64,000 bases of DNA from Hyphomicrobium sp. D-2 (GTDB lineage Bacteria; Pseudomonadota; Alphaproteobacteria; Rhizobiales; Hyphomicrobiaceae), in assembly GCF_029872155.1 (NCBI RefSeq), contig NZ_JARXLA010000008.1:870501-934500 (forward strand), given 5' to 3'. Positions 1 through 64,000 of the stretch are shown one piece after another. Position numbers and translations under genes: made by a program. The notes under the pieces are model-generated. The model saw nothing but the letters and a program-made list of their open reading frames with translations, did no database searches and was not told the origin of the DNA. Position 1 is the stretch's first letter; each line of letters starts with the position of its first letter.

Positions 1-1066
1 TGCGCGCCGCCATATGATGCTCAAGAGTGAGAATCTTGCACTTTGAGGCATCGGACCAATCCTGATCTCCCGTAAGATTCGCCATATAGACACGGACAAG
101 CTGTTCCATCGCTGGTTTGTCCGGTACCGCAGTTGGGAATACAAAAAACCTTACCCAACCTTCAGGGCGGTCGTCGCGCGGCTCCTGTTTGTGGGCGTCT
201 GCGCCGCCACGGATCTGGTTGATGAGTCGAACAATACGTTTAGGGCAGCGGTGATTTAGTTTTTTCTCAGGTATGCCCCACCCCGCTGGTATCTCAGTCT
301 CGATCCGTTCTTTTCCATCGGGATAGATACGCTGCATGGTATCGCCAATGAGACCTAGGCAAAACCGATTCGCGTGAGCCTTTTGAACCACGAACAAGGC
401 GTCGATGAGCACGCGACTTGTGTCCTGGCTCTCGTCAATCAGGAGAAACGGATACCTCTCGACGAACATGCGCTGCATTAGCGGCTTGGTGAGCAGAAAG
501 CTCGAGAAGATCTTTATTACCTCGCTGTGGTTGAGCGCGTTCCGTTCCCGGTTGTCGCCATTGGGATTGTAGGTGAAGACTTTGAACTCAGGCAGCCGGG
601 CCAGCCGCCGCTGCTTGGACTCGAGTTGGGCTTGGCGAGCGGCGGATGCCTTCGTACCGGCACGACCCTTGGCCTCCTCGGCGTGAAGCTCAGAGATTTC
701 GCGCTTGAGATTGTCTTTCAACCACACCCGAATGTCCGTGTTCAAGCCCTGTATTTGCATCCACGCAAAGCTATGAATGGTGCGCACAACGAAAAGCGGA
801 TCATACTCGGTGCGGCGGGTGATCTCATCGCAGGCAGCATTCGTATAGGTGATGACCGCAACTTGGCGACCGCGCAGGCGGAGAACATCGCGGTAGGCGC
901 TCGCCAAATATTTCAAAGCGTTTACCAGGGTACGCGTCTTGCCTGAACCAGCTCCGGCAAAGAGGAAAAAGCTGGTTGGGTTCTCCAAGTTCAAAAATCG
1001 AACCAGCTCATCCTCTACATGATCATCAACTTTGACGTTCAGCGGCGCGTTTTCAGGAGTCTTCAC
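1..1066 (-). CDS. UvrD/Rep-family DNA helicase, GajB-like, 3' end outside the window
   Basis: Superfamily 1 helicase expected to be the ATP-hydrolysing partner of the upstream OLD nuclease in a Gabija-like antiphage system. Reading from a GTG at 1066, the frame stays open for 355 codons to the window edge. Walker A is AGAGSGKT (residues 37-44), motif Ia is around ITYTNAACDEI (72-82), motif II is LLIDESQD (208-215) and motif III is GLIGDTMQRIY (238-248). The N-terminus lacks the long leader of housekeeping UvrD, and the core is compact, as in GajB. The GTG overlaps the stop of the nuclease gene (GTGA), so translation is probably coupled. The remaining helicase motifs lie beyond position 1, so completeness cannot be judged. 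Alternative: an OLD/UvrD defence pair outside canonical Gabija. Confidence 0.85.
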   Translation of the reverse strand, partial: MKTPENAPLNVKVDDHVEDELVRFLNLENPTSFFLFAGAGSGKTRTLVNALKYLASAYRDVLRLRGRQVAVITYTNAACDEITRRTEYDPLFVVRTIHSFAWMQIQGLNTDIRVWLKDNLKREISELHAEEAKGRAGTKASAARQAQLESKQRRLARLPEFKVFTYNPNGDNRERNALNHSEVIKIFSSFLLTKPLMQRMFVERYPFLLIDESQDTSRVLIDALFVVQKAHANRFCLGLIGDTMQRIYPDGKERIETEIPAGWGIPEKKLNHRCPKRIVRLINQIRGGADAHKQEPRDDRPEGWVRFFVFPTAVPDKPAMEQLVRVYMANLTGDQDWSDASKCKILTLEHHMAAR

Positions 1067-3348
1067 GCTGCCACCTCCTCAGCAAGACCGAGTTCGACCT
1101 GGCGCTGTTCGAGCTGCCCGGCCAGCCAAAGTAAGCCAGCTGCAATGTAGGTGGGCGGGTTTAGGGAACGCGGGTTCTCAAGTTCGAGCAGATCAAGCGC
1201 AAACTCAGCCTTGCCTCCGCCTGCCAGCGCAGCTTTGAGCGCGGCACCCAACGCATTCAGATCTGCGCTATCGGTAATAGCGCTTCGGAATTTCGCAATG
1301 AGACCCGTTCCAGGCAGCGTCTCGAAGAGCACGAGATTTGCCATAACGACCGCGTCCTCGAGCGTGTAGGTAAGCGCCTCAGAGGTTTGGCCTTTGAACG
1401 TTGCTTGGTGGGGTGACTGGTACGCCACGCGCACGGAAAAACCCTCGTCTACATAGCTTTTGACCTTCTCCGCCTCGGGTTTGTCTAGCAGAGGGTCCAG
1501 CTCATTGATGATCGGCCACCATGTTCGCAACGTGGCGTTCCGGGTGGTGCAGTCAGTCCCGCGGACCGGGGGCGCACTGGCACCGGCAGCGTTGCACGAA
1601 TCGAGGTCAGTAATGACGAGTGTAGTGAGCCCGATCTTTTCAATGAGGCTCCTCAGCTTGTGGGCGTGACTGCCTCCGATTTCAAGCCAAGTGATGTAGC
1701 TCTCCGAGAGCTTCGCAAATTCTGGGTGAGAGTTCACGAAATGGGGCACGAGAATGCGCTCAGCTGGCCCTTCGATAAGGACGGCCGCATCTGCAAAGAA
1801 GAGATCGCAGTGGGTGACACGCAGATATCTGGTCACAAACCGTTTGGTATCTGCGTCTGCGCCAAATGCACTCTCGAGATTGACCACGCACGACGTAGGT
1901 ATCGCGTCTGCGTCACCTGGTAAGCGACGGAAATAACGGAGTGCGTCGAACTCGCACTCGTGAGCGATATGGCTGGAGTGCGTGCTTACCACCATCTGCG
2001 TGACAAAGTTGGGGCTGTCGCCAAGATCGGGGTGATTGCGTAGGATCTTGTGGGCTTGTCGTATGAAGACCTGCTGGACCTGGGTATGCAAATGCACTTC
2101 GGGCTCTTCAATCAACACCAAGTGCAGTGGGGGAATGATCGTGTCGTCCGAAGCCTTGTGTTTGGCCTTGCCAACCCGCATCCAGCTGTCGCGAAACGCC
2201 ATGAGGCGGAACACCATAGAGATGAGATTTTGGTACCCGAGCCCGTTCGAATCCTCCGGCAGGTAGAGATCCGTGCTGGCACCGCCATTTTGGATCGGTA
2301 TCACAAATTGCACCGCAGCCTCGTGGTTGAGCCCCTCAACCGGCCTGAGACGCGTAGATATGTTCAACTTTGGGTCTGTGACGCCAGGGTAGCCAAGCTT
2401 GTGCATCTCTTTGAGGGGACTCTTGAACCCGTCACTTAGACGCAAGTTGAAGGCCTTCTGTGCCTCCTCGATAGCCTTGAGCGCAAGGAGGTCTTGTGCA
2501 TCTGGGTTTTCATATGGATCGAGGTGGCGGGCGTAGTATTGACGAAGCTGGGCCGATAGCTTTCGCGAGTCACTGACGGTGAGTAATTCGCCATCGTCAT
2601 TTTCTTCCCCAGCGGCCCCAAATCCTCGCTGGGCACTAATCTCGTCAATGCGAATGAGCCCCTGAAATGGGTCGCCATCAACGGGGTCGCTGTCATTGAG
2701 GGCCTGTGGTCTAGCCTTTCCATGCTCAGGATCAACGCAGGCAGCAGGATCGAGGACATAAGCCTCAACCTTGAAAAACGACGTCAAGCGGCGCTGTAGG
2801 AATTCGACAAGATTCTGTGGCCAAATCGCCAGCTGGAAATCCGCTGCATCTCGACCTTGCTCGGCTGCTAAGGCAGCGCCGGCTGTTTGCAACGCTAGCG
2901 CTTGAGCACGCGCAGTCACGTACTCTTGTTGAAGTTGAGCCGCATCTTTCGGCTCCAATCGCATTCGCACGCCAAGGCGGCCTCCATCCCAGTCAAGGGT
3001 AGGAAGAATTTTCTGGACGTAGTGGACTTCGTTTTCAGCAACGTGGAGCCACACATCCAGGAACGGCAACACAGGGTCCCATCCTGGTACTGGAAGGTCC
3101 TGATTTGCTGTGTGCGCAGCTTCCCACGCGGCACCCATTGCGTTGATCGTCGGCCAATGGGCAAGCGTGAAATCGTTGAAGCAAAAGCTGGATCGTTCGC
3201 GATCGACAAGGAAATATCGCAGCGCCGTTATTGCTGTTGTTTTTCCGCTGTTGTTGGCGCCGACGAACACGGTTTTTCCCGCCGACAGACCCACTCGCGT
3301 TGAAAGCAGCTTCCGAAAATTTGCTATCTCTACGAATTCAATGCGCAC
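1063..3348 (-). CDS. OLD-family ATP-dependent endonuclease (ABC-type ATPase plus TOPRIM), GajA-like
   Basis: A protein of 761 aa with two parts. The ATPase shows Walker A GANNSGKT (30-37), a signature-like NGLGYQNLI (368-376), Walker B LVLIEEPEVHLH (410-421) and an H-loop STHSSH (455-460). The C-terminal TOPRIM nuclease has the acidic residue in VLIEG (E526) and the DLD pair (D581, D583). About 240 residues of mostly helical sequence sit between Walker A and the signature. In Gabija, GajA cuts DNA and is restrained by nucleotides, while GajB hydrolyses them. I chose the GTG at 3348 because GAGGG sits 7 nt upstream and the conserved start RIEFVEIANFRKL follows at once. The longer reading frame to 3498 would add 50 unconserved-looking residues and cover the promoter. 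It is longer than the classic GajA (under 600 aa), so Gabija-like is a family-level call. Confidence 0.88.
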   Translation of the reverse strand: MRIEFVEIANFRKLLSTRVGLSAGKTVFVGANNSGKTTAITALRYFLVDRERSSFCFNDFTLAHWPTINAMGAAWEAAHTANQDLPVPGWDPVLPFLDVWLHVAENEVHYVQKILPTLDWDGGRLGVRMRLEPKDAAQLQQEYVTARAQALALQTAGAALAAEQGRDAADFQLAIWPQNLVEFLQRRLTSFFKVEAYVLDPAACVDPEHGKARPQALNDSDPVDGDPFQGLIRIDEISAQRGFGAAGEENDDGELLTVSDSRKLSAQLRQYYARHLDPYENPDAQDLLALKAIEEAQKAFNLRLSDGFKSPLKEMHKLGYPGVTDPKLNISTRLRPVEGLNHEAAVQFVIPIQNGGASTDLYLPEDSNGLGYQNLISMVFRLMAFRDSWMRVGKAKHKASDDTIIPPLHLVLIEEPEVHLHTQVQQVFIRQAHKILRNHPDLGDSPNFVTQMVVSTHSSHIAHECEFDALRYFRRLPGDADAIPTSCVVNLESAFGADADTKRFVTRYLRVTHCDLFFADAAVLIEGPAERILVPHFVNSHPEFAKLSESYITWLEIGGSHAHKLRSLIEKIGLTTLVITDLDSCNAAGASAPPVRGTDCTTRNATLRTWWPIINELDPLLDKPEAEKVKSYVDEGFSVRVAYQSPHQATFKGQTSEALTYTLEDAVVMANLVLFETLPGTGLIAKFRSAITDSADLNALGAALKAALAGGGKAEFALDLLELENPRSLNPPTYIAAGLLWLAGQLEQRQVELGLAEEVAA

Positions 3349-3376
3349 GGTATCGCCCTCGTCTGATGATGGAGAG

Positions 3377-3405
3377 TTTATACCACAACGGAGCAAATCT
3401 GTCCC
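3377..3405 (-). promoter_or_regulatory. Probable promoter of the nuclease/helicase operon
   Basis: On the minus strand a GGGACA (-35-like, 3400-3405) and a TATAAA (-10, 3377-3382) are separated by exactly 17 nt. They end 28 nt before the chosen GTG start. The 214-nt gap between the recombinase stop (3563) and this start has no other gene. This suggests the defence operon is transcribed on its own and not only by read-through from the recombinases. The -35 matches consensus in four of six positions. Confidence 0.45.
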
Positions 3406-3562
3406 GGGCCGCACTGGGGAAGACACGGGCGAACGCGACTGATTACGTCTATAGATATCGGGCCGCCGGATTGCCCGTGCGTCCCCACTGGATCTCATCT
3501 GCTGCGAACGTATTGATGATCAGCTCCAGCGCGCCGGACGAGTTTGCTTGGCGAATGTCAGG

Positions 3563-5719
3563 TCAATCAGATTTTCTTGTGAGTACTTTGCGGTAGCGGC
3601 CCAAATCCCTTTGGATTGCGTCCCGCTGCAACGGCGACAGTCGCTTGGTCTTGAGCAGATCCTCGCCATCGGTAATCGCCTTGGCCCACAGCGGTCGGTG
3701 ACGGCTCGTGATACAGGAGTTGGGACAACGATCTGGACTACACTGGGCCATCGAGGGCGTCGCTGCTTCTGTCTTGCCATTGAGACATAACGCCGTCGCT
3801 GGATCGAAAAAGCAGTCATTCATGACGCCGACGAACAGCGTTTTCGCTATGTGTGCTAGCATCGAGCGGACGCGTGTGGGATCGGCAATATGGCCGGGTA
3901 GCGGATCGAGCTTGTCGGCGGTGTGCTGCAATTCCCTCGAGATGCGCGCCGCGGCCGGACCCATCAGCACTTCGCCGCTACGGTGACGGTCGAAATAGGA
4001 TAGTACGTCGTCGAGCTGTCCGAGACCACGCTCGCGCTCCACCTCGTCGCGGAAGCCGGAGGGGCTCGACCCAGCGTAGCCTTCATAGGCGGCGATGCTG
4101 GCATGCTTGTATTGGATCATGCCGGCGACGGTACCGAACGGTCGATTGGCAATGTGCCAAGCGACAGTACGCCGGAATTGTCGTGTGGTGATATGCCAGG
4201 GCTTGCCGTCTCGGCCGGGCGGAATGGCAGGCGCGGAGGGCGTGCTCAACTGCGCGTTCAGGTGGTCTCGGAACATGTTGAGACGGCGTACGATCTCGGC
4301 CCCGATGTGGTCCTTTGTGCCTCGCCTCTCGTGGAGGACGCGCCAAAGCGTATTGCCGCCGCGGCGCTCTCGAACGCGCTCAGTGAGTTGTTCGAGAACG
4401 TGGATCGCCTTGGCCACTGGTTCGATCGTCGTCCAAGTCTCGGGCTGGCCGCGGCTATCGCGGCGCTTGTAGATTTTGCTTTTCACTTGGTAGCGTTCGA
4501 TGATGCCGTCTTCGCTCCGTTGGACCCGAACGCAGCCCGAGCGCATGGCCTGCACCTCGGCATCGCGCATGCCGCTGAGATAGGCGCAGACTATGTAGCA
4601 GGCGGCCTGCAGCATCTTCTCTTCAGCAAGCACTGTGGTTGAATCAAAGCGTGGCCGCCAAGAAAGCCCCGTGTCCGGGTCGTGCGAAATGGGCGTATCC
4701 ATACCGCCGGCCTCGACACCGAGTTCGGCAACGGCCTCTATGATTTGCTGCTTCGTCGCTTGGCGAAAATGCGCACAGTCGACAAGATTGTTCTGATCGA
4801 TCCCGATGTGCTGATAGATAAGAGTATAATTGACTGGCGGAGTCGTTGTTTTAGTCGCGGGATCGGTGCGGATGGAACCGTTAGGGGTAGTTGTCCAGAT
4901 CGGCATGCTACGGCCGTTGGCCCGAAGGTGGCCGATGTAGGCGATCAATCGCTTGCGCCAGCGCTGTCGGCGTACTGCCGCAGAGGATCCCTCGTCCTTC
5001 GAGAATAGCTGCTTCTGCCGCTCGTTCAGAGCCTCGAGCTCGCCACGAGCGGCAAGGATGTCGGCAGAGAAGATGGTGATGTATTTAAGCGACCACTTGA
5101 GTAGTGGAGAGATAATCTCCTCCGGCAGGCGCGGCGTCTTATTCTCGCCAGGAATACTCTTTGCGCCTGTGAGCGTATAGATCGAGCGGCCGTTCCATGG
5201 CAGCAGCTTGAGCCCGCCGGAGGGCATGTACTCGCGAAAGTGATGGAGATCATAAACGACCTGCAAAAGGGGAGCGCTCGACCGGCGTTCCCGACCTTGG
5301 GTGATTAGGTGAGCCAGATAGGTATCAAGAAGGCCTTGATTGACGCCTGCGAGTTTGCACGAGCCTGTGATGTCAGCAACAAATTCGAGAAAGGGCCGAG
5401 CGTTGTTGAATGTCCGACGGATACTGACCGGCGGCAGCCGCATCTGAAAGCCTGGAACATCGAAGTTAAGCCGAGCATAGAGAAATTCCCTAAGCGTCTG
5501 CTCGACGGCAGCATCCTCGATGTCGTCGAAGTGTACTGTGAACTTATGGGAGCTCGCGTTCTCGCGAAACACGGCCGGCGACAAATCCCACGTGCCGTCT
5601 TCGAAGCGGGGCAACGCTGATCGCCTGTAGCCGCTCCGCAGCGGCGCACTCCGCAAGACCGGCTTACCATCGAGCGGATGCCGGAACGCTGCTGAGATAG
5701 GCGTGGAGACTTGCGTCAT
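3563..5719 (-). CDS. Large tyrosine recombinase, third gene of the trio
   Basis: 718 aa. The C-terminal catalytic region shows arginine I in SGMRDAEV (R385), the box II region TTRQFRRT and a distal box KHASIAAYEGY with H539 and the expected nucleophile Y548 nine residues on. Box II reads R-x-x-R (513-516) where most tyrosine recombinases have H-x-x-R, and the usual G before H539 is K. Residues 636-669 hold five cysteines (636, 645, 660, 665, 669), which could bind zinc or DNA. The start ATG overlaps the stop of the second recombinase gene (ATGA). It probably acts in a complex with the other two proteins to cut and join the ends of the island. The divergent box makes its own catalytic competence uncertain. 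It is followed by 214 nt and then the defence operon. Confidence 0.85.
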   Translation of the reverse strand: MTQVSTPISAAFRHPLDGKPVLRSAPLRSGYRRSALPRFEDGTWDLSPAVFRENASSHKFTVHFDDIEDAAVEQTLREFLYARLNFDVPGFQMRLPPVSIRRTFNNARPFLEFVADITGSCKLAGVNQGLLDTYLAHLITQGRERRSSAPLLQVVYDLHHFREYMPSGGLKLLPWNGRSIYTLTGAKSIPGENKTPRLPEEIISPLLKWSLKYITIFSADILAARGELEALNERQKQLFSKDEGSSAAVRRQRWRKRLIAYIGHLRANGRSMPIWTTTPNGSIRTDPATKTTTPPVNYTLIYQHIGIDQNNLVDCAHFRQATKQQIIEAVAELGVEAGGMDTPISHDPDTGLSWRPRFDSTTVLAEEKMLQAACYIVCAYLSGMRDAEVQAMRSGCVRVQRSEDGIIERYQVKSKIYKRRDSRGQPETWTTIEPVAKAIHVLEQLTERVRERRGGNTLWRVLHERRGTKDHIGAEIVRRLNMFRDHLNAQLSTPSAPAIPPGRDGKPWHITTRQFRRTVAWHIANRPFGTVAGMIQYKHASIAAYEGYAGSSPSGFRDEVERERGLGQLDDVLSYFDRHRSGEVLMGPAAARISRELQHTADKLDPLPGHIADPTRVRSMLAHIAKTLFVGVMNDCFFDPATALCLNGKTEAATPSMAQCSPDRCPNSCITSRHRPLWAKAITDGEDLLKTKRLSPLQRDAIQRDLGRYRKVLTRKSD

Positions 5720-7509
5720 GTGTGTGCTTCCATGGGCAGATAAGGCTGATGCTCTAGCCGCCTTGCTTTCTCACGCGCATCGGCGACGACCGCCTCGGAG
5801 AAGGCTGGGAGCACCTGCTCGGTGATGCGCGACCAGGCGCGACCGAACTTCGGCCACCAATCGGCATCGGCAGTGTCGGCGCGGCGCGCGACGATGAAAT
5901 CCAGGAATGCGATGATGGCCGGAAGCTTTCGCGCCGTAATGACGGCGTTGTGGCACTCGAGGCACCCCCAGAACGGTTCGGGACACGGTTCGCCTTCCGC
6001 GGCGAACGGGCTCTTGTGGAAGCCGACACAACTGGCAAGCCAGACATCTTGCTTCCCGTTCAGCACGCCGCGCGCTTCGGTGATGGACAAAGGCAGCTGG
6101 AGCGAGGCCGGGTCCTTCCGGGCGGCAGCTTCGTTTTCGGGCGTCAACAGGACAGGCTCGAGTGCCGAAGTCAGCGCGTCGCTCAAGCCGTCGGCAACCG
6201 CTCGCTCGTGCAGATGGCGCAGCGATGGCAGATCAGCATAGTGGCGCGCGGCGATCTCGGGGGTGTGACCGACGGCGAAACGGCCGAGATCACCCTGGGT
6301 CTTGGTGTACCAGAGCGACTTGTGGGTTTTGCGAAGATGAGTGAGAAGCAGGTGCAATGGTTTCCCATCGTCGTCGATGATGCCATGTCTTGCGACCCAG
6401 TTGTGCTTGAGCTTCCGGAAACTGCCGGGGAAATCACCGAGGAGACGGCCAAGATTGAAGTAGACCCACAGATTCTCACTCGGCTTGTGCTTCCGCGCAG
6501 CCGCGGTGAGTTCGATAATCATTCGAATGATCCCGCCCGCGGTCGACGAGGCACCGTCGCGGACACGCAACCGCTTCCACTCTGATCCACGCGCGCGCCG
6601 CTTGCAGTATTCGATTTCGACCGTCCCTGCCGCCGGATTGCGCAGACAGTCGACACGCAGGGCCTTGATGCACTCGGGCTCCAGTCCCGTTTCCAGGCTC
6701 AGTAGGACGAAAAATGGGATGAGATCATCGACGAGTAGATAGTGCCGGGCGTGAAGATTTCGACTTGGCCGGCCTACTTCCATGCCAAGCCGCCACGAAC
6801 GGACGCGGAAATTTTTGACCTTCGAATAATCGAAGTGCACTGTGCCCTCTGTCTCAATCACAGCGTTGATCGTCTCTAAGCACTCGCGCAAAATGCTGTC
6901 TGAGTGCTCGATGGGGGGAGGCGACTTAATCCGTTGCGCAATGGCCAGGACGTCGGCGCGTGCGGCATCGCGAAGCTGTTTGGCAACGTACCTGCTATAG
7001 GCATCGCGCGGCGTCGAGCGAGCCAAGGGGCGTGCGCTCGTGTAGCGCAGACGTTGCTGCAGTTTCTCATCGACGACTCCAGGCAGACCTGCGTCCACTG
7101 AGCGCAGAACGCTGATCACGTGAGCGAGAACGCAATGGCGAGCTTTGGTGCCTTGCGCTTCGAGCCAGCTCTCGAAGCCGTCGATGTGCTCGGCGCGCAG
7201 GTGCTCTGGGCCCTCGACTTTGGCTTCCTCGTCGAGAAATCTGAAGAAGCGCTTCAGCGCCTGGGCGCGACTAGCGACGGTCTTGCGCACTACCGTCGGT
7301 GCCAACTCCCTTAGCGCCGCACCGAACGCTAGTGCCAACCTGCGTTGCCTGACCTCAACGAGGTCGACGAAGGCGGCACCACCGTGTGCCGTATCGACGG
7401 TGAACCGGAGACCTGTAATGGAAGGCGTTCGCTTTTCAGATGGTTTAGCGCCCGCAGACATGAACGAGACACGCCGACCACGACGTGGGCGATCCTTCTT
7501 CCCACTCAT
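5716..7509 (-). CDS. Large tyrosine recombinase, second gene of the trio (non-canonical catalytic boxes)
   Basis: 597 aa from an ATG that overlaps the upstream stop (ATGA). An in-frame extension to 7587 exists, but the coupling fixes the start. The distal box GHTPEIAARHY is intact (H415, Y424). The arginine I region reads TGLEPECIKAL with glutamate at the usual arginine (E277), and box II reads THLRKT with threonine three residues before R393 instead of histidine. Near the C-terminus C494, C509, C516, C519 and H520 form a cysteine cluster (GCLECH). These changes suggest either a structural partner that depends on the other two recombinases or a distinct active-site arrangement. The N-terminal half resembles a core-binding domain by position only. 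Confidence 0.85.
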   Translation of the reverse strand: MSGKKDRPRRGRRVSFMSAGAKPSEKRTPSITGLRFTVDTAHGGAAFVDLVEVRQRRLALAFGAALRELAPTVVRKTVASRAQALKRFFRFLDEEAKVEGPEHLRAEHIDGFESWLEAQGTKARHCVLAHVISVLRSVDAGLPGVVDEKLQQRLRYTSARPLARSTPRDAYSRYVAKQLRDAARADVLAIAQRIKSPPPIEHSDSILRECLETINAVIETEGTVHFDYSKVKNFRVRSWRLGMEVGRPSRNLHARHYLLVDDLIPFFVLLSLETGLEPECIKALRVDCLRNPAAGTVEIEYCKRRARGSEWKRLRVRDGASSTAGGIIRMIIELTAAARKHKPSENLWVYFNLGRLLGDFPGSFRKLKHNWVARHGIIDDDGKPLHLLLTHLRKTHKSLWYTKTQGDLGRFAVGHTPEIAARHYADLPSLRHLHERAVADGLSDALTSALEPVLLTPENEAAARKDPASLQLPLSITEARGVLNGKQDVWLASCVGFHKSPFAAEGEPCPEPFWGCLECHNAVITARKLPAIIAFLDFIVARRADTADADWWPKFGRAWSRITEQVLPAFSEAVVADAREKARRLEHQPYLPMEAHT

Positions 7510-8936
7510 GCTGCGACTCTCACGACTGATGGCGACGTGATCCCGGAAAGTAACTCCTCGACGGCGGTATCGACTGTGTCCTGGCACCCCGCGAGATGGT
7601 CAAGGTAGAGGTAGGTGGTGGCTACACTTGAATGACCGAGCAGTCTCTGAACCTGCTGCAGGGGGTCGCCCAGCAGCCGACGGTAAGCGACACCCGATAG
7701 TTCGTTGTCGTTCGAGGTATCGCCGAACCGCTGCCGAATGAGCAAGGCAAGCATGTGTACGGCGAAGCTATGACGTAGCTGGTGCGGACTAACTTCGAAG
7801 GCGAGGTCCGCGTCCTGGCAACGCCGCGAAGCGCGAGCAAATATTGCCTCCCAGCTGTTGGGCGCGATCGGTATGCCTATCTCGCTGAGCCATAGTGCGG
7901 CGGGCTCAATGGGTTTGCCGCTGTGCTCGCAGAGCACGAGCCGCCGCCGTTCTTCGGGGGTCACAGTCTCCAGTCGCAGCGGTTTACGATTCCCATTTCT
8001 CGACATAACTTCGATCGTGCCGTCGTTGATGTAGGCCATGATTGGGCCGCGCATGCGTTGCGAGCCGTCACGTGCCTGGAACTTCGCTACGCCGTTCGCC
8101 CGCTCAACCTCTAGGTAGCTGCGAAGCCGTGAGAGCAACGAAGCCGGAATGCGGATGGTGCGGCCCTTGTCACCCTTAGTGAGTGCAGCAGGAAGACGGA
8201 CCGCGACCTGCTTATCGCCGTTGGCTGTCGTTTTGATCGCCTCCTCGACCTCGCACGCAAGGAATGACGAGGCTTCCTCGAGCCGCAGCCCAGTCGAAAT
8301 GAGCAGATCGGCAAACAATGCGTTGCGGCTGCCATTGCGATCGCGCGCGCCATGCCGCTCCCCACCATCAACCGCCAACCCGCGCAGCCCGACATCACGG
8401 AACCGGCGGTAATCTTCGATAGTGATGAATTTTACGTCGGATCGTCTCGCGGCACGTTCGTATGCTTGGTTGCGGGCAATAGTGATCGTACGGCCTTGGC
8501 CGGGCTGTATCCGGCGCCACACATCGCGATATGTGAATGGGCTTTGTGCAATTACGCTTTCTTCGACCGCCCACCGGTAGAGTTTGTCGAGGGCCGCAAC
8601 TGCACGATTCCACGAAGAGGCCGAAATACGGTTTGCAGCGTCGTCTTGGCGACGGGCACGATGATAGCTATCAACGTCGGCACGCGTGGCTTGCCAAACG
8701 GTCTTGCTTCGAGCCTCATCGAGAAACCGAACCCATACAAGCAGATCGTAAGCGTAGCTGCGCACGCTGTGGTGGGAGCGCACTCCGTTGAGCGGCAGAT
8801 CCGCCAAGAAGCGATCGAGGTTGGCGTCGTAGGTGTCGCCGTCCCGGCGAATACTTGGGGCTTGCCCTTGGCGGCTCCAGCCCGACGCCACACCCTCCAC
8901 GGCCGGTAAGGCACGGTGTTCCAGCAAAGTAATCAT
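7506..8936 (-). CDS. Tyrosine recombinase, first gene of the trio (canonical active site)
   Basis: 476 aa from the ATG at 8936. An N-terminal SAM-like core-binding domain (about 40-140) is followed by a phage-integrase catalytic domain: R218 in STGLRLEE, a lysine in LTKGDKGR (about 254), H385-x-x-R388 in HQLRHSFA, H435 in LLGHSSVATTYLY and nucleophile Y444. All expected catalytic residues are present, so this is probably the main strand-exchange enzyme of the trio. The open frame runs further to 9032, but that part lies in a 47-nt inverted repeat and looks non-coding. An ATG at 8960 is the alternative start. The stop overlaps the start of the second gene. Confidence 0.9.
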   Translation of the reverse strand: MITLLEHRALPAVEGVASGWSRQGQAPSIRRDGDTYDANLDRFLADLPLNGVRSHHSVRSYAYDLLVWVRFLDEARSKTVWQATRADVDSYHRARRQDDAANRISASSWNRAVAALDKLYRWAVEESVIAQSPFTYRDVWRRIQPGQGRTITIARNQAYERAARRSDVKFITIEDYRRFRDVGLRGLAVDGGERHGARDRNGSRNALFADLLISTGLRLEEASSFLACEVEEAIKTTANGDKQVAVRLPAALTKGDKGRTIRIPASLLSRLRSYLEVERANGVAKFQARDGSQRMRGPIMAYINDGTIEVMSRNGNRKPLRLETVTPEERRRLVLCEHSGKPIEPAALWLSEIGIPIAPNSWEAIFARASRRCQDADLAFEVSPHQLRHSFAVHMLALLIRQRFGDTSNDNELSGVAYRRLLGDPLQQVQRLLGHSSVATTYLYLDHLAGCQDTVDTAVEELLSGITSPSVVRVAA

Positions 8937-8981
8937 GGACGAGATCCACTCTCGACGCATGCACTTGGGAAATTGCCCCTT

Positions 8982-9028
8982 CGCATTGGAAGAAGACTCC
9001 CGCGCGCGGGAGGTCTTCTTCCAATGCG
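8982..9028. repeat. 47-nt near-perfect inverted repeat next to the island end
   Basis: The left arm (8982-9004, beginning CGCATTGGAAGAAGAC) and the right arm (9005-9028, ending GTCTTCTTCCAATGCG) pair over their whole length with one extra base and no spacer. They meet at CGCGCGCG. It lies between the start of the first recombinase gene and the island end at 9110, about 50 nt upstream of the chosen start. Possible roles are a recombinase binding site, an operator, or a cruciform that controls the trio. There is no T-tract, so a terminator is unlikely. Confidence 0.9.
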
Positions 9029-9071
9029 GCAACTACGACAACTGGATCAAACTAACAGCGCGAGTCTATAT

Positions 9072-9266
9072 TCATTGTCCAGATAATCCTTTGCCAGACT
9101 GTCCAGATAAGACATCGGGATCATCGATGGCATAGGTGGCCAGCTTGTGGTCGGGTGAAAAGAACTGCCAGACGGTTGTTTTCTTGAAAATGAGGTCCGG
9201 ATCCTTCGCCAGAGCAGCCGCCGCCGTTAGCGTTATCAGACCAAGGCAGAGGGCAAGGGCGCGCAT
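9072..9266 (-). pseudogene. creA: creA, 5' fragment interrupted by the island
   Basis: The first 52 codons from the ATG at 9266 encode a signal peptide (MRALALCLGLITLTAAAALA) and the CreA-family start KDPDLIFKKTTVWQFFSPDHK...DDPDV. The frame then enters the island repeats and stops at 9072 after 12 foreign residues. Full CreA proteins are about 150-170 aa and have a cysteine-containing core after this point, which is missing here. A good ribosome site (GGGAGA) lies 8 nt before the ATG, and an in-frame extension to 9425 is not needed. CreA is a small exported protein of unknown function. The rest of the gene should lie at the other island end. Confidence 0.85.
9076..9110. repeat. Two direct 11-bp repeats at the island terminus
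   Basis: TGTCCAGATAA occurs at 9076-9086 and again at 9100-9110, with starts 24 nt apart. The second copy ends exactly where the creA coding match begins. The spacing and terminal position fit recombinase arm or core sites at the end of the element. The left end is not in the window, so whether it is an inverted or direct match cannot be seen. Confidence 0.75.
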
Positions 9267-9418
9267 TCCGATATTCTCCCGATTGACGCCGGTGGATCGA
9301 CGATTGCAGATGGCGATAGCGGCGGCAGGCTGCAATGCTCCGCAGGCATCATCGGCGACCTGCCACGCCTGCGGCCAGTTAACCGCAGACGATTTTTTAG
9401 CAATTTTGGAGAACGCAA

Positions 9419-9886
9419 TTGGCACGGCAACCGATCAGCGTCGCGGCGAAAGTTTTTGCGGTAGTCTGCGGGCTAGGGCCGCCTCATCGGTGGCCTGGTC
9501 GGCTTGGTGCTGTTGGGAGCTTCCGGTGGTCGACCAATTTTTACGACGGCTCGCGAACCGTCACGGACGTGCTGAACACCGGTTTTGGATGGCTGCAGAT
9601 TTCATACTTTATCGGGGCGGTTCCAGCGGCGATCTGTGGGTTGGCGCTGGCGGCTTGGGTCGCGTGGGGGCGGCCGATCACGGTGTCGGCCTGCGTGGCG
9701 GCGTCGCTGATCTATCCTGCGGTACTGGCAATGACGGCTTTTTTTGCAAGGGATTCGATGGGAAGGAGCGTGGTGTTCTTCCATGCTGTCATCGTCGCCG
9801 GCTTTTCGCTTGCGGCCGTGCTCGGGTGCTATCTGTTGCTGCGCGCCTTCGGTCTCGTACGCATCACCAATGCCGCAGGTGGGTGA
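9419..9886 (+). pseudogene. Small multi-pass membrane protein, frame disturbed near 9470-9540
   Basis: From a TTG at 9419 the frame encodes 155 aa with clear membrane helices in the second half (ISYFIGAVPAAICGLALAAW, then two more) and a normal C-terminus. The stretch 9470-9540 reads as non-membrane sequence in this frame. A neighbouring frame there encodes a typical helix (RLIGGLVGLVLLGAS), and the original frame resumes at about 9535. This is best explained by about three one-base insertions that net to one codon. No family is recognised. It lies divergent to creA, with a 150-nt gap from the creA start. Confidence 0.6.
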
Positions 9887-9916
9887 CGGCGCGCCCTGAT
9901 GTGCTAAAAGCCCGGG

Positions 9917-10567
9917 ATGACCACACCCCGCAAAGCGCGCAAATCGAAGCAAAATCAAGAGGCTCCCGGATCTCGTCCGTTCTGGGAGGTGAAGAATCTT
10001 GATGAGATGTCGCGCGGGGAATGGGAGATGCTGTGCGACCGCTGCGGGCTGTGCTGCCTGCTGAAGGTCGAGGACGAAGACACCGGCGACATTTATCTCA
10101 CTCGTCTGGCCTGCAAGCTGCTGGATACGCACAGCTGCTCCTGCAAGGACTATGAGAATCGCAAGAAGAAGGTGCCAGACTGCATCCGCATCACGCCGGA
10201 CATGATCGATGCGCTGCCGTGGTTGCCATACTCGTGCGCCTACCGCGCGCTGTCTGAAGGCCGCCCGCTGGAATGGTGGCACCCGCTGCTTTCCGGCGAT
10301 CCGGAAACGGTTCACAGCGCAGGCATATCGGGGCAGGGCTGGATCCGCAGCGAGAAGGGCGTGAAGGCGGCCGACATCGCCCGCTACATACATTGGCCAG
10401 GCCACTTGAATCTTGTCTCGCACCGGCGACTCCTCTCCGGGGAGCCGGCCGCCGGTGAGAAAGAACCGAAGAAGCGTGATCGTGTGCCGGCTTCTGTGCT
10501 ATGGCGCCCGCATGGGTGGCGCTTCCGCCGCCGATCAGCCGTTCCCTCATCAACGAGACGAAATTAA
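9917..10567 (+). CDS. YcgN-family cysteine cluster protein (UPF0260), possible frameshift at the 3' end
   Basis: The family signature is clear: CDRCGLCCLLKVEDEDTGD (about 38-56), the cluster CKLLDTHSCSCKDYENR and the block LPWLPYSCAYRALSEGRPLEWWHPL. Conserved cysteines suggest metal or Fe-S binding, but the function is unknown. The family is usually about 150-165 aa. Here the frame gives 216, because after RYIHWP it runs on with arginine-rich residues of non-family character. Dropping one G near 10400 would give a stop at 10407-10409 and a protein of normal size, so the tail is probably an artefact. The real 3' end is then about 10409. The ABC-F gene follows on the same strand. Confidence 0.8.
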   Translation: MTTPRKARKSKQNQEAPGSRPFWEVKNLDEMSRGEWEMLCDRCGLCCLLKVEDEDTGDIYLTRLACKLLDTHSCSCKDYENRKKKVPDCIRITPDMIDALPWLPYSCAYRALSEGRPLEWWHPLLSGDPETVHSAGISGQGWIRSEKGVKAADIARYIHWPGHLNLVSHRRLLSGEPAAGEKEPKKRDRVPASVLWRPHGWRFRRRSAVPSSTRRN

Positions 10568-10571
10568 AAAA

Positions 10572-12410
10572 ATGGCGCCACCGCTTCTGCAGCTCAGCGA
10601 CATCGCGCTCACCTTCGGCGGTCATCCGCTGCTGGATGGTGTGGAGCTTTCCGTTTCGGCCGGAGAGCGCGTGTGCCTTGTCGGGCGTAACGGCTCCGGC
10701 AAATCCACGTTGCTGAAGATCATCGCTGGTCTGGTTGAGCCGGACCATGGCGAGCGTTTCATCCAGCCCGGCGCGGTCATCCGCTATCTGCCGCAGGAGC
10801 CCGATTTCGCCGGCCATGCGACGACGCTCTCCTATGTCGAGGCGGGACTGACGGCGAACGATGATGTCCATCAGGCGCGCTATTTGCTGCAACAGCTGGG
10901 CATGACCGGAGATGAAGACCCGGCAAATCTTTCCGGCGGCGAAGCGCGCCGTGTAGCGTTGGCGCGGGTGCTGGCGCCGCAGCCCGATATCCTGCTGCTG
11001 GACGAGCCCACCAACCATCTCGACATGCCAACCATCGAATGGCTGGAGGGCACGCTCGCCAGCCAGCGCGGTGCGCTGGTTATCATCAGCCATGACCGAC
11101 GGTTTCTTGAATCGCTTTCGCGTGCAACGCTGTGGCTGGATCGCGGTCAGGCACGCCGGGTTGAGGTTGGCTTCAAGGATTTCGAAGCCTGGCGCGATCA
11201 GCAGCTCGCTGAAGAAGAGGTTCAGCAACATAAGCTCGACCGCAAGATCGTGCGAGAGGAGCACTGGGTTCGCTACGGCGTAACCGGGCGCCGTAAACGC
11301 AACGTGCGCCGGATGGCTGAGTTGGCGGATTTGCGCCAGCAGCGGCGAGACCATCGCCGCGCTACGGGCAAGGCGGTTATCGATGCGGCGCAGGCGGATA
11401 AATCGGGCGCGCTCGTATTCGAAGCCAAGAATATCAGCAAACGCTATGGCGAACGCTCGATCATTGAAGGCTTTTCAACTCGCATCATGCGCGGCGATCG
11501 CATTGGCATCGTTGGGCCCAACGGCTCCGGCAAGACGACGATGGTCAGCATGTTGATTGGCGAACTGGCGCCGGACAGCGGTGAAGTGCGCATGGGCGCC
11601 GGCATCGAGATGGCGTCGCTTGAGCAGGATCGTGACAGCCTCGATCCGAACTGGACGCTGGCCGAAGCGTTGACGCGCGGGCGTGGCGATCAGGTGTCAG
11701 TCGGCGGCAAGACGAAGCACGTCGTCAGCTACATGAAAGATTTTCTGTTCCAGCCGGAGCAGGCGCGCACGCCGTTGCGCGTGCTGTCCGGTGGCGAACG
11801 CGGACGTATCATGCTGGCGCGCGCGCTGGCCAAGCCTTCAAACCTGCTGGTTCTCGACGAACCGACCAACGATCTCGATCTCGAAACACTCGATGTGTTG
11901 GAGGAGATGTTGGCGGATTATTCCGGCACCGTCGTTCTCATCAGCCATGATCGCGATTTTCTCGATCGCGTCGTGCATTCGGTGATCGTGCCGGAAGGCA
12001 ACGGCCAGTGGAGCGAGTACGAGGGCGGTTATTCCGACATGCTCGGACAGCGCGGCAGCGATCTTTCCGGTCGGGCGACGGCTAAGTCAAAGACAGCGAA
12101 AAGTGCAGGCGCGTCGGATGCAGCGGCGGAGAAAGCTGCCAAGCAGGCCGCGTTCGCTCCGGCGTCGAAACGCAAGCTGAGCTTCAAGGAAAAGCACGCG
12201 CTGGAAACGCTGCCGAAACGGATGGCAGTGCTGCAGGAAGAGGCCAAGCAGCTCGGTATGACGCTGGCTGATCCAAAACTTTATACGCGCGATCCGAATG
12301 CGTTCGCGGACAAGTCCGCCCGCCTCGCTGCGGTTGAAGCAGAGCTTGCCAGCGCTGAAGACCAGTGGCTGGAGCTGGAAATGCTGCGCGAGGAAATTGA
12401 AGGCGATTGA
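10572..12410 (+). CDS. uup: ABC-F ATPase, Uup-like
   Basis: 612 aa with two soluble ABC domains and no membrane segment. Domain 1 has GRNGSGKST, LSGGEARRVALAR and ILLLDEPTNHLD. Domain 2 has GPNGSGKTT, LSGGERGRIMLAR and LLVLDEPTNDLD. Between them is the charged ABC-F linker, and the last roughly 80 residues form a lysine/glutamate-rich coiled coil as in Uup. Uup binds branched DNA and affects precise excision of transposons, and other ABC-F proteins act on the ribosome. I chose the ATG at 10572 (MAPPLLQLSDIALTFGG). The reading frame extends upstream, but that part overlaps the previous gene and shows no ABC-F sequence. Regulation is not visible. Confidence 0.92.
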   Translation: MAPPLLQLSDIALTFGGHPLLDGVELSVSAGERVCLVGRNGSGKSTLLKIIAGLVEPDHGERFIQPGAVIRYLPQEPDFAGHATTLSYVEAGLTANDDVHQARYLLQQLGMTGDEDPANLSGGEARRVALARVLAPQPDILLLDEPTNHLDMPTIEWLEGTLASQRGALVIISHDRRFLESLSRATLWLDRGQARRVEVGFKDFEAWRDQQLAEEEVQQHKLDRKIVREEHWVRYGVTGRRKRNVRRMAELADLRQQRRDHRRATGKAVIDAAQADKSGALVFEAKNISKRYGERSIIEGFSTRIMRGDRIGIVGPNGSGKTTMVSMLIGELAPDSGEVRMGAGIEMASLEQDRDSLDPNWTLAEALTRGRGDQVSVGGKTKHVVSYMKDFLFQPEQARTPLRVLSGGERGRIMLARALAKPSNLLVLDEPTNDLDLETLDVLEEMLADYSGTVVLISHDRDFLDRVVHSVIVPEGNGQWSEYEGGYSDMLGQRGSDLSGRATAKSKTAKSAGASDAAAEKAAKQAAFAPASKRKLSFKEKHALETLPKRMAVLQEEAKQLGMTLADPKLYTRDPNAFADKSARLAAVEAELASAEDQWLELEMLREEIEGD

Positions 12411-12493
12411 CGGGGTTAAGCTGGCGGGTCGAGCGGCCTAGTCAGGTAGCCTGTCGCTAATGTCTCCACCCAGCATCCCTCCGTCAACGCCGT

Positions 12494-13753
12494 TCATGTT
12501 ATATGTTGCGACGTCGCAATCGCATTGCTGCGCTGTTGCAACCAATCCAGTGCGCCTTGGGCTGCCCATGCGCCGGTGGCGAAGCACGCTTGCAGCAGAT
12601 AGCCGCCCGTTGGCGCCTCCCAGTCCAGCATCTCACCGGCAACGAATACGCCCGGCTTGCGCTTCAGCATCAGGCACTGGTCGACCTCGCTCCACTTCAC
12701 GCCACCCGCACTTGAAATGGCGGTTGCAAGCGGAGCCACACCGGTAAGCCGCAGCGGCAGTTGCTTGATGAGTTCAGCCAGCGCTTGCGCATCGAGCTCA
12801 GACAGCGGCCGGGATGCGCATTCATGCAGCAGAGAAATTTCAACCGGTGAAAGCGTTGCCACCTTGCGCAGAAATGTCGCCAGCGATTGCTTTCCGCGCG
12901 GCCTGGCGAGGCGTGCAGTCAGATCATCCAGAGCAATGTCCGGCCTGAGGTCGAGGTAAATCAGTGCCGAGCCCTTCGCCAGAATGTAATGGCGGATGTC
13001 AGCAGAGAGCGCATAGATCGCGCCGCCTTCAATGCCTCGCGCGGTTATCAGCGCTTCGCCGCGTATAGTTTCGGCATTGAACGTTACCGCGATGCGTTTC
13101 AGCGGCTTGCCTTCGCAGCGGGCTTTGAAAACATCCGACCATTCCGCCAGAAATCCGCAGTTCGCCGGCAATAGCGGCGCCACTTCCGTTCCCGTGTTTT
13201 CGAGCGGTGCAACCCAGTCCCCGGTTGAGCCAAGACGCGGCCAGCTCGCCCCGCCAAGCGCCAATATGGTGGCGTCAGCCTTGATGGCTTGTTGGCCGTC
13301 CGGCCCTTCAAACAGCAAGGCGCCGTCATCAGTCCAGCCACACCAGCTGTGCCGCATGTGGAAGGAGACGCCGGTCGCTGTCAGGCGCGCGATCCATGCC
13401 CGCAACAGCGGTGAAGCCTTCATTGCCTGCGGGAAAACGCGGCCGCTGGAGCCGACAAATGTTTGTTGGCCAAGCTCCTCGCACCAGAGCCGCACCGCGT
13501 CCGGCGGTAAAGCTTCGATCATCGGTCGGAGCTGTTTCTCGCTGGCGCTGTAGCGGGTCAGGAAACGGGGCAGGTCTTCACTGTGCGTTAGGTTCAAGCC
13601 CCCGCGACCGGCCATCAGAAACTTCCGTGCCAGCGAAGGCATACGGTCATAAACAGCGACACTGGTTCCGGCCTTGGCCAGCACTTCGGCTGCCATCAAT
13701 CCAGCCGGGCCGCCACCGATGACGATTGCAGTGCCGATGCTACCTGTCTGCAC
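12494..13753 (-). CDS. FAD-dependent oxidoreductase, TIGR03862/HI0933-like flavoprotein
   Basis: 419 aa. The N-terminal dinucleotide motif is VIGGGPAGLMAAEVLAKAG, followed by RKFLMAGRGGLNLTHSED, which is diagnostic for the HI0933/BaiN-type family. The C-terminal FAD motif is KPGVFVAGEMLDWEAPTGGYLLQ. The length fits. Substrates of this TIGR03862 branch are unknown. It is convergent with the Uup gene (83 nt apart) and divergent from the response regulator. The start at 13753 is supported by the Rossmann fold beginning within ten residues. No signal peptide is present, so it should be cytoplasmic. Confidence 0.88.
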   Translation of the reverse strand: MQTGSIGTAIVIGGGPAGLMAAEVLAKAGTSVAVYDRMPSLARKFLMAGRGGLNLTHSEDLPRFLTRYSASEKQLRPMIEALPPDAVRLWCEELGQQTFVGSSGRVFPQAMKASPLLRAWIARLTATGVSFHMRHSWCGWTDDGALLFEGPDGQQAIKADATILALGGASWPRLGSTGDWVAPLENTGTEVAPLLPANCGFLAEWSDVFKARCEGKPLKRIAVTFNAETIRGEALITARGIEGGAIYALSADIRHYILAKGSALIYLDLRPDIALDDLTARLARPRGKQSLATFLRKVATLSPVEISLLHECASRPLSELDAQALAELIKQLPLRLTGVAPLATAISSAGGVKWSEVDQCLMLKRKPGVFVAGEMLDWEAPTGGYLLQACFATGAWAAQGALDWLQQRSNAIATSQHIT

Positions 13754-14066
13754 GATGTTTCCTAAAACGGTTGGGGTGTTTCGACCACACCTAACCTAAT
13801 AGCTATGTCTTTGGAATGCTGAAGGGAAAATCCACTCACGCCTAAGTCGCCATGGAACGGCATGGCATTTGTGCCGTGTTAGGCGCGGAACGACTTTCTC
13901 TTTGGTTTTGGAAATGCTTCCTCTGCGCCGGTCACGGCTTCCCTAGGCGGCGGCAGCGCCGCGCGATAAGTTGGAATGAAGGTATCAGATCCGGCTTGAT
14001 GCCCGGTGGCTCCTGCGAAGCCATAATTTCACTTGGCACGGATCACCACGCTCGGGGCCCCACGGT
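13754..14066. other. Intergenic stretch without a recognisable gene
   Basis: It lies between the divergent flavoprotein and response-regulator genes. An open frame at 13852-14070 has no protein-like features and its stop overlaps the regulator start. I see no clear promoter, repeat or RNA. Confidence 0.5.
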
Positions 14067-14678
14067 ATGAAGATTCTACTTGTCGACGATCATATCGTGG
14101 TGCGAGAGGGCGTTCGCAGGTTGCTTGCCGACCTCGGCGAGATGGAATTGCACGAGGCTTCGTCCGGAGAAGAGGCGCTGGCGTCGTTTCGCGCGTTGGC
14201 ACCTGACCTGATCGTCCTGGATCTGAATCTTGCAGGCATCGGTGGCCTTGAACTTCTGCGTCGCCTCATGGCCGAGGACGACAGGGCGCGGGTTGTGGTG
14301 TTTTCCATGCACGCCGAGCCGTTGTACGCGGCACGGGCATTGCGTCTCGGGGCACGGGGTTACGTCAGTAAAAGTGCGGGAGCTGATGAGCTTATCACTG
14401 CGGTGACGCGGGTTGGCGAAGGCGGTCGCTATGTTGAGCGTGAAATTGCGAGCGCGCTGGCTTTTACGCAGCTTTCTGCGGAAGATCCTCTGCAGCAATT
14501 GACCATGCGCGAGATTGAAATTCTGCGGCTTCTGGGTGAGGGCAACAGTCTTGCAGAGATCGCGCAGACCATTGGAATTGCCTACAAAACCGTAGCTAAC
14601 ACCTGTTCCATTATTAAGAATAAGCTCGGGGTTGGCCGTACCGCGGATCTCATCCGTGTATCTATGGAAATGAAATAG
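14067..14678 (+). CDS. NarL/LuxR-type response regulator (orphan)
   Basis: 203 aa. The receiver domain (1-120) has the acidic pair at VDDH, the phospho-acceptor aspartate in LIVLDLNL (about residue 52), FSMHAE and the conserved lysine in GYVSKSA. The LuxR-type helix-turn-helix spans about 143-200 (TMREIEILRLLGEGNSLAEIAQTIGI...KTV). The recognition helix carries YKTVANTCSIIKNKL, slightly unusual where most members have TVK.H. There is no histidine kinase next to it, so the partner must be encoded elsewhere. The signal and targets are unknown. The ATG start immediately precedes the receiver core. Confidence 0.92.
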   Translation: MKILLVDDHIVVREGVRRLLADLGEMELHEASSGEEALASFRALAPDLIVLDLNLAGIGGLELLRRLMAEDDRARVVVFSMHAEPLYAARALRLGARGYVSKSAGADELITAVTRVGEGGRYVEREIASALAFTQLSAEDPLQQLTMREIEILRLLGEGNSLAEIAQTIGIAYKTVANTCSIIKNKLGVGRTADLIRVSMEMK

Positions 14679-14862
14679 TCGAGCTCCCACATCCGTTGGA
14701 TGGGTTGGTTTTGCTCGGCGGTTCGCGCGCTGCGCGACTGATGCGATGTGCGTCAGTGCCGCTGCGGCTTTTTCCCCAAACACGCACTTCTGTGCTTGCA
14801 ATTCGTCAGCATGCACCATAATCGTTTCGCAAAAATCAGAAAAATGGATCGGCACGCTCGCA

Positions 14863-15594
14863 ATGCCCCGCGTTATTATTTTTCAGCATTCGCCTAGCTG
14901 CAGCGCGGGGACAATCGCCGGTCATCTGAAGGCCGACGGCGCTGAGCCCACCATCATAAAATTTTATGCAGGCGATCAGATTCCTGATCTCGATCAATTC
15001 AACATCATGATCGTCCTCGGCGGCACGATGGATGTCTGGGAAGAAGACGCTTACCCCTGGTTGCGCGAAGAAAAGGCAGCCATCCGCCATTGGGTGAAAA
15101 ATCTGGATCGCCCGTATTTCGGTGTCTGCCTGGGGCATCAACTGCTTGCGGATAGTTTGGGCGGAGAGGTTGGCCCCGCGTCCGCATGCGAGTTTGATCT
15201 GGCGGAAATATCGTTGTCCGATGAGGGTATGTGCCATCGCCTGTTTGAAGGCGTGGAGCCGGTGTTTCGCGGTGTTCAATGGCATTGCGCCGAGGTGAAG
15301 CGCTTGCCCGTTGGTGCGACCTGTCTTGCTTCCAGTCCGCAATGCCGCGTGGCGGCTATGAGCTATGGATCGGCAGCCTTCGGGCTGCAGTATCACATCG
15401 AAGCGAGTGAGCAGTCGATCCATGAATGGGCAGATCCGGACGCAAGCAGAGCTGCGCTGGCGCGGCAATATCCGGCCAATTACGCAGTTGGCGTACAGCG
15501 ACGCGTTTCAGAGTCCTTTGCCGATATTCTGGAAAACTCGCGGCGCGTCTACGATAACTTCATGCATGTCGCCATCGAGCAGATGCAGGATTAA
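14863..15594 (+). CDS. Class I glutamine amidotransferase-like protein (GATase1, GMP-synthase type)
   Basis: 243 aa from the ATG at 14863 (MPRVIIFQHSPSCSAGTI). The open frame reaches back to 14746, but the extra 39 residues look non-family. The GATase1 nucleophile elbow is FGVCLGHQLLADSLGG, and the catalytic histidine and glutamate are in FGLQYHIEASEQSI. Stand-alone members hydrolyse gamma-glutamyl bonds or transfer glutamine nitrogen, and the substrate here is not known. Its stop overlaps the stop of the convergent monooxygenase gene (TTAA). Confidence 0.88.
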   Translation: MPRVIIFQHSPSCSAGTIAGHLKADGAEPTIIKFYAGDQIPDLDQFNIMIVLGGTMDVWEEDAYPWLREEKAAIRHWVKNLDRPYFGVCLGHQLLADSLGGEVGPASACEFDLAEISLSDEGMCHRLFEGVEPVFRGVQWHCAEVKRLPVGATCLASSPQCRVAAMSYGSAAFGLQYHIEASEQSIHEWADPDASRAALARQYPANYAVGVQRRVSESFADILENSRRVYDNFMHVAIEQMQD

Positions 15595-16790
15595 GCCGCG
15601 CGCCAGCCGTACAGCCAATCGTATTGCCGCATCAAATGCTGAGGGCGCGAGATGCGCAGCACGGCATTGCGTGCCAACGCTGCGGCGCCGCCGAGATGAT
15701 AGATGCGGCCATTGCGCTGTGACGCGGCAACGACGCGGGCTACGCGCGCGCGACGGCTGCTGGCATAGTCCGCCAACAGCTTGCCAGTTGGCCCCTGCCT
15801 TGATCCGAGCGTTGCGGCGAGAACTGCCGCGTCTTCCAGCGCCATAACGCCGCCCTGAGCAAAAAACGGCAGCATCGGATGGGCGGCGTCTCCGGCCAGC
15901 GCGATGTTGCCGATCGAGAGTTGAGCCGGCACGGGCAGTGTGCGCAGCGTCCAGCGCTTCCAGTCGTGTACGGGCTTGATGAGTTCGCGCAGCATTGAGG
16001 CTGAGGTTCTCAGTGCCTGCTTTATTTCTCCGGCTGCAACCGGCTGGTTCCAGCTTTCGCTCAGGTGCGTATCGTTCAGCACGACCACCATGGCCAGTTC
16101 GCGGCCTCCGGAAACCGGATAGTGCACGACATGCGCATCCGGCAGCAGCCAGATCGTTACAATTTGACGCCGTAACGGTTCCGGTGCAGCGTCCATGGGA
16201 ATGACGCTGCGCGCGGCGCTTTTGCCGTATGGAGTCGGCTGCGCGCCGTCAAACAGCGAGGTGCGTACCGTCGAGCCGATGCCATCTGCTGCAATGAGGG
16301 TGAAGCCGTTTGCGCTTCTGCCGCCGGTTGTTGCAACACTCACTCCTGTATCGTTGGGAGTGATCGACGCGGCGGTGTCGCCCAGCGTGATGGTGATGCG
16401 CGGATCGGCTTGCGCCGCAGTCAGTAGAGCGGTGTGAATGTCGTGGCGGTGCGCGGTCCAATAGGGGGCGCCATGACGTTGCGCGATCCAATCTCCCAGT
16501 GGCAGCAGGGCAAGCTGCGCACCGGAGCGCCCATCGCGAACGCTTAGTGCTTCCGGTGTGCCAACCAATGGCTGGAGCCGTTCAGCTACGCCAAGCTGCT
16601 GCAGTATGCGCGTTCCGTTGGGGCCGATCTGGATGCCGGCGCCCTCTTCACTGTAGCTGGTGCGCTTTTCCAGGATGTGTGAAGCGATGCCCTGCTGCGC
16701 CAGTGCAAGCGCGCTCGCCAGCCCGGCGATGCCACCCCCGAGAATGAGTGCTGGGGCATTCGCAAGGTGGCTGGCGGCTGGGTCGATCAT
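15591..16790 (-). CDS. FAD-dependent monooxygenase, salicylate hydroxylase-like
   Basis: 399 aa flavoprotein hydroxylase. It shows ILGGGIAGLASALALAQQG (the FAD GxGxxG), the conserved GAGIQIGPNGTRILQQLG that marks the salicylate/hydroxybenzoate hydroxylase branch, a DG motif (AADGIGSTVR) and the GD motif NIALAGDAAHPMLPFFAQGG. Enzymes of this branch hydroxylate aromatic acids with NAD(P)H. No aromatic-degradation genes lie nearby, so the substrate is open. It follows the zinc-finger gene on the same strand after 76 nt and may be cotranscribed with it. Confidence 0.85.
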   Translation of the reverse strand: MIDPAASHLANAPALILGGGIAGLASALALAQQGIASHILEKRTSYSEEGAGIQIGPNGTRILQQLGVAERLQPLVGTPEALSVRDGRSGAQLALLPLGDWIAQRHGAPYWTAHRHDIHTALLTAAQADPRITITLGDTAASITPNDTGVSVATTGGRSANGFTLIAADGIGSTVRTSLFDGAQPTPYGKSAARSVIPMDAAPEPLRRQIVTIWLLPDAHVVHYPVSGGRELAMVVVLNDTHLSESWNQPVAAGEIKQALRTSASMLRELIKPVHDWKRWTLRTLPVPAQLSIGNIALAGDAAHPMLPFFAQGGVMALEDAAVLAATLGSRQGPTGKLLADYASSRRARVARVVAASQRNGRIYHLGGAAALARNAVLRISRPQHLMRQYDWLYGWRAA

Positions 16791-16866
16791 GGCTCGATTG
16801 GGCAGGTCGCGGCCGTGTTAGTCGGTGGCGGTGCACGATGCCACCACCACGTGCAGGCCGCGCGTG

Positions 16867-17118
16867 TCAAGCAGCTTCTTCAACCGGCGAGGTCAGGCAG
16901 CCCGGCGGGTCCGTCTCATCGGCGGCCAGACGCGGATCGTACAGATAGAGCGTCGAGCAGTAGGGGCACAGGATCTGCCCGTCGCTGCCCATGTCGAGAA
17001 AGACATGCGGATGATCGAACGGCGGCCGCGCGCCCATGCAGTTCAACTCGCGCACGCCGACGAAAATTTTCTCAACGCCATCGTCGTTGGCGAGATGGGG
17101 AACGGGGCTCGAAGCCAT
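16867..17118 (-). CDS. zf-CHCC zinc-finger protein
   Basis: 83 aa from the ATG at 17118 (MASSPVPHLANDDG). The conserved block ELNCMGARPPFDHPHVFLDM followed by ILCPYCSTLYLYD gives the C..H..C..C zinc site of the family related to the NDUFS6 subunit of complex I. In alphaproteobacteria it is a short stand-alone protein and may be tied to respiratory complex I. The longer open frame to 17166 adds 16 residues not needed for the family. It is divergent from the alpha/beta hydrolase. Confidence 0.85.
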   Translation of the reverse strand: MASSPVPHLANDDGVEKIFVGVRELNCMGARPPFDHPHVFLDMGSDGQILCPYCSTLYLYDPRLAADETDPPGCLTSPVEEAA

Positions 17119-17239
17119 CGAATTACCCTGCATTATCTGATCCGTATCGGCGGACCATAGCCGCATGGAAAGTCAAATGATAGGGGTACGGCGGTCGCGT
17201 TTTAAGCAATGCTCCCGCCCGCAGAAAGGATCCAGCCCC

Positions 17240-17998
17240 GTGCGCACGTTCAGCTCCGATGGCACCGAGATTGCCTTTCTTGATCAAGGGGAAGGCGAGC
17301 CGGTTCTGCTGATTCACGGGTTCGCATCGAACATTGTCACCAACTGGATCGATACTGGTTGGGTCAGGGCGCTGACCGAGGCTGGATACCGCGTCATTGC
17401 CTATGACAATCGCGGGCACGGCCGCAGCGAGAAGCTCTATCGGCTGGAAGATTACGGCGCCCCGCTCATGGCGGAGGACGCGTGCAGGCTGCTGGATCAC
17501 CTGGGCGTCGAGCGCGCCCACGTGCTCGGCTATTCGATGGGCGCGCGCATCTCGGCGTTTCTCGGGCTGGCGCATCCCGATCGCGTGCGCAGCTTGGTGT
17601 TCGGCGGACTGGGCATCAACATGGTGCGCGGATTGGCTGGCACCGGGCCGATCGCCCATGCGCTGGAGGCCGCCAGTATTGATGACGTGACCAACCCCAC
17701 CGCGCGGACGTTCCGTTCGTTCGCCGAGCAAACCGGAAGCGATCTCAATGCGTTGGCCACCTGTATCCGTTCCGCGCGCGCGCCGCTGACGGCGGATGCG
17801 GTGGCAATGCTGAGGTGTCCGGTGCTGGTCGTGGTTGGGGACCGCGATGTGATCGGCGGCTCTGCAGACGAATTGGCGGCGCTGATACCGGGTGCCAAGG
17901 CCGTAACGCTTGCCAACCGCGATCACATGAAGGCCGTGGGCGATCGCAAATTCAAAGCTGCAGTGCTTGATTTCTTCGCCGCCGTGGATGCGGGCTGA
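17240..17998 (+). CDS. Alpha/beta hydrolase
   Basis: 252 aa from a GTG at 17240 that has AAAGGA 9-10 nt upstream. ATGs at 17165 and 17177 give longer forms. The fold is clear: oxyanion region VLLIHGFASN, AYDNRGHGRSEK, nucleophile elbow VLGYSMGARIS, then the late aspartate in VVVGDRDVIGG and the histidine in ANRDHMKAVGD. Members act on esters or similar bonds and the substrate is not predictable here. No signal peptide is seen. The gene stands alone, divergent from the zinc-finger gene. Confidence 0.88.
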   Translation: MRTFSSDGTEIAFLDQGEGEPVLLIHGFASNIVTNWIDTGWVRALTEAGYRVIAYDNRGHGRSEKLYRLEDYGAPLMAEDACRLLDHLGVERAHVLGYSMGARISAFLGLAHPDRVRSLVFGGLGINMVRGLAGTGPIAHALEAASIDDVTNPTARTFRSFAEQTGSDLNALATCIRSARAPLTADAVAMLRCPVLVVVGDRDVIGGSADELAALIPGAKAVTLANRDHMKAVGDRKFKAAVLDFFAAVDAG

Positions 17999-18452
17999 CA
18001 AACGGGGCGCGGCCGTTGGCAGCAGGCGCGGCGCTCGCGGGGGCCTTAAGAAACACTGCCCCTGAAATACGAGGCCCCGGCCAATCGGCGCTTACATCCC
18101 AAAAGACAAACGCGGGGTTGTCAGGGACATAGCAGCCGACCAAAAAGCCGGGGCCAAGACGCAATACACACTCGAACGCAGCACATACGCACAACGAATT
18201 GGCCGCCGCCGAGGGTCCGGAAGCTCCAGACAATCCAGTCATATCAAGATAGTGGCGGGCGGTCTTGTGCTTCCATTGCGATCGCGACATTTGCGCTGTG
18301 GAAAACTCTGCTGTGTGGTTGTTTTGCGCGACGATATCTGGGTTGCGCCGTTTTTGAGTCGCACTGCCGCCGGATTGGCCTGATCATCTTCGTCCCGGGA
18401 AAGATGGCAGGTTTACAGTCCATTAGGGTTACTGCGGTTAGCGTCTCGCATC
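17999..18452. other. Intergenic stretch without a supported gene
   Basis: One minus-strand frame (18290 to 17952) could encode 112 residues, but it runs into the 3' end of the hydrolase gene, has no recognised domain and has a poorly placed ribosome site. The sequence becomes locally A/T-richer around 18290-18360, just before the extensin-like gene, which is where a promoter would be expected. No repeat or RNA is recognised. Confidence 0.4.
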
Positions 18453-19130
18453 ATGCCATCTGTCCGTATCTGCGTCCTCTTTGGCATTCTTTGCTTCCCG
18501 TGGCTGCTCTCCGGCTGCGGTGGCAGTGCCACGCAATCATTCATCGCCAAGGACGAACCATGGCGTTCGTCAGAAGAGCGCGCCTGCCTTGCGGCCGGTG
18601 TTGTGCGTGAAAGCCCCTACATCAAGACCAAGCTTTCGCTCGGCGGGCCGAGTGCCTGCGGTGCGGAGCAGCCCTTCGAACTGGCGGCCGTGCGCAATGG
18701 CAACGTTACGCTGAAGCCAGTGGCGTATCTGAGATGCCCGATGATCCCGCAGGTGAACCTGTGGGTGCGGGAGGTGATCGAGCCGGCGGCATTGCGCTAT
18801 TACAACTCGCCGCTGACGGAGCTGCGCATCGCTGGCTCCTATTCCTGCCGCCCGATCAATCACGCGTTCGGAGCGGTGCTTTCCGAGCACGGCCACGCCA
18901 ACGCGCTGGATGTTTCCGGATTTGTGCTGGCGAACGGCAAGACGGTCTCGGTGAAAAAAGGCTGGCGCGGTGACAAGCGCGATCAGGCTTTTCTGCGCGA
19001 GGTGCGCGCTGGTGCGTGCCATCATTTCACGACGGTGCTTAGCCCGAACTACGACCGCAACCATCACGACCATTTCCATGTCGATCTGGCGCGGCGCGGC
19101 AAGGATGGCTTGCGCACGGTCTGCAAGTAG
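18453..19130 (+). CDS. Extensin-like family lipoprotein
   Basis: 225 aa. The signal peptide ends in a lipobox (LLSGC, with C at about residue 23), so the mature protein should be lipid-anchored in the envelope. The body matches the extensin-like C-terminal family: paired cysteines, SYSCRPINHAFGAVLSEHGHANALDVSGF, GWRGDKRDQAFLREVRAGACHHFTTVLSPNYDRNHHDHFHVDL. The H..D and H.H.D pattern resembles metal-dependent LAS/VanY-type peptidases, so a role in cell-wall processing is plausible but not shown. The family is common in Hyphomicrobiales. It stands alone. Confidence 0.88.
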   Translation: MPSVRICVLFGILCFPWLLSGCGGSATQSFIAKDEPWRSSEERACLAAGVVRESPYIKTKLSLGGPSACGAEQPFELAAVRNGNVTLKPVAYLRCPMIPQVNLWVREVIEPAALRYYNSPLTELRIAGSYSCRPINHAFGAVLSEHGHANALDVSGFVLANGKTVSVKKGWRGDKRDQAFLREVRAGACHHFTTVLSPNYDRNHHDHFHVDLARRGKDGLRTVCK

Positions 19131-19200
19131 CTGGGCTCAGAGCCTTTCAGCGTTTTGTCGAAGCGCGGACCAGCTCTAGATGTTCGTTTTTGTCGTGCTT

Positions 19201-19242
19201 CTTGTCGGAAAACCGGTTCCCACTTTTCCGAAAGCACTCTAA
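19201..19242. repeat. Probable dispersed intergenic repeat
   Basis: The motif GGAAAACCGGTTCCCACTTT followed by TCCGAAAGCACTCT resembles short repeats I know from intergenic regions of many Hyphomicrobiales genomes. A companion segment with GCTCTAG lies just upstream (about 19174). Only one copy is seen in this window, so the call rests on memory of related genomes. It overlaps the stop codon of the small gene at 19239. Confidence 0.5.
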
Positions 19243-19409
19243 TCGTCGTCCTCATCGCAGGCGACGGGGAACTCAGCGCTCGGGTCCAAGCATACGATGT
19301 CCGGCTGCAACCGGCTGGCGCTGGGCGGCGCCGGATGCCGGGCGGCGAGAGCGGTGTGCGCGATAACAAGCGATACGAAGACGATCAGGCATAAGGGGGC
19401 GCGGTGCAT
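19239..19409 (-). CDS. Small secreted protein, 56 aa, unknown
   Basis: The ATG at 19409 opens a frame for 56 residues. The first 23 form a textbook signal peptide (MHRAPLCLIVFVSLVIAHTA then LAA). The short mature part has two cysteines (DIVCLDP and FPVACDEDD) that could form one disulphide, and an acidic tail. The stop TAG lies inside the dispersed repeat at 19201-19242. The ribosome site is weak. Function unknown. It is convergent with the extensin-like gene. Confidence 0.5.
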   Translation of the reverse strand: MHRAPLCLIVFVSLVIAHTALAARHPAPPSASRLQPDIVCLDPSAEFPVACDEDDD

Positions 19410-19550
19410 GTGCGATATCCCGACAGCAAGCCTGGATTATACTGCGCCGCTTGCCCCGCGAAAATACCAGACAGCATAGATTGGAAGCCGTCAGGCTTGC
19501 CTCAGGTGCCGTGATCGCGCCGATGCTCTGAGTTTTAGGTGTTCAGTCGC

Positions 19551-20198
19551 TCACTGCTGATCGCGCTCGGCGAATGATGGGGCGTCGCCATCCTCGGCCT
19601 TGGCAGACATCTGCTCGCGCTTGGCGGCGAAATAGTCCTGGGCAGCATCCATATCCATTGCAGCCATCTCGCGCACGGCCCGCTCACGCAACGCGCGCAT
19701 GGCTTCAACATCCATATCGTCGATGTTGATGTGCTGGGCATACTGCATGGCGATCAGGCCCGGGCCGTCATCGGCGGGAGTATAACGGAATACGTTGAAC
19801 TCCATCACCTCGCTGCCTTCAGCCCAGGTGAGAAAATCGATGATGGCTTCCTTTTCATTGCTGACGTCGATGGCATAGTTCGCGTCTGGATTTGTTTCCT
19901 TCACCACTTTGCCTACGGCTTCAACAGCTGCTGCAGGGTCAGTGCCCATCTGCGGATAGGCATAGAAAGCAAACAGTTTCGACCAGTTCTCGACGGTTTC
20001 ACCCTTGAGGGTGAATTCAGCCAGAGCATTGCCCATCGAGCCATCGGGCAGCGCTGCCTGATCTTCGAAGTTCAGCGTGTAGTGCTGCCCATCGAATTCC
20101 ACCGCGAGCGGCTCAGCCGCTTTCGGCTCGGCATAGACCACGCCGCTCAATGACACGGTGGAGACGATCGCAGCTAGGATGATTGGCAGGACGCGCAT
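19551..20198 (-). CDS. Secreted protein of unknown function
   Basis: 215 aa. A cleavable signal peptide is evident (MRVLPIILAAIVSTVSLSGV, cut after VYA). The mature part is acidic, has no cysteine and no membrane segment, and ends in a charged tail (AEDGDAPSFAERDQQ). No family is recognised. Its character fits a periplasmic protein. It is transcribed in the same direction as the small gene at 20235-20429, 36 nt downstream of it, so the two may share a transcript. Confidence 0.75.
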   Translation of the reverse strand: MRVLPIILAAIVSTVSLSGVVYAEPKAAEPLAVEFDGQHYTLNFEDQAALPDGSMGNALAEFTLKGETVENWSKLFAFYAYPQMGTDPAAAVEAVGKVVKETNPDANYAIDVSNEKEAIIDFLTWAEGSEVMEFNVFRYTPADDGPGLIAMQYAQHINIDDMDVEAMRALRERAVREMAAMDMDAAQDYFAAKREQMSAKAEDGDAPSFAERDQQ

Positions 20199-20234
20199 CG
20201 GTGCTTGACCTTGTTATGTAGCGAAAATGACCGG

Positions 20235-20429
20235 TTAAAAATCACGGATGTCGCGTTCAGAAACGATACGGTCGAAAGGCTCGTCATCGCGGCGCACCCG
20301 ATAGAGCGGCGAGCCTTCCTCAGCCTGGAGAAGCTGTTCGATCCGATACGAGGCATCGGCGATCATGAGACCGATTTCAAGGCCCGTCAGCTGCACGATG
20401 GCCCCGACTTCCAGTTCACGATCCGCCAT
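20235..20429 (-). CDS. Small conserved-looking cytoplasmic protein, 64 aa
   Basis: Begins MADRELEVGAIVQLTGLEIG and ends DDEPFDRIVSERDIRDF. Composition and codon use look protein-like, with no signal peptide or helix-turn-helix. The layout, a small beta-rich start with a charged C-terminus, resembles short hypothetical proteins of Hyphomicrobiales. I recognise no function. It is divergent from egtB (264 nt) and lies upstream of the secreted-protein gene. Confidence 0.6.
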   Translation of the reverse strand: MADRELEVGAIVQLTGLEIGLMIADASYRIEQLLQAEEGSPLYRVRRDDEPFDRIVSERDIRDF

Positions 20430-20693
20430 CGCCTGAACTCCTTAGCTTCCGGCCGAGACAATAAAACCGGCAATAGCGATGTCTAACCTCTGCAGCCTGA
20501 AGGATGCGTGTTGCCGTTGTCTAAAAATCGAAGGATCGAAATATTTCAGCGTTCCGTCGGTGTTTGGTGGTTCGTCCATCAAGTGCGTCGATGAAATCGG
20601 AGCAATGGAGAAACCGATGCGGCTGCAAATCGTTAGGGCATTAAGGCATCGCGATTAGCCGGTGCGGCCCGTGGATATAAAGCCGAGGTTTCC

Positions 20694-22010
20694 GTGTTTC
20701 CTTCTGCCGTCGATCATTCTGCCGCTCCCGTCACCGAAGAACTTTCCGACCGTCTGCGACTATTGCACAGGCTGAAGTCTAGCCGGCGACTGTCGCAACT
20801 GCTGGCGGCGCCGCTGAGCGATGAAGATCAGGTCGTTCAGCCCATGGACGACGCCAGCCCGACGAAGTGGCATCTGGCGCACACGACCTGGTTCTATGAG
20901 ACATTTCTGCTGAAGCCGCATTGTCCGGGCTATCGCGAATATTCACCGGACTTCGCCTATTGCTTCAACTCGTATTACGAGAGTCACGGCAAGCGTCAGG
21001 CTCGCAATCGTCGTGGATTGCTGACGCGGCCGTCGGTGGATGAGGTGCGCGGCTATCGCGCTCATGTCGATGAAGCGCTGGAGCGAATGTTCGTCAGTGG
21101 TTTTATCAATGATCGATTGGATGGGCCGGCGGCTATCGTCGAACTTGGAATCAACCACGAGCAACAGCATCAGGAGTTGCTGCTCACGGACGTGCTTTGC
21201 CTTTTCGACGCTCAGCCATTGCATCCGGCATATCGTACGCCGGCGCCGTGTCGCGATCAGACCCATCACGGCGATGGCGCAGCTTTCATTGAGTTTCCAG
21301 GCGGTATTTTTCCGGTTGGATTTTCCGGTGCAGGCTTCTGTTACGACAATGAAGGGCCGCGTCACGATGCGCTTCTGCAACCCTTCCGCCTTGCTCACCG
21401 TTGCGTGACGAACGCTGAATGGCTGGCATTCATGGACGATGGCGGCTATCGCGATCCGCTGCTCTGGCTTGCCGATGGCTGGAGCGCGATCAACGTCAAC
21501 GGGTGGGACGCGCCGGGATATTGGCGGCAGCGCGATGGCGATTGGCATCAGATGACGCTTGAAGGTCTGGTGCCGGTGAGGCTGGCGGCGCCGGTTGCGC
21601 ACGTCAGTTATTACGAAGCCAATGCCTTCGCGAACTGGGCGGGCAAGCGGCTGCCGACCGAGTTTGAATGGGAAGTTGCAAGCACCGGTGTCGGCATGGC
21701 GGGCAACGATCTCGGCACCGGACACATGCGTCCGCAACCTGCCCCTGTGGGAGCTGAAGGCGAACTCACTCAGATGTTTGGGGACGTGTGGGAGTGGACG
21801 TCGAGTGCCTATCTTCCCTATCCGGGCTATCGCGCGGCTCCGGGTGCGCTCGGCGAATACAACGGCAAGTTCATGGTCAGTCAAAACGTTCTGCGCGGCG
21901 GTTCTTGCGTGACGCCGCCGGGGCACATTCGGCGGACATACCGGAACTTCTTTTATCCGCACCAGAGATGGCAGTTCACGGGGGTTCGTCTGGCGGAGGA
22001 TGTTGCATGA
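20694..22010 (+). CDS. egtB: Ergothioneine biosynthesis protein EgtB (sulfoxide synthase)
   Basis: 438 aa iron enzyme that joins hercynine with a thiol substrate and oxygen. The N-terminal DinB-like part holds the metal histidines: one in KWHLAHTTWFYETFLL and two in NHEQQHQELLLTD. The C-terminal formylglycine-generating-enzyme-like part has PRHDALLQPFRLAHRCVTNAEW, ANWAGKRLPTEFEWE and WEWTSSAYLPYPGYR. The start is a GTG with GAGG 5 nt upstream. It is coupled to egtD by ATGA. There is no egtA, egtC or egtE nearby, so this is the short pathway, with the C-S lyase elsewhere. Confidence 0.93.
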   Translation: MFPSAVDHSAAPVTEELSDRLRLLHRLKSSRRLSQLLAAPLSDEDQVVQPMDDASPTKWHLAHTTWFYETFLLKPHCPGYREYSPDFAYCFNSYYESHGKRQARNRRGLLTRPSVDEVRGYRAHVDEALERMFVSGFINDRLDGPAAIVELGINHEQQHQELLLTDVLCLFDAQPLHPAYRTPAPCRDQTHHGDGAAFIEFPGGIFPVGFSGAGFCYDNEGPRHDALLQPFRLAHRCVTNAEWLAFMDDGGYRDPLLWLADGWSAINVNGWDAPGYWRQRDGDWHQMTLEGLVPVRLAAPVAHVSYYEANAFANWAGKRLPTEFEWEVASTGVGMAGNDLGTGHMRPQPAPVGAEGELTQMFGDVWEWTSSAYLPYPGYRAAPGALGEYNGKFMVSQNVLRGGSCVTPPGHIRRTYRNFFYPHQRWQFTGVRLAEDVA

Positions 22011-23131
22011 GTGAGGCGAACAAGAAATCAGCGGCAAGACGCTCTTCGGATTTCAGTCGAGAGAGGCGGGTGCCGTCGTTACCGGAGCAGAGTTTTTTTG
22101 GCGCCTGGTTCACCTCGGATCGCGAGCGCGACAGCATAAGGAACGGCGGTCATAGCGGATCGCGCCCAACCTTTTGCAGTTCCAGTGGCCGTGCTGACCC
22201 TGCTGCCGGTTCGGATTTTTCTGAGGCGTTGATTGCCGGACTGTCCGCGCCGCAAAAATCCATTCCGAGCCGATTTTTATATGATGCGGCGGGCAGCGCT
22301 CTATTCGAGAAGATAACGACGCTGCCGGAGTATTATCCAACCCGCACCGAGACAGAAATTTTACGGCATCAGGCGGAGGAGATCGCGGCGATCGTTCCGG
22401 ATGGCGCGGTGCTGGTTGAATTCGGGTCCGGCTCCAGCACCAAGACCGAACTTTTGCTGGAGCGGATGGAGAATTTGCACGCTTACGTTCCGATTGATAT
22501 CAGCGCGACTGCCTTGCAGGACGCAAAGGCACGCATCGCTGAACGGTTCCCAGCGTTGCGCGTCATGCCGATCGAAGCTGATTTCGCGCAACCGATAGCC
22601 ATACCGCCGGAATTTTCTACAAGGCCACTGTTTGGCTTTTTTCCTGGCTCGACGATTGGGAACTTGCGTCCCGTCGATGCTGTTGCGCTGCTGGCCAGCA
22701 TGCGCCGGACATTGGGTCCAGACGCGCACCTGATTATCGGAGCGGACCTGAAGAAGAACGTTCGACGTCTCCTTGCCGCTTATGACGACGCCGATGGTGT
22801 GACAGCGGCTTTCAATCTGAATCTGCTGGCGCGTGCCAATCGTGAACTGGACGCCAATTTCAAGCTCGATCAGTTCAAGCATTCGGCCACCTACGATATG
22901 CGCAACGGCAGGATCGATATGCATCTCGTCAGTCTGCGGGAGCAATGGGTGGACGTCGGCGGGCGCCGCTTCCATTTCGATGCCGGAGAGCAAATCCATA
23001 CGGAGCACTCACACAAGTACGAGATAGACGGCTTCCATACGCTTGCCGGTGAGGCAGGCTGGCGGCCTCAGGTGGTGTGGACCGATGCAGAGCACCTGTT
23101 CAGCGTCCATGTGCTCGTTGCTGACGCGTGA
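22007..23131 (+). CDS. egtD: Histidine N-alpha-methyltransferase EgtD with an N-terminal extension
   Basis: 374 aa SAM-dependent enzyme that trimethylates histidine to hercynine, the substrate of EgtB. The family core starts around residue 70 (SRFLYDAAGSALFEKITTLPEYYPTRTETEIL). The SAM site is LVEFGSGSSTKTELLLERM, and PLFGFFPGSTIGNLRPVDA and HSHKYEIDGFHTLAGEAGW also fit. EgtD is usually about 320-330 aa. Here roughly 65 extra arginine- and serine-rich residues precede the core. The ATG overlapping the egtB stop supports the long form. A later start is possible but no better ribosome site is seen. Confidence 0.93.
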   Translation: MSEANKKSAARRSSDFSRERRVPSLPEQSFFGAWFTSDRERDSIRNGGHSGSRPTFCSSSGRADPAAGSDFSEALIAGLSAPQKSIPSRFLYDAAGSALFEKITTLPEYYPTRTETEILRHQAEEIAAIVPDGAVLVEFGSGSSTKTELLLERMENLHAYVPIDISATALQDAKARIAERFPALRVMPIEADFAQPIAIPPEFSTRPLFGFFPGSTIGNLRPVDAVALLASMRRTLGPDAHLIIGADLKKNVRRLLAAYDDADGVTAAFNLNLLARANRELDANFKLDQFKHSATYDMRNGRIDMHLVSLREQWVDVGGRRFHFDAGEQIHTEHSHKYEIDGFHTLAGEAGWRPQVVWTDAEHLFSVHVLVADA

Positions 23132-23171
23132 AAGATAGCCGTCGCCTTGCGAATTGAGCTACAAGCGCGTC

Positions 23172-23813
23172 ATGGCATGGCAAAAGGGCGGCCCCGGCGC
23201 GCGGCGCGGATACCACCACGGGAATCTGCGTGAAGCATTGATCGCTGCGGCACTTGAATTGATCTCCAAGAAGGGGCCGGCGGGCTTCACGTTCGCCGAT
23301 GCCGCGCGTGCGGCCGGGGTTAGTCCCGCAGCTCCCTACCGCCATTATCGCGATCGCGACGCACTTCTGGCTGACATCGCTCGCCGTGGCTTCGATGCGT
23401 TTGCCGATGCACTGGCGCAAGCCTGGAATGACGGCAAGCCAACGCCCAGAGCAGCCTTTGAGCGTGTCGGGCGGGCCTATCTGGACTTTGCAGCCAAGGA
23501 GCCGGCGCAGTTTTCGGCGATGTTCGAATCCGGTTTGCCCATGGGCGATTATCCGGAAGTGCGAGAGGCGGGTGAGCGCGCATTCGCCGTTCTGCGTCAG
23601 GCCTGCGATGCATTGGCTGCAACGTTGCCGCCGGCAAAGCGTCCGCCGTCGCTGATGATGGCGCTGCATATCTGGTCGCTCAGTCACGGCATCGCTGCGC
23701 TGTTCAGTCGTGGCGATGCTGCACGTCGTCCGATCCCGATGTCGGCGGAAGATCTGCTTGAAGCAGCGGTGCTGATCTATCTCGATGGTCTGGGCGTCAC
23801 GTCGGACAAGTAG
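23172..23813 (+). CDS. TetR-family transcriptional regulator
   Basis: 213 aa from the ATG at 23172. The DNA-binding domain spans about 12-60 (YHHGNLREALIAAALELISK, FTFADAARAAGVSPAAPYRHY with the YRHY end of the recognition region). The C-terminal part (FERVGRAYLDFAAKEPAQFSAMF) fits the WHG ligand-binding subfamily. It lies 40 nt after egtD on the same strand and may be cotranscribed, but TetR proteins with WHG domains often control genes elsewhere. The ligand is unknown. An in-frame TTG at 23154 is a less likely start. Confidence 0.9.
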   Translation: MAWQKGGPGARRGYHHGNLREALIAAALELISKKGPAGFTFADAARAAGVSPAAPYRHYRDRDALLADIARRGFDAFADALAQAWNDGKPTPRAAFERVGRAYLDFAAKEPAQFSAMFESGLPMGDYPEVREAGERAFAVLRQACDALAATLPPAKRPPSLMMALHIWSLSHGIAALFSRGDAARRPIPMSAEDLLEAAVLIYLDGLGVTSDK

Positions 23814-23986
23814 CGCGTCGCGCGGTGTGCGATTGCGCATTCATCGTGCGTTGTGTGTGATGCGCACGATGAGTTTGCACACAGCATGCAAACGCTTAAT
23901 GCATCAACGTTGAAACCGATGTATACGTGAGGCGGCATCGCGCGCGAGTAGTGGTGCGCATGTAGTTAGCAAAGACGGGTTTCAAA

Positions 23987-24286
23987 ATGGCAGCGAACGA
24001 GAAGACCTCACCGGCAGTTGCGCGTATTGCAGCGAAGGGCATCAAGGCTCCCGGTACTCTCACTCACAACGAGATCAAGAAGCTTGCCGCTTCAGCTCTC
24101 ACACAGGCAGCGGATGCTCCGAAGAAAGAGCCGGCCAAGAAGAAGGCCGTGCGCAAGGTTGCTTCCAAGCCGATCAAGGCCAAGCCTGTGAAGGCGAAGG
24201 CGGTAGCAGCAAAGACGACTGCTGCGGCGAAGAAGGGTGCAGCCAAGAAGGCTGTGAAGAAGCGCGTTCCGGCAAAGAAGCGCTGA
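23987..24286 (+). CDS. Histone H1-like lysine/alanine-rich DNA-binding protein
   Basis: 99 aa. A short N-terminal segment (about 1-45, ARIAAKGIKAPGTLTHNEIKKLAASAL) is followed by a low-complexity tail of KPVKAKAVAAKTTAAAKKG-type repeats ending KKRVPAKKR. Such tails bind DNA backbone non-specifically, as in eukaryotic H1 and bacterial Hc1/AlgP-like proteins. It probably acts in nucleoid compaction. Repeat number in such tails often varies between strains. It stands alone, with a palindrome right after the stop. Confidence 0.8.
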   Translation: MAANEKTSPAVARIAAKGIKAPGTLTHNEIKKLAASALTQAADAPKKEPAKKKAVRKVASKPIKAKPVKAKAVAAKTTAAAKKGAAKKAVKKRVPAKKR

Positions 24287-24296
24287 CGCATTGAGG

Positions 24297-24314
24297 CGAA
24301 CGTTGCAACGTTCG
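24297..24314. repeat. Perfect 18-nt palindrome after the histone-like gene
   Basis: CGAACGTTGCAACGTTCG is its own reverse complement and begins 11 nt after the stop codon. As RNA it can form a 7-bp stem with a 4-nt loop but has no T-tract, so a terminator role is weak. A protein binding site is the alternative. Confidence 0.6.
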
Positions 24315-24345
24315 TCGTGCGGTACTGATCCGATTATCGAGATCT

Positions 24346-24400
24346 CATGCATCCGACGGGCGAGATTAGCCCTCACGACGTTTCTCCCGTCGGTCGCATG
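24346..24400. repeat. Imperfect hairpin
   Basis: An arm around CCGACGGGCGAGA (24353-24365) pairs with TCTCCCGTCGG (24383-24393), and flanking CATGC/GCATG extends it. No T-tract follows. It may be the end of the histone-like transcript or a structured element of unknown role. Confidence 0.45.
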
Positions 24401-24932
24401 ATGCCGCTAGGTTGATCATTCTAAGTCACGCGCGCTGAGCCACGATCCGGATGGATGTCTTATCCGGCGAGTGAGCTGGGTGTGGTAACTGGCAGATGTC
24501 GTGGCCAGTCCATTCTCTGGGCGGTGTGACCATTGACAGTTCTGCTCAGGATCCAGCTTCAGGTTTCCCCGCCGCGCTCTGAGAAGCGCGACGGTGCGCG
24601 CTGTGCGGCCTGATCGGCTATCTGCCGCTACATCGCGGCAACCGACTGGCTGAGTGCGCGTCCGTATATGCCGCGCGCATCGCCTTCATTTCGCGAAAAA
24701 TCTACCTACATCTTAGCTGAGCACCGATCGCTTTTTTGCGTCTGCGCGAAGAGCGGTAGCTCACGAAATGCAGGCCGTTTGCGCTGATGCGTGGCGGCTG
24801 GAGAGCCGTGATCACTCGCGATCTTGGCGTGCGGGCGCCGCTCAATCGCCCGCCACGTTAAAGAAAGCTGCTGTGCGATCAGCGTTCGGATTTTCCCCTA
24901 TCCCCTCTTGACGGCCGCCCCCGCCGATGCCA
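24401..24932. other. Gene-free stretch before the DUF2852 gene
   Basis: No open frame here has protein-like features, and no RNA family is recognised. A TTGACG at 24908-24913 probably starts the promoter of the following gene. The length (over 500 nt) is large for this compact region, so a small RNA cannot be excluded. Confidence 0.4.
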
Positions 24933-24963
24933 CGTATGTGAATGTGATAAACATTCACATACG
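24933..24963 (+). promoter_or_regulatory. Perfect 31-nt palindromic operator before the DUF2852 gene
   Basis: Arms CGTATGTGAATGT and ACATTCACATACG are exact reverse complements around the spacer GATAA. It starts 19 nt after a -35-like TTGACG (24908-24913) and ends 12 nt before the start codon, so it covers the -10 and transcription-start region. This is the layout of a repressor operator. No regulator gene is adjacent on either side, so the binding protein is unknown. Confidence 0.7.
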
Positions 24964-24975
24964 GAGTGACCTGCT

Positions 24976-25410
24976 ATGAATGGGCTTGTTGCGACGCTCG
25001 ACGACTACGGCAAACCGGCATGGATTGGAGCCATGGTCGTTGGCTTCATCGTGTTCTGGCCCGTGGGTCTCGCAATTCTCGCCTACCTATACTGGAGTGG
25101 ACGCATGGGATGTGGTGGACGGATGAGCGGCTTCGGCCGCTGGCGGCGCGGCAACGGCGATCGCTGGGACCGCACTGTTGAGCGCTGGGGCCAGGAACTG
25201 CGCGGCTTCCCTTCGAGTGGCAACGCCGCGTTCGATGAGTATCGCGAGGAAACGATCCGCCGCCTGCAGGATGAGCAGCGCGAGTTTCAGGAGTTTCTGG
25301 AGCGGCTGCGCAAGGCGAAGGACAAGGCCGAGTTCGATCAGTTCATGTCCGAACGGCGCGCGCGTCCCGCTTCCGGGAGCGCAGGTGAGGGCCCGGTCGC
25401 AACCGCCTGA
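24976..25410 (+). CDS. DUF2852 membrane protein
   Basis: 144 aa. One strong membrane helix (AMVVGFIVFWPVGLAILAYLY, about 15-35) is followed by a glycine/arginine-rich linker (MGCGGRMSGFGRWRRGNGDRW) and a charged helical segment (FDEYREETIRRLQDEQREFQEFLERLRKAKDKAEFDQFM), typical of DUF2852 in Hyphomicrobiales. The function is unknown. Topology suggests an inner-membrane anchor with a cytoplasmic coiled coil. Expression is probably controlled through the palindrome at 24933-24963. A strong terminator follows. Confidence 0.85.
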   Translation: MNGLVATLDDYGKPAWIGAMVVGFIVFWPVGLAILAYLYWSGRMGCGGRMSGFGRWRRGNGDRWDRTVERWGQELRGFPSSGNAAFDEYREETIRRLQDEQREFQEFLERLRKAKDKAEFDQFMSERRARPASGSAGEGPVATA

Positions 25411-25438
25411 CGGGATCGACCATCGCGCCTAACATCGA

Positions 25439-25470
25439 AGCCAGGGCGCGTGCCCTGGCTTTTTGTTTTT
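25439..25470 (+). terminator. Rho-independent terminator after the DUF2852 gene
   Basis: AAGCCAGGGC and GCCCTGGCTT pair perfectly around a short GCGT loop and are followed by TTTTTGTTTTT. It also lies downstream of the convergent 5-oxoprolinase gene. Confidence 0.85.
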
Positions 25471-25510
25471 GGGAACCCGCGCAACACATGCGCAGTGGCG
25501 GATCGCTCCG

Positions 25511-28500
25511 TCATGGTGTGCCGAAACCACCTCCGGTCGGCGTTGAAATGATGATGGCTTCGCCCGGCTCCAGCAAGGTTTCAGCGCAACCGCCGATGTC
25601 TTCCACGCTGCCATCGCCGCGACGTACCGCGTTGCTGCCGGTCTCACCCGGTCCGCCGCCATTAAGTCCGAACGGATGCACGGTGCGATAGCCGGAAAGG
25701 ATCGCGCAATGCATCCGCTCCAGAAAGCGGATGACGCGCCGGGTGCCGTCGCCGCTGTGCCATTGGCCTTTGCCGCCTGACCCGCGCCGAATGGAAAACT
25801 CCTCCAGCAGCACGGGATAGCGCAGCTCCAGAATTTCCGGATCGGTCAGCCGCGTGTTGGTCATGTGGACGTGGACTGCAGCTGCGCCGTCGAAGCCCGG
25901 CCCCGCAGGCGCGCCCGAGCACAGCGTTTCATAATACTGCACGCGGTCATTGCCGAACGTCAGGTTGTTCATCGTGCCTTGCGATGAGCCGAGTGCGTTC
26001 AGCGCGCCGAACAGCGCGTTGGTTACGATCTGGCTCGTCTCGACGTTGCCCGCGACAACTGCAGCTGGATAGGTTGGCCGCAGCATCGAGCCTTCGGGAA
26101 TAGTGATCTCGATGGGCTTCAAGCATCCCGCGTTCATCGGTATCGGTTCGTCCACCATCACGCGGAAGGTGTAGAGCACAGCCGCGCGCGTCACCGGTTC
26201 AGGCGCGTTGAAATTGTTGGGCTGCTGCGCGCTTGTGCCATTGAAATCCACCTTGGCGCTGCGGTTTTCGCGGTCCACGGTAATGCGCACTTCCACCGCT
26301 GTTCCTTGATCGGTCTCGACGCGGTAGTGGCCATCGTCCAGCTTCGCCAACAGCCGGCGCACCGCTTCTTCGGCGTTGTCCTGCACATGGCGCATGTAGG
26401 CGCTCACGACATCAAGGCCGAAGTGCTTCACCATCCGCCGCAGCTCCGCCTCACCCTTTGCATTGGCGGCGATCTGCGCCTTCAGATCGGCGATATTTTT
26501 GTCCGGTCTGCGCGCGGGATATTTACCGCCGGACAGCAGCGCGCGTGTTTCGTTCTCCAGGAACCGCCCGCGATCGACCAGATGGAAGTTGTCGATCAGT
26601 ACGCCCTCTTCCTCGATGGTGGTGGCGCGCGGCGTCATCGATCCCGGCGTCAGGCCGCCGATATCCTCATGGTGACCGCGACTGGCGACGTAGAACACCA
26701 CGCGCGTGCCGGTCTCATCGAACACCGGCGTGATGACGGTAATGTCGGGCAGATGCGTGCCGCCATTATAGGGCGCGTTGAGCATATAGGCATCGCCGGG
26801 GCGCATCTCGCCGGAGCGCGCGCGGATAATGGTTTCAACCGAGCGATCCATCGAGCCCAGATGCACCGGCAGATGCGGCGCGTTGGCCACCAACGCGCCA
26901 TTGGCGTCGAACACCGCGCACGAGAAATCCAGCCGCTCCTTGATGTTCACCGACTAGCGCGGTGTTACTGTAGCGCTCACGCCCATCTGCTCGGCGATGG
27001 CCATGAACAGATTGTTGAACACCTCAAGCAGGATCGGATCGGCCTTGTCGCTCAGCATTTCGCGGCGGCGCGGCTCGATGCGCGTCAGCACGATATCGTT
27101 GTCGCCGCTGACCCACGGACTCCAGCCCGCCTCTACAACCACGGTCTGGTTCGGCTCGATCACCAACGCCGGGCCATCGATTGTGTGTCCGGGAGCAAGA
27201 TCACCGCGCATGTAAACCGGAGCGTCGTGCCACTGCGCGCGCGAATAAAAACGCGTTGTCTCTCGCAGCTGAGGCGCGCGGCGATCTGTTCCCGGCTTCA
27301 AGCCGATGTCACCTGAAACAGACGGTGCGACCGCCATGGTCTCATCGGTGCCGGTTGCAGCCACTTCGATTGCTGCGACGAAAATCGGCTTCTCCGGCGA
27401 TACGAACCCGAAGCGCTGGCGATGGATGGCCTCGAAATCGCGGAGCATGAAGCCGGGTTCGGAGAGCGGTACGGCCAGCGCGGTATCGGTGCCCTGATAG
27501 CGCAGGTGGACAAAACTCTCGATGACTATGGCATCGTGCTCGACACCTTCATCAAGCAGTTCTTCTGTTGCCGCGCTGCCGAGTTCGTAGGCGAGGGTTT
27601 CCAGCCGATGCATGGTCTCGCTGTTAAGCGGCGCCTCGATAGACTGTTCGCGACTGGCCCGCTGCGGTGCCAATCCCATGCCGTATGCGGAAAGCAGGCC
27701 CGATAGTGGATGGATCAGCACCGTGTCGATGCCGAGTGTGTCCGCGATCAGACATGCATGCTGCCCACCCGCCGATCCGAAGCAGTTAAGCGCGTACTCC
27801 GTTACATCGTAACCGCGCTCCACTGAGATCTTCTTGATTGCATTGGCCATGTTCTCGACGGCGATGCGGATCGCGCCGTCGGCGATCTCCTCGGCGCTGC
27901 GTCCATCGCCCACCTCATGCGCCAGTTCGCTGAAGGCTGTGCGCACGGCGTCCGTTTCAAGCGGCTGATCGCTGTCGGGGCCGAAGATGGCGGGAAAGAA
28001 CTGCGGGTTGAGTTTGCCCAACATCACGTTGGCGTCCGTAACGGTCAGCGGACCGCCGCGCCGATAGCACTTCGGGCCGGGGTTGGCGCCTGCGCTTTCC
28101 GGCCCGACGCGAAACCGCATGCCATCAAACGTGATGATCGATCCGCCGCCCGCCGCCACCGTATGCACGCGCAGCATCGGCACCGAAAGACGCACACCGG
28201 CGATCTGGGTTTCGAATGTGCGCTCATAGTCACCGGCAAAGTGCGCGACGTCCGTGGATGTGCCGCCCATGTCGAAGCCGATCAGCTTTTCGAAGCTGGC
28301 ACGGCGTCCGGTTTCCGCCATGCCAACGACGCCGCCAGCGGGACCGGAAAGAATGGCGTCTCGACCGCGAAAGGTTTCAGCGGCCTTCAGTCCGCCGGAA
28401 GAGGCCATGAACAAAACGCGCGGCGCATCGTTGAGGGCGTCGGCGTTTTCGCCAGTGAGGGCCCCCGCAACGCGATCGACGTAGCGCCGCAGAACCGGCG

Positions 28501-29161
28501 AAAGGTAGGCATCCGCCACCGTCGTGTCGCCGCGCGGCACAATCTTTATGAGCGGCGCAATTTCGTGGCTGACGGAAACCTGGCCGAAGCCAATTTCACG
28601 CGCCAGCGCGGCGGCCTGCTGCTCGTGCGCCGGATGCGCATAGGCGTGCATGAGCACGATGGCGACGGAGTCGATACCGTCAGCATTTGCTTGCGCCAGC
28701 GAGTGGCGCAGCGCTGCAATGTCGAGCGGACGCTCGACCGCGCCATCAGCCCGCACGCGCTCGTCGGCTTCGACAACGCGGCAGTAGAGCATCTCAGGCT
28801 TTACGATCTGGCGGGCGAAAATGTCGGGCCGCGCCTGCGTGCCGATTTCCAGCTGGTCGGCCAGACCGCGTGTGATCACCAGCGCCGTTGCATCGCCTTT
28901 GCGTTCCAGCAGCGCGTTGGTCGCCACGGTGGTGCCCATCTTCACTGCGCCGATGCGCTGGGTGGGCAGCGGCGCGCCGGACGCGACGTCAAGAAAGCGC
29001 CGGATCGCTTCAAGCGCGGCGTCTTCGTAAGCTTCGGGGTTCTCGGACAGCAACTTCAGCGCCTTAAGGTTGCCATCAGGTGAGCGGGCGACCACGTCCG
29101 TGAATGTACCACCACGGTCGATGAAGAAATGCCACTTGCCGCCGCCTATTTGCCCCGCCAT
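25511..29161 (-). pseudogene. 5-oxoprolinase (fused HyuA-HyuB type), interrupted by a stop at 26954-26956
   Basis: Two blocks in the same frame form one 1217-codon gene. The HyuA-like part (29161-26957) starts [20 protein letters not shown] and has [16 protein letters not shown] and [20 protein letters not shown]. The HyuB-like part (to 25511) runs from [20 protein letters not shown] to RRGSGGKGQWHSGDGTRRVI and GGGFGTP. ATP-dependent 5-oxoprolinase opens pyroglutamate to glutamate and is usually a fused protein of about 1200 aa. At the junction the expected motif after AIAEQMGV is scrambled, and a TAG appears just before NIKERLD. Removing three single bases (about 26985, 26975 and 26960) restores a normal motif, so the gene may be intact in the organism. 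It may also act as a split hydantoinase A/B pair. Confidence 0.75.
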
Positions 29162-29343
29162 GCGCCTTCCATCCGGTTGTGTTCCTGTCTGAGCTATCGG
29201 CCGCGCAGGGGTGCGTCAACCGTGCACGATCACGGGGCTTTGACCACGTAAACTTCCGCTAAATGCCGCACGTTCACCTTAGCTGCCGCCGCAACGACAT
29301 CGGCGCACTTCAAGTGGCGTGCGAATGCCGATAAGGAAATGCC

Positions 29344-30087
29344 ATGCCTTGGAAAGCGATATCGCACGCGATTGGTTTTGACACGGGCCGCACCTCGGTG
29401 CTGGACGCCATCGGCGCGTGGTGGGAACGGCTGCGCCGCGAGCTGGCTGCGCACCGCACGCCGGGTTATCGCACCGTCGCATTCACGATTGCGGTGACTA
29501 CGCTGGCCGCGAAGATGGCGAAGGCGGATGGCGTTGCGCTGCCGATTGAGGAGCGCGCGTTTGAGCGCGTGTTCGACATCCCTAAGGGCGAAGAGGAGAA
29601 CTTCCGCCGTCTGTATGATCTCGCGGCCCAGGACATCGCCGGCTTTGAAGTGTACGCCAGCAAGATTGCGTCGCTGCTGGCCGACGAGCCGGAAATGCTG
29701 AATGCGCTGCTTGAGTGCCTGTTCCATGTCGCGGCGGCCGATGGCATCCTGCATCCCGATGAAGATCGCTTCCTGCAGATCGTGGCGGAGAAGTTCGGCC
29801 TCAGCCGGGCGGAGTTTCTTTCCATTCGCGCCGGTTTCATCAATGACCCGTGCAGCCCGTATCAGATCCTGGGCGTCATGCCCTCGTTGTCCGATGAAGA
29901 GCTAAAGCTGCGCCACCGTGAGCTGGTGCGCGAGCATCATCCCGACAAGCTGGCTGTGACCGGCGTTCCGCCCGAATTGCGTTGCGCGGCCACGCGCCGG
30001 CTGGCCGCAATCAATGCCGCGTATGATCAGATCAAGGCTGAACGGGCGACGGAGCGGCAGAGGTTGGGTCGACTGAATGAAGCTTGA
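29344..30087 (+). CDS. TerB/DjlA-like co-chaperone with C-terminal J domain
   Basis: 247 aa. A TerB-like helical domain (about 45-165: TTLAAKMAKADGVALPIEERAF, FHVAAADGILHPDEDRFLQI) is followed by a J domain (about 180-240: PYQILGVMPSLSDEELKLRHRELV, then the HPD signature in EHHPDKL). This is the DjlA architecture without the N-terminal membrane helix. It would stimulate DnaK ATPase at a site set by the TerB part. AAGGA precedes the ATG. Its end overlaps the amidase gene by 11 nt, so the two form an operon. Confidence 0.9.
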   Translation: MPWKAISHAIGFDTGRTSVLDAIGAWWERLRRELAAHRTPGYRTVAFTIAVTTLAAKMAKADGVALPIEERAFERVFDIPKGEEENFRRLYDLAAQDIAGFEVYASKIASLLADEPEMLNALLECLFHVAAADGILHPDEDRFLQIVAEKFGLSRAEFLSIRAGFINDPCSPYQILGVMPSLSDEELKLRHRELVREHHPDKLAVTGVPPELRCAATRRLAAINAAYDQIKAERATERQRLGRLNEA

Positions 30088-30850
30088 GACGAAACTTGAG
30101 CCGGATTCCGCTTTGGTGCACGCGGTGCGTGCATCGTCCAACTTCGAGCAGCGCCGCAACGGCTGGCCGCCGAGCATGGTTATCCTGCACTACACGGGCA
30201 TGACTTCCGCGGAGGGCGCAATCGGCTGGCTGGCAAATCCCGAAAGCGGTGTGTCGTGTCACTACGTCGTCGATGAAGCGGGCATCATCACGCAGATGGT
30301 GGCGGAGCATGCCCGCGCCTGGCATGCCGGGGCGTCCCGCTGGTATGGCGAATGCGATGTCAATTCGATGTCCATCGGCATCGAGATTCAGAACCCCGGC
30401 CACGAACGCGGCTATCCCGATTTTCCGCCGCCGCAAATGCATGCTGTGGCGGCGCTGTGTCGGGATATCGCCAGCCGCAATCGCATTGTGCCGCAGCGTT
30501 TCCTGGGCCATTCCGACATCGCCCCCGGCCGCAAGATTGATCCGGGCGAGAAGTTCGACTGGGCGTATCTGGCGCGGGCTGGCGTCGGCCATTGGGTGAC
30601 GCCGTCAACGGATTTAAGCACGCCGTCATCCAGCGGTGACGACGCTTCAATGCTGGCGGAAGCGCTGGTGCTGCTGCGCGCGTATGGCTATGGCGTCGAC
30701 AATCCGGGTCGTGACGATTGGCCGAAAGTGTTGATCCGCTCTTTCCAGATGCACTTCCGTCCCGCGCGCACCGATGGCCAGATCGATGCGGGCACGCTCG
30801 ACACGTTGCGCCGCCTCGTCGACGCGCTACCTGAACCGGTCATCGCCTGA
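30077..30850 (+). CDS. N-acetylmuramoyl-L-alanine amidase (AmiD/AmpD type) with peptidoglycan-binding domain
   Basis: 257 aa. The Amidase_2 domain has zinc ligands in VILHYTGMTS, the region around HAGASRWYGECDVNSMSIGIEIQN, and the final GHSDIAPGRKIDPGEKFDW. A C-terminal PG_binding_1 domain follows (about 195-255, VLLRAYGYGVD...LIRSFQMHFRP). It cleaves the bond between muramic acid and the stem peptide. No signal peptide is evident at this start, so it is more like a cytoplasmic recycling enzyme unless a leader is missed. It overlaps the DjlA-like gene. Confidence 0.9.
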   Translation: MKLETKLEPDSALVHAVRASSNFEQRRNGWPPSMVILHYTGMTSAEGAIGWLANPESGVSCHYVVDEAGIITQMVAEHARAWHAGASRWYGECDVNSMSIGIEIQNPGHERGYPDFPPPQMHAVAALCRDIASRNRIVPQRFLGHSDIAPGRKIDPGEKFDWAYLARAGVGHWVTPSTDLSTPSSSGDDASMLAEALVLLRAYGYGVDNPGRDDWPKVLIRSFQMHFRPARTDGQIDAGTLDTLRRLVDALPEPVIA

Positions 30851-30991
30851 CGCTCGTCGCCACTGCTCCCCTGTAAATTGATTTCAGATTCCACCGTTCG
30901 CTGAATGTTAGCGGACCGTGTCCGCAAGGGCACACGAATCGGCTAGGGATGTCCTATCCTCGGTTGCATATATTCTTTGGGGCGATTGACG

Positions 30992-31749
30992 ATGCGCATT
31001 GCGACGCTGCTTTCATGTGCACTGCTGACCAGCGGCGTTTCTGCCCACGCTCAGAGTTATGACTGGAGCGGGGCTTATGTAGGTGCTTCCGTCGGTGCTG
31101 CCTGGGTGGACACCGGCGTGTCTACCGAACTGACAAATTTCTGGAATGTCCCCTCGGAGCAGGTTGATCGGGACGCGCTGCTGCCGCTGCTGAATGGCGG
31201 CCTGAACGGTGAGAATGTGTTCGGCGGTGTGGCGCTAGGTTACAATCTTCAGCAGTCCGATTTGGTCTATGGCGTTGAAGCCGATGTGAGCTTCCTCAAC
31301 GTGGACGACAGCCGTACCGGCTTCAATGTTCCGGGCCTACCTGTTCCCCAGCCTTATCGCATCGATACCGCTGCACGTTTCGCGGCCGTATTGGCTGGGC
31401 GTTCGATCGCAGCCTCATCTATGTCACCGGAGGCCTTGCCGTTGGCAGACATGAATTTTCGCAGAACATCTCACAGCTAGTTCTGCCGGCGGGATTTGGG
31501 TCGTTCGATCAACAGGCCGCTTTTCAGAAAACGTCATGGGGCTGGGCGCTGGGCGGAGGGTTTGAACAGGCTCTTTCCGAGCGCTGGTCGCTCAAACTGC
31601 AGTATCTGCATGTAGATCTGGGCTCGCATCGCGTGCGGAGTTTCGGCGAGTGCAGCGGCTGGCCGGGCGTATGTGCGGTCTACTCGGGCTCACACAAGGT
31701 GAACGTGAAGCTCGATACCGTCTCCGCCAGCATCAACTACCGCTTCTGA
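30992..31749 (+). pseudogene. Outer-membrane beta-barrel protein, frameshift near 31390
   Basis: The ATG at 30992 gives a signal peptide (MRIATLLSCALLTSGVSAHA) and a barrel of the Omp25/RopB-like type (YDWSGAYVGASVGAAW...). After AARF the frame shifts and the listed frame ends at 31480 without barrel sequence. In the shifted frame the protein continues GRIGWAFDRSLIYVTGGLAV to KLDTVSASINYRF, ending with the C-terminal phenylalanine of barrel proteins at 31749. Two extra bases in 31385-31392 explain this and would give the common motif ALRGRIGW. It is therefore likely an intact porin-like protein of about 250 aa with sequence error. Confidence 0.7.
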
Positions 31750-31969
31750 CGTCCGCTGCTGCAACCAGAAAGCCCTATGCAACCTGAGTGGCACTGCCCG
31801 CGCAACTGGCGCGCGCGGCACCAATCCACCAGCGTGGGTTAGGCATCGTTTACCCGGGTGCATTATTGAAACGGTATGCCGCTCAGCGCGTTCTCAGGTG
31901 GGAAGCGATGTGTGCGCCAGGTGCGATGCGCCATCGTGCCGTTGGAAATGAAATCAGGAGAAGTAGTCT

Positions 31970-32236
31970 ATGCAGCGTTCCCTCACGCTCGCAGCCGCAG
32001 CCGCTGTTATTGGTGTCATGTCTGCCGGCACGGTGGCAACCGCCGCCGACTTCGGACGCGCGCCGCCGCCGGAATACTATGCGCAGGCCCCGGAATATTA
32101 CGCGCCGGCTCCCGCTGAATACGTAGTGGTGCCGCAGATCAGCCCGCGCTGCGTGCGCTGGACCAACCGTTGCGATCGTCGCTGGGGCATGGGCTCGCCG
32201 CGCTTTGCCCGCTGCATGTGGCGCCACGGCTGTTGA
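31970..32236 (+). CDS. Small secreted protein, proline/tyrosine- and arginine/cysteine-rich
   Basis: 88 aa. The signal peptide (MQRSLTLAAAAAVIGVMSAG, cut after TAA or AA) is followed by a P/Y-rich segment with repeats of EYYA(Q/P)AP and a basic C-terminus with four cysteines (PRCVRWTNRCDRRWGMG and RCMWRHGC). Similar short proteins with CxRW motifs are frequent in Hyphomicrobiales, but I know no function. It stands alone before a strong terminator. Confidence 0.7.
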   Translation: MQRSLTLAAAAAVIGVMSAGTVATAADFGRAPPPEYYAQAPEYYAPAPAEYVVVPQISPRCVRWTNRCDRRWGMGSPRFARCMWRHGC

Positions 32237-32261
32237 TATCTCGGTTCCGGCAGGAACAACG

Positions 32262-32324
32262 CAACGGGCGATCGCGATGGGAGCCAGTCAGGCCCTCAGA
32301 TTCGCGGTCGCCCGTTGTATTTTT
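32262..32324 (+). terminator. Long hairpin terminator
   Basis: Arm CAACGGGCGATCGCGA (32262-32277) pairs with TCGCGGTCGCCCGTTG (32302-32317) with one mismatch, followed by TATTTTT. It lies 26 nt after the small secreted protein gene and faces the mntR stop. Confidence 0.8.
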
Positions 32325-32383
32325 AAGCGTTGCTGGCAACGCTGCGCTTGTATCAAGCGCGGCTCGGCGGCTGTCGCTTTCGG

Positions 32384-32821
32384 TCAGCCTGACTTGCGCA
32401 GAAATTTGCGGAACGCTTCCAGCGTTGGCTCGCTCACATGGTGCTCGATGCCCTCGAGGTCGGCTTCGGCGGTATCGGCATCGACCCCCAATGCGAGCAG
32501 GAAATCACGCACGGTGTGATGCCGCTCGCGCGACGTCTCAGCCAGCGCACGGCCTTTTTCGGTAAGAAATATCGAACGATAGGGCTGGCTGGTCACCAGT
32601 CCGTCGCGCTGCAGGCGCTGGATGGTGTTGTTCACCGTCGCTTTGGTGACACCTAGCCGCTCGGATAAATCCACGACCCTTGCCTCGCCGGTCTCCTCAA
32701 TGAGATCCGCGACGAGCTCCACGTAATCCTCCGCGACCTCCGTCTGATGCGCATCGCGCACGCGCCTGAATTGCTCAGCGCGGCGCTGGGCATCGCGCGC
32801 CCGGCCCCTGGCGGTGTCCAT
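32384..32821 (-). CDS. mntR: Manganese-responsive regulator MntR (DtxR family)
   Basis: 145 aa. An N-terminal segment RARDAQRRAEQFRRVRDAHQ is typical of the proteobacterial MntR. A winged helix follows (EVAEDYVELVADLIEETGEARVVDLSERLGVTKATVNNTIQRLQRDG), then a dimerisation part with the metal-ligand region SRERHHTVRDFLLALGVDADTAEADLEGIEHHVSEPTLEAF. It has no SH3-like third domain, as usual for MntR. With Mn it represses uptake genes. It is divergent from the barrel gene at 32983, and two tandem palindromes lie at that promoter, so both genes probably belong to its regulon. Confidence 0.92.
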   Translation of the reverse strand: MDTARGRARDAQRRAEQFRRVRDAHQTEVAEDYVELVADLIEETGEARVVDLSERLGVTKATVNNTIQRLQRDGLVTSQPYRSIFLTEKGRALAETSRERHHTVRDFLLALGVDADTAEADLEGIEHHVSEPTLEAFRKFLRKSG

Positions 32822-32869
32822 CTCGTCTCCATCCGCTGCCCCTCGACGCGATCCTACCTCAAGCCTCCG

Positions 32870-32916
32870 TTGACATCAAAGTTAGTCGCAGCTAACTAAA
32901 AGTTAGCAGAAGCTAA
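32870..32916 (+). promoter_or_regulatory. Promoter with two tandem MntR-like boxes
   Basis: TTGACA (32870-32875) and TAACTA (32893-32898) are separated by 17 nt and point to the barrel gene at 32983. Two 21-nt units lie here, AAAGTTAGTCGCAGCTAACT (32878-) and AAAGTTAGCAGAAGCTAAAT (32899-). Each has a palindromic core (GTTAG..CTAAC and TTAGC..GCTAA) and they start exactly 21 nt, two helical turns, apart. The first covers the spacer and -10. This is a strong repressor layout, and the adjacent mntR makes MntR the obvious candidate. Confidence 0.7.
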
Positions 32917-32982
32917 ATTTGTACCACATGGCGAACTAAGTCAGCCAGAATTTCCGGCTGAATCAACGGGGGACGAGCGACA

Positions 32983-33846
32983 ATGAAGAAAGCAGCGTTT
33001 TGTTTGGTAGTTGCAGTTGCGGGCGCGGGCAGCAGCGCGGTGGCCGTCGCTGACGACAAAGGCGGCTACAACCTTTTCAATCCGACGCCGACGCGCTTGA
33101 TGCGTGACATGACAACCGATCGGCCGGACATGACGGAAAGCCCGTTCACGGTCGATGCCGGACACGTTCAGATCGAAACCAATGTTTTTGGGTTCGGCCG
33201 CTCGCATGCCGATGAGTTTGGCGGCGAGGTGGATGCCTACGAGTTCTTCACCACCAACGTGCGCATCGGCCTCACCAACAGCGCCGAGATAAACTTCGTC
33301 TGGCAGCCGCACGGCAAAACCCATTATCGGCAGCCGGGGCTACCAACTGAGCGCGCATCCGGTGTTGGCGGCGTCGATATTCGCGGCAAGGTCAATCTGT
33401 GGGGCAACGACAACGCATCCGAAATCGGATCGGCGCTGGCGCTGCTGCCTTACATCACGCTGCCGACGAACGATAACAACGGCATCAGCCCGGAGCACGT
33501 CGAGGGCGGTCTCATCGTTCCGCTGGCTATCGAGCTGCCGAACAATTTCGGTCTTGGCATCAACGGCGGCGTATCCTGGGTGCGCGGAGACATCAGCGGC
33601 AAATACGAAGCCGGGTATGTCACCACCGCGGCGTTGTCGTATGAATGGACCGAGAAGATCGGCACCTACTACGAAATCGCTGCGAGCTTTGGCGCCCTCA
33701 CACCCGGCGGCACGGCGCTCGTGCTCGCCACCGGTCTCACGTATGCGATAAACGGCAATCTGCAGCTCGATGCCGGCATAAACGTTAGAGTCACGGATAC
33801 GGCGGATCGTTTCAATCCGTTTATCGGCGTATCGCAGCGCTTCTGA
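32983..33846 (+). CDS. Outer-membrane transporter-like barrel (MetA-pathway-like family), candidate manganese channel
   Basis: 287 aa with a signal peptide (MKKAAFCLVVAVAGAGSSAV). The mature part opens TDRPDMTESPFTVDAGHVQIE, a hallmark of the phenol-MetA-like transporter barrels, and ends with FNPFIGVSQRF, the aromatic C-terminus of outer-membrane proteins. Family members are named transporters without firm substrates. Its promoter carries two MntR-like boxes and it is divergent from mntR. Bradyrhizobium has an outer-membrane Mn channel (MnoP), so an Mn role is a reasonable inference, not a demonstrated one. An imperfect 21-nt inverted repeat lies in its leader at 32941-32961. Confidence 0.8.
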   Translation: MKKAAFCLVVAVAGAGSSAVAVADDKGGYNLFNPTPTRLMRDMTTDRPDMTESPFTVDAGHVQIETNVFGFGRSHADEFGGEVDAYEFFTTNVRIGLTNSAEINFVWQPHGKTHYRQPGLPTERASGVGGVDIRGKVNLWGNDNASEIGSALALLPYITLPTNDNNGISPEHVEGGLIVPLAIELPNNFGLGINGGVSWVRGDISGKYEAGYVTTAALSYEWTEKIGTYYEIAASFGALTPGGTALVLATGLTYAINGNLQLDAGINVRVTDTADRFNPFIGVSQRF

Positions 33847-33911
33847 AACGTCGGTCGCGTTGCGGCTGACAGGCCGCGGACGGATCGCATTCGTCAATGG
33901 TCTGGGCGTTC

Positions 33912-35585
33912 TCAATCGAGGGTGGATGGCCCAGACCAGTCGAACGCGTACGAACCCTGTGCCAGAAACGCGGCCTGCTCCACGGCGTGACGTATCGGAA
34001 CGATGTCGCCGCCGCCACCGAAGTTGGCCCTGCCATCGCGGGCCCACATCGACCAGTAGCGCCCACCGACGCCAACGCTGAACTGCTCGGTGACGGCATA
34101 GTTCAGCATCAGGTCGATCTGCGTGCCGGTGCCGCCGCCCCATTCGGGCGAAATGAGTGAACGCCGGACGTGATTGTCGGTGCCATTAAAACGCACGAAC
34201 GGTAGATAAGCGGCGTCGAGCGAAAGAGTGACGGCGGGCAAAATTTCCATGTCCGCCGCTACGCCGACGCGGAGGACCTGCCAGGTGTCGTCTTCGGTGA
34301 TACCGAGGATTGAAAGCGGAAATGGATTTCGGCAGACCGCTTGCGGGTTGGCGACCTGCACGCAGCCGCGGGCTGCCATCTGCTGATGAAAATGCCCATA
34401 GCCGACGAATGGCGTTACCCGCGAGCCGTCATCGCGCCAGACATTGTAACCCACATCGACGGTGCCATAGCTGATGCGGTCATCAACTTTGGACCACGTG
34501 TTCGAATACGGTGCGAACACAGCAACGGGGATGGCCCAATCCTCATCGTAGAGGCTGCCGGTGCCGTCTCCCCAGCCAATGAAACCTTTCGCCACGATGC
34601 CATTGGCAAGATCCACGCGGCCGAGCAATTCCGCACCGTTGGTTTTCATACCGCCATAGGTCAGCCGTGATGCGGGTGAGGAAACCCCGAGGACGTCTCC
34701 GAGATCCTTTTGAAAACGTCCCCAGCCGTACACGTAACGCGCACCGATCTCGATGCGCACACCGGGGATGCCAGGGGGCGAAAAGGCTGGCGCCGCCACG
34801 GATCGGGTTTGCTGCTGCGCCTCGCCGAAGCGATAATTCAAGCCGAACTTGATGAGGTGCGTTTGCTGCGAAAAATCGGCTGCGCGCGAAGGCACCTGCA
34901 CCACCGCGTTGGGATCTGGGCTGGGCACGGGCTGGAAAATACCTACCGGTGTTTGCATGCCGCCGTCGCTAAAGTGGCGGTAGTCGTATTCAGCGCGCAC
35001 GCTCCAGCGCTCGCCCAGCATCCGTTCGGCGCCGACGCCGAGCGCCAGGCCCCAGAGATAATCGGTTGTGGATGTGGAAGGCAGCGCGGTGCCGCCGCTG
35101 GTTGCCGATGTGACGCTGGCATTTTGCCATGCAAGTCCGGCCTTGCCGTAAAGCAGTGTGCGGCCGTCGTTATCGATCAGCCAGCCTGCACGGCCGGTGA
35201 ACGAGCCCATGGCGTTGATGTCTACGCCGCAGTTGGCGCTGATGTAGTTGCCCGAAAAAGCAAAGCAGGTGTCGGTTCCGTAGGCGTTGGCCCAGCTTGC
35301 CTCGGCCTCTACGCCCAGCACCGTGCGGCCGAACTGCCAATTATATCCAACCTGTCCACCGCCGATCTGTCCCATCGTGCGCACCGTGTCGCCGTAGATG
35401 GAAGGTCCAAACGGGTCATCGATTTTGGTCAGCGCAAGCGCGCCGCCGAAGTGCGCACCGACATAGAGGCCGCTCCAGTCGGCGTAGATACCGGAAGCTT
35501 GCGCGGATATCTCGCCGGCATGGGCAGCCGTCGAACATGCGGCGAGGGTGAATGCGATCCAGCGTGCAACACGTCTCGGCGCCAT
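33912..35585 (-). CDS. Outer-membrane protein with two beta-barrels in tandem
   Basis: 557 aa from the ATG at 35585, which has GGGA 9 nt upstream. A GTG at 35615 gives 10 more residues. The signal peptide (RRVARWIAFTLAACSTAAHA) is followed by an Omp25/RopB-like barrel (about 25-270: YADWSGLYVGAHFGGALALT to THLIKFGLNYRFGEAQQ), which already ends in a barrel-closing motif. A short linker leads to a second barrel-like half (about 290-557: EIGARYVYGWGRFQKDLG to AQGSYAFDW) with alternating aromatic strands, somewhat like omptin-type proteins. No catalytic motif was identified. It is convergent with the barrel gene at 32983. Confidence 0.75.
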   Translation of the reverse strand: MAPRRVARWIAFTLAACSTAAHAGEISAQASGIYADWSGLYVGAHFGGALALTKIDDPFGPSIYGDTVRTMGQIGGGQVGYNWQFGRTVLGVEAEASWANAYGTDTCFAFSGNYISANCGVDINAMGSFTGRAGWLIDNDGRTLLYGKAGLAWQNASVTSATSGGTALPSTSTTDYLWGLALGVGAERMLGERWSVRAEYDYRHFSDGGMQTPVGIFQPVPSPDPNAVVQVPSRAADFSQQTHLIKFGLNYRFGEAQQQTRSVAAPAFSPPGIPGVRIEIGARYVYGWGRFQKDLGDVLGVSSPASRLTYGGMKTNGAELLGRVDLANGIVAKGFIGWGDGTGSLYDEDWAIPVAVFAPYSNTWSKVDDRISYGTVDVGYNVWRDDGSRVTPFVGYGHFHQQMAARGCVQVANPQAVCRNPFPLSILGITEDDTWQVLRVGVAADMEILPAVTLSLDAAYLPFVRFNGTDNHVRRSLISPEWGGGTGTQIDLMLNYAVTEQFSVGVGGRYWSMWARDGRANFGGGGDIVPIRHAVEQAAFLAQGSYAFDWSGPSTLD

Positions 35586-35756
35586 AGGCGTTTTTCCCAA
35601 ATTCGCTCCCTGCACGTATGGCGCGATTCGGGTGACGTCCGAAATTTGGGATAGTGCTTCGGCGATTCACTGCCCACTGACGCCCATGGCCAACGTCAGG
35701 CGAGTTGACCATGAAGCGAATTGCTAGCCGGAATAAGAACGGCTAGCCGGCGGATC

Positions 35757-35783
35757 GAAAAGGCGAGCGTTGCACACTCGCCT
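35757..35783 (-). terminator. Rho-independent terminator of the TerC gene
   Basis: On the minus strand AGGCGAG and CTCGCCT pair around a 9-nt loop and are followed by TTTTC. It overlaps the TerC stop codon. A second hairpin (GCTAGCCG and CGGCTAGC) lies just beyond, near 35724-35748. Confidence 0.7.
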
Positions 35784-37347
35784 AAGATGGCTCCCGCTTG
35801 GCCAGCACCGAGCCAATGCGATGGCCTTCAAGCTCCAGAACCTCGAAGCGCCAGCCTTCCCAGATGAAGCTTTCGCCCACTTCCGGGATGGTGCCGACCT
35901 TTGCCAGCACGAAGCCGCCAAGCGTGGTGTAGTCCTCCGCTTCCGCCTGCATGCCGACCACGTCCAGCGTGCGCTCGGCGTCGTCGATGGAAAGACGGCC
36001 ATCGAGAACCCAGGCACCGTCGGGACGCTGGCGCATCTTGGCCACTTCGTTGCCAATCGCGTCCGGCAGCCCGCCGGCGATCATCGCCAGAATGTCGGCC
36101 GGGGTAACGATGCCCTCGAACGTGCCGTACTCGTCAACCAGGATCGCCATGTGCACCGGCGAAGTCTTGAAGTGCTCCAGCAGCTTCAGCACGGGCATGT
36201 CTTCCGAGACGTAGAGCGGCTCCTTGGTTACGGCAGCGAGGTCAAACGCATTGGGATCTTTCGCCACCTGTAGCAGCAGATCCTTGGAGTGCACGACTCC
36301 GACGATGGTATCCACATCCTCACGGCAGACCGGGAATTTCGAGCGATCGCTCTGCTTGATCTCGGCGAGGATGGTGTCAGGGCTGTCGTTTGCGTCCAGC
36401 CAGATCACATCGACGCGCGGAACCATGATGGATCGTACCGGCCGCTGCGCAACGGTGAGCACGCGCTCAATCATCACACGCTCTTCCGAGCTGAACACCG
36501 TCTCGTCACCGGCCGTGGAAATGATGGCGGCAACTTCTTCCGATGCCTGTGAATCACCGCCACCGCGCAGAATGCGCACCACAGCCTGCGCAGTGCGCAC
36601 GCGCAGGTCGCTCGTCGTCACGCGCTTCACGACGTTGCGGCGCCCAACCTGATTGGCGGCCTCAATGAGGATCGAGAAGCCGATCGCGGCGTAGAGATAA
36701 CCCTTCGGAATGTGAATGCCGAAGCCTTCGACGATCAGGCTGAAGCCGATCATCAGCAGGAAGCCGAGGCAGAGGATCACCACGGTGGGATGACGGTTGA
36801 CGAAGCGCGTCAGCGGACCGCTGGCCAGCATCATCACGCCGATGGCGATCGTGACGGCGATCACCATCACGGCGATCTCGTCGACCATGCCGACGGCGGT
36901 AATGACGCTGTCGATCGAGAACACCGCGTCGAGCACGACGATCTGCGCGATGACGTGCCAGAAGATGGCGTACTGGCCGGCGCTGACCTTTTCGGCGTGT
37001 CCGCCCTCAAGCCGCTCGTGCAGTTCCATCGTGCCCTTGAACAGGAGGAACGTGCCGCCGAGTATCAGAATGATATCGCGCCAGGAAATTTCCGCGCCGA
37101 GCACCGTGAACAGCGGATAGGTGAGCGTGACGATCCACGCGACCGATCCGAGCAGGATAAGGCGCATCACCAGAGCCAGGGATAGGCCGATAACGCGTGC
37201 ACGCTCGCGCTGCTCAGGCGGCAGCTTGTCGGCGAGGATGGCAATGAAGACGAGGTTATCTATTCCAAGGATGATTTCGAGCAATACGAGCGTAGCAAGG
37301 CCTGCCCAGGCGGCAGGGTCGAGCATCCATTCGAAAAACACATCCAT
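35782..37347 (-). CDS. TerC-family membrane protein with CBS pair and CorC/HlyC domain
   Basis: 521 aa. The N-terminal TerC domain (about 1-235) has seven helices and the two acidic motifs [15 protein letters not shown] and [20 protein letters not shown], which are thought to hold metal. A CBS pair follows (about 305-425: [40 protein letters not shown]), then a transporter-associated CorC_HlyC domain (about 435-520). Several TerC proteins export manganese, and mntR lies 3 kb away. A role in Mn export is therefore plausible but inferred. A terminator overlaps its end. Confidence 0.9.
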
Positions 37348-37518
37348 TCGACGGCCTTGGGGTGCCGCCGCCTTCTGATCTCAACGGGGAAGTGATTCCT
37401 GAACGCTGCGAAGCGCAATGTCGAGAAATTCTTTGAGCGGCACTCTGTGGATGGGCGGCATCGATGTAGCGATAGCCCGCGCTTATTTGTCCGGGCGTAG
37501 GGCTTATCGAGTTACAGG

Positions 37519-37587
37519 CCGCAGGGCTCAGATCGCAAGGCGATCCGGCGCGAGCCCGTCTAAGCGGAGCGCGTTCGAGTTGCGCGC
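37519..37587. repeat. Copy 1 of a repeat 3' of tRNA-Ala
   Basis: Shares CCGCAGGGCTCAG, a CCGGCGC core and AAGCGGAGCGC, in the same order and spacing, with copy 2 about 109 nt away. It diverges between these blocks and is followed by AAAATTCGTGTGGAG, close to the AAAATTGGTGGAG that leads into the tRNA after copy 2. Confidence 0.65.
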
Positions 37588-37627
37588 AAAATTCGTGTGG
37601 AGGGATCTCTTAAAGCCGGCCTTTAGC

Positions 37628-37696
37628 CCGCAGGGCTCAGGGACCAACGCGACCCGGCGCATGCGCCGCCCAAGCGGAGCGCCTTCAGGCGCGTGA
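37628..37696. repeat. Copy 2 of a repeat 3' of tRNA-Ala
   Basis: Same three blocks as copy 1. It ends 16 nt before the 3' end of the tRNA-Ala gene. The tRNA-proximal copy looks closer to a functional 3' flank and the distal copy like a duplicated remnant. Confidence 0.65.
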
Positions 37697-37712
37697 GCTA
37701 TAAGAGAAAAAT

Positions 37713-37788
<76 letters not shown>

Positions 37789-37936
37789 TTACCATGGGAG
37801 AACGGGAAAGAGTGTTTCCCGTTCGAGGGCGCTTCTCTAGGGCCTCTGTCAGAAACTTGCAAGAGACTATTTGGCGCCGTGTGAGTATCGCGTGAATTTG
37901 CGGCGAATTCAGTGAGATTTCGTCGCAGAGGAGCCC

Positions 37937-39821
<1,885 letters not shown>

Positions 39822-39822
<1 letters not shown>

Positions 39823-40457
39823 TGATCATCGCTATCGATGGCCCGGCTGCGTCGGGCAAGGGAACGCTGGCGCGCCGTATCGCTGCCTATTGGGGGCTGC
39901 CATGCCTCGATACCGGGCTTCTATACCGGGCGGTGGCGCGGGATGTGGTGGCCGCTTCATTCCGGCCCGCTGACCCTTGGGCGGCACTGGCGGCAGCCCG
40001 GGGACTGGATCTTGCAGGGCTTTCCGACCCTGATCTGAGGACGCCCGCAGCCGGTGATCTGGCGTCGATCGTGGCGCGTATCCCTCAGGTTCGCGCCGCG
40101 TTGCTCTCTTATCAGCGCAATTTTGCGGCCCAGGTGGGTGGAGCTGTGCTGGATGGGCGGGACATTGGCACGGTGGTCTGCCCGGATGCGGACGTTAAGA
40201 TTTATGTAACCGCCACGGCCGAGGTGCGGGCGGGACGGCGGCACCGCGAATGCCTGGCGCGCGGCGAAAATGTCAGTTTTGAACATATCCTGGCGGATAT
40301 TCTGCGCCGGGATGAGCGGGATTCGTCGCGGGATAATGCGCCAATGCGTCCGGCGCACGACGCCGACTTGCTCGATACTTCAGACTTAGATATAGAGGCG
40401 GCATTCGACGCCGCTGTCGGATTGATCAAGAGGAAGATCGGCCAGCAGGGTGCCTGA
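39822..40457 (+). CDS. cmk: Cytidylate kinase
   Basis: 211 aa. Phosphorylates CMP and dCMP with ATP. The P-loop is IDGPAASGKGTLARRIAAYWG at residues 4-24, followed by CLDTGLLYRAVA, a nucleotide-binding LDGRDIGTVVCPDADVKIYV and RDERDSSRDNAPMRPA with the arginines of the lid. The length is normal. It starts inside the aroA stop codon and precedes rpsA by 181 nt, an arrangement conserved across many proteobacteria. Confidence 0.95.
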
Positions 40458-40638
40458 AACAGGCATCCAATTCTAAGCTGGCAGGGCACTGGCCCATCAC
40501 AGCGGACCGGAAATCAAAAACAGCACCGGCAGGAGAACTGTCCGCTCGCGCACTGCGCGGGGGAGTTCTTTGGCCGTTTCGTCATCCGCGAGATGCATTG
40601 GCTGCGTCTCAACAGAATTTATCAGGAGCCCTAAACGT

Positions 40639-42372
40639 ATGTCCGAAGCCGTTTCCAAAGACCTCAACCCAACGCACGACGAGTTCGCGGCGCTGTTGGC
40701 TGAAAGCCTCGCGAAAGAAGATCTGTTTGAAGGCAGCGTCGTCAAGGGACGCATCGTTGGCATCGAGAAGGATCTCGCTGTCATCGACGTTGGTCTGAAG
40801 ACGGAAGGCCGCGTGGCGCTGCGCGAGTTCTCGGTTGGGGGCAAGGGCGAGCTCAAGATCGGCGATGAGGTCGAGGTTTACCTGGAGCGCGTCGAGAATG
40901 CGCTCGGTGAAGCTGTCCTGTCGCGCGACAAGGCTCGCCGCGAGGAAAGCTGGACCCGCCTTGAGAAGCAGTTCGAGAAGAATGAGAAGGTTACAGGCGT
41001 CATCTTCAACAAGGTCAAGGGTGGCTTCACGGTCGACCTTGACGGCGCCGTTGCGTTCCTTCCGGGCTCGCAGGTTGATATCCGCCCTGTGCGCGACATC
41101 GGCCCGCTGATGCATCAGCCGCAGTCCTTCCAGATCCTGAAGATGGACCGCCGCCGTGGCAACATCGTCGTCTCGCGCCGCTCGGTGCTGGAAGAGACGC
41201 GTGCCGAACAGCGCGCCGACATCGTCGCCCGTCTGGAAGAGGGCCAGGTCATCGACGGTCTGGTCAAGAACATCACCGATTACGGTGCGTTCATCGACCT
41301 CGGCGGCATCGACGGCCTGCTGCACGTCACCGACATGGCATGGCGCCGTGTGAACCACCCGTCCGAGATCCTCAACGTTGGCGACACGGTGAAGGTGCAG
41401 ATCATCCGCATCAACCCGGAAACGCAGCGTATCTCGCTGGGCATGAAGCAGCTGCAGGCTGATCCGTGGCTGGCCATCGAAGCCAAGTATCCGGTTGGCG
41501 CACGCGTCAACGGTACGGTGACGAACATCGCCGATTACGGTGCGTTCGTTGAACTGGAGCCGGGCGTTGAAGGCCTGATCCACGTCTCGGAAATGAGCTG
41601 GACCAAGAAGAACATCCACCCAGGCAAGATCGTTTCGACGAGCCAGCAGGTGGACGTGCAGGTGCTTGAGGTCGACGCCAACAAGCGCCGTATCTCGCTT
41701 GGCCTGAAGCAGACCCAGGACAATCCGTGGGAGACCTTCCTGGCCGCCCATCCGAAGGGTTCGGAAGTTGAAGGCCCGATCCGCAACATCACCGAGTTCG
41801 GCCTGTTCATCGGCCTCGACGGTGGCGTTGACGGCATGGTCCATCTGTCCGACCTCGACTGGGCCAAGCCCGGCGACGAAGTCATCAAGGACTACAAGAA
41901 GGGCGACACCGTTAAGGCCATCGTGCTTGACGTGGACAGCCAGAAGGAGCGCATCTCGCTTGGCATCAAGCAGCTCGGCGGCGATCCTGTTGACGAGGTC
42001 TCCAAGTACAAGAAGGGCGACACCGTCACCTGTGAAGTTGTCGCTGTGCAGGAGAACGGCATCGAGGTGAAGACCGCCGATGGCGAACTGACCGCGTTCA
42101 TCAAGCGCTCTGACCTGTCGCGTGACCGCTCCGAGCAGCGCCCTGAGCGCTTCAACGTTGGCGACAAGATCGACGCCTTCGTCACCAGCGCAGACAAGGC
42201 TGCACGCCGTCTGTCTCTGTCGATCAAGGCGCTCGAAATCGCCGAAGAGAAGCAGGCTGTGGCTCAGTATGGTTCGTCCGACTCGGGCGCTTCGCTGGGC
42301 GACATCTTCAAGGCTGCGATCCGCAAGCGTGAAGAGTCTGAAGAGGGCGACGAGGAAGAGACCAAGGAGTAA
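40639..42372 (+). CDS. rpsA: 30S ribosomal protein S1
   Basis: 577 aa from the ATG at 40639, with AGGAG 10 nt upstream. Six S1 (OB-fold) domains can be followed by their repeats: the first two degenerate (EGSVVKGRIVGIEKDLAVID; VTGVIFNKVKGGFTVDLDG), then canonical NITDYGAFIDLGGIDGLLHV, NIADYGAFVELEPGVEGLIHV, NITEFGLFIGLDGGVDGMVHL and a last RNA-binding unit. It binds mRNA on the small subunit and helps start translation. The acidic C-terminus (EESEEGDEEETKE) is typical. The longer frame to 40570 lies in the leader. Confidence 0.97.
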   Translation: MSEAVSKDLNPTHDEFAALLAESLAKEDLFEGSVVKGRIVGIEKDLAVIDVGLKTEGRVALREFSVGGKGELKIGDEVEVYLERVENALGEAVLSRDKARREESWTRLEKQFEKNEKVTGVIFNKVKGGFTVDLDGAVAFLPGSQVDIRPVRDIGPLMHQPQSFQILKMDRRRGNIVVSRRSVLEETRAEQRADIVARLEEGQVIDGLVKNITDYGAFIDLGGIDGLLHVTDMAWRRVNHPSEILNVGDTVKVQIIRINPETQRISLGMKQLQADPWLAIEAKYPVGARVNGTVTNIADYGAFVELEPGVEGLIHVSEMSWTKKNIHPGKIVSTSQQVDVQVLEVDANKRRISLGLKQTQDNPWETFLAAHPKGSEVEGPIRNITEFGLFIGLDGGVDGMVHLSDLDWAKPGDEVIKDYKKGDTVKAIVLDVDSQKERISLGIKQLGGDPVDEVSKYKKGDTVTCEVVAVQENGIEVKTADGELTAFIKRSDLSRDRSEQRPERFNVGDKIDAFVTSADKAARRLSLSIKALEIAEEKQAVAQYGSSDSGASLGDIFKAAIRKREESEEGDEEETKE

Positions 42373-42396
42373 TCCTTCAGGTCTCCGGACCAGGAG

Positions 42397-42418
42397 AGGC
42401 GCCCGATGGGTGCCTTTC
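42397..42418 (+). terminator. Probable rpsA terminator
   Basis: AGGCGCCC and GGGTGCCT pair (one G-T) around GAT, followed by TTC only. It lies 25 nt after the rpsA stop. Confidence 0.5.
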
Positions 42419-42573
42419 AATGGCCCGCTACAACTCTTAATTTCGATGCGGCGGGGGCTCAGGCTCCCGCCGCACTCGTATTTTGGCAAGGCTTATCGCG
42501 CGGATAGCTTGTCCGCGCCGTGATCCTTGCATAACGTCCCGGGCGAACAGCCAGAACGTATGCGGAGACCCCT

Positions 42574-43536
42574 ATGACGGCAGAGATCGACACAGTGCTG
42601 GACCGGCGCCGGATGCGCCGCCGTCTCACCCTGTGGCGGACGTTGGCAGTGGTGGGGCTGGTAGCGGCGCTGTTTGCATTCGTGGCGCGGAACGATCAGC
42701 TGGGGCAGTTCGGGCCCAAGCAGATCGCGCGGGTCGATATCTCGGGCACGATCACCGAGGATCGCGATCAGTTGAAGCTGCTGAAGCGCATCGCCGATTC
42801 CGATAACGCGGCGGCGCTGCTGGTCTATGTGAACAGCCCTGGCGGTACGACCACCGGCGGCGAAGCGCTGTTCGAGGCGCTGCGCGAGGTGGCCAAGAAA
42901 AAGCCCGTGGTGGCGCAGTTCGGCACCGTGGCCGCTTCGGCGGGTTATATCGTCGGGCTTGGGGCGGACCATATCGTCACCCGCGCCAACACCATCACCG
43001 GCTCGGTCGGCGTGCTGATCCAGTGGCCGGAAGTCAGCCAGATGCTCGACAAGATCGGCGTGAAGTACAACGAGATCAAAAGCGGTGACCTGAAAGCCGT
43101 GCCTTCACCCTTCGAGCCGCTGAATGCCGAGGGCGAGAAGGTGACCCGCTCCATGATCGACGAGGGCTTCCACTGGTTCCTGGGTCTCGTCGAGCAGCGC
43201 CGGGGCATTAAACCTCAGGACATTCCGGGGCTTACCCAAGGTCGCGTGTTTACCGGTCGCGAGGCGGTACAACTCAAGCTTGCGGATTCCATCGGCGGCG
43301 AGGATGAGGCTGTGGCCTGGCTGCGGGCTAACCATAATCTCGCGGAAGACGTGAAAGTTGTTGATTGGAAAACGCAAACCGCATCCGGGCTGGGGCTGTT
43401 CAGCTCGCTTGGCGTGGCCGCAGCGAGCTTTTTCAACCACACCTCTTTAGGCCAAATGCTGGCCCAGGACCGCTCCATGGCCGCACTTGGTCTTGACGGG
43501 CTGATCTCGGTTTGGCACCCTTCAGAAAAGCAATAA
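42574..43536 (+). CDS. sppA: Signal peptide peptidase SppA
   Basis: 320 aa. One membrane helix (LWRTLAVVGLVAALFAFVA, about 20-38) anchors the enzyme, and the active part faces the periplasm. Seen: LLVYVNSPGGTTTGGEALFEA, the nucleophile serine in VAASAGYIVGLGADHIV and ITGSVGVLIQWPEVSQMLDK followed by the lysine region YNEIKSGDLKAVPSPFEPL. This is the short form that assembles as an oligomer with a Ser-Lys dyad and degrades leftover signal peptides. It lies between rpsA and ihfB, as in related genomes. Confidence 0.93.
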   Translation: MTAEIDTVLDRRRMRRRLTLWRTLAVVGLVAALFAFVARNDQLGQFGPKQIARVDISGTITEDRDQLKLLKRIADSDNAAALLVYVNSPGGTTTGGEALFEALREVAKKKPVVAQFGTVAASAGYIVGLGADHIVTRANTITGSVGVLIQWPEVSQMLDKIGVKYNEIKSGDLKAVPSPFEPLNAEGEKVTRSMIDEGFHWFLGLVEQRRGIKPQDIPGLTQGRVFTGREAVQLKLADSIGGEDEAVAWLRANHNLAEDVKVVDWKTQTASGLGLFSSLGVAAASFFNHTSLGQMLAQDRSMAALGLDGLISVWHPSEKQ

Positions 43537-43563
43537 ATTCATATGTTTGCGGCGGGGCGTACG

Positions 43564-43857
43564 ATGATAAAGTCGGAATTGATCCATAAGATTGCCAGCA
43601 CCAATCCTCATCTTTACCACCGGGACGTCGAGCGCATCGTAAAGGTTGTGTTCGATGAAATCGTCGAGGCGCTGTCGCGTGGCGACCGTGTGGAACTGCG
43701 CGGTTTTGGCGCCTTCACCGTGAAGCATCGCGCAGCGCGTCAGGGCCGCAATCCGCGCACCGGCAAATCGGTGAACGTGGCCGAAAAATTCGTGCCGTTC
43801 TTCAAGACCGGTAAAGAGCTGCGCGATAGGCTGAACAACGGCAAGGAAAGCCACTAG
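43564..43857 (+). CDS. ihfB: Integration host factor beta subunit
   Basis: 97 aa from the ATG at 43564. DNABII fold: [20 protein letters not shown], then [20 protein letters not shown] with the DNA-intercalating arm [11 protein letters not shown] and the C-terminal [13 protein letters not shown]. With IhfA (not in the window) it bends DNA sharply at promoters and recombination sites, which also matters for tyrosine recombinases in general. The open frame extends back to 43543. The chosen start matches the family. Confidence 0.95.
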
Positions 43858-43983
43858 AGCGCGGCTGGCTTGTTTCCATCACGTTCGCGCCCTAGCTTTT
43901 TGTAATCTGGACCGACAATGCCTGCTGCCTTTGGCGTCTGCCTGAGTTGAAGCGGCTTTGAGGTTCATCGCTTTTGCGAGGCT

Positions 43984-44355
43984 GTGCACGTGCTGAGACG
44001 GATTGTCTGGCTGCTCATTGCATTTCCTGTCGGCGTGTTTCTGGTCACGCTGGCCGTGGTCAATCGTCATCAGGTCCAGCTTGTGCTGGATCCGTTCAAT
44101 CCTGAGACGCCGGTGCTGGCATTGTCGATGCCGTTCTACGCGTTTCTATTCATCTCGCTGCTGCTGGGTGTTGTGCTCGGCGGAACTGCGACGTGGCTCA
44201 GTCAGTCACGGTGGCGCCGTGATGCCCGCGTGAAGGGACGCGACGCTGCGCGTTGGCACGCTGAGGCCGATCGCCTGTCGCGTGAGCGCGATGCCGCAAC
44301 GCAGGCCACCAAGGCGTCGAGTTCGCGCCCGCGTCTGGCTGCTGCCGGAAACTAG
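43984..44355 (+). CDS. LapA family (DUF1049) inner-membrane protein
   Basis: 123 aa. Two helices (VWLLIAFPVGVFLVTLAVV and FYAFLFISLLLGVVLGGTAT) joined by the NRHQVQLVLDPFNPETPV motif, then a cytoplasmic charged coiled coil. This is the LPS-assembly-protein-A-like family. Here it lies between ihfB and trpF, a conserved position in Hyphomicrobiales. The start is a GTG and GTG 43990 is an alternative. The function is only loosely defined. Confidence 0.85.
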   Translation: MHVLRRIVWLLIAFPVGVFLVTLAVVNRHQVQLVLDPFNPETPVLALSMPFYAFLFISLLLGVVLGGTATWLSQSRWRRDARVKGRDAARWHAEADRLSRERDAATQATKASSSRPRLAAAGN

Positions 44356-44832
44356 TTAGCTGCTTGAAAATCGATGATCGGGCAGCGTCGGCAGCGCGAT
44401 GGAACGCGTGACGACAACGCTGTTGCTTGATCCAATTGCACGCAGGCGTCGCAAATATGTGTGACGGGCGGTCGCTCACCGTGCAGCGATGAGTTTGCGA
44501 CCTACGATATCGTAGCCGCACGGAAAGCACGGCCGAGGGAAGCCAGCGTGGTTGCGCAAGTGGCGCCAATCTTCCAGCATCGAACTGGTTAGCGCAGCAA
44601 TTGGTCCAGCAATCTCGCCGCTCCAGTGGCCCGGTGGCACCGAGATTTCAGCGCATGCAGGCAGCGATGGCCTTGTAGGAATTGCCGCCTTGTCCGCTTG
44701 CGCCTGTGTGCCACCATGTACAAAAGTGGCCTCGACATAAATCAGCATGGAAGTGCGCGGGCGCCTTGGTTCGATTTAATGCGCAGGCGCAGCGGCATTG
44801 CCGCAAAAAGTTGGTCCGGTGACAGTTGAGCG
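44356..44832. other. Gene-free stretch before trpF
   Basis: A minus-strand frame (44748-44476, 90 residues, ending FPCGYDIVGRKLIAAR) is the only candidate. It has no recognised family, so I leave it unannotated. No terminator, riboswitch or leader peptide rich in tryptophan is visible before trpF. Confidence 0.4.
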
Positions 44833-45507
44833 ATGACGACTGAAGTCAAAATCTGCGGCATCAACACTGCCGAAGCGATGCAGTCGACGCTCGATGCCGG
44901 CGCTGACTATGTCGGGCTGGTGTTTTTCGAGCGTAGCCCGCGCAATGTCGATCTGGCGACGGCACGCATGCTTGCCGACATGGCGCGCGCACGCCTGCAG
45001 GTGATCGCGCTGGTCGTCGATGCCGATGATGCGCTGCTTGAAGCCATCGCGCGCGAAGTGGCGCCGCATCTCATTCAGCTGCACGGCAAGGAAACCCCGA
45101 AGCGCGCCAACGATGTGCGCCGGCAATTCGGCATCCCGGTGATGAAGGCGGTGAGTGTCGCCGGGCCGGACGATGTGCATGGTGCGCTGGCCTATGATGG
45201 TTTCGTTGATCGCCTGCTGTTCGATGCCAAGCCGCGCGCCGATGAACCCGGCGCGTTGCCCGGCGGCAATGGGGTGGCCTTCGACTGGCAGGCACTGGCC
45301 GCCGTCGAACGCGATGCCAATGATCTGCTGGCAGATTGCATTCTGGCGGGTGGATTAACGCCTGAAAACGTCGCTGAAGCGGTGCGTTTGACCGGCGTGC
45401 GGGCAGTCGATGTTTCCTCGGGCGTCGAAAGCAGCCCCGGCGTGAAAGACGCTGAACGCATCCGCCGCTTTATTAGCGCGGCAAAGACGGCTAATCAGAC
45501 CCCCTGA
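44833..45507 (+). CDS. trpF: Phosphoribosylanthranilate isomerase
   Basis: 224 aa TIM barrel. Converts phosphoribosylanthranilate to CdRP in tryptophan synthesis. Catalytic cysteine in [13 protein letters not shown] (about residue 8), the strand [32 protein letters not shown], then [15 protein letters not shown] and the C-terminal [20 protein letters not shown] that binds phosphate. It is the first of a trpF-trpB-trpA set. The other trp genes are elsewhere, as is usual in this group. Confidence 0.95.
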
Positions 45508-45565
45508 AGGTCCGGAGGCTGCCGGGACGATTGGCGGCCGATGGGATGACCACAAAGGATTGAGA

Positions 45566-46837
45566 ATGTCGACGGCGACAGATCAGGCGCAGGACGCCAA
45601 GCTCAACACATATCGCGGCGGCCCCGACGAGCGCGGCCACTTCGGCATTTTTGGCGGCCGGTTCGTTGCTGAAACCCTGATGCCGCTGATCCTCGATCTG
45701 GAGAAGGCTTACAACGACGCCAAGGCCGATCCGGCGTTCCATGCCGAGCTATCGCATCTCAACACGCACTATTCCGGCCGCCCGAGTCCGCTCTATTACG
45801 CTGAGCGCCTGACCGAGCATCTGCGCGGTGTCGCGGCTGCAAACGGCGGTGATGGCGGCGCGAAGATCTATTTCAAGCGTGATGAGCTGAACCACACCGG
45901 CAGCCACAAGATCAATAACTGCCTCGGCCAGATCCTGCTGGCGAAGCGCATGGGCAAGACGCGCATCATCGCCGAGACCGGCGCAGGGCAGCATGGCGTT
46001 GCCGTCGCCACCGTGTGCGCGCGCTTCGGTTTGCCGTGCGAGATCTTCATGGGCGCAACGGACGTTGAGCGGCAGAAGCCGAACGTCGCGCGCATGCACA
46101 TGCTGAAGGCGAAGATCAATCCGGTCACCAGCGGCGCCGGTACGCTGAAAGACGCGATGAATGAAGCGCTGCGTGACTGGGTGACCAACGTCGACAACAC
46201 CTACTACATCATCGGCACCGCGGCTGGTCCGCATCCATACCCGGAACTGGTGCGCGATTTTCAGTCGATCATCGGCAAGGAAGTGCGCGAGCAGATGCAA
46301 GCGGCCGAGGGCCGCCTGCCCGACACGCTGGTGGCGTGCATCGGCGGCGGCTCCAACGCGATCGGCCTGTTCCATCCGTTCCTCGATGACGACAGCGTCA
46401 AGATTTATGGCGTGGAAGCGGGCGGCCACGGCATCGAGGTCGAGAACGGCCATGCCGCATCGATGACGGGCGGTACGCCCGGCGTTTTGCACGGAAACCG
46501 CACCTTCCTGCTGCAGGATAGCGAGGGCCAGATTCTGGAAGGTCATTCCATTTCGGCTGGTCTCGATTATCCAGGCGTCGGACCGGAGCACGCCTGGCTG
46601 AAGGATACCGGCCGCGTGAATTATGTGCCTGCCACCGACAGCGAGGCGTTGCAGGCGTTCCAGCTCTGCGCGCAGCTTGAAGGCATTATTCCGGCGCTGG
46701 AGCCTTCGCACGCGTTGGCGTTCGTGACCAAGCTTGCTCCGACATTGCCGAAGGACAATCTGCTGGTCATGAACATGTGCGGACGCGGCGACAAGGACGT
46801 GTTTGCGGTTGCCGGTTATCTCGGCATTGACATCTGA
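45566..46837 (+). CDS. trpB: Tryptophan synthase beta chain
   Basis: 423 aa PLP enzyme that joins indole with serine. The PLP lysine is in [15 protein letters not shown] (about residue 103), followed by the phosphate-binding [15 protein letters not shown] and the C-terminal [18 protein letters not shown]. Also [19 protein letters not shown] at the start and [16 protein letters not shown]. Start: ATG 45566 with AGGA 7 nt upstream. It lies 58 nt after trpF and 82 nt before trpA, so the three are probably one operon. Confidence 0.96.
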
Positions 46838-46919
46838 TGAAGGGGAACGGGCGCCGGGCATCGGCTCCGCGGGTTGGCTTCACCATCCTGCTGCCGCTGC
46901 TGCCAACGCCCGCTGAGGC

Positions 46920-47747
46920 ATGAGCACACAAACGCGCATCGACCGTCGTTTCGCCGAACTGAAACGTGAGGGCCGTCCCGGTCTCGTCACCTTCATCACA
47001 GCGGGTGATCCGGACCTTGAAACCTCCAAGCAGATCCTGTTCGGCCTGCCCGCTGCGGGGGCCGACGTGATCGAGCTTGGCATGCCGTTCTCCGATCCGA
47101 TGGCGGACGGTCCGGCCATTCAGGCATCGTCACTGCGCGCGCTGAAGGCCGGGCAGAAGATGCGCGACACGCTGGATATGGTCGCCGAGTTCCGCAAGCA
47201 GGATCAGGATACGCCGATCGTTCTGATGGGCTATTACAACCCGATCTATGTCTATCCGAACGACAAGTTTCTGGTCGAAGCCAGGGAAGCGGGCGTCGAT
47301 GGCCTGATCGTTGTCGACCTGCCGCCGGAGACGGACGACGAGCTTTGCATCCCGGCGGCGGAGGCTGGGCTCAATTTCATCCGGCTGGTGACGCCCACCA
47401 CCGATGAAAAGCGTCTGCCCAAGGTGCTGCAGAATACCTCAGGCTTTCTGTATTATGTCTCGATTACCGGCATCACCGGCACCGCTGCACCGGACGTTAA
47501 CAAAGTTCACAAGCGCATTGAGCTGATTAAGCAATCGACGGCTCTTCCCGTAGCGGTCGGTTTCGGCGTAAAAAGTGCGGAGCAGGCCAAGGCGCTTGGC
47601 GCGGTGGCAGATGCGGTTGTGGTCGGTTCAGCCCTTGTTGGGGCTATTGCCCAAAACCTGAATGAAGATGGCACCTCCACTAGCAAGACGGTGCCTGCTG
47701 TTTTAGATTTGGTGGGCTCCCTGGCGGCTGCGCTTAGGGCAGTCTGA
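46920..47747 (+). CDS. trpA: Tryptophan synthase alpha chain
   Basis: 275 aa TIM barrel releasing indole from indole-3-glycerol phosphate for the beta chain. Seen: [19 protein letters not shown], the catalytic glutamate in [19 protein letters not shown], the aspartate in [32 protein letters not shown], and the phosphate site [14 protein letters not shown]. The ribosome site (GAGG) is very close to the ATG. It is the last gene of the trpFBA set, followed by accD after 186 nt. Confidence 0.96.
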
Positions 47748-47933
47748 GCATATCAAAGGCACGTCGGGGTAATTAGGTTGAAGCGGCTGTTAACCGCTCC
47801 AATTGCCGCAGTGCGGCATGGCGCTGAAAAACGCCATATAAGCGGGGCTATCGGTCCGATGGGGGGCCGGGTTCCGAGCCTGAGGAGGCAGCAATTGCCG
47901 ACCGGTCCGGCCAAGCGTTGAGAGGCCAAGAGC

Positions 47934-49004
47934 GTGAACTGGATCAATAACGTTGTCCGGCCGAAGATCCGCAGCTTCCTGACGACGAAGCGCGACGTGC
48001 CCGACAATCTCTGGATCAAATGCCCCGAGTCCGGGCAGATGGTCTTTTACAAGGACCTGGAGGCAAATCAGTTTGTCGTTCCGGGCTCGGACCATCACAT
48101 GCGCATGGCATCCGACCTGCGCCTGCAACTGCTGTTCGACGATGGCAGGTTCGAGCAGGTGCCGGTGCCGCAGGTGCCTGTCGATCCGCTGAAATTCCGT
48201 GACGGCAAGAAGCGCTACACGGAGCGGCTGCGTGATGCGAAGGCGGATACCAACCTTGAAGACGCCGTCCTTATCGGCGAGGGCAAGCTTGACGGGTTGA
48301 CCACCGTTGCTGCCGCGCAGGACTTCCGCTTCATGGCGGGTTCGCTTGGCATGGCGGCCGGTGAAGGCGTGATTGCGGGCATGACGCGCGCGCTTGAGAA
48401 AAACGCGCCGTTTATCCTGTTCGCGGCGTCGGGTGGCGCGCGAATGCAGGAAGGCATCCTGTCTTTAATGCAGATGCCGCGCACCACCATCGCCGTGCAG
48501 CGTCTGCGTGAAGCCAAGCTGCCCTACATCGTGGTGCTGACCGATCCGACGACCGGCGGCGTCACCGCGTCCTATGCGATGCTGGGTGATGTCCACATCG
48601 CTGAGCCGGGCGCGCTGATCTGCTTCGCCGGTCCGCGTGTCATTCAGCAGACCATCCGCGAGCAACTGCCGGAAGGCTTCCAGCGCGCCGAGTATCTGCT
48701 GGCGCACGGCATGATCGATATGGTCGTGCACCGTCACAAGATGCGCGAGACGCTGAGCCGTCTTTGCCACGTACTGATGGGCGTTGAACCGGCCAAGCAC
48801 GTCGACAAGACGCGCCTGAACGGCAAAAGCCATACCAACGGCAGCGGCAGCACGATTGAGGCCCACACCGGAACGACGGTTGAGCCGGAAATTCTGGAGC
48901 CGGAGCAGCGCTTCGATCCAGCCCGGATCGAGCATCGTGATCCGAGCGTTGCCGACGCTGAGGCGGTTACATCACGCCCTTCACCAACCGACAGGCAGCA
49001 TTGA
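47934..49004 (+). CDS. accD: Acetyl-CoA carboxylase carboxyltransferase subunit beta
   Basis: 356 aa, GTG start. With AccA it transfers the carboxyl group from biotin to acetyl-CoA, giving malonyl-CoA. Crotonase-like core: [57 protein letters not shown] and [20 protein letters not shown]-like region. The N-terminal zinc ribbon, which has four cysteines in E. coli, keeps only one here ([16 protein letters not shown]), so it probably binds no zinc. The C-terminus has a variable acidic tail. The order accD-folC is conserved in related genomes. Confidence 0.95.
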
Positions 49005-49117
49005 TGCGCTGCCTGCATCCGAAGCCGGTTTTGCGGTCTGGCTTGCTAAAGCCGGGTCGCACAGGCCTTCGAGTGCTGCCGTCGTTTCAAGATCATAGTT
49101 AGCGGCGGGAGAGCCGT

Positions 49118-50461
49118 ATGCCCACGAGCGCAAAGCTCCTCGCCGAACTGAAGCTATTGCATCCGCTGCTGATCGATCTTTCGCTCGGCCGCGTTGAGCG
49201 TCTGCTGGGCAAGCTCGGCAATCCGCATCACCGTTTGCCGCCTGTTGTTCACGTTGCGGGCACCAACGGCAAAGGTTCCGTCACCGCATATCTGAAGGCG
49301 ATACTGGAAGCGGCCGGTGCGCGCGTGCATGTTTATACTTCGCCGCATCTGGTCCGCTTCCACGAGCGTATCGCACTCGCCGGCCCCGATGGCCGTGCAG
49401 CGCCGATCGGCGAGGAGCAGCTCGTTGATGTGCTGACGCGCGCGCAGGCGCTTAATGGCGCCGATGATGTTACGCAGTTCGAGATCACCACTGCGGCGGC
49501 GTTCCTCGCGTTCGCCGAAAATCCTGCCGACGTCCTGCTGCTCGAAGTTGGGCTTGGCGGCAGGCTCGACGCCACGAACGTGGTCGAGAAGCCGGTGCTC
49601 GATGTCATCATGCCGATCTCTCTCGATCACTCCGACAAGCTCGGCTCAACGCTGGCGCAGATCACCGCTGAGAAGGCTGGTATTCTGCGGCCGGGTGTTC
49701 CGGCCGTCATCTCGCAGCAGGAGCCTGTTGCAGAGGACGTGATCCGCGCCGTGGCGCTGCGTCAGGGCGCGCCGTTGTCGGTGTGGGGCGAGCATTTCGA
49801 CGCTTACGAACAGCGCGGCCGTCTGGTTGTGCAGCTTGAGGATCTGCTGCTCGATCTGCCGCTGCCGGCGCTGGTCGGCAGCCATCAGATCACGAATGCT
49901 GGCACCGCTGTCGCGGCGGCGCTGCGTCTTGCGGAGGCGCTGCCGCATCTTGGCATTGGCGAGCAGGCGATTGAAAAGGGCCTGTTGAACGTGCGCTGGC
50001 CAGCCCGCATGCAACGTCTCGATGCCGGGCCGCTGCCATCGATGCTGGGAGCACACGCGGAGCTCTGGCTCGACGGCGGGCACAATCCGGCGGCGGGCCG
50101 CGCTTTGGCGCAAACGCTGGCCGACCTCGAAGAGCGCTCACCCAAGCCGCTGCATCTCGTCGTTGGCATGATGGGCCTGAAGGACGCGGCCAATTTCCTG
50201 GCGCCGTTCCGTGGGCTTGCAGCCCATGTGGTGACGGTGCCGATCCCGGGCGCGCATGAGGCGACATTCACGCCGGAAGCGCTGGCCGAAGTTGCGCGCG
50301 AGGTTGGGCTTCGGGCTGAGAGCGCCGGAGATGTTATCACTGCACTGAAGCGCACCGATGCCGAGGCGCCAGGCCAGAAACGCATTCTCATTTGCGGTTC
50401 GCTTTATCTCGCCGGGCACGTGCTCGGTCTGCAGGAAGGCGTCGAGCCGCAGTCTAATTAG
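49118..50461 (+). CDS. folC: Folylpolyglutamate synthase / dihydrofolate synthase
   Basis: 447 aa Mur-ligase-fold enzyme adding glutamate to dihydropteroate and to folates. The P-loop is VHVAGTNGKGSVTAYLKAIL (about 44-63), then YTSPHLVRFHERI, the conserved LLEVGLGGRLDATNVV and DHSDKLGSTLAQITAEKAGI, with ELWLDGGHNPAAGRAL in the C-terminal domain. The length fits the bifunctional type. It follows accD by 113 nt, and its stop is the first base pair group of a repeat element that separates it from map. Confidence 0.94.
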   Translation: MPTSAKLLAELKLLHPLLIDLSLGRVERLLGKLGNPHHRLPPVVHVAGTNGKGSVTAYLKAILEAAGARVHVYTSPHLVRFHERIALAGPDGRAAPIGEEQLVDVLTRAQALNGADDVTQFEITTAAAFLAFAENPADVLLLEVGLGGRLDATNVVEKPVLDVIMPISLDHSDKLGSTLAQITAEKAGILRPGVPAVISQQEPVAEDVIRAVALRQGAPLSVWGEHFDAYEQRGRLVVQLEDLLLDLPLPALVGSHQITNAGTAVAAALRLAEALPHLGIGEQAIEKGLLNVRWPARMQRLDAGPLPSMLGAHAELWLDGGHNPAAGRALAQTLADLEERSPKPLHLVVGMMGLKDAANFLAPFRGLAAHVVTVPIPGAHEATFTPEALAEVAREVGLRAESAGDVITALKRTDAEAPGQKRILICGSLYLAGHVLGLQEGVEPQSN

Positions 50462-50596
50462 TTGCGCGCGACGACTCCGCTGCGCGGAGCCGGCCGTCGC
50501 GCTGGCCGCCTTCGGCGGCAACATTTTAGTTGTGCCTGGCGACTCGCCTTCGGCGAGCCGGCCGCTAGGCACGTGGGCGCGTTGTTGCGCGCAACT
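50460..50596. repeat. Nested REP/BIME-like palindromic element
   Basis: The outer arms AGTTGCGCGC (50460-50469) and GCGCGCAACT (50587-50596) are exact inverted copies. Between them are two REP-like units in the same orientation, each with a hairpin ending GAGCCGGCCG: one with CTCCGC-TGC-GCGGAG, the other with CTCGCC-TTC-GGCGAG. A third hairpin, GCCGCC-TTC-GGCGGC, sits between. Each unit is flanked by a second outer stem (GCGCGACG/CGTCGCGC, and GTGCCT/AGGCAC). Such units occur as dispersed intergenic repeats and can stabilise or end transcripts. Confidence 0.75.
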
Positions 50597-50628
50597 TTCG
50601 TCAGCCCGACAGAACAGCAGGACAATAC

Positions 50629-51387
50629 ATGACGATTGCAGGCGAGGATGAGCTTGAGCGCCTGAAGGAGATTGGCCGCATCGTTGCCAATACGCTGGCG
50701 GCGATGGGCGCTGCGATTGAACCCGGCATGACGACGGCAGAGCTGGACGACATCGGCCGCCGCCTGCTGGAGCTTGAGGGTGCGCAATCCGCGCCTGAGC
50801 TGTGCTACGGCTTTCCGGGCGCAACATGCATTAGCGTCAACGAAGAGATCGCGCATGGCATTCCGGGCGCGCGGATAATCGCTGCCGGTGATCTGGTGAA
50901 CATCGACGTTTCGGCGCAGAAAAACGGCCTGTTCGCCGACACGGGCGCATCATTCACGGTGCCGCCGGTTTCAAAGGCAATTGACCGCCTGTGCCGCGAT
51001 GGCCGCCGCGCTATGTGGACGGGCATTCGCCAGGTTGGCGCCGACAAACCGCTCAGCGGCATCGGCAACGCAATCGGCGAGTTTGCGCGCCGCAACCGCT
51101 ATACGCTCATTCGCAATCTCGCCAGTCATGGCGTCGGCCATTCGCTGCACGAAGAGCCGGGGGAAATCGCAACCTGGCCGGACAAATCCGAACGGCGCAT
51201 TATCAACGAAGGCCTCGTGTTCACGGTCGAGCCGTTCCTGTCGATGGGCGGCGAACTGGCCGAAGACGGCGGGCTGGGCGGTGATGAGTGGACGCTTTTC
51301 AGCAGCCCGCGTGCACCGACCGTGCAGTACGAACACACCATTGTTGCCACCCGCAACGGCGCGCTTGTGGTGACAATGCCGGGTTAG
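50629..51387 (+). CDS. map: Type I methionine aminopeptidase
   Basis: 252 aa. Removes the initiator methionine. The five metal ligands are seen: two aspartates around LVNIDVSAQKNGLFADTGAS, the histidine in LASHGVGHSLHEEPGE, the glutamate in VFTVEPFLSMGG and the last glutamate in PTVQYEHTIVATRNGAL. HGIP in EEIAHGIPGARII is also typical. There is no N-terminal zinc-finger extension. It is separated from folC by the repeat element and followed closely by the GrpB-like gene. Confidence 0.95.
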   Translation: MTIAGEDELERLKEIGRIVANTLAAMGAAIEPGMTTAELDDIGRRLLELEGAQSAPELCYGFPGATCISVNEEIAHGIPGARIIAAGDLVNIDVSAQKNGLFADTGASFTVPPVSKAIDRLCRDGRRAMWTGIRQVGADKPLSGIGNAIGEFARRNRYTLIRNLASHGVGHSLHEEPGEIATWPDKSERRIINEGLVFTVEPFLSMGGELAEDGGLGGDEWTLFSSPRAPTVQYEHTIVATRNGALVVTMPG

Positions 51388-51402
51388 CGGTAGTCTTTGC
51401 CG

Positions 51403-51897
51403 ATGAGCGAACAACTGTTCCTACTTGCCGAAACTGAAACGGCGAGGCAGCTGGCGCAACGGCTGTTTGATGACATCGACGCCCAGCTTCGGCCATTGCT
51501 GCCGGTCGAAGCTGAAATTCGTCATATCGGCGCAACCGCCATTCCCGGCTGTTTGACGAAGGGTGATCTGGACGTCGTTATCCGCGTTCCGGTAGCCGAC
51601 TTTCCATGCGCGGACGCCGTGCTCGCATCGCGATTTGCGCGCAACGGGGGATCAGTCCGAACTGATAGCTTCTCGGCTTTTGAGGATGCGTCGCAACAAC
51701 CCCACCTCGGTCTGCAGTTGACGGTGATTGGCGGGAATTTCGATTTTTTCCACCAGTTCGCCGAGGCGCTTATCCAGTCGCCCCGGCTCGTCGAAGAATA
51801 CAGCGCGCTCAAGCGTGCCCACGACAATACTGACATGGAAGTCTACAGGGCTGCGAAGAATGCATTCATCGCGCGCGTTTTGTCAGGGGCATGTTGA
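51403..51897 (+). CDS. GrpB family protein (nucleotidyltransferase-like fold)
   Basis: 164 aa from the ATG at 51403, 15 nt after map. The GrpB/UPF0157 pattern is IRHIGATAIPGCLTKGDLDVVI (about 42-63), a nucleotidyltransferase-type G(S/A)T..P....K.D.D motif, and LGLQLTVIGGNFDFFHQFAEAL. The C-terminal helix (ALKRAHDNTDMEVYRAAKNAFI) is also typical. The biochemical role is unclear. Some family members are fused to CoaE. It is probably cotranscribed with map and convergent with the helicase gene. Confidence 0.85.
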   Translation: MSEQLFLLAETETARQLAQRLFDDIDAQLRPLLPVEAEIRHIGATAIPGCLTKGDLDVVIRVPVADFPCADAVLASRFARNGGSVRTDSFSAFEDASQQPHLGLQLTVIGGNFDFFHQFAEALIQSPRLVEEYSALKRAHDNTDMEVYRAAKNAFIARVLSGAC

Positions 51898-51933
51898 ACG
51901 CAACCGCCGCATCCACCGGATTGCGGCTCAGCA

Positions 51934-54558
51934 TCAAGCCCGATCGACGAAGGTGTCGACGACGCGCTTGCGCTCCCCACTGTCAAACTCGATCGTCAGC
52001 TTGTTGCCGTCGACATCGGTAACGGTGCCGAGGCCGAACTTCTGATGCACAACGCGCTCGCCACGCCGATAGCTTGAGCTGTCGCTTGACGATGCAATCA
52101 GCTCGCCCTCGATCATCAGCGGCCCGCGCTTGCGGCGTTGATCGGAAGGGCTCCACTTGCGCTTCGCCGATGATGACGAGGACGCAGAACTCTGATCGCG
52201 GGTGTGCTGCTGTGCGCGCTGCCAGCCCGGTGTGCCGTAGTGCTTGCCTTCAAACGTCTGCGTCTGCACGTCGTCAAAACGGCTCTGCCCGTAGCCCGAC
52301 CGGCCGAACGTGCCACCGAAATTCTGGTAAGCATCGCCGAACGGCTTCTTGGTTTCGATGATCTCGACATGATCTTCGGGCAGTTCGTCGACGAAGCGCG
52401 ACGGCAGCGCCGATTGATAGAGCCCGCGTGTGCGGCGGTTCTGAGTAAACGAAATCTTGGCGAGACGCTTGGCGCGCGTGATGCCGACGTAGGCAAGGCG
52501 GCGTTCTTCTTCGAGGCCCGACTGCCCGGTTTCATCCAGCGCGCGCTGATGCGGAAACAGCCCCTCCTCCCAGCCGGGAAGAAAGACATTGTCGAACTCA
52601 AGCCCCTTGGCGGCGTGCAGCGTCATGATGGAAATGCGGTCACCATCGCCTGTCTGTTCGGTGTCCATCACCAGCGTGATGTGTTCCAGAAAACCTTCCA
52701 GCGTCTCGAACGAGTCCATGAAGCGCACAAGTTCTTTCAGGTTCTCCAGCCGCGTTTGTGCCTGCGGGCTTTTATCGGCCTGCCACATCGCGGTGTAGCC
52801 GGACTCATCGAGGATCAGCTCGGCCAGCTCCGTATGCTTGATGTGACCGAGGCGCGAACGCCAGCGATCGAAACTGTGCACGAGATCCGAGAGCGACTTG
52901 CGCGCCTTGCCGCCAAGCTCTTCCGTTTCGACGATCATCTTCGCCGCCTGGTACATCGGAATGCCGCGCGCACGCGCCAGCTCGTGCACCCGCTTCACCG
53001 AGGTGTCGCCGAGCCCGCGCTTGGGCACATTGACGATGCGCTCGAACTTCAGATCGTTGGTCGGGTTGGCGGTGACTTCCAGATACGCAATCGCGTCCTT
53101 GATTTCCTGCCGCTCGTAGAAGCGCGGGCCGCCGATGACACGGTATGGCAGCCCCATGGTGATGAAGCGGTCTTCGAACGCGCGCATCTGGAAAGAAGCG
53201 CGGACGAGAATTGCAATCTCGTTGAGCCGCTGACCGTTCTTGTGCATGCGCTCGATGTCGTCACCGATTAAGCGGGCTTCTTCCTCGTCGTCCCAGACCG
53301 CTGAGACAGCAACCTTGTTGCCGTCCTCACCATCGGTGAACAGCGTCTTGCCGAGGCGGCCGCGATTGCTGGCGATGAGGCCCGATGCGGCACCCAGAAT
53401 GTGGCCGGTGGAGCGATAGTTGCGCTCCAGCCGGATGACGTGCGCGCCGGGGAAATCCTTGTCGAAGCGCAGGATGTTGTCCACTTCCGCGCCGCGCCAG
53501 CCGTAGATCGACTGATCGTCGTCGCCGACACAGCAGACGTTGGGCGAACTCTTTGCCAGCAGTCGCAGCCACAGATACTGCGCGACGTTGGTGTCCTGAT
53601 ATTCATCGACCAGCAGATAGCGGAAGCGGCGCTGATAATCGGCCAGCACGTCCGGATGGTCCATGAACAGGCGCAGGTTTTCCAGCAGCAGATCGCCGAA
53701 ATCGCAGGCGTTCAGCTCCTTCAGGCGCTGCTGATAGGCGGCGTAAAGCTTGGTGCCTTTGCCGTCGGCAAAATTATAGGCTTCACCTGCGGGCACTTTA
53801 TCCGGCGTCAGGCCGCGATTTTTCCAGCCGTCGATCACGCCAGCAAGCTGGCGCGCAGGCCAGCGATCCTTGTCGAGACCTTCGGCTTCAATCACCTGTT
53901 TCATCAGGCGAAGCTGGTCGTCCGGATCGAGAATGGTGAAACTGGATTTCAGGCCGACGAGTTCGGCGTGGCGGCGCAGGATCTTCACGCCGATGGAATG
54001 GAACGTTCCGAGCCACGGCATGCCTTCCACCGCGCCACCGACGAGGCTGCCGATGCGCTCTTTCATTTCGCGCGCGGCCTTGTTGGTGAAGGTGACGGCA
54101 AGAACCTGGCCGGGATAGGCGCGGCCGGTTGCCAGAATGTGTGCGATGCGCGTTGTCAGTACGCGCGTTTTACCGGTGCCTGCACCGGCGAGAACCAGCA
54201 CCGGACCGTCGAGGCGTTCAACGGCTTCGCGCTGTTCAGGATTAAGCCCATCGAGATAAGGGGTCGGCTCTGCGGGCGGCCGTTGGGAGCTTTGCAGCGC
54301 GCGTGCGGAAAGCGACAGCCGCTTGCCGCCGCCATCGCTTGGCGCGTCCGCCCGCTGCGATGGAGCACGATCCGGCTCCGGCTGCGGTCGGGCTTGCGCG
54401 CTCGGCGGTGCTGCGGGCAGGTCGAACGGCGGCTCGTCATCGTCGGCCGAAGACGCAGCTACGGTTGCCGTGGACCCGCGCGGTGGCAGATCAAACGGAA
54501 GCTCGTCCGCGTCATCCACGGGACCCGCGTTCGCGAAATGTTTTCCTGTATGCGCCAT
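51934..54558 (-). CDS. uvrD: ATP-dependent DNA helicase UvrD/PcrA
   Basis: 874 aa SF1 helicase of excision and mismatch repair. It has an unusually long acidic/proline N-terminal leader (about 1-95, with two DELPFDLPP-like copies), then YLDGLNPEQREAVERLDGPV, Walker A VLAGAGTGKTRVL, motif II YLLVDEYQDTNVAQYLWLRL, motif III VGDDDQSIYGWRGAE, LERNYRSTGHILGAAS and motif VI ERRLAYVGITRAKRL. The C-terminus holds a Tudor-like segment (RRGERVVHQKFGLGTVTDVD) that in PcrA binds RNA polymerase. It is clearly separate from the island helicase at 1-1066. Confidence 0.95.
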   Translation of the reverse strand: MAHTGKHFANAGPVDDADELPFDLPPRGSTATVAASSADDDEPPFDLPAAPPSAQARPQPEPDRAPSQRADAPSDGGGKRLSLSARALQSSQRPPAEPTPYLDGLNPEQREAVERLDGPVLVLAGAGTGKTRVLTTRIAHILATGRAYPGQVLAVTFTNKAAREMKERIGSLVGGAVEGMPWLGTFHSIGVKILRRHAELVGLKSSFTILDPDDQLRLMKQVIEAEGLDKDRWPARQLAGVIDGWKNRGLTPDKVPAGEAYNFADGKGTKLYAAYQQRLKELNACDFGDLLLENLRLFMDHPDVLADYQRRFRYLLVDEYQDTNVAQYLWLRLLAKSSPNVCCVGDDDQSIYGWRGAEVDNILRFDKDFPGAHVIRLERNYRSTGHILGAASGLIASNRGRLGKTLFTDGEDGNKVAVSAVWDDEEEARLIGDDIERMHKNGQRLNEIAILVRASFQMRAFEDRFITMGLPYRVIGGPRFYERQEIKDAIAYLEVTANPTNDLKFERIVNVPKRGLGDTSVKRVHELARARGIPMYQAAKMIVETEELGGKARKSLSDLVHSFDRWRSRLGHIKHTELAELILDESGYTAMWQADKSPQAQTRLENLKELVRFMDSFETLEGFLEHITLVMDTEQTGDGDRISIMTLHAAKGLEFDNVFLPGWEEGLFPHQRALDETGQSGLEEERRLAYVGITRAKRLAKISFTQNRRTRGLYQSALPSRFVDELPEDHVEIIETKKPFGDAYQNFGGTFGRSGYGQSRFDDVQTQTFEGKHYGTPGWQRAQQHTRDQSSASSSSSAKRKWSPSDQRRKRGPLMIEGELIASSSDSSSYRRGERVVHQKFGLGTVTDVDGNKLTIEFDSGERKRVVDTFVDRA

Positions 54559-54950
54559 GCATCCGAACTATATCACCCGGCTTGGTGCGGCAACGCCTGT
54601 GCGCCCTTCGCCCACACCTGATGTGGGGAGCGGGCACTGCGACGATAAGGTTGTGGGGGATTTGGCCGCTGTGCCGCCTGCCTGCTTGCACCAAATCCGT
54701 GCAAACGCCGGATTTTCCATTGGTAAGCGGTGCCGTTTTCCACCAAAGCGGGGCCAGACACAGACATGCCATGCCGAATAGGCTAGTGTATGCCCTAACC
54801 GCAGCCGGTGGCCTCCGTGAGATCTGCGCACGAAATGTCACTGGCGAGATATTGAACCCTGGCCTCTCTGCCTGGTAGCCGCCGCCACCAGGAAGTTTTT
54901 GCGTTGTCTTTAGGGACGGTCGAATGCCTATCGGGATTCTGAACGGCTAG
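54559..54950. other. Gene-free stretch between the divergent helicase and AsmA genes
   Basis: It should hold both promoters. A weak hairpin with T-run (CCTGGT/ACCAGG then AAGTTTTT, 54871-54900) precedes the AsmA gene. Open frames here overlap the helicase start and look random. Confidence 0.45.
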
Positions 54951-57900
54951 ATGAGCAACGGGCTTCTTTATATCGCGGGGCTGATCTCGCTTGCCCTCGC
55001 GGCGCTGTTTGCCGTCCCCTACTTCGTGGACTGGAATGGCTATCGCGGTGTCTTCGAAGAGGAGGCAACGCGTATCCTCGGTCGTGAGGTGCGCGTCGGC
55101 GGCAACGTCAATGTCCGCCTGCTGCCGCAGCCCTATGTCAGCTTCGAGAAGTTGCGCATCGCCGACCCCACGGGCGCGACGGGTGAGCCGCTGTTCCGGG
55201 CGGAAAGCTTCACCATGCGGCTTTCAGTGCCGCCGCTGCTGAAGGGCATCATTGAAGCCAACGAGGTGGTGCTGGAAAAGCCGGAGCTGCGGCTGGCGGT
55301 TGATGCCGAAGGCGCAGGCAACTGGCGCGACTTCAGCATTGCGCCGGGTTCCTTGCCGTTTGTTCCGGCTGGCGTGACGCTGCAGTCGGTGATGGTGAAT
55401 GACGGCAGCGTTGCGTTGTTCGGGCCGCGCGGCATCAACTTCGCGGATCTCACCGGCATCAATGGCGAATTGAAGGCCGATCTGTTTTCAGGTCCGTTCG
55501 GGTTCAAGGGCACGACGCATTGGCGCGAGGGCACGCGCGAGGTGCGTCTCGTAACGGGCGCGACAGAGGCTGACGGCAGCCTGCGATTCAAGGCGACAGT
55601 GCGCGACGAAGGTGACCACCTGAGTTCGTACTCTGTCGATGGCCGCATCGATGACATTAAAAACGCGCCGCGGATCAGTGGTGACCTGACGGCAAAGCTG
55701 GCGCTTGCATCGGGAGCGCTTGCGCAGGCGAACCGGACGGGCGCTGCTCCGGGCGGCAAAAAGCTGCCGCCCGTTATCGACTTCCGCGCCAAGATTGACG
55801 GCAATGCGACCGGCATGCGCGTCGACGATATCGCCATGACGTTCGAGAACGTTGGCCAGCCGCAGCTCATTTCCGGCGCCGCCACCGCGCGCTGGGAAGA
55901 GGCTCTCAGCGTCGATATGGGACTGACGTCGCGCTGGCTCGATCTCGACCTGCTGTCCACGACTGACGAAGGCGCCGACAATCCGATCGCGACCGCACGC
56001 AATTTCATCGGCGCCGTGATGGCGGCGCTGCCGAAAAACGCTGACAGCAAGGTTACCCTGGATCTGGATCAGGCGAACCTCGGCGGCGAGCCTGTCAGCG
56101 GCACACGGCTGGAACTGGCGCGTACGGACGGCGTGCTACATCTGGATCGTCTTCGTGCCAGCCTGCCCGGAGGGACAAAGCTCGCGCTTGATGGTGCGGT
56201 TGCGGAGCAGGCCAGCGGCCAGTCGTTCCGCGGTGACGTGACGTTGCACGGCACCAGTCTGGCGCGCTTCCTCGATTGGTCGGCTAAGGGCCGCGCTCTG
56301 GCTGAGGCGCTGCGCAATGACGGAGCGTTTTCGCTGCAGGGCCAGCTTGCCATGAGCGATGGCGGCATTCGTCTTACCGAAGCGGGTGTCGAGGTTGCCG
56401 GGCGACCGCTAACGGGCGAGTTCCATTTGCTGCGTGGCGAACGCCCGCGTGTGCAGGTGGTGCTGGAAGGCGCTGAAGTGGATGCGGGCTAGTTCTGGCA
56501 GGCTGGTATCGGCGCATTCAAGCGCGTGATCAGCCGTAACGGAACTGATGCTGCGGTTGCGCCGGGTGCGGAGAAATTTGCCTGGTTCGATCCGCAGACG
56601 ATGGATTTTGACGTGCGGCTGCGTGCCGGCCAGTTTCTCGCCGGCGAGCAGAAGCTGCGCAACGTTTCGTTGGACCTTGGCGTTGACGGCGGAAAACTCG
56701 CCATTCGCACGTGCCGGTTCGATACCGCCGATGGATTGAAGTTCGATCTTGAGGGCGACGTCCGTGATGCGGCTTCGACACCGCAGGGCGCGCTGCGCTG
56801 GGCGATGAAGGTGCCTGCGGCGGCCAGTTATTCTGCGCTGGTTTCGCTGCTGGATCCGCCGCAGGAGTTGCGCGATCAGGCGGCAATTTTCTCGACGCTG
56901 GCACCGATGAGCGTGGCCGGCAGCATCGGACTTGGCGCTCGCAATTCCGGTTCAGCTGACATTACCGCCGATGGCGCGGTGCAGGGCACCGGTCGCCTGA
57001 TCGCTACGGCTATGCTGGATGGTGGCTTGGGTAACTGGCGCGCTGCGCCTGCCGACATCACGCTCACCATCAATTCCAGTCCTGATGTCGCGCGTATTCT
57101 GGCCAGCCTCGGCGCGCGCGATCAGGCGCAGCTTCCGGCGTCGGCCACGCCGAAAGCGGGCGAGGTGTTCATCAAGGCAGTCGGCGTACCGACCCAGGCC
57201 ATGACGGTTTCGGCCTCCGCGCAGGGGCCGCAATTGTTCCTGGGTTATGATGGTCGTGCCGTGTTGCCCGCCACTGGCGGCAGCACCCTTGATGGTGAGT
57301 TGCGGTTGTCGGCCCGCGGGCTGGGCGAGGTTATGTCCGTCGCAGGGCTTGGCGGCGGTGTTACGCTCAGTGAGACACCGGTGGTTGGTACGCTGCGGGT
57401 CGCTTCCGCAAGCCACGCCACGGAGCTTGATCTGCGCGATATTCGTGTGGGGAACAGCAAAGTCAGCGGAACGCTGGCGCTTGCGTATCCAAGCGAGGGA
57501 CCGGCCATCGTCACCGGCGAACTGGATGTCGATGCTGCAACCGTTCCCGGGCTTCTCGCTCTAGTGACGGACCATAAGACGATCACGGTTGAGGGCGCGG
57601 ACACCGCCGAGCCTTTGACGGCAGGGCGGTCAATCTGGCCCGAACGCGCGTTTGATTTTTCGGCGCTCGATGGTGTCGAAGGCAAGCTGGGCGTCGACTT
57701 CGGATCGCTGTCGGTGATTGATGGGATGGCGATTGCCAAGGCGCGCGTGGAAATAGCGCTGACGCCGGGCAAGGTTGAAGTGAACAAGCTGCAAGGTCGC
57801 TTGCTGGGCGGCGAGCTGACATCGCGTGTGGTGCTGGAAAAGGCCTCTGGTGGCGCTGCGCTTGATGCTGAGGTGAACGTCAGCGATATGCGTATCCGCA

Positions 57901-59009
57901 AGACCGACAATGCAGAGATGGCCGAGCAGCAGGCCAGCCTTGCACTTGATATCAAGGCGCGCGCTTCGACGCCCGGTACGATGGTGTCGGTGGCAACGGG
58001 TGCGGGTGAATTGCGCCTTGGCAATCTGCTGATGCGCGTGCCCACACCGCAGGCAGTCGTCAGCACGGCGCGGGCGGCGCTGGCGGGCGAGGCTGGTGCC
58101 AGCGGCGAAGAACTTGCGGAGGCACTGCGGACGGCGTTCACTTCGCGTGAGGTCATGGTGGGGCAGCGCATCATTCCGATTGAAATCGGCGATGGCGCCG
58201 CAAAGCTGGCGTCGTTCACCCTCGATTCCGACGCTGGTTCGACCAAGGTGGATACGACTGTCGATCTTGCATCGATGATGTTCGACAGCTCCTGGCTGGT
58301 GCAGCCGACCCCGAATGCATTGTCTGGTCAGCCGGCAGAGCCCGCTGTTTCCGCTGACAGCGATGCGGATGCTGGCGATGATAGCGCCGGTCAGCCGTTG
58401 GCGGCTCCGGCGCCGACGCCAGCTGCGCGCGTTGCGACGCTGCCGCCGATCAGCGTTGTCTACACCGGCCGCTTGCCGGATGCGTGGACGCCTTCAACGC
58501 GCATTGCCCATGAACCGCTGGAGCGTGAACTGGCGATCCGCAAGCTTGAGCTCGATGCCGACCAGCTTGAGCGGCTGCATCAGGCCGACGCCGAGCGTGT
58601 GAAGCGTCAGGAAGAGCGTCGCCGCGCGCGTGAGGCGGATGAAGACGAGGCTGCTCCGGTTCCGCTGCCGTCACCGGCTCCAGCGCCAACTGCGGCGCCG
58701 CTTGGGTTTGACCGCAGCGGAGCAACATCCGCCAACGGTGCGGCGCCAGCCCTGCCGCCTTCCAGTGCCAGCGCGTTGGGCGTTGTTGTCCCGCAGGTGC
58801 CTGGGCAGGAAATCGTTACGTTCGGCGCATCGCCTATCGATCCTGCGGTTGTCGCGCCGACGGAAGCGGGCAGCATTCCCCAACAGCCGGCTGCTACAAC
58901 CACATCGTCATCTGCTGGTAGCAACGGTAACGGACGTCCACGGCGTCCGGCGGCGCAGAAGCAGATCGGCCCTGCGGAGCAAATCCTGCGCAGCCTGCAG
59001 AACTGGTAA
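54951..59009 (+). pseudogene. asmA: AsmA-family protein, interrupted by one in-frame amber codon at 56490-56492
   Basis: Reading through the TAG, the frame encodes 1352 positions. It starts with a single membrane helix (LYIAGLISLALAALFAVPYF) and the AsmA hallmark VDWNGYRGVFEEEATRILGR, followed by long beta-rich repeats of the VAMP/AsmA kind. The second part starts FWQAGIGAFKRVI, and its C-terminal half holds DADQLERLHQADAERVKRQE and a proline/alanine-rich tail. AsmA proteins span the periplasm and take part in lipid transport to the outer membrane. Both parts are in the same frame and well conserved in style, so a single CAG-to-TAG change or read error is likely. If real, a truncated 513-aa protein results. 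Confidence 0.8.
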
Positions 59010-59086
59010 GCGGAGGCGCGGGTGGCACGATGCGGCCCCCGCGCGTTGTTCGTTGCGCGGGCGGAAATCCGGATTGCGGCAAGCGA

Positions 59087-59410
59087 TCAATCGCTGTGCG
59101 GCAGACCTCGGCTGCGATAGTATTCGAGCACCCAGATGCGCACTGCGCTTGAAAGGCCCGCTTCGCCGCGCGTGGCATCGATGCTCGCGACCAGGCCAGC
59201 GAGGGTGCTCGCTTTCTCCGCCGCGATTTCCTGCAAAGCGGTCCAGAAAGCTGCTTCCAGTGAAATAGAGGTGCGGTGTCCCTTGATGGAGAATGAGCGC
59301 TTCACCGGGCGCGTCGGAGCCGCGGTGGTTGAAGGTTCGGCGTCGGTATCGCGAGCGTCATCGTGCGCGTGAGTTTCGTCATCGGCGGATGTCGCGGGGG
59401 CGTCGATCAC
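59087..59410 (-). CDS. Ribbon-helix-helix domain protein
   Basis: 107 aa, GTG start overlapping the DUF4169 stop (GTGA). A disordered acidic N-terminus (DDETHAHDDARDTDAEPS) precedes the ribbon-helix-helix fold (about 37-105: VKRSFSIKGHRTSISLEAAF, IAAEKASTLAGLVASIDA, AVRIWVLEYYRSRG). This is the alphaproteobacterial stand-alone RHH family found after fumC. It probably binds DNA as a dimer, but the targets are unknown. Confidence 0.88.
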   Translation of the reverse strand: MIDAPATSADDETHAHDDARDTDAEPSTTAAPTRPVKRSFSIKGHRTSISLEAAFWTALQEIAAEKASTLAGLVASIDATRGEAGLSSAVRIWVLEYYRSRGLPHSD

Positions 59411-59679
59411 TGGCTCGGCCCGTTGGCAGGATCGTCATCGGGCGTCGGCTGTTCGGGCGCAGGAGCATCGCGCTCCGGGCTGTCGTCGGCGTTCGAGCTA
59501 TTACGCTCCAGTAGCAGGCCGTCCAGCTTGCGGGCTTCCAGTGCATTCGCAGCATCCGTCGCCTGACGTTCCGCCTTTGTGCGGCCGAAAGCGATGCGGT
59601 TTTCCTCTGCGCGTGCTTCTGCATCGCGCCGGTTCTTGGCCTTGCGCGCGCGCCGTAGGTTGATGATCTCAGCAGTCAC
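59407..59679 (-). CDS. DUF4169 family protein
   Basis: 90 aa from a GTG at 59679 with GGAGG 5 nt upstream. It begins TAEIINLRRARKAKNRRDAE, the DUF4169 signature, and is basic and helical through AEENRIAFGRTKAERQATDA, with a disordered acidic tail. The longer frame to 59712 is less likely. The function is unknown. The fumC-DUF4169-RHH order is conserved in Hyphomicrobiales, which supports the call and suggests a shared transcript. Confidence 0.9.
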   Translation of the reverse strand: MTAEIINLRRARKAKNRRDAEARAEENRIAFGRTKAERQATDAANALEARKLDGLLLERNSSNADDSPERDAPAPEQPTPDDDPANGPSQ

Positions 59680-59750
59680 GATGGCCTCCGGCTTTACGGC
59701 GGCGGCAATCATTCGATTGCCGCCGGTCGCGTTAACAGGCGCTCATTCGA

Positions 59751-61167
59751 TCAATCCGGCGCCAGCATTTTGCGCGGATCGACGATCTCATCGAACTCGG
59801 CATCGGTCACATAGCCGCCGCCGACCGCTTCTTCACGCAGCGTGGTGCCGTTCTTGTGGGCGGTCTTGGCGATCTTGGCCGCCGCGTCGTAGCCGATCTT
59901 TGGCGCCAGCGCGGTGACGAGCATCAGCGAACGATCGAGACCGGCCTTGATGTTATCGACGCGCGGCTCGATGCCGACGACACAGTTCTCGGTGAACGAG
60001 ACCGCGGCGTCAGCCATCAACCGCACCGACTGCAGGAAGTTATAGGCCATCACCGGGTTGAACACGTTCAACTCGAAATGGCCCTGGCTGCCCGCAAACG
60101 TAATGGCAGCATTATTGCCGAAGATCTGTACGCAAACCTGCGTCATCGCCTCGCACTGCGTGGGGTTAACCTTGCCCGGCATGATCGACGAACCCGGCTC
60201 GTTCTCCGGCAGCGACAGCTCGCCAAGACCGGAGCGCGGGCCGGAGCCAAGGAAGCGGATGTCGTTGGCGATCTTGAACAGCGACGCGGCCAGCGTGTTG
60301 ATGGCGCCGTGGCAGATCGACCATCGCATCGTGCGCCGCCAGCGCTTCAAACTTGTTCGGTGCCGCTAGTGAACGGCGAGGCCGGTGATGGCGGCGACGC
60401 GTTCAGCCACCTTTTCCGCAAAGCCCGCCAGGTGCATTGAGGCCGGTGCCGACAGCCGTGCCGCCCTGCGCCAGCTCCATCAGTGACGGCAGCGTCGACT
60501 CATCACGCTTGATGCGCGTTTGGCCACCTGCTGCGGTATAGCCGGAGAACTCCTGACCCAGCGTCAGCGGCGTTGCATCTTGCGTATGGGTGCGGCCGAT
60601 CTTGACGATATCGTTCCAGGCATTGGCCTTGTCGTTGCAGGGCGTTGCAGCAGACTGCTGCGAGCGCCGGCAGCAGTCGGTGCGCGATCTCCTCGGCGCA
60701 CGCGATGTGCATGGCGGTCGGGAACGTATCGTTCGACGACTGGCTCATGTTGACGTGATCGTTCGGGTGCACGGGCTTCTTGCGAGCCCTGCTCGCCGCC
60801 GATGCATCTCGATGGCGCGGTTCGAAATCACCTCATTCGCGTTCATGTTCGACTGCGTGCCCGAGCCGGTCTGCCAGACCACGAGCGGGAAATGATCGTC
60901 GAGCTTGCCCTCGATCACTTCCTGCGCCGCCTTCACGACCGCGTCGCCGATGGTCTGATCGAGGCGGCCAAGCGCCATGTTGGTTTCCGCAGCGGCGCGC
61001 TTGACGATGCCCAGGGCGCGCACGATCGGCAGCGGCTGCTTCTCCCAGCCGATCTTGAAGTTGCCCAGCGAGCGTTGTGCCTGTGCGCCCCAATAGCGGT
61101 CTGCGGCAACTTCGATGGGGCCGAAGGTGTCGGTTTCGGTGCGGGTCTTTTTGTCTTGCGTGCTCAT
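59751..61167 (-). pseudogene. fumC: Class II fumarate hydratase, multiple apparent frameshifts between 60325 and 60805
   Basis: Converts fumarate to malate in the citric acid cycle. The N-terminal part is intact ([40 protein letters not shown]), as is the C-terminal part ([20 protein letters not shown], the family signature, to DPRKMLAPD). Between them the family motifs [37 protein letters not shown] and [15 protein letters not shown] all occur but in changing frames. About ten one-base insertions would restore the whole gene. The pattern suggests sequence error in an essential-type gene, not decay. It heads the fumC-DUF4169-RHH group. Confidence 0.88.
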
Positions 61168-61734
61168 GCGAGGTGCCCCAATTGCGGAAAAATCTGAGGC
61201 ATGCCGCTTATCACAGCAGCAGCTATTTCACCAAGGTGGCCGCTTGGGTGACACCTGCGCCGCCGCCTCGGTGATAAAATCTCAGGATAAACGTTCTGGC
61301 TCAATGCGAAGGCAGCGAATGTCTCTTCATGCGGCAGTCACAACCGGGGCATACAGGCAAAAGGCTCGTTGCTGTTGTCAGCGCTCCGGACATCGACATG
61401 CGGCGGTTGCTGTGGGTCGCCGCCGTCGAGCCTGAGGGCAATCGCGACGTCAGGCCGCATCGCTGCGCAATCTCCGCCGGTTAGTGCAGGGACACGTTGG
61501 GCAATGGCACAGCGATCGGAATGGGATTAGTTAACTGGCGGTCGCCCGCAAGACGGCGCAGCAGATCGGGTCAGTCACGCCATGTCGCGCGTTGCGCCAT
61601 GCGTCGGAATGTGAACGACAGCCGGTGTGCGTGATTGGCTGAGTTGAGTCTAATATTCAGGTGATCTTGTCCAAGCGAAGGGAGGCGAGGGGAGTTTGGC
61701 CAATGAGCGGCCAGCGGTCCTCGCGGTGGGATAG
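61168..61734. other. Gene-free stretch between fumC and ugd
   Basis: It must hold the promoters of both divergent genes. The GGTGGGA just before 61735 is the ugd ribosome site. No small gene, repeat or RNA is recognised. Confidence 0.5.
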
Positions 61735-63087
61735 ATGAACATTTGCATGATCGGCGCCGGCTACGTTGGGCTTGTGTCCGCGGCCTGTTTTTCCGAATTC
61801 GGCTGGAACGTGACCTGCGTCGACAAGGACCCGCAGCGGCTTGAAGAGTTGAACGCCGGTAAGTCGCCGATCTATGAGCCTGGTCTCGATGATCTCCTGC
61901 AGCGGAACATGCAGGCGGGACGTCTGCGCTTCACCAATGAGCTGGGCCCGGCAGCAAAGGCGGCGGATGTTATCCTGCTTGCCGTAGGCACGCCGATGCG
62001 CCGTGGCGATGGCTACGCTGATCTCTCTTATGTGTATGCGGCAGTGGAAGAGCTTGCGCCGCACATTGAGGGCTTCACCGTTATCGTCACCAAGTCCACG
62101 GTGCCGGTGGGCACCAGTCGCGAGATCGAAGATCGCTTGCGTGCCGCGCGCCCGGATGCCGAGTTTGCCGTTTGCTCCAACCCGGAATTTCTGCGCGAAG
62201 GTTCGGCCATCGGCGATTTCATGCATCCCGACCGCGTCCTTGTCGGCGTCGATGATGACCGTGGCCGCGCTGTGATGAACCGGCTTTATAAGCCGCTGGC
62301 CCTGCGCAATGCGCCGGTGATGTTCGTCGGCCGCGAGTCGGCTGAGCTGGCGAAGTATGCGGCCAATGCCTTCCTGGCGATGAAGATCAGCTTCATTAAC
62401 GAAATCGCCGATCTGTGCGAGGTCGTGGGCGCTGGCGTGCAGGAGGTTGCCTCCGCCATCGGTAAGGATCGCCGCATTGGCGACAAGTTCCTGCATCCGG
62501 GGCCGGGCTATGGCGGTTCGTGCTTCCCCAAGGATGTGTCGGCGCTGATCCGCACCGCGCGGGAGAACAAGTCGCCAGTCAGCATCATCGAGCAGGTGCA
62601 GCGCGTGAATGACGAGCGCAAGATCGCCATGGCGCACCGCATTGAGGCGGCGGCGGGCGGTTCGGTGCGCGGGCTCACCGTCGGGCTGCTTGGCGTCACC
62701 TTCAAGCCAAATACCGATGACATGCGCGATGCGCCGAGCCTCACCATCGTGCCGATGCTGCAGGAACGGGGCGCAACGGTGCGGGTGGTTGATCCGCAAG
62801 GCCGCAAGCAGGCCGACCCGCTGTTGCCCGGTGTGATCTGGTGCGACAGCGCGCTTGAGGTGGCTGAGGGCGCCGACGTTCTGGTGACGGTGACGGAATG
62901 GAACGAGTTCCGCGGGCTTGATCTCGCTGCGGCCAAGGCCCGGATGCGGGGCGACGTGCTGGTTGACCTGCGCAACGTATTCTCGGCCGAGCTCGCCCAT
63001 GCGGCGGGCCTGCGTTACACGGCGGTGGGGCGCAAGCCGGATGAGAGCGATCTGGCTCCGGCGCGTGCGGCGCTGCGCGCGGTTTGA
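61735..63087 (+). CDS. ugd: UDP-glucose 6-dehydrogenase
   Basis: 450 aa. Oxidises UDP-glucose to UDP-glucuronate with two NAD+, for capsule, exopolysaccharide or lipid A decoration. Seen: the Rossmann start MNICMIGAGYVGLVSAACFS, VTKSTVPVGTSREIEDRL, NPEFLREGSAIGDFMHPDR, the lysine/asparagine region AELAKYAANAFLAMKISFINE, and the catalytic cysteine in GPGYGGSCFPKDVSAL (about residue 262). The C-terminal UDP-binding domain has GVTFKPNTDDMRDAPS. The length is normal. It stands alone with a strong terminator. Confidence 0.96.
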   Translation: MNICMIGAGYVGLVSAACFSEFGWNVTCVDKDPQRLEELNAGKSPIYEPGLDDLLQRNMQAGRLRFTNELGPAAKAADVILLAVGTPMRRGDGYADLSYVYAAVEELAPHIEGFTVIVTKSTVPVGTSREIEDRLRAARPDAEFAVCSNPEFLREGSAIGDFMHPDRVLVGVDDDRGRAVMNRLYKPLALRNAPVMFVGRESAELAKYAANAFLAMKISFINEIADLCEVVGAGVQEVASAIGKDRRIGDKFLHPGPGYGGSCFPKDVSALIRTARENKSPVSIIEQVQRVNDERKIAMAHRIEAAAGGSVRGLTVGLLGVTFKPNTDDMRDAPSLTIVPMLQERGATVRVVDPQGRKQADPLLPGVIWCDSALEVAEGADVLVTVTEWNEFRGLDLAAAKARMRGDVLVDLRNVFSAELAHAAGLRYTAVGRKPDESDLAPARAALRAV

Positions 63088-63119
63088 TGCGTTAAGGCTG
63101 TAACGGCTACCAAAATTCA

Positions 63120-63151
63120 GGCCGCGCCCCGGATAGGGACGCGGCCTTTTT
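63120..63151 (+). terminator. Rho-independent terminator after ugd
   Basis: GGCCGCGCCCC and GGGACGCGGCC pair with one mismatch around GGATA, followed by TTTTT. Confidence 0.85.
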
Positions 63152-64000
63152 CATTGGCGGATTGCACTGTTCAATATGCGGGGTTGGGCGTTCTGCACTG
63201 CTGCAGGTCAGCGCCGGACCCTGCTTGTGCTCGGCTTTCGCGCTGCAGAAGTGGAGCGCCGCCCTCGCGACAGGCGGGCCAGCATTCGCGCCGCAATGGA
63301 CCGTCGAAGCATGATCCGGCGGGAAGAAACGAGACGATTAACACCAACCGGAGCGGCGCATCCCGGCGAGTTCTGTGCGGTTTCCACCTGCCGCGCGTCC
63401 GCAATCAAAGGGCGAGCGCCTGGCGTTTGATCTGGAGAGAGATGGTAAAGCGGCGCGCCTGTTGAAGGCGGCTGTGTGCGCGGCGCTGGGGGCCAGAGCG
63501 AACATGGTTGCGTTGAAGATGGAACCGGCGAAAGCGTCGAAGCTGCAACGTCGGCGCTGAAAGCAGGCCGCACGGTTCAGGTTTGTTAGCAGTGCGGCTG
63601 TTTCGTTGCGTCGCGTTGGAGTGACGATAACGAACTGTTGCTCGCCTGCGTGCATGACGTCGTCTTGCCATTGAGAGCGCGCGTGCAAATGGTGGTTCAG
63701 CTGCTTGGGGCATACGGTGCCTCATCTTACTGCTGATGTTGTAGCGGGAATTTTTTTGTTCGTCGATGTTTGCGTGCGTGAACGGTGCATCAATCGTGCG
63801 CAACTGTTCTGAGATGCACATCTCGATGCACGTCGCAGCGTGATGCGATACGTTGCTGATGGCGTCGTTGATCGCGTTCTGCGCTACGCATCGGTGATGT
63901 GCGAGGCGGCGTGCATCGCGGTGTTGCGTGAAGCATCGCGCACTTCGAAACACGCGCCGCAGCACCCGCGCGATCACGCATCAGTACGGCGCAATACTTC
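63152..64000. other. Gene-free stretch at the right edge, with a GATGC-rich end
   Basis: No frame on either strand shows a domain, signal peptide or conserved start. Frames of 60-190 residues on the minus strand are arginine-rich and look like GC artefacts. The last 220 nt contain eight copies of GATGC/GCATC, far above chance. It may be the upstream region of a gene beyond the window. Confidence 0.45.

Follow-up and report, generated by a model that had tools for sequence, protein, structure and literature searches.

A probable three-recombinase transposon carrying a Gabija operon in creA of Hyphomicrobium sp. D-2, and its ardC-targeting relatives

In the genome of Hyphomicrobium sp. D-2, the creA gene breaks off after 52 codons, and the DNA beyond the break encodes three large recombinases and a Gabija defense operon. 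What is this DNA, where does it end, and how could it have come to lie in creA? These questions are addressed here for a window of 64,000 nucleotides (positions 870,501 to 934,500 of contig NZ_JARXLA010000008.1), the adjacent part of the same contig and related loci in other genomes. We consider it probable that the insert is a 13,463-bp transposon, a member of an ardC-targeting family found mostly under alphaproteobacterial names, that entered creA by a 6-bp exchange of the kind described for the SE and Tn554 elements.

The interrupted creA gene and the ends of the element

The creA reading frame is broken between positions 9110 and 9111 of the window, that is, directly after codon 52 (V), and the two halves of the gene lie 13.5 kb apart on one contig. 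The right part of the intervening element is in the window and the remaining 4,353 bp fall outside it; on the far side, the element is followed by 6 foreign base pairs, CGCCCA, and then by the creA 3' part. Once the element and CGCCCA are removed, creA is continuous in frame and resembles the creA genes of the sister genomes; in syntenic sister genomes (for example, at the locus L031), creA is intact and represents the empty site.

The initial annotation had placed the creA break at an 11-bp repeat, predicted the 3' part of the gene beyond the far end of a mobile unit in which recombinases occupy one end and are followed by cargo, and looked to an empty site for the exact target. All of this was borne out: the outer copy of the repeat TGTCCAGATAA (9076-9086 and 9100-9110) abuts the break, the 3' part was found, the intact creA genes define the target exactly and reveal a 6-bp scar, and the creA halves together with the empty sites support a mobile-type unit.

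Table 1. Features of the element and its insertion site. Coordinates are those of the window unless prefixed with C8 (the contig) or L003 (the extended locus of the element); RecA is a label for a tyrosine recombinase gene, not the repair protein.
Feature	Coordinates	Strand	Evidence
Whole element, 13,463 bp	C8:866148-879610		
Right part of the element	1..9110	-	creA halves on either side; ends agree with those set by near-identical copies elsewhere
creA 5' part, 52 codons	9111..9266	-	synteny with the sister locus L031
creA 3' part	C8:865839-866141		PF05981 positions 28-131, E 9.7e-33
Native 6-bp creA core GATGTC (codons D-V) beside the recombinase end	9111..9116	-	identical in the sister genome locus L031
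Recombinase-side terminal repeat TTATCTGGACAGTCTGGC	9093..9110	-	same end type in related loci
Second end-motif copy TTATCTGGACA	9076..9086	-	24 bp inward of the terminal copy
Far end TTATCCTGACAGTCAGCC	L003:15648-15665		
Leader hairpin, located between the element end and the RecA gene	8982..9028	-	script: 16-bp perfect stem; longer when folded as RNA
RecA, XerD-like tyrosine recombinase, 476 aa	7506..8936	-	Pfam Phage_integrase and SAM-like domain; XerC/D models; alignment
RecB, recombinase-like partner, 597 aa from conserved Met27 of the ORF	5716..7509	-	alignments, hhalign, Foldseek
RecC, large recombinase-like protein, 718 aa	3563..5719	-	PHROG, hhalign, motif reading
GajA, Gabija ATPase/TOPRIM protein, 761 aa, GTG start	1063..3348	-	PADLOC GajA, E 9e-276, residues 1-753
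GajB, Gabija UvrD-like helicase, 635 aa	1..1066, on to C8:869659	-	PADLOC GajB, E 4e-249, residues 12-626
Serine resolvase gene	L003:16225-16821	+	

The terminal inverted repeats are imperfect, with 14 of the 18 bp matching between the two ends (counted by eye). Both copies of the 11-bp repeat belong to the element, at a distance of 24 bp, and the outer copy forms the terminal repeat, so we rejected the interpretation of this repeat as a target duplication. A 47-bp self-match that had been reported as a second copy proved to be the leader hairpin. Relatives from Hyphomicrobium zavarzinii also have a doubled end, with equal spacing. The G+C content of the element (0.578; no N) is slightly lower than that of the flank inside the window.

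Recombinase genes, leader hairpin and cargo

The genes for RecA, RecB and RecC overlap and occupy one end of the element. Neither RecB nor RecC has a Pfam match, and a PDB sequence search with the profiles of both gave 0 matches; AlphaFold modeled the two proteins with low confidence (mean pLDDT 67). In RecB, motif reading indicates that the first Arg and the box-II His of the catalytic set are replaced; the protein aligns with the second genes of three loci of the four-gene type (hhalign E 1.6e-23), and its best Foldseek matches are Cre. By the same reading, RecC retains R385, R516, H539 and Y548, with Arg in place of the box-II His. It matches a PHROG integrase (E 6.5e-5) and, in two plasmid loci of P. 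aeruginosa, the third gene (hhalign E 7e-18); its Foldseek matches to Cre and topoisomerase are weak, none reaching E <= 0.001. Many family members have a hairpin like that upstream of RecA, and the hairpins at the equivalent position in relatives covary; the probable function of this structure is to restrain read-through that enters the recombinase operon from the interrupted target gene.

The Gabija system is complete, with adjacent, full-length gajA and gajB, and would shield both the host and the element from phage. The other cargo consists of a GHKL ATPase, for which PADLOC gave no match, and the serine resolvase gene outside the window. Earlier, the island had been described as lying on one strand, which holds for the recombinase trio and the Gabija genes, all on the minus strand; it is not wholly one-stranded because the resolvase gene is on the plus strand. 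The pairing of such a trio with an antiphage module is not typical: when 78 cargo ORFs from 22 other elements were scanned with PADLOC, none matched GajA or GajB.

The family, its ardC target and the 6-bp exchange

Related three-recombinase loci number 188 in one genome collection, mostly under alphaproteobacterial names, and RecC is matched in 326 plasmid records. In the 80 of these 188 loci that were analyzed here, all 46 readable recombinase-side flanks encode an ardC-type motif, EE[L/I/C]-[V/I/L]A, which is also present at 8 of 9 further 5' ends (eight other loci). The usual target is predicted to be the stretch after HExxH in the metallopeptidase domain encoded by ardC, a plasmid anti-restriction gene. 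Near-identical copies in other contexts fix the element ends, and relatives with the same ends lie inside ardC-type motifs. Many family members carry their own ardC copy, altered at the target. Some relatives span only 5.7-6.6 kb, including one (L047) of 5,719 bp that consists of the trio and only 231 bp more.

The claim that creA serves as the target of the element is accurate for this copy but not for the family: the creA insertion is a single case, an exception among the readable family sites. The creA site bears a weak likeness to the ardC consensus, with 1,763 of the 207,952 local positions scoring equal or higher. Searches for ardC in the D-2 genome, one of them run without a positive control, found none; the same ardC family search was positive in 13 of 34 relatives. 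Among seven other genomes of the genus, one has ardC; its absence is usual in the genus and therefore need not explain the choice of creA.

The two 6-bp cores flanking an element, recombinase-side and far-side, differ in 28 of the 34 copies read at both ends. Empty homologues indicate which core is native. At L101, the single one available is identical to the recombinase-side core; at L106, two of four, both from one strain, are identical to it, and the other two are one base off this core and two off the far-side core. At L053, the empty homologue is one base off the recombinase-side core versus two off the far-side core; at L067, it is two versus four bases off, in a homologue that is only 82% alike; and at L073, it is equally close to both. 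The target half of the SE-type rule, under which the target's 6 bp remain on the intA side, appears to hold in creA, L101, L106 and L053. R/T/C-A is encoded by 6 of 45 far-side cores and by 0 of 46 recombinase-side cores; a simple rule of brought-in base pairs does not predict this bias, which counts against the mechanism proposed below.

The predicted mobility and mechanism derive from sequence comparison. A circular copy would form, carrying the 6 bp next to the recombinase end; upon integration, under the SE/Tn554 rule, the 6 bp of the circle would be placed at the far end and those of the target would come to lie at the recombinase end. The usual target is a sequence common on plasmids; the D-2 genome gave no ardC match, and there the element would have used a secondary site in creA. 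A broader scenario, which we offer tentatively, is that these elements are a distinct, plasmid-tuned transposon family that dispenses with a fourth factor and inserts into ardC by 6-bp exchange. Because the ardC that many members bring has changed codons at the target, the plasmid would regain function and the copy would be a poor further target; where ardC is lacking, the element would insert into the chromosome instead, as in creA, and thereby deliver its cargo, here Gabija, to that replicon. The locus would tie a mobile element to a plasmid anti-restriction gene and, in this copy, to defense cargo, with exact sites given.

Relationship to known elements and competing explanations

The comparison with the SE, GInt and Tn554 elements is based on their published descriptions. 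SEs, or strand-biased circularizing elements (SE-6283, SE-6945), are characterized by a strand-biased circle with no empty site left. They encode, in order, an ordinary recombinase, a degenerate recombinase-fold protein and a large recombinase, and have imperfect inverted ends, with the target 6 bp on the intA side and the donor 6 bp on the far side; SE-6283 carries bcp as if complementing its target bcp, and a motif close to attL is annotated as a putative terminator (PMC9345347, PMC10214605). The order intA-tfp-intB, in which the second protein is degenerate, recurs here, judging by motif reading and the pairing with four-gene loci, as do the imperfect inverted ends and the 6-bp pattern. In contrast, the Srap fourth gene was not found here, the target is ardC-type, and the SE survey reported no homologues in Alphaproteobacteria, where this family mostly occurs by name.

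GInt elements (ginABCD) combine a three-integrase operon at one end with varied cargo and a short far end, and show strong site preference and a 6-nt exchange, with ginD being essential (PMC5385486). The element shares the integrase operon at one end, the cargo behind it and the site-specific insertion, but ginD was not found, and the degenerate protein is second here as opposed to third (GinC) in GInt. Tn554 and relatives, such as Tn552-II, are site-specific, with 6-7 bp of att from the donor, and Tn552-II includes a gene resembling its target gene, by which the target may be rescued (PMC12486829, PMC10214605). They differ in having TnpC and two recombinases, where we find three recombinase-type proteins and no TnpC-like gene, and in their hosts and target. 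The three overlapping recombinase genes resemble RIT elements, but archetype RIT proteins are of 315-410 aa, all with the catalytic Tyr (PMC10214605), in an element of about 3.5 kb (PMC3414803). The size of the proteins and of the element here led us to reject this assignment, as did the weak BLAST similarity to a short trio, taken as RIT, beside the element of L037 (best E 0.001, RecA versus its third protein).

The family appears to be of the SE/GInt/Tn554-like kind, in a three-gene form with an ardC-type target, and would widen the range of such transposition to include a widespread clade. The initial annotation recognized no named family, which is half right. No ardC-targeting trio is described in the titles and abstracts found in the open-licence PMC literature; the clade does, however, share homology with SE/GInt-type operons and obeys the 6-bp rule reported for SEs and Tn554.

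Could these be ordinary GInt or SE elements whose fourth gene (ginD/srap) was lost, became too diverged or is supplied elsewhere, so that the family is not distinct? The trio pairs gene by gene with four-gene operons (about 20-36% identity in BLAST segments; these reference loci are SE/GInt-type but not themselves typed as either), and Alphaproteobacteria have been reported to contain GInt-like operons (PMC5385486), although a later survey detected no ginC-ginD blocks there (PMC10214605). Nevertheless, we regard this explanation as unlikely. Neither phmmer (E 0.01) nor a profile (E 1) detected a fourth gene in any of the 45 bounded elements, whereas most pairwise searches among the reference genes of six loci succeed; L125, the most diverged of seven reference fourth genes, is found by two others only (E 0.003-0.007), and therefore a diverged fourth gene could be missed. 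The D-2 genome has no match to PF19776, a family that matches only one of two reference genes scanned, just under the cut-off. Furthermore, L047 has little room beyond the trio, and the RecC tree places the clade on a long branch with 100/100 support. Whether this gene is required is testable in the natural 5.7-6.6-kb forms, which yielded no fourth gene.

Two other explanations appear quite improbable to us. The element could be an immobile chromosomal island fixed after an old integrase event, with Gabija added later, for instance, via the serine resolvase; it is present in one copy in its genome, its nearest relative in the genome collection has a RecC only 70% identical, and the resolvase gene lies inside it. 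Against this stand the three open recombinase genes, the intact ends and 6-bp scar, the in-frame continuity of creA once the element is left out, and, with a 12-base probe and up to 2 mismatches allowed, the lack of internal ends of the same kind apart from the doubled right end. Alternatively, creA could be a regular second target of a Hyphomicrobium-like subclade and not an accidental site, given that its score against the ardC profile is among the highest 0.85% for local positions and that the element belongs to a deep RecC subclade with H. zavarzinii. However, no other creA insertion occurs among the loci examined, a set not gathered for such insertions, and the H. zavarzinii copies themselves sit in ardC-type motifs (EEL-VA).

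Borders of the element in creA

The creA gene is interrupted by a transposon encoding three recombinase-type proteins, here labelled RecA (not the repair protein), RecB and RecC. The break of creA at an 11-bp repeat, and the recombinases and Gabija-like operon to the left of it that were described in the initial annotation, are all present; the 3' part of creA that was to be sought beyond the left edge of the window was indeed found there, on the same contig (C8, which carries the window at 870501-934500 in a genome of 3.79 Mb), as the only match in a CreA family search of this genome (PF05981 positions 28-131). When the DNA between the two halves is removed together with the six bases beside the 3' half, creA becomes continuous (...YAIDDPDV-EGVTCYF...). 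Of 15 creA loci fetched, our own genome being one, five contain the uninterrupted motif, always DDP[D/E]VEG with no added codons; the probe was strict, and the other 10 gave no match to it. The corresponding six bases of the sister locus L031 read GATGTC, the same as those beside the recombinase side of the element (the end next to RecA), and the intact creA is flanked by PAP2 (92%), RmuC (96%), a 155-aa ORF (88%) and a CxxCxxCC protein (84%). Among six creA loci tested, the neighbours are partly common to L023, L025, L026, L027 and L031, with none in L030. The extent of the element follows from the creA halves, the empty creA motifs and the synteny with L031, which together place its borders (Table). 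Among the cores, that is, the six bases flanking each end, the GATGTC on the recombinase side is native and the CGCCCA on the far side is foreign.

Table. Coordinates and contents of the element interrupting creA (C8, contig; L003, own-genome locus that includes the left part of the element)
Feature	Coordinates	Description
creA 3' part	C8:865839-866141	minus strand
Element	C8:866148-879610	13,463 bp, without N
Terminal repeat		at the recombinase end, with its motif repeated 24 bp further in
Leader hairpin		next after the terminal repeat, ahead of RecA
RecA	start at window 8936 (set by alignment to relatives)	476 aa; successive 4-bp overlaps from RecA to RecC
RecB	start at window 7509 (set by alignment to relatives)	597 aa
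RecC		718 aa
GajA, GajB		behind RecC; 761 aa and 635 aa, both full length
GHKL-type ATPase protein	L003:16923-18971 (C8:867423-869471)	682 aa, N-terminal ATPase domain; between GajB and resolvase
Serine resolvase	L003:16225-16821	198 aa; strand opposite to the other genes, near the far end

Target genes and cores of the related elements

A RecC alignment scan of 84,980 species genomes identified 188 related places, of which the best 80 were retained; their names are mostly alphaproteobacterial, several MAGs being assigned just to Proteobacteria or Pseudomonadota, and L045 and L071 are labelled as other phyla. Near-identical copies in differing surroundings fixed the element ends as TTATCT[G/T]GACAGT... 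and ...GACTGTCAGGATA[T/A]. The recombinase side was readable at 46 of the 80 loci and the far side at 45, the others extending past a contig edge, containing N or having no end that satisfies the mismatch limit. The recombinase-side flanks, which include many close relatives and represent fewer than 46 independent events, in all 46 cases encode EEL (41), EEI (4) or EEC (1), followed by VA (38), IA (7) or LA (1). For four joined flanks, the best database matches, where annotated, are to the ArdC family, a zincin-like metallopeptidase or an antirestriction protein; judged by motif alone, the remaining flank genes are probably of the ardC type as well. Eight additional loci contributed nine recombinase-side ends, eight of them ardC-type. 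The exception is a family member on a Sphingobium yanoikuyae plasmid (L039:10460) with non-ardC flanks, the second case of another target. On the Agrobacterium plasmid pAspH13-3a (L035:5996-20097), two family trios follow in succession, each with its own end motif.

Because no ardC match was found in our genome, either with ArdcN (control: 2 of 14 genomes positive) or with a 300-aa ArdC query (a search with no positive control), creA looks like a secondary site of the element. Such absence is, however, ordinary in this genus and so need not account for the creA site: the ArdcN search was positive in 13 of 34 relatives, yet just one of seven other members of the genus gave a match. The creA site weakly resembles the ardC consensus, 1,763 of 207,952 local positions scoring equal or higher.

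Of the 34 copies readable on both sides, 6 have identical cores at the two ends and 28 do not, and the native side was told from empty homologues. The recombinase-side core is exact in the single homologue of L101 and in 2 of 4 homologues of L106 (two plasmids, one strain); the other two are one base off this core and two off the far-side core. For L053 the difference is one base from the recombinase-side core versus two from the far-side one, for L067 (homologue 82% alike only) two versus four, and L073 (84% alike) gives a tie. Together with creA, these loci show the core polarity published for SEs (PMC9345347, PMC10214605) and for Tn552-II and Tn554 (PMC12486829). RA, TA or CA is encoded by 6 of 45 far-side cores and by none of the 46 recombinase-side cores, which argues against a simple 6-bp rule; element-borne ardC genes, often with T or C at the core place, might be past targets.

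Counted on the longest ORFs, 31 of 45 elements have a member of the ArdC-like cluster behind RecC, and related genes within elements match ArdcN and MPTase-PolyVal; among the longest ORFs, none was seen in our own and the Hyphomicrobium elements. At the place of the target motif (EELVAEL), 19 distinct element-borne copies read EECCVEI, EECLVEI, EECSVEI, EEICAEL, EEACAEL, EEATAEL or EELTAEL, and VA occurs at the core in none of them. Carriage of ardC has parallels in SE-6283, which carries bcp, and Tn552-II, which carries tgl; the element-borne ardC may restore function or confer immunity.

Recombinases and relationship to known elements

RecA contains the Phage_integrase and SAM-like Pfam domains and, in our reading of the alignment, the usual catalytic residues. 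RecB and RecC of the element match no Pfam family, and none of 21 RecC-type proteins has a recombinase match; their alignments, as we read the motifs, show the tyrosine-recombinase box pattern with losses, namely, replacement of the first Arg by Glu and a missing box-II His in RecB, and Arg in place of the box-II His in RecC. In profile comparisons, the partner of RecC is the third gene in two plasmid loci of P. aeruginosa (E 7e-18); that of RecB is the second gene in these loci and in one on a Cupriavidus plasmid (E 1.6e-23). BLAST against seven reference four-gene loci (of the SE/GInt kind) recovered A-A and C-C pairs in 7 of 7 and B-B pairs in 6 of 7 cases, with no match for L125_B; some pairs are weak (RecC-L127_C, E 0.002; RecA-L125_A, E 7e-4, weaker than the off-pair RecA-L122_C at 4.5e-4). 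In Foldseek searches with low-confidence models, all 35 best matches of RecB are tyrosine recombinases with low TM-scores, led by Cre (E 9e-4, the only match at E <= 0.001); Cre is also the best match of RecC (E 0.016).

GInts are reported to require GinD (PMC5385486) and SEs to require Srap (PMC10214605). No fourth gene was found in the 45 bounded elements (our own included; many are near-copies) when ORFs of at least 40 aa were compared with seven fourth-gene proteins (phmmer, E 0.01, or a profile of the seven, E 1). In a control comparison, most pairs among six of the seven detect each other, and L125 is detected by only two (E 0.003-0.007). PF19776 has no match in our genome (control: one genome, below cut-off); of two fourth-gene proteins scanned, only that of L126 matches, just under the cut-off. 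The element of L047 is 5,719 bp long, with 231 bp behind RecC. In the large-recombinase tree, 24 three-gene rows form a single long branch (100/100, with a program warning that long branches meet), and our element groups beside Hyphomicrobium zavarzinii (99/100). The element appears to work mechanically like an SE or Tn554. It is provisionally kept apart from SEs, GInts, Tn554 and RITs, on account either of the fourth gene, which was not found, or of protein sizes that differ. On the Paraburkholderia phytofirmans plasmid pBPHYT01 (L128:3001-13932), an SE/GInt-type four-gene operon has a second recombinase gene set close behind.

Leader hairpin and cargo

When 28 distinct leaders were compared with 40 shuffles, the best perfect stem was longer than every shuffled one in 25, tied in one and was not longer in two. 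Of 17 leaders taken for alignment, our own and the Hyphomicrobium one were dropped as unalignable, and pairs were counted on 15 (14 distinct). Within the 19-bp stem, 97.0% of cells are paired, and pairing is lost on sliding the partners; changes on both sides occur in 39 cells, against a mean of 14.1 in 500 shuffles, none of which reaches that count, and in 9 of 19 stem pairs, against a shuffled mean of 6.8, with 26 of the 500 reaching it. This covariation supports a hairpin but falls short of proof, since relatedness alone can lift counts above those of shuffles even when there is no structure. RNA folding of five leaders gives z-scores of -4.9 to -9.8. The hairpin is possibly a DNA binding site; our preferred reading is a barrier to read-through transcripts.

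The GHKL-type ATPase protein has no PADLOC match and is possibly a defence gene of a new type. The cargo survey covered 78 ORFs of at least 120 aa in 22 of the 44 remaining bounded elements, a selection that kept out near-copies. Six PADLOC models had matches, mad1 in 5 ORFs (best E 7e-14) and the remaining five, including LmuB, with a single weak match apiece; within the sampled elements, Gabija is thus particular to the creA copy. The same 78 ORFs match 51 Pfam families, and among the 25 listed are ArdC domains, MerR, MerB, pyridine-nucleotide oxidoreductase, cation efflux, chromate transport and metal-ATPase domains. From the starts of their ORFs, we read a heavy-metal ATPase and related genes in the Hyphomicrobium elements. 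Near-identical 11,028-bp copies occur on three contigs of Hyphomicrobium zavarzinii (L040-L042); their ardC-type flanks are of at least two kinds, and their cargo is, in our reading, for metal resistance.
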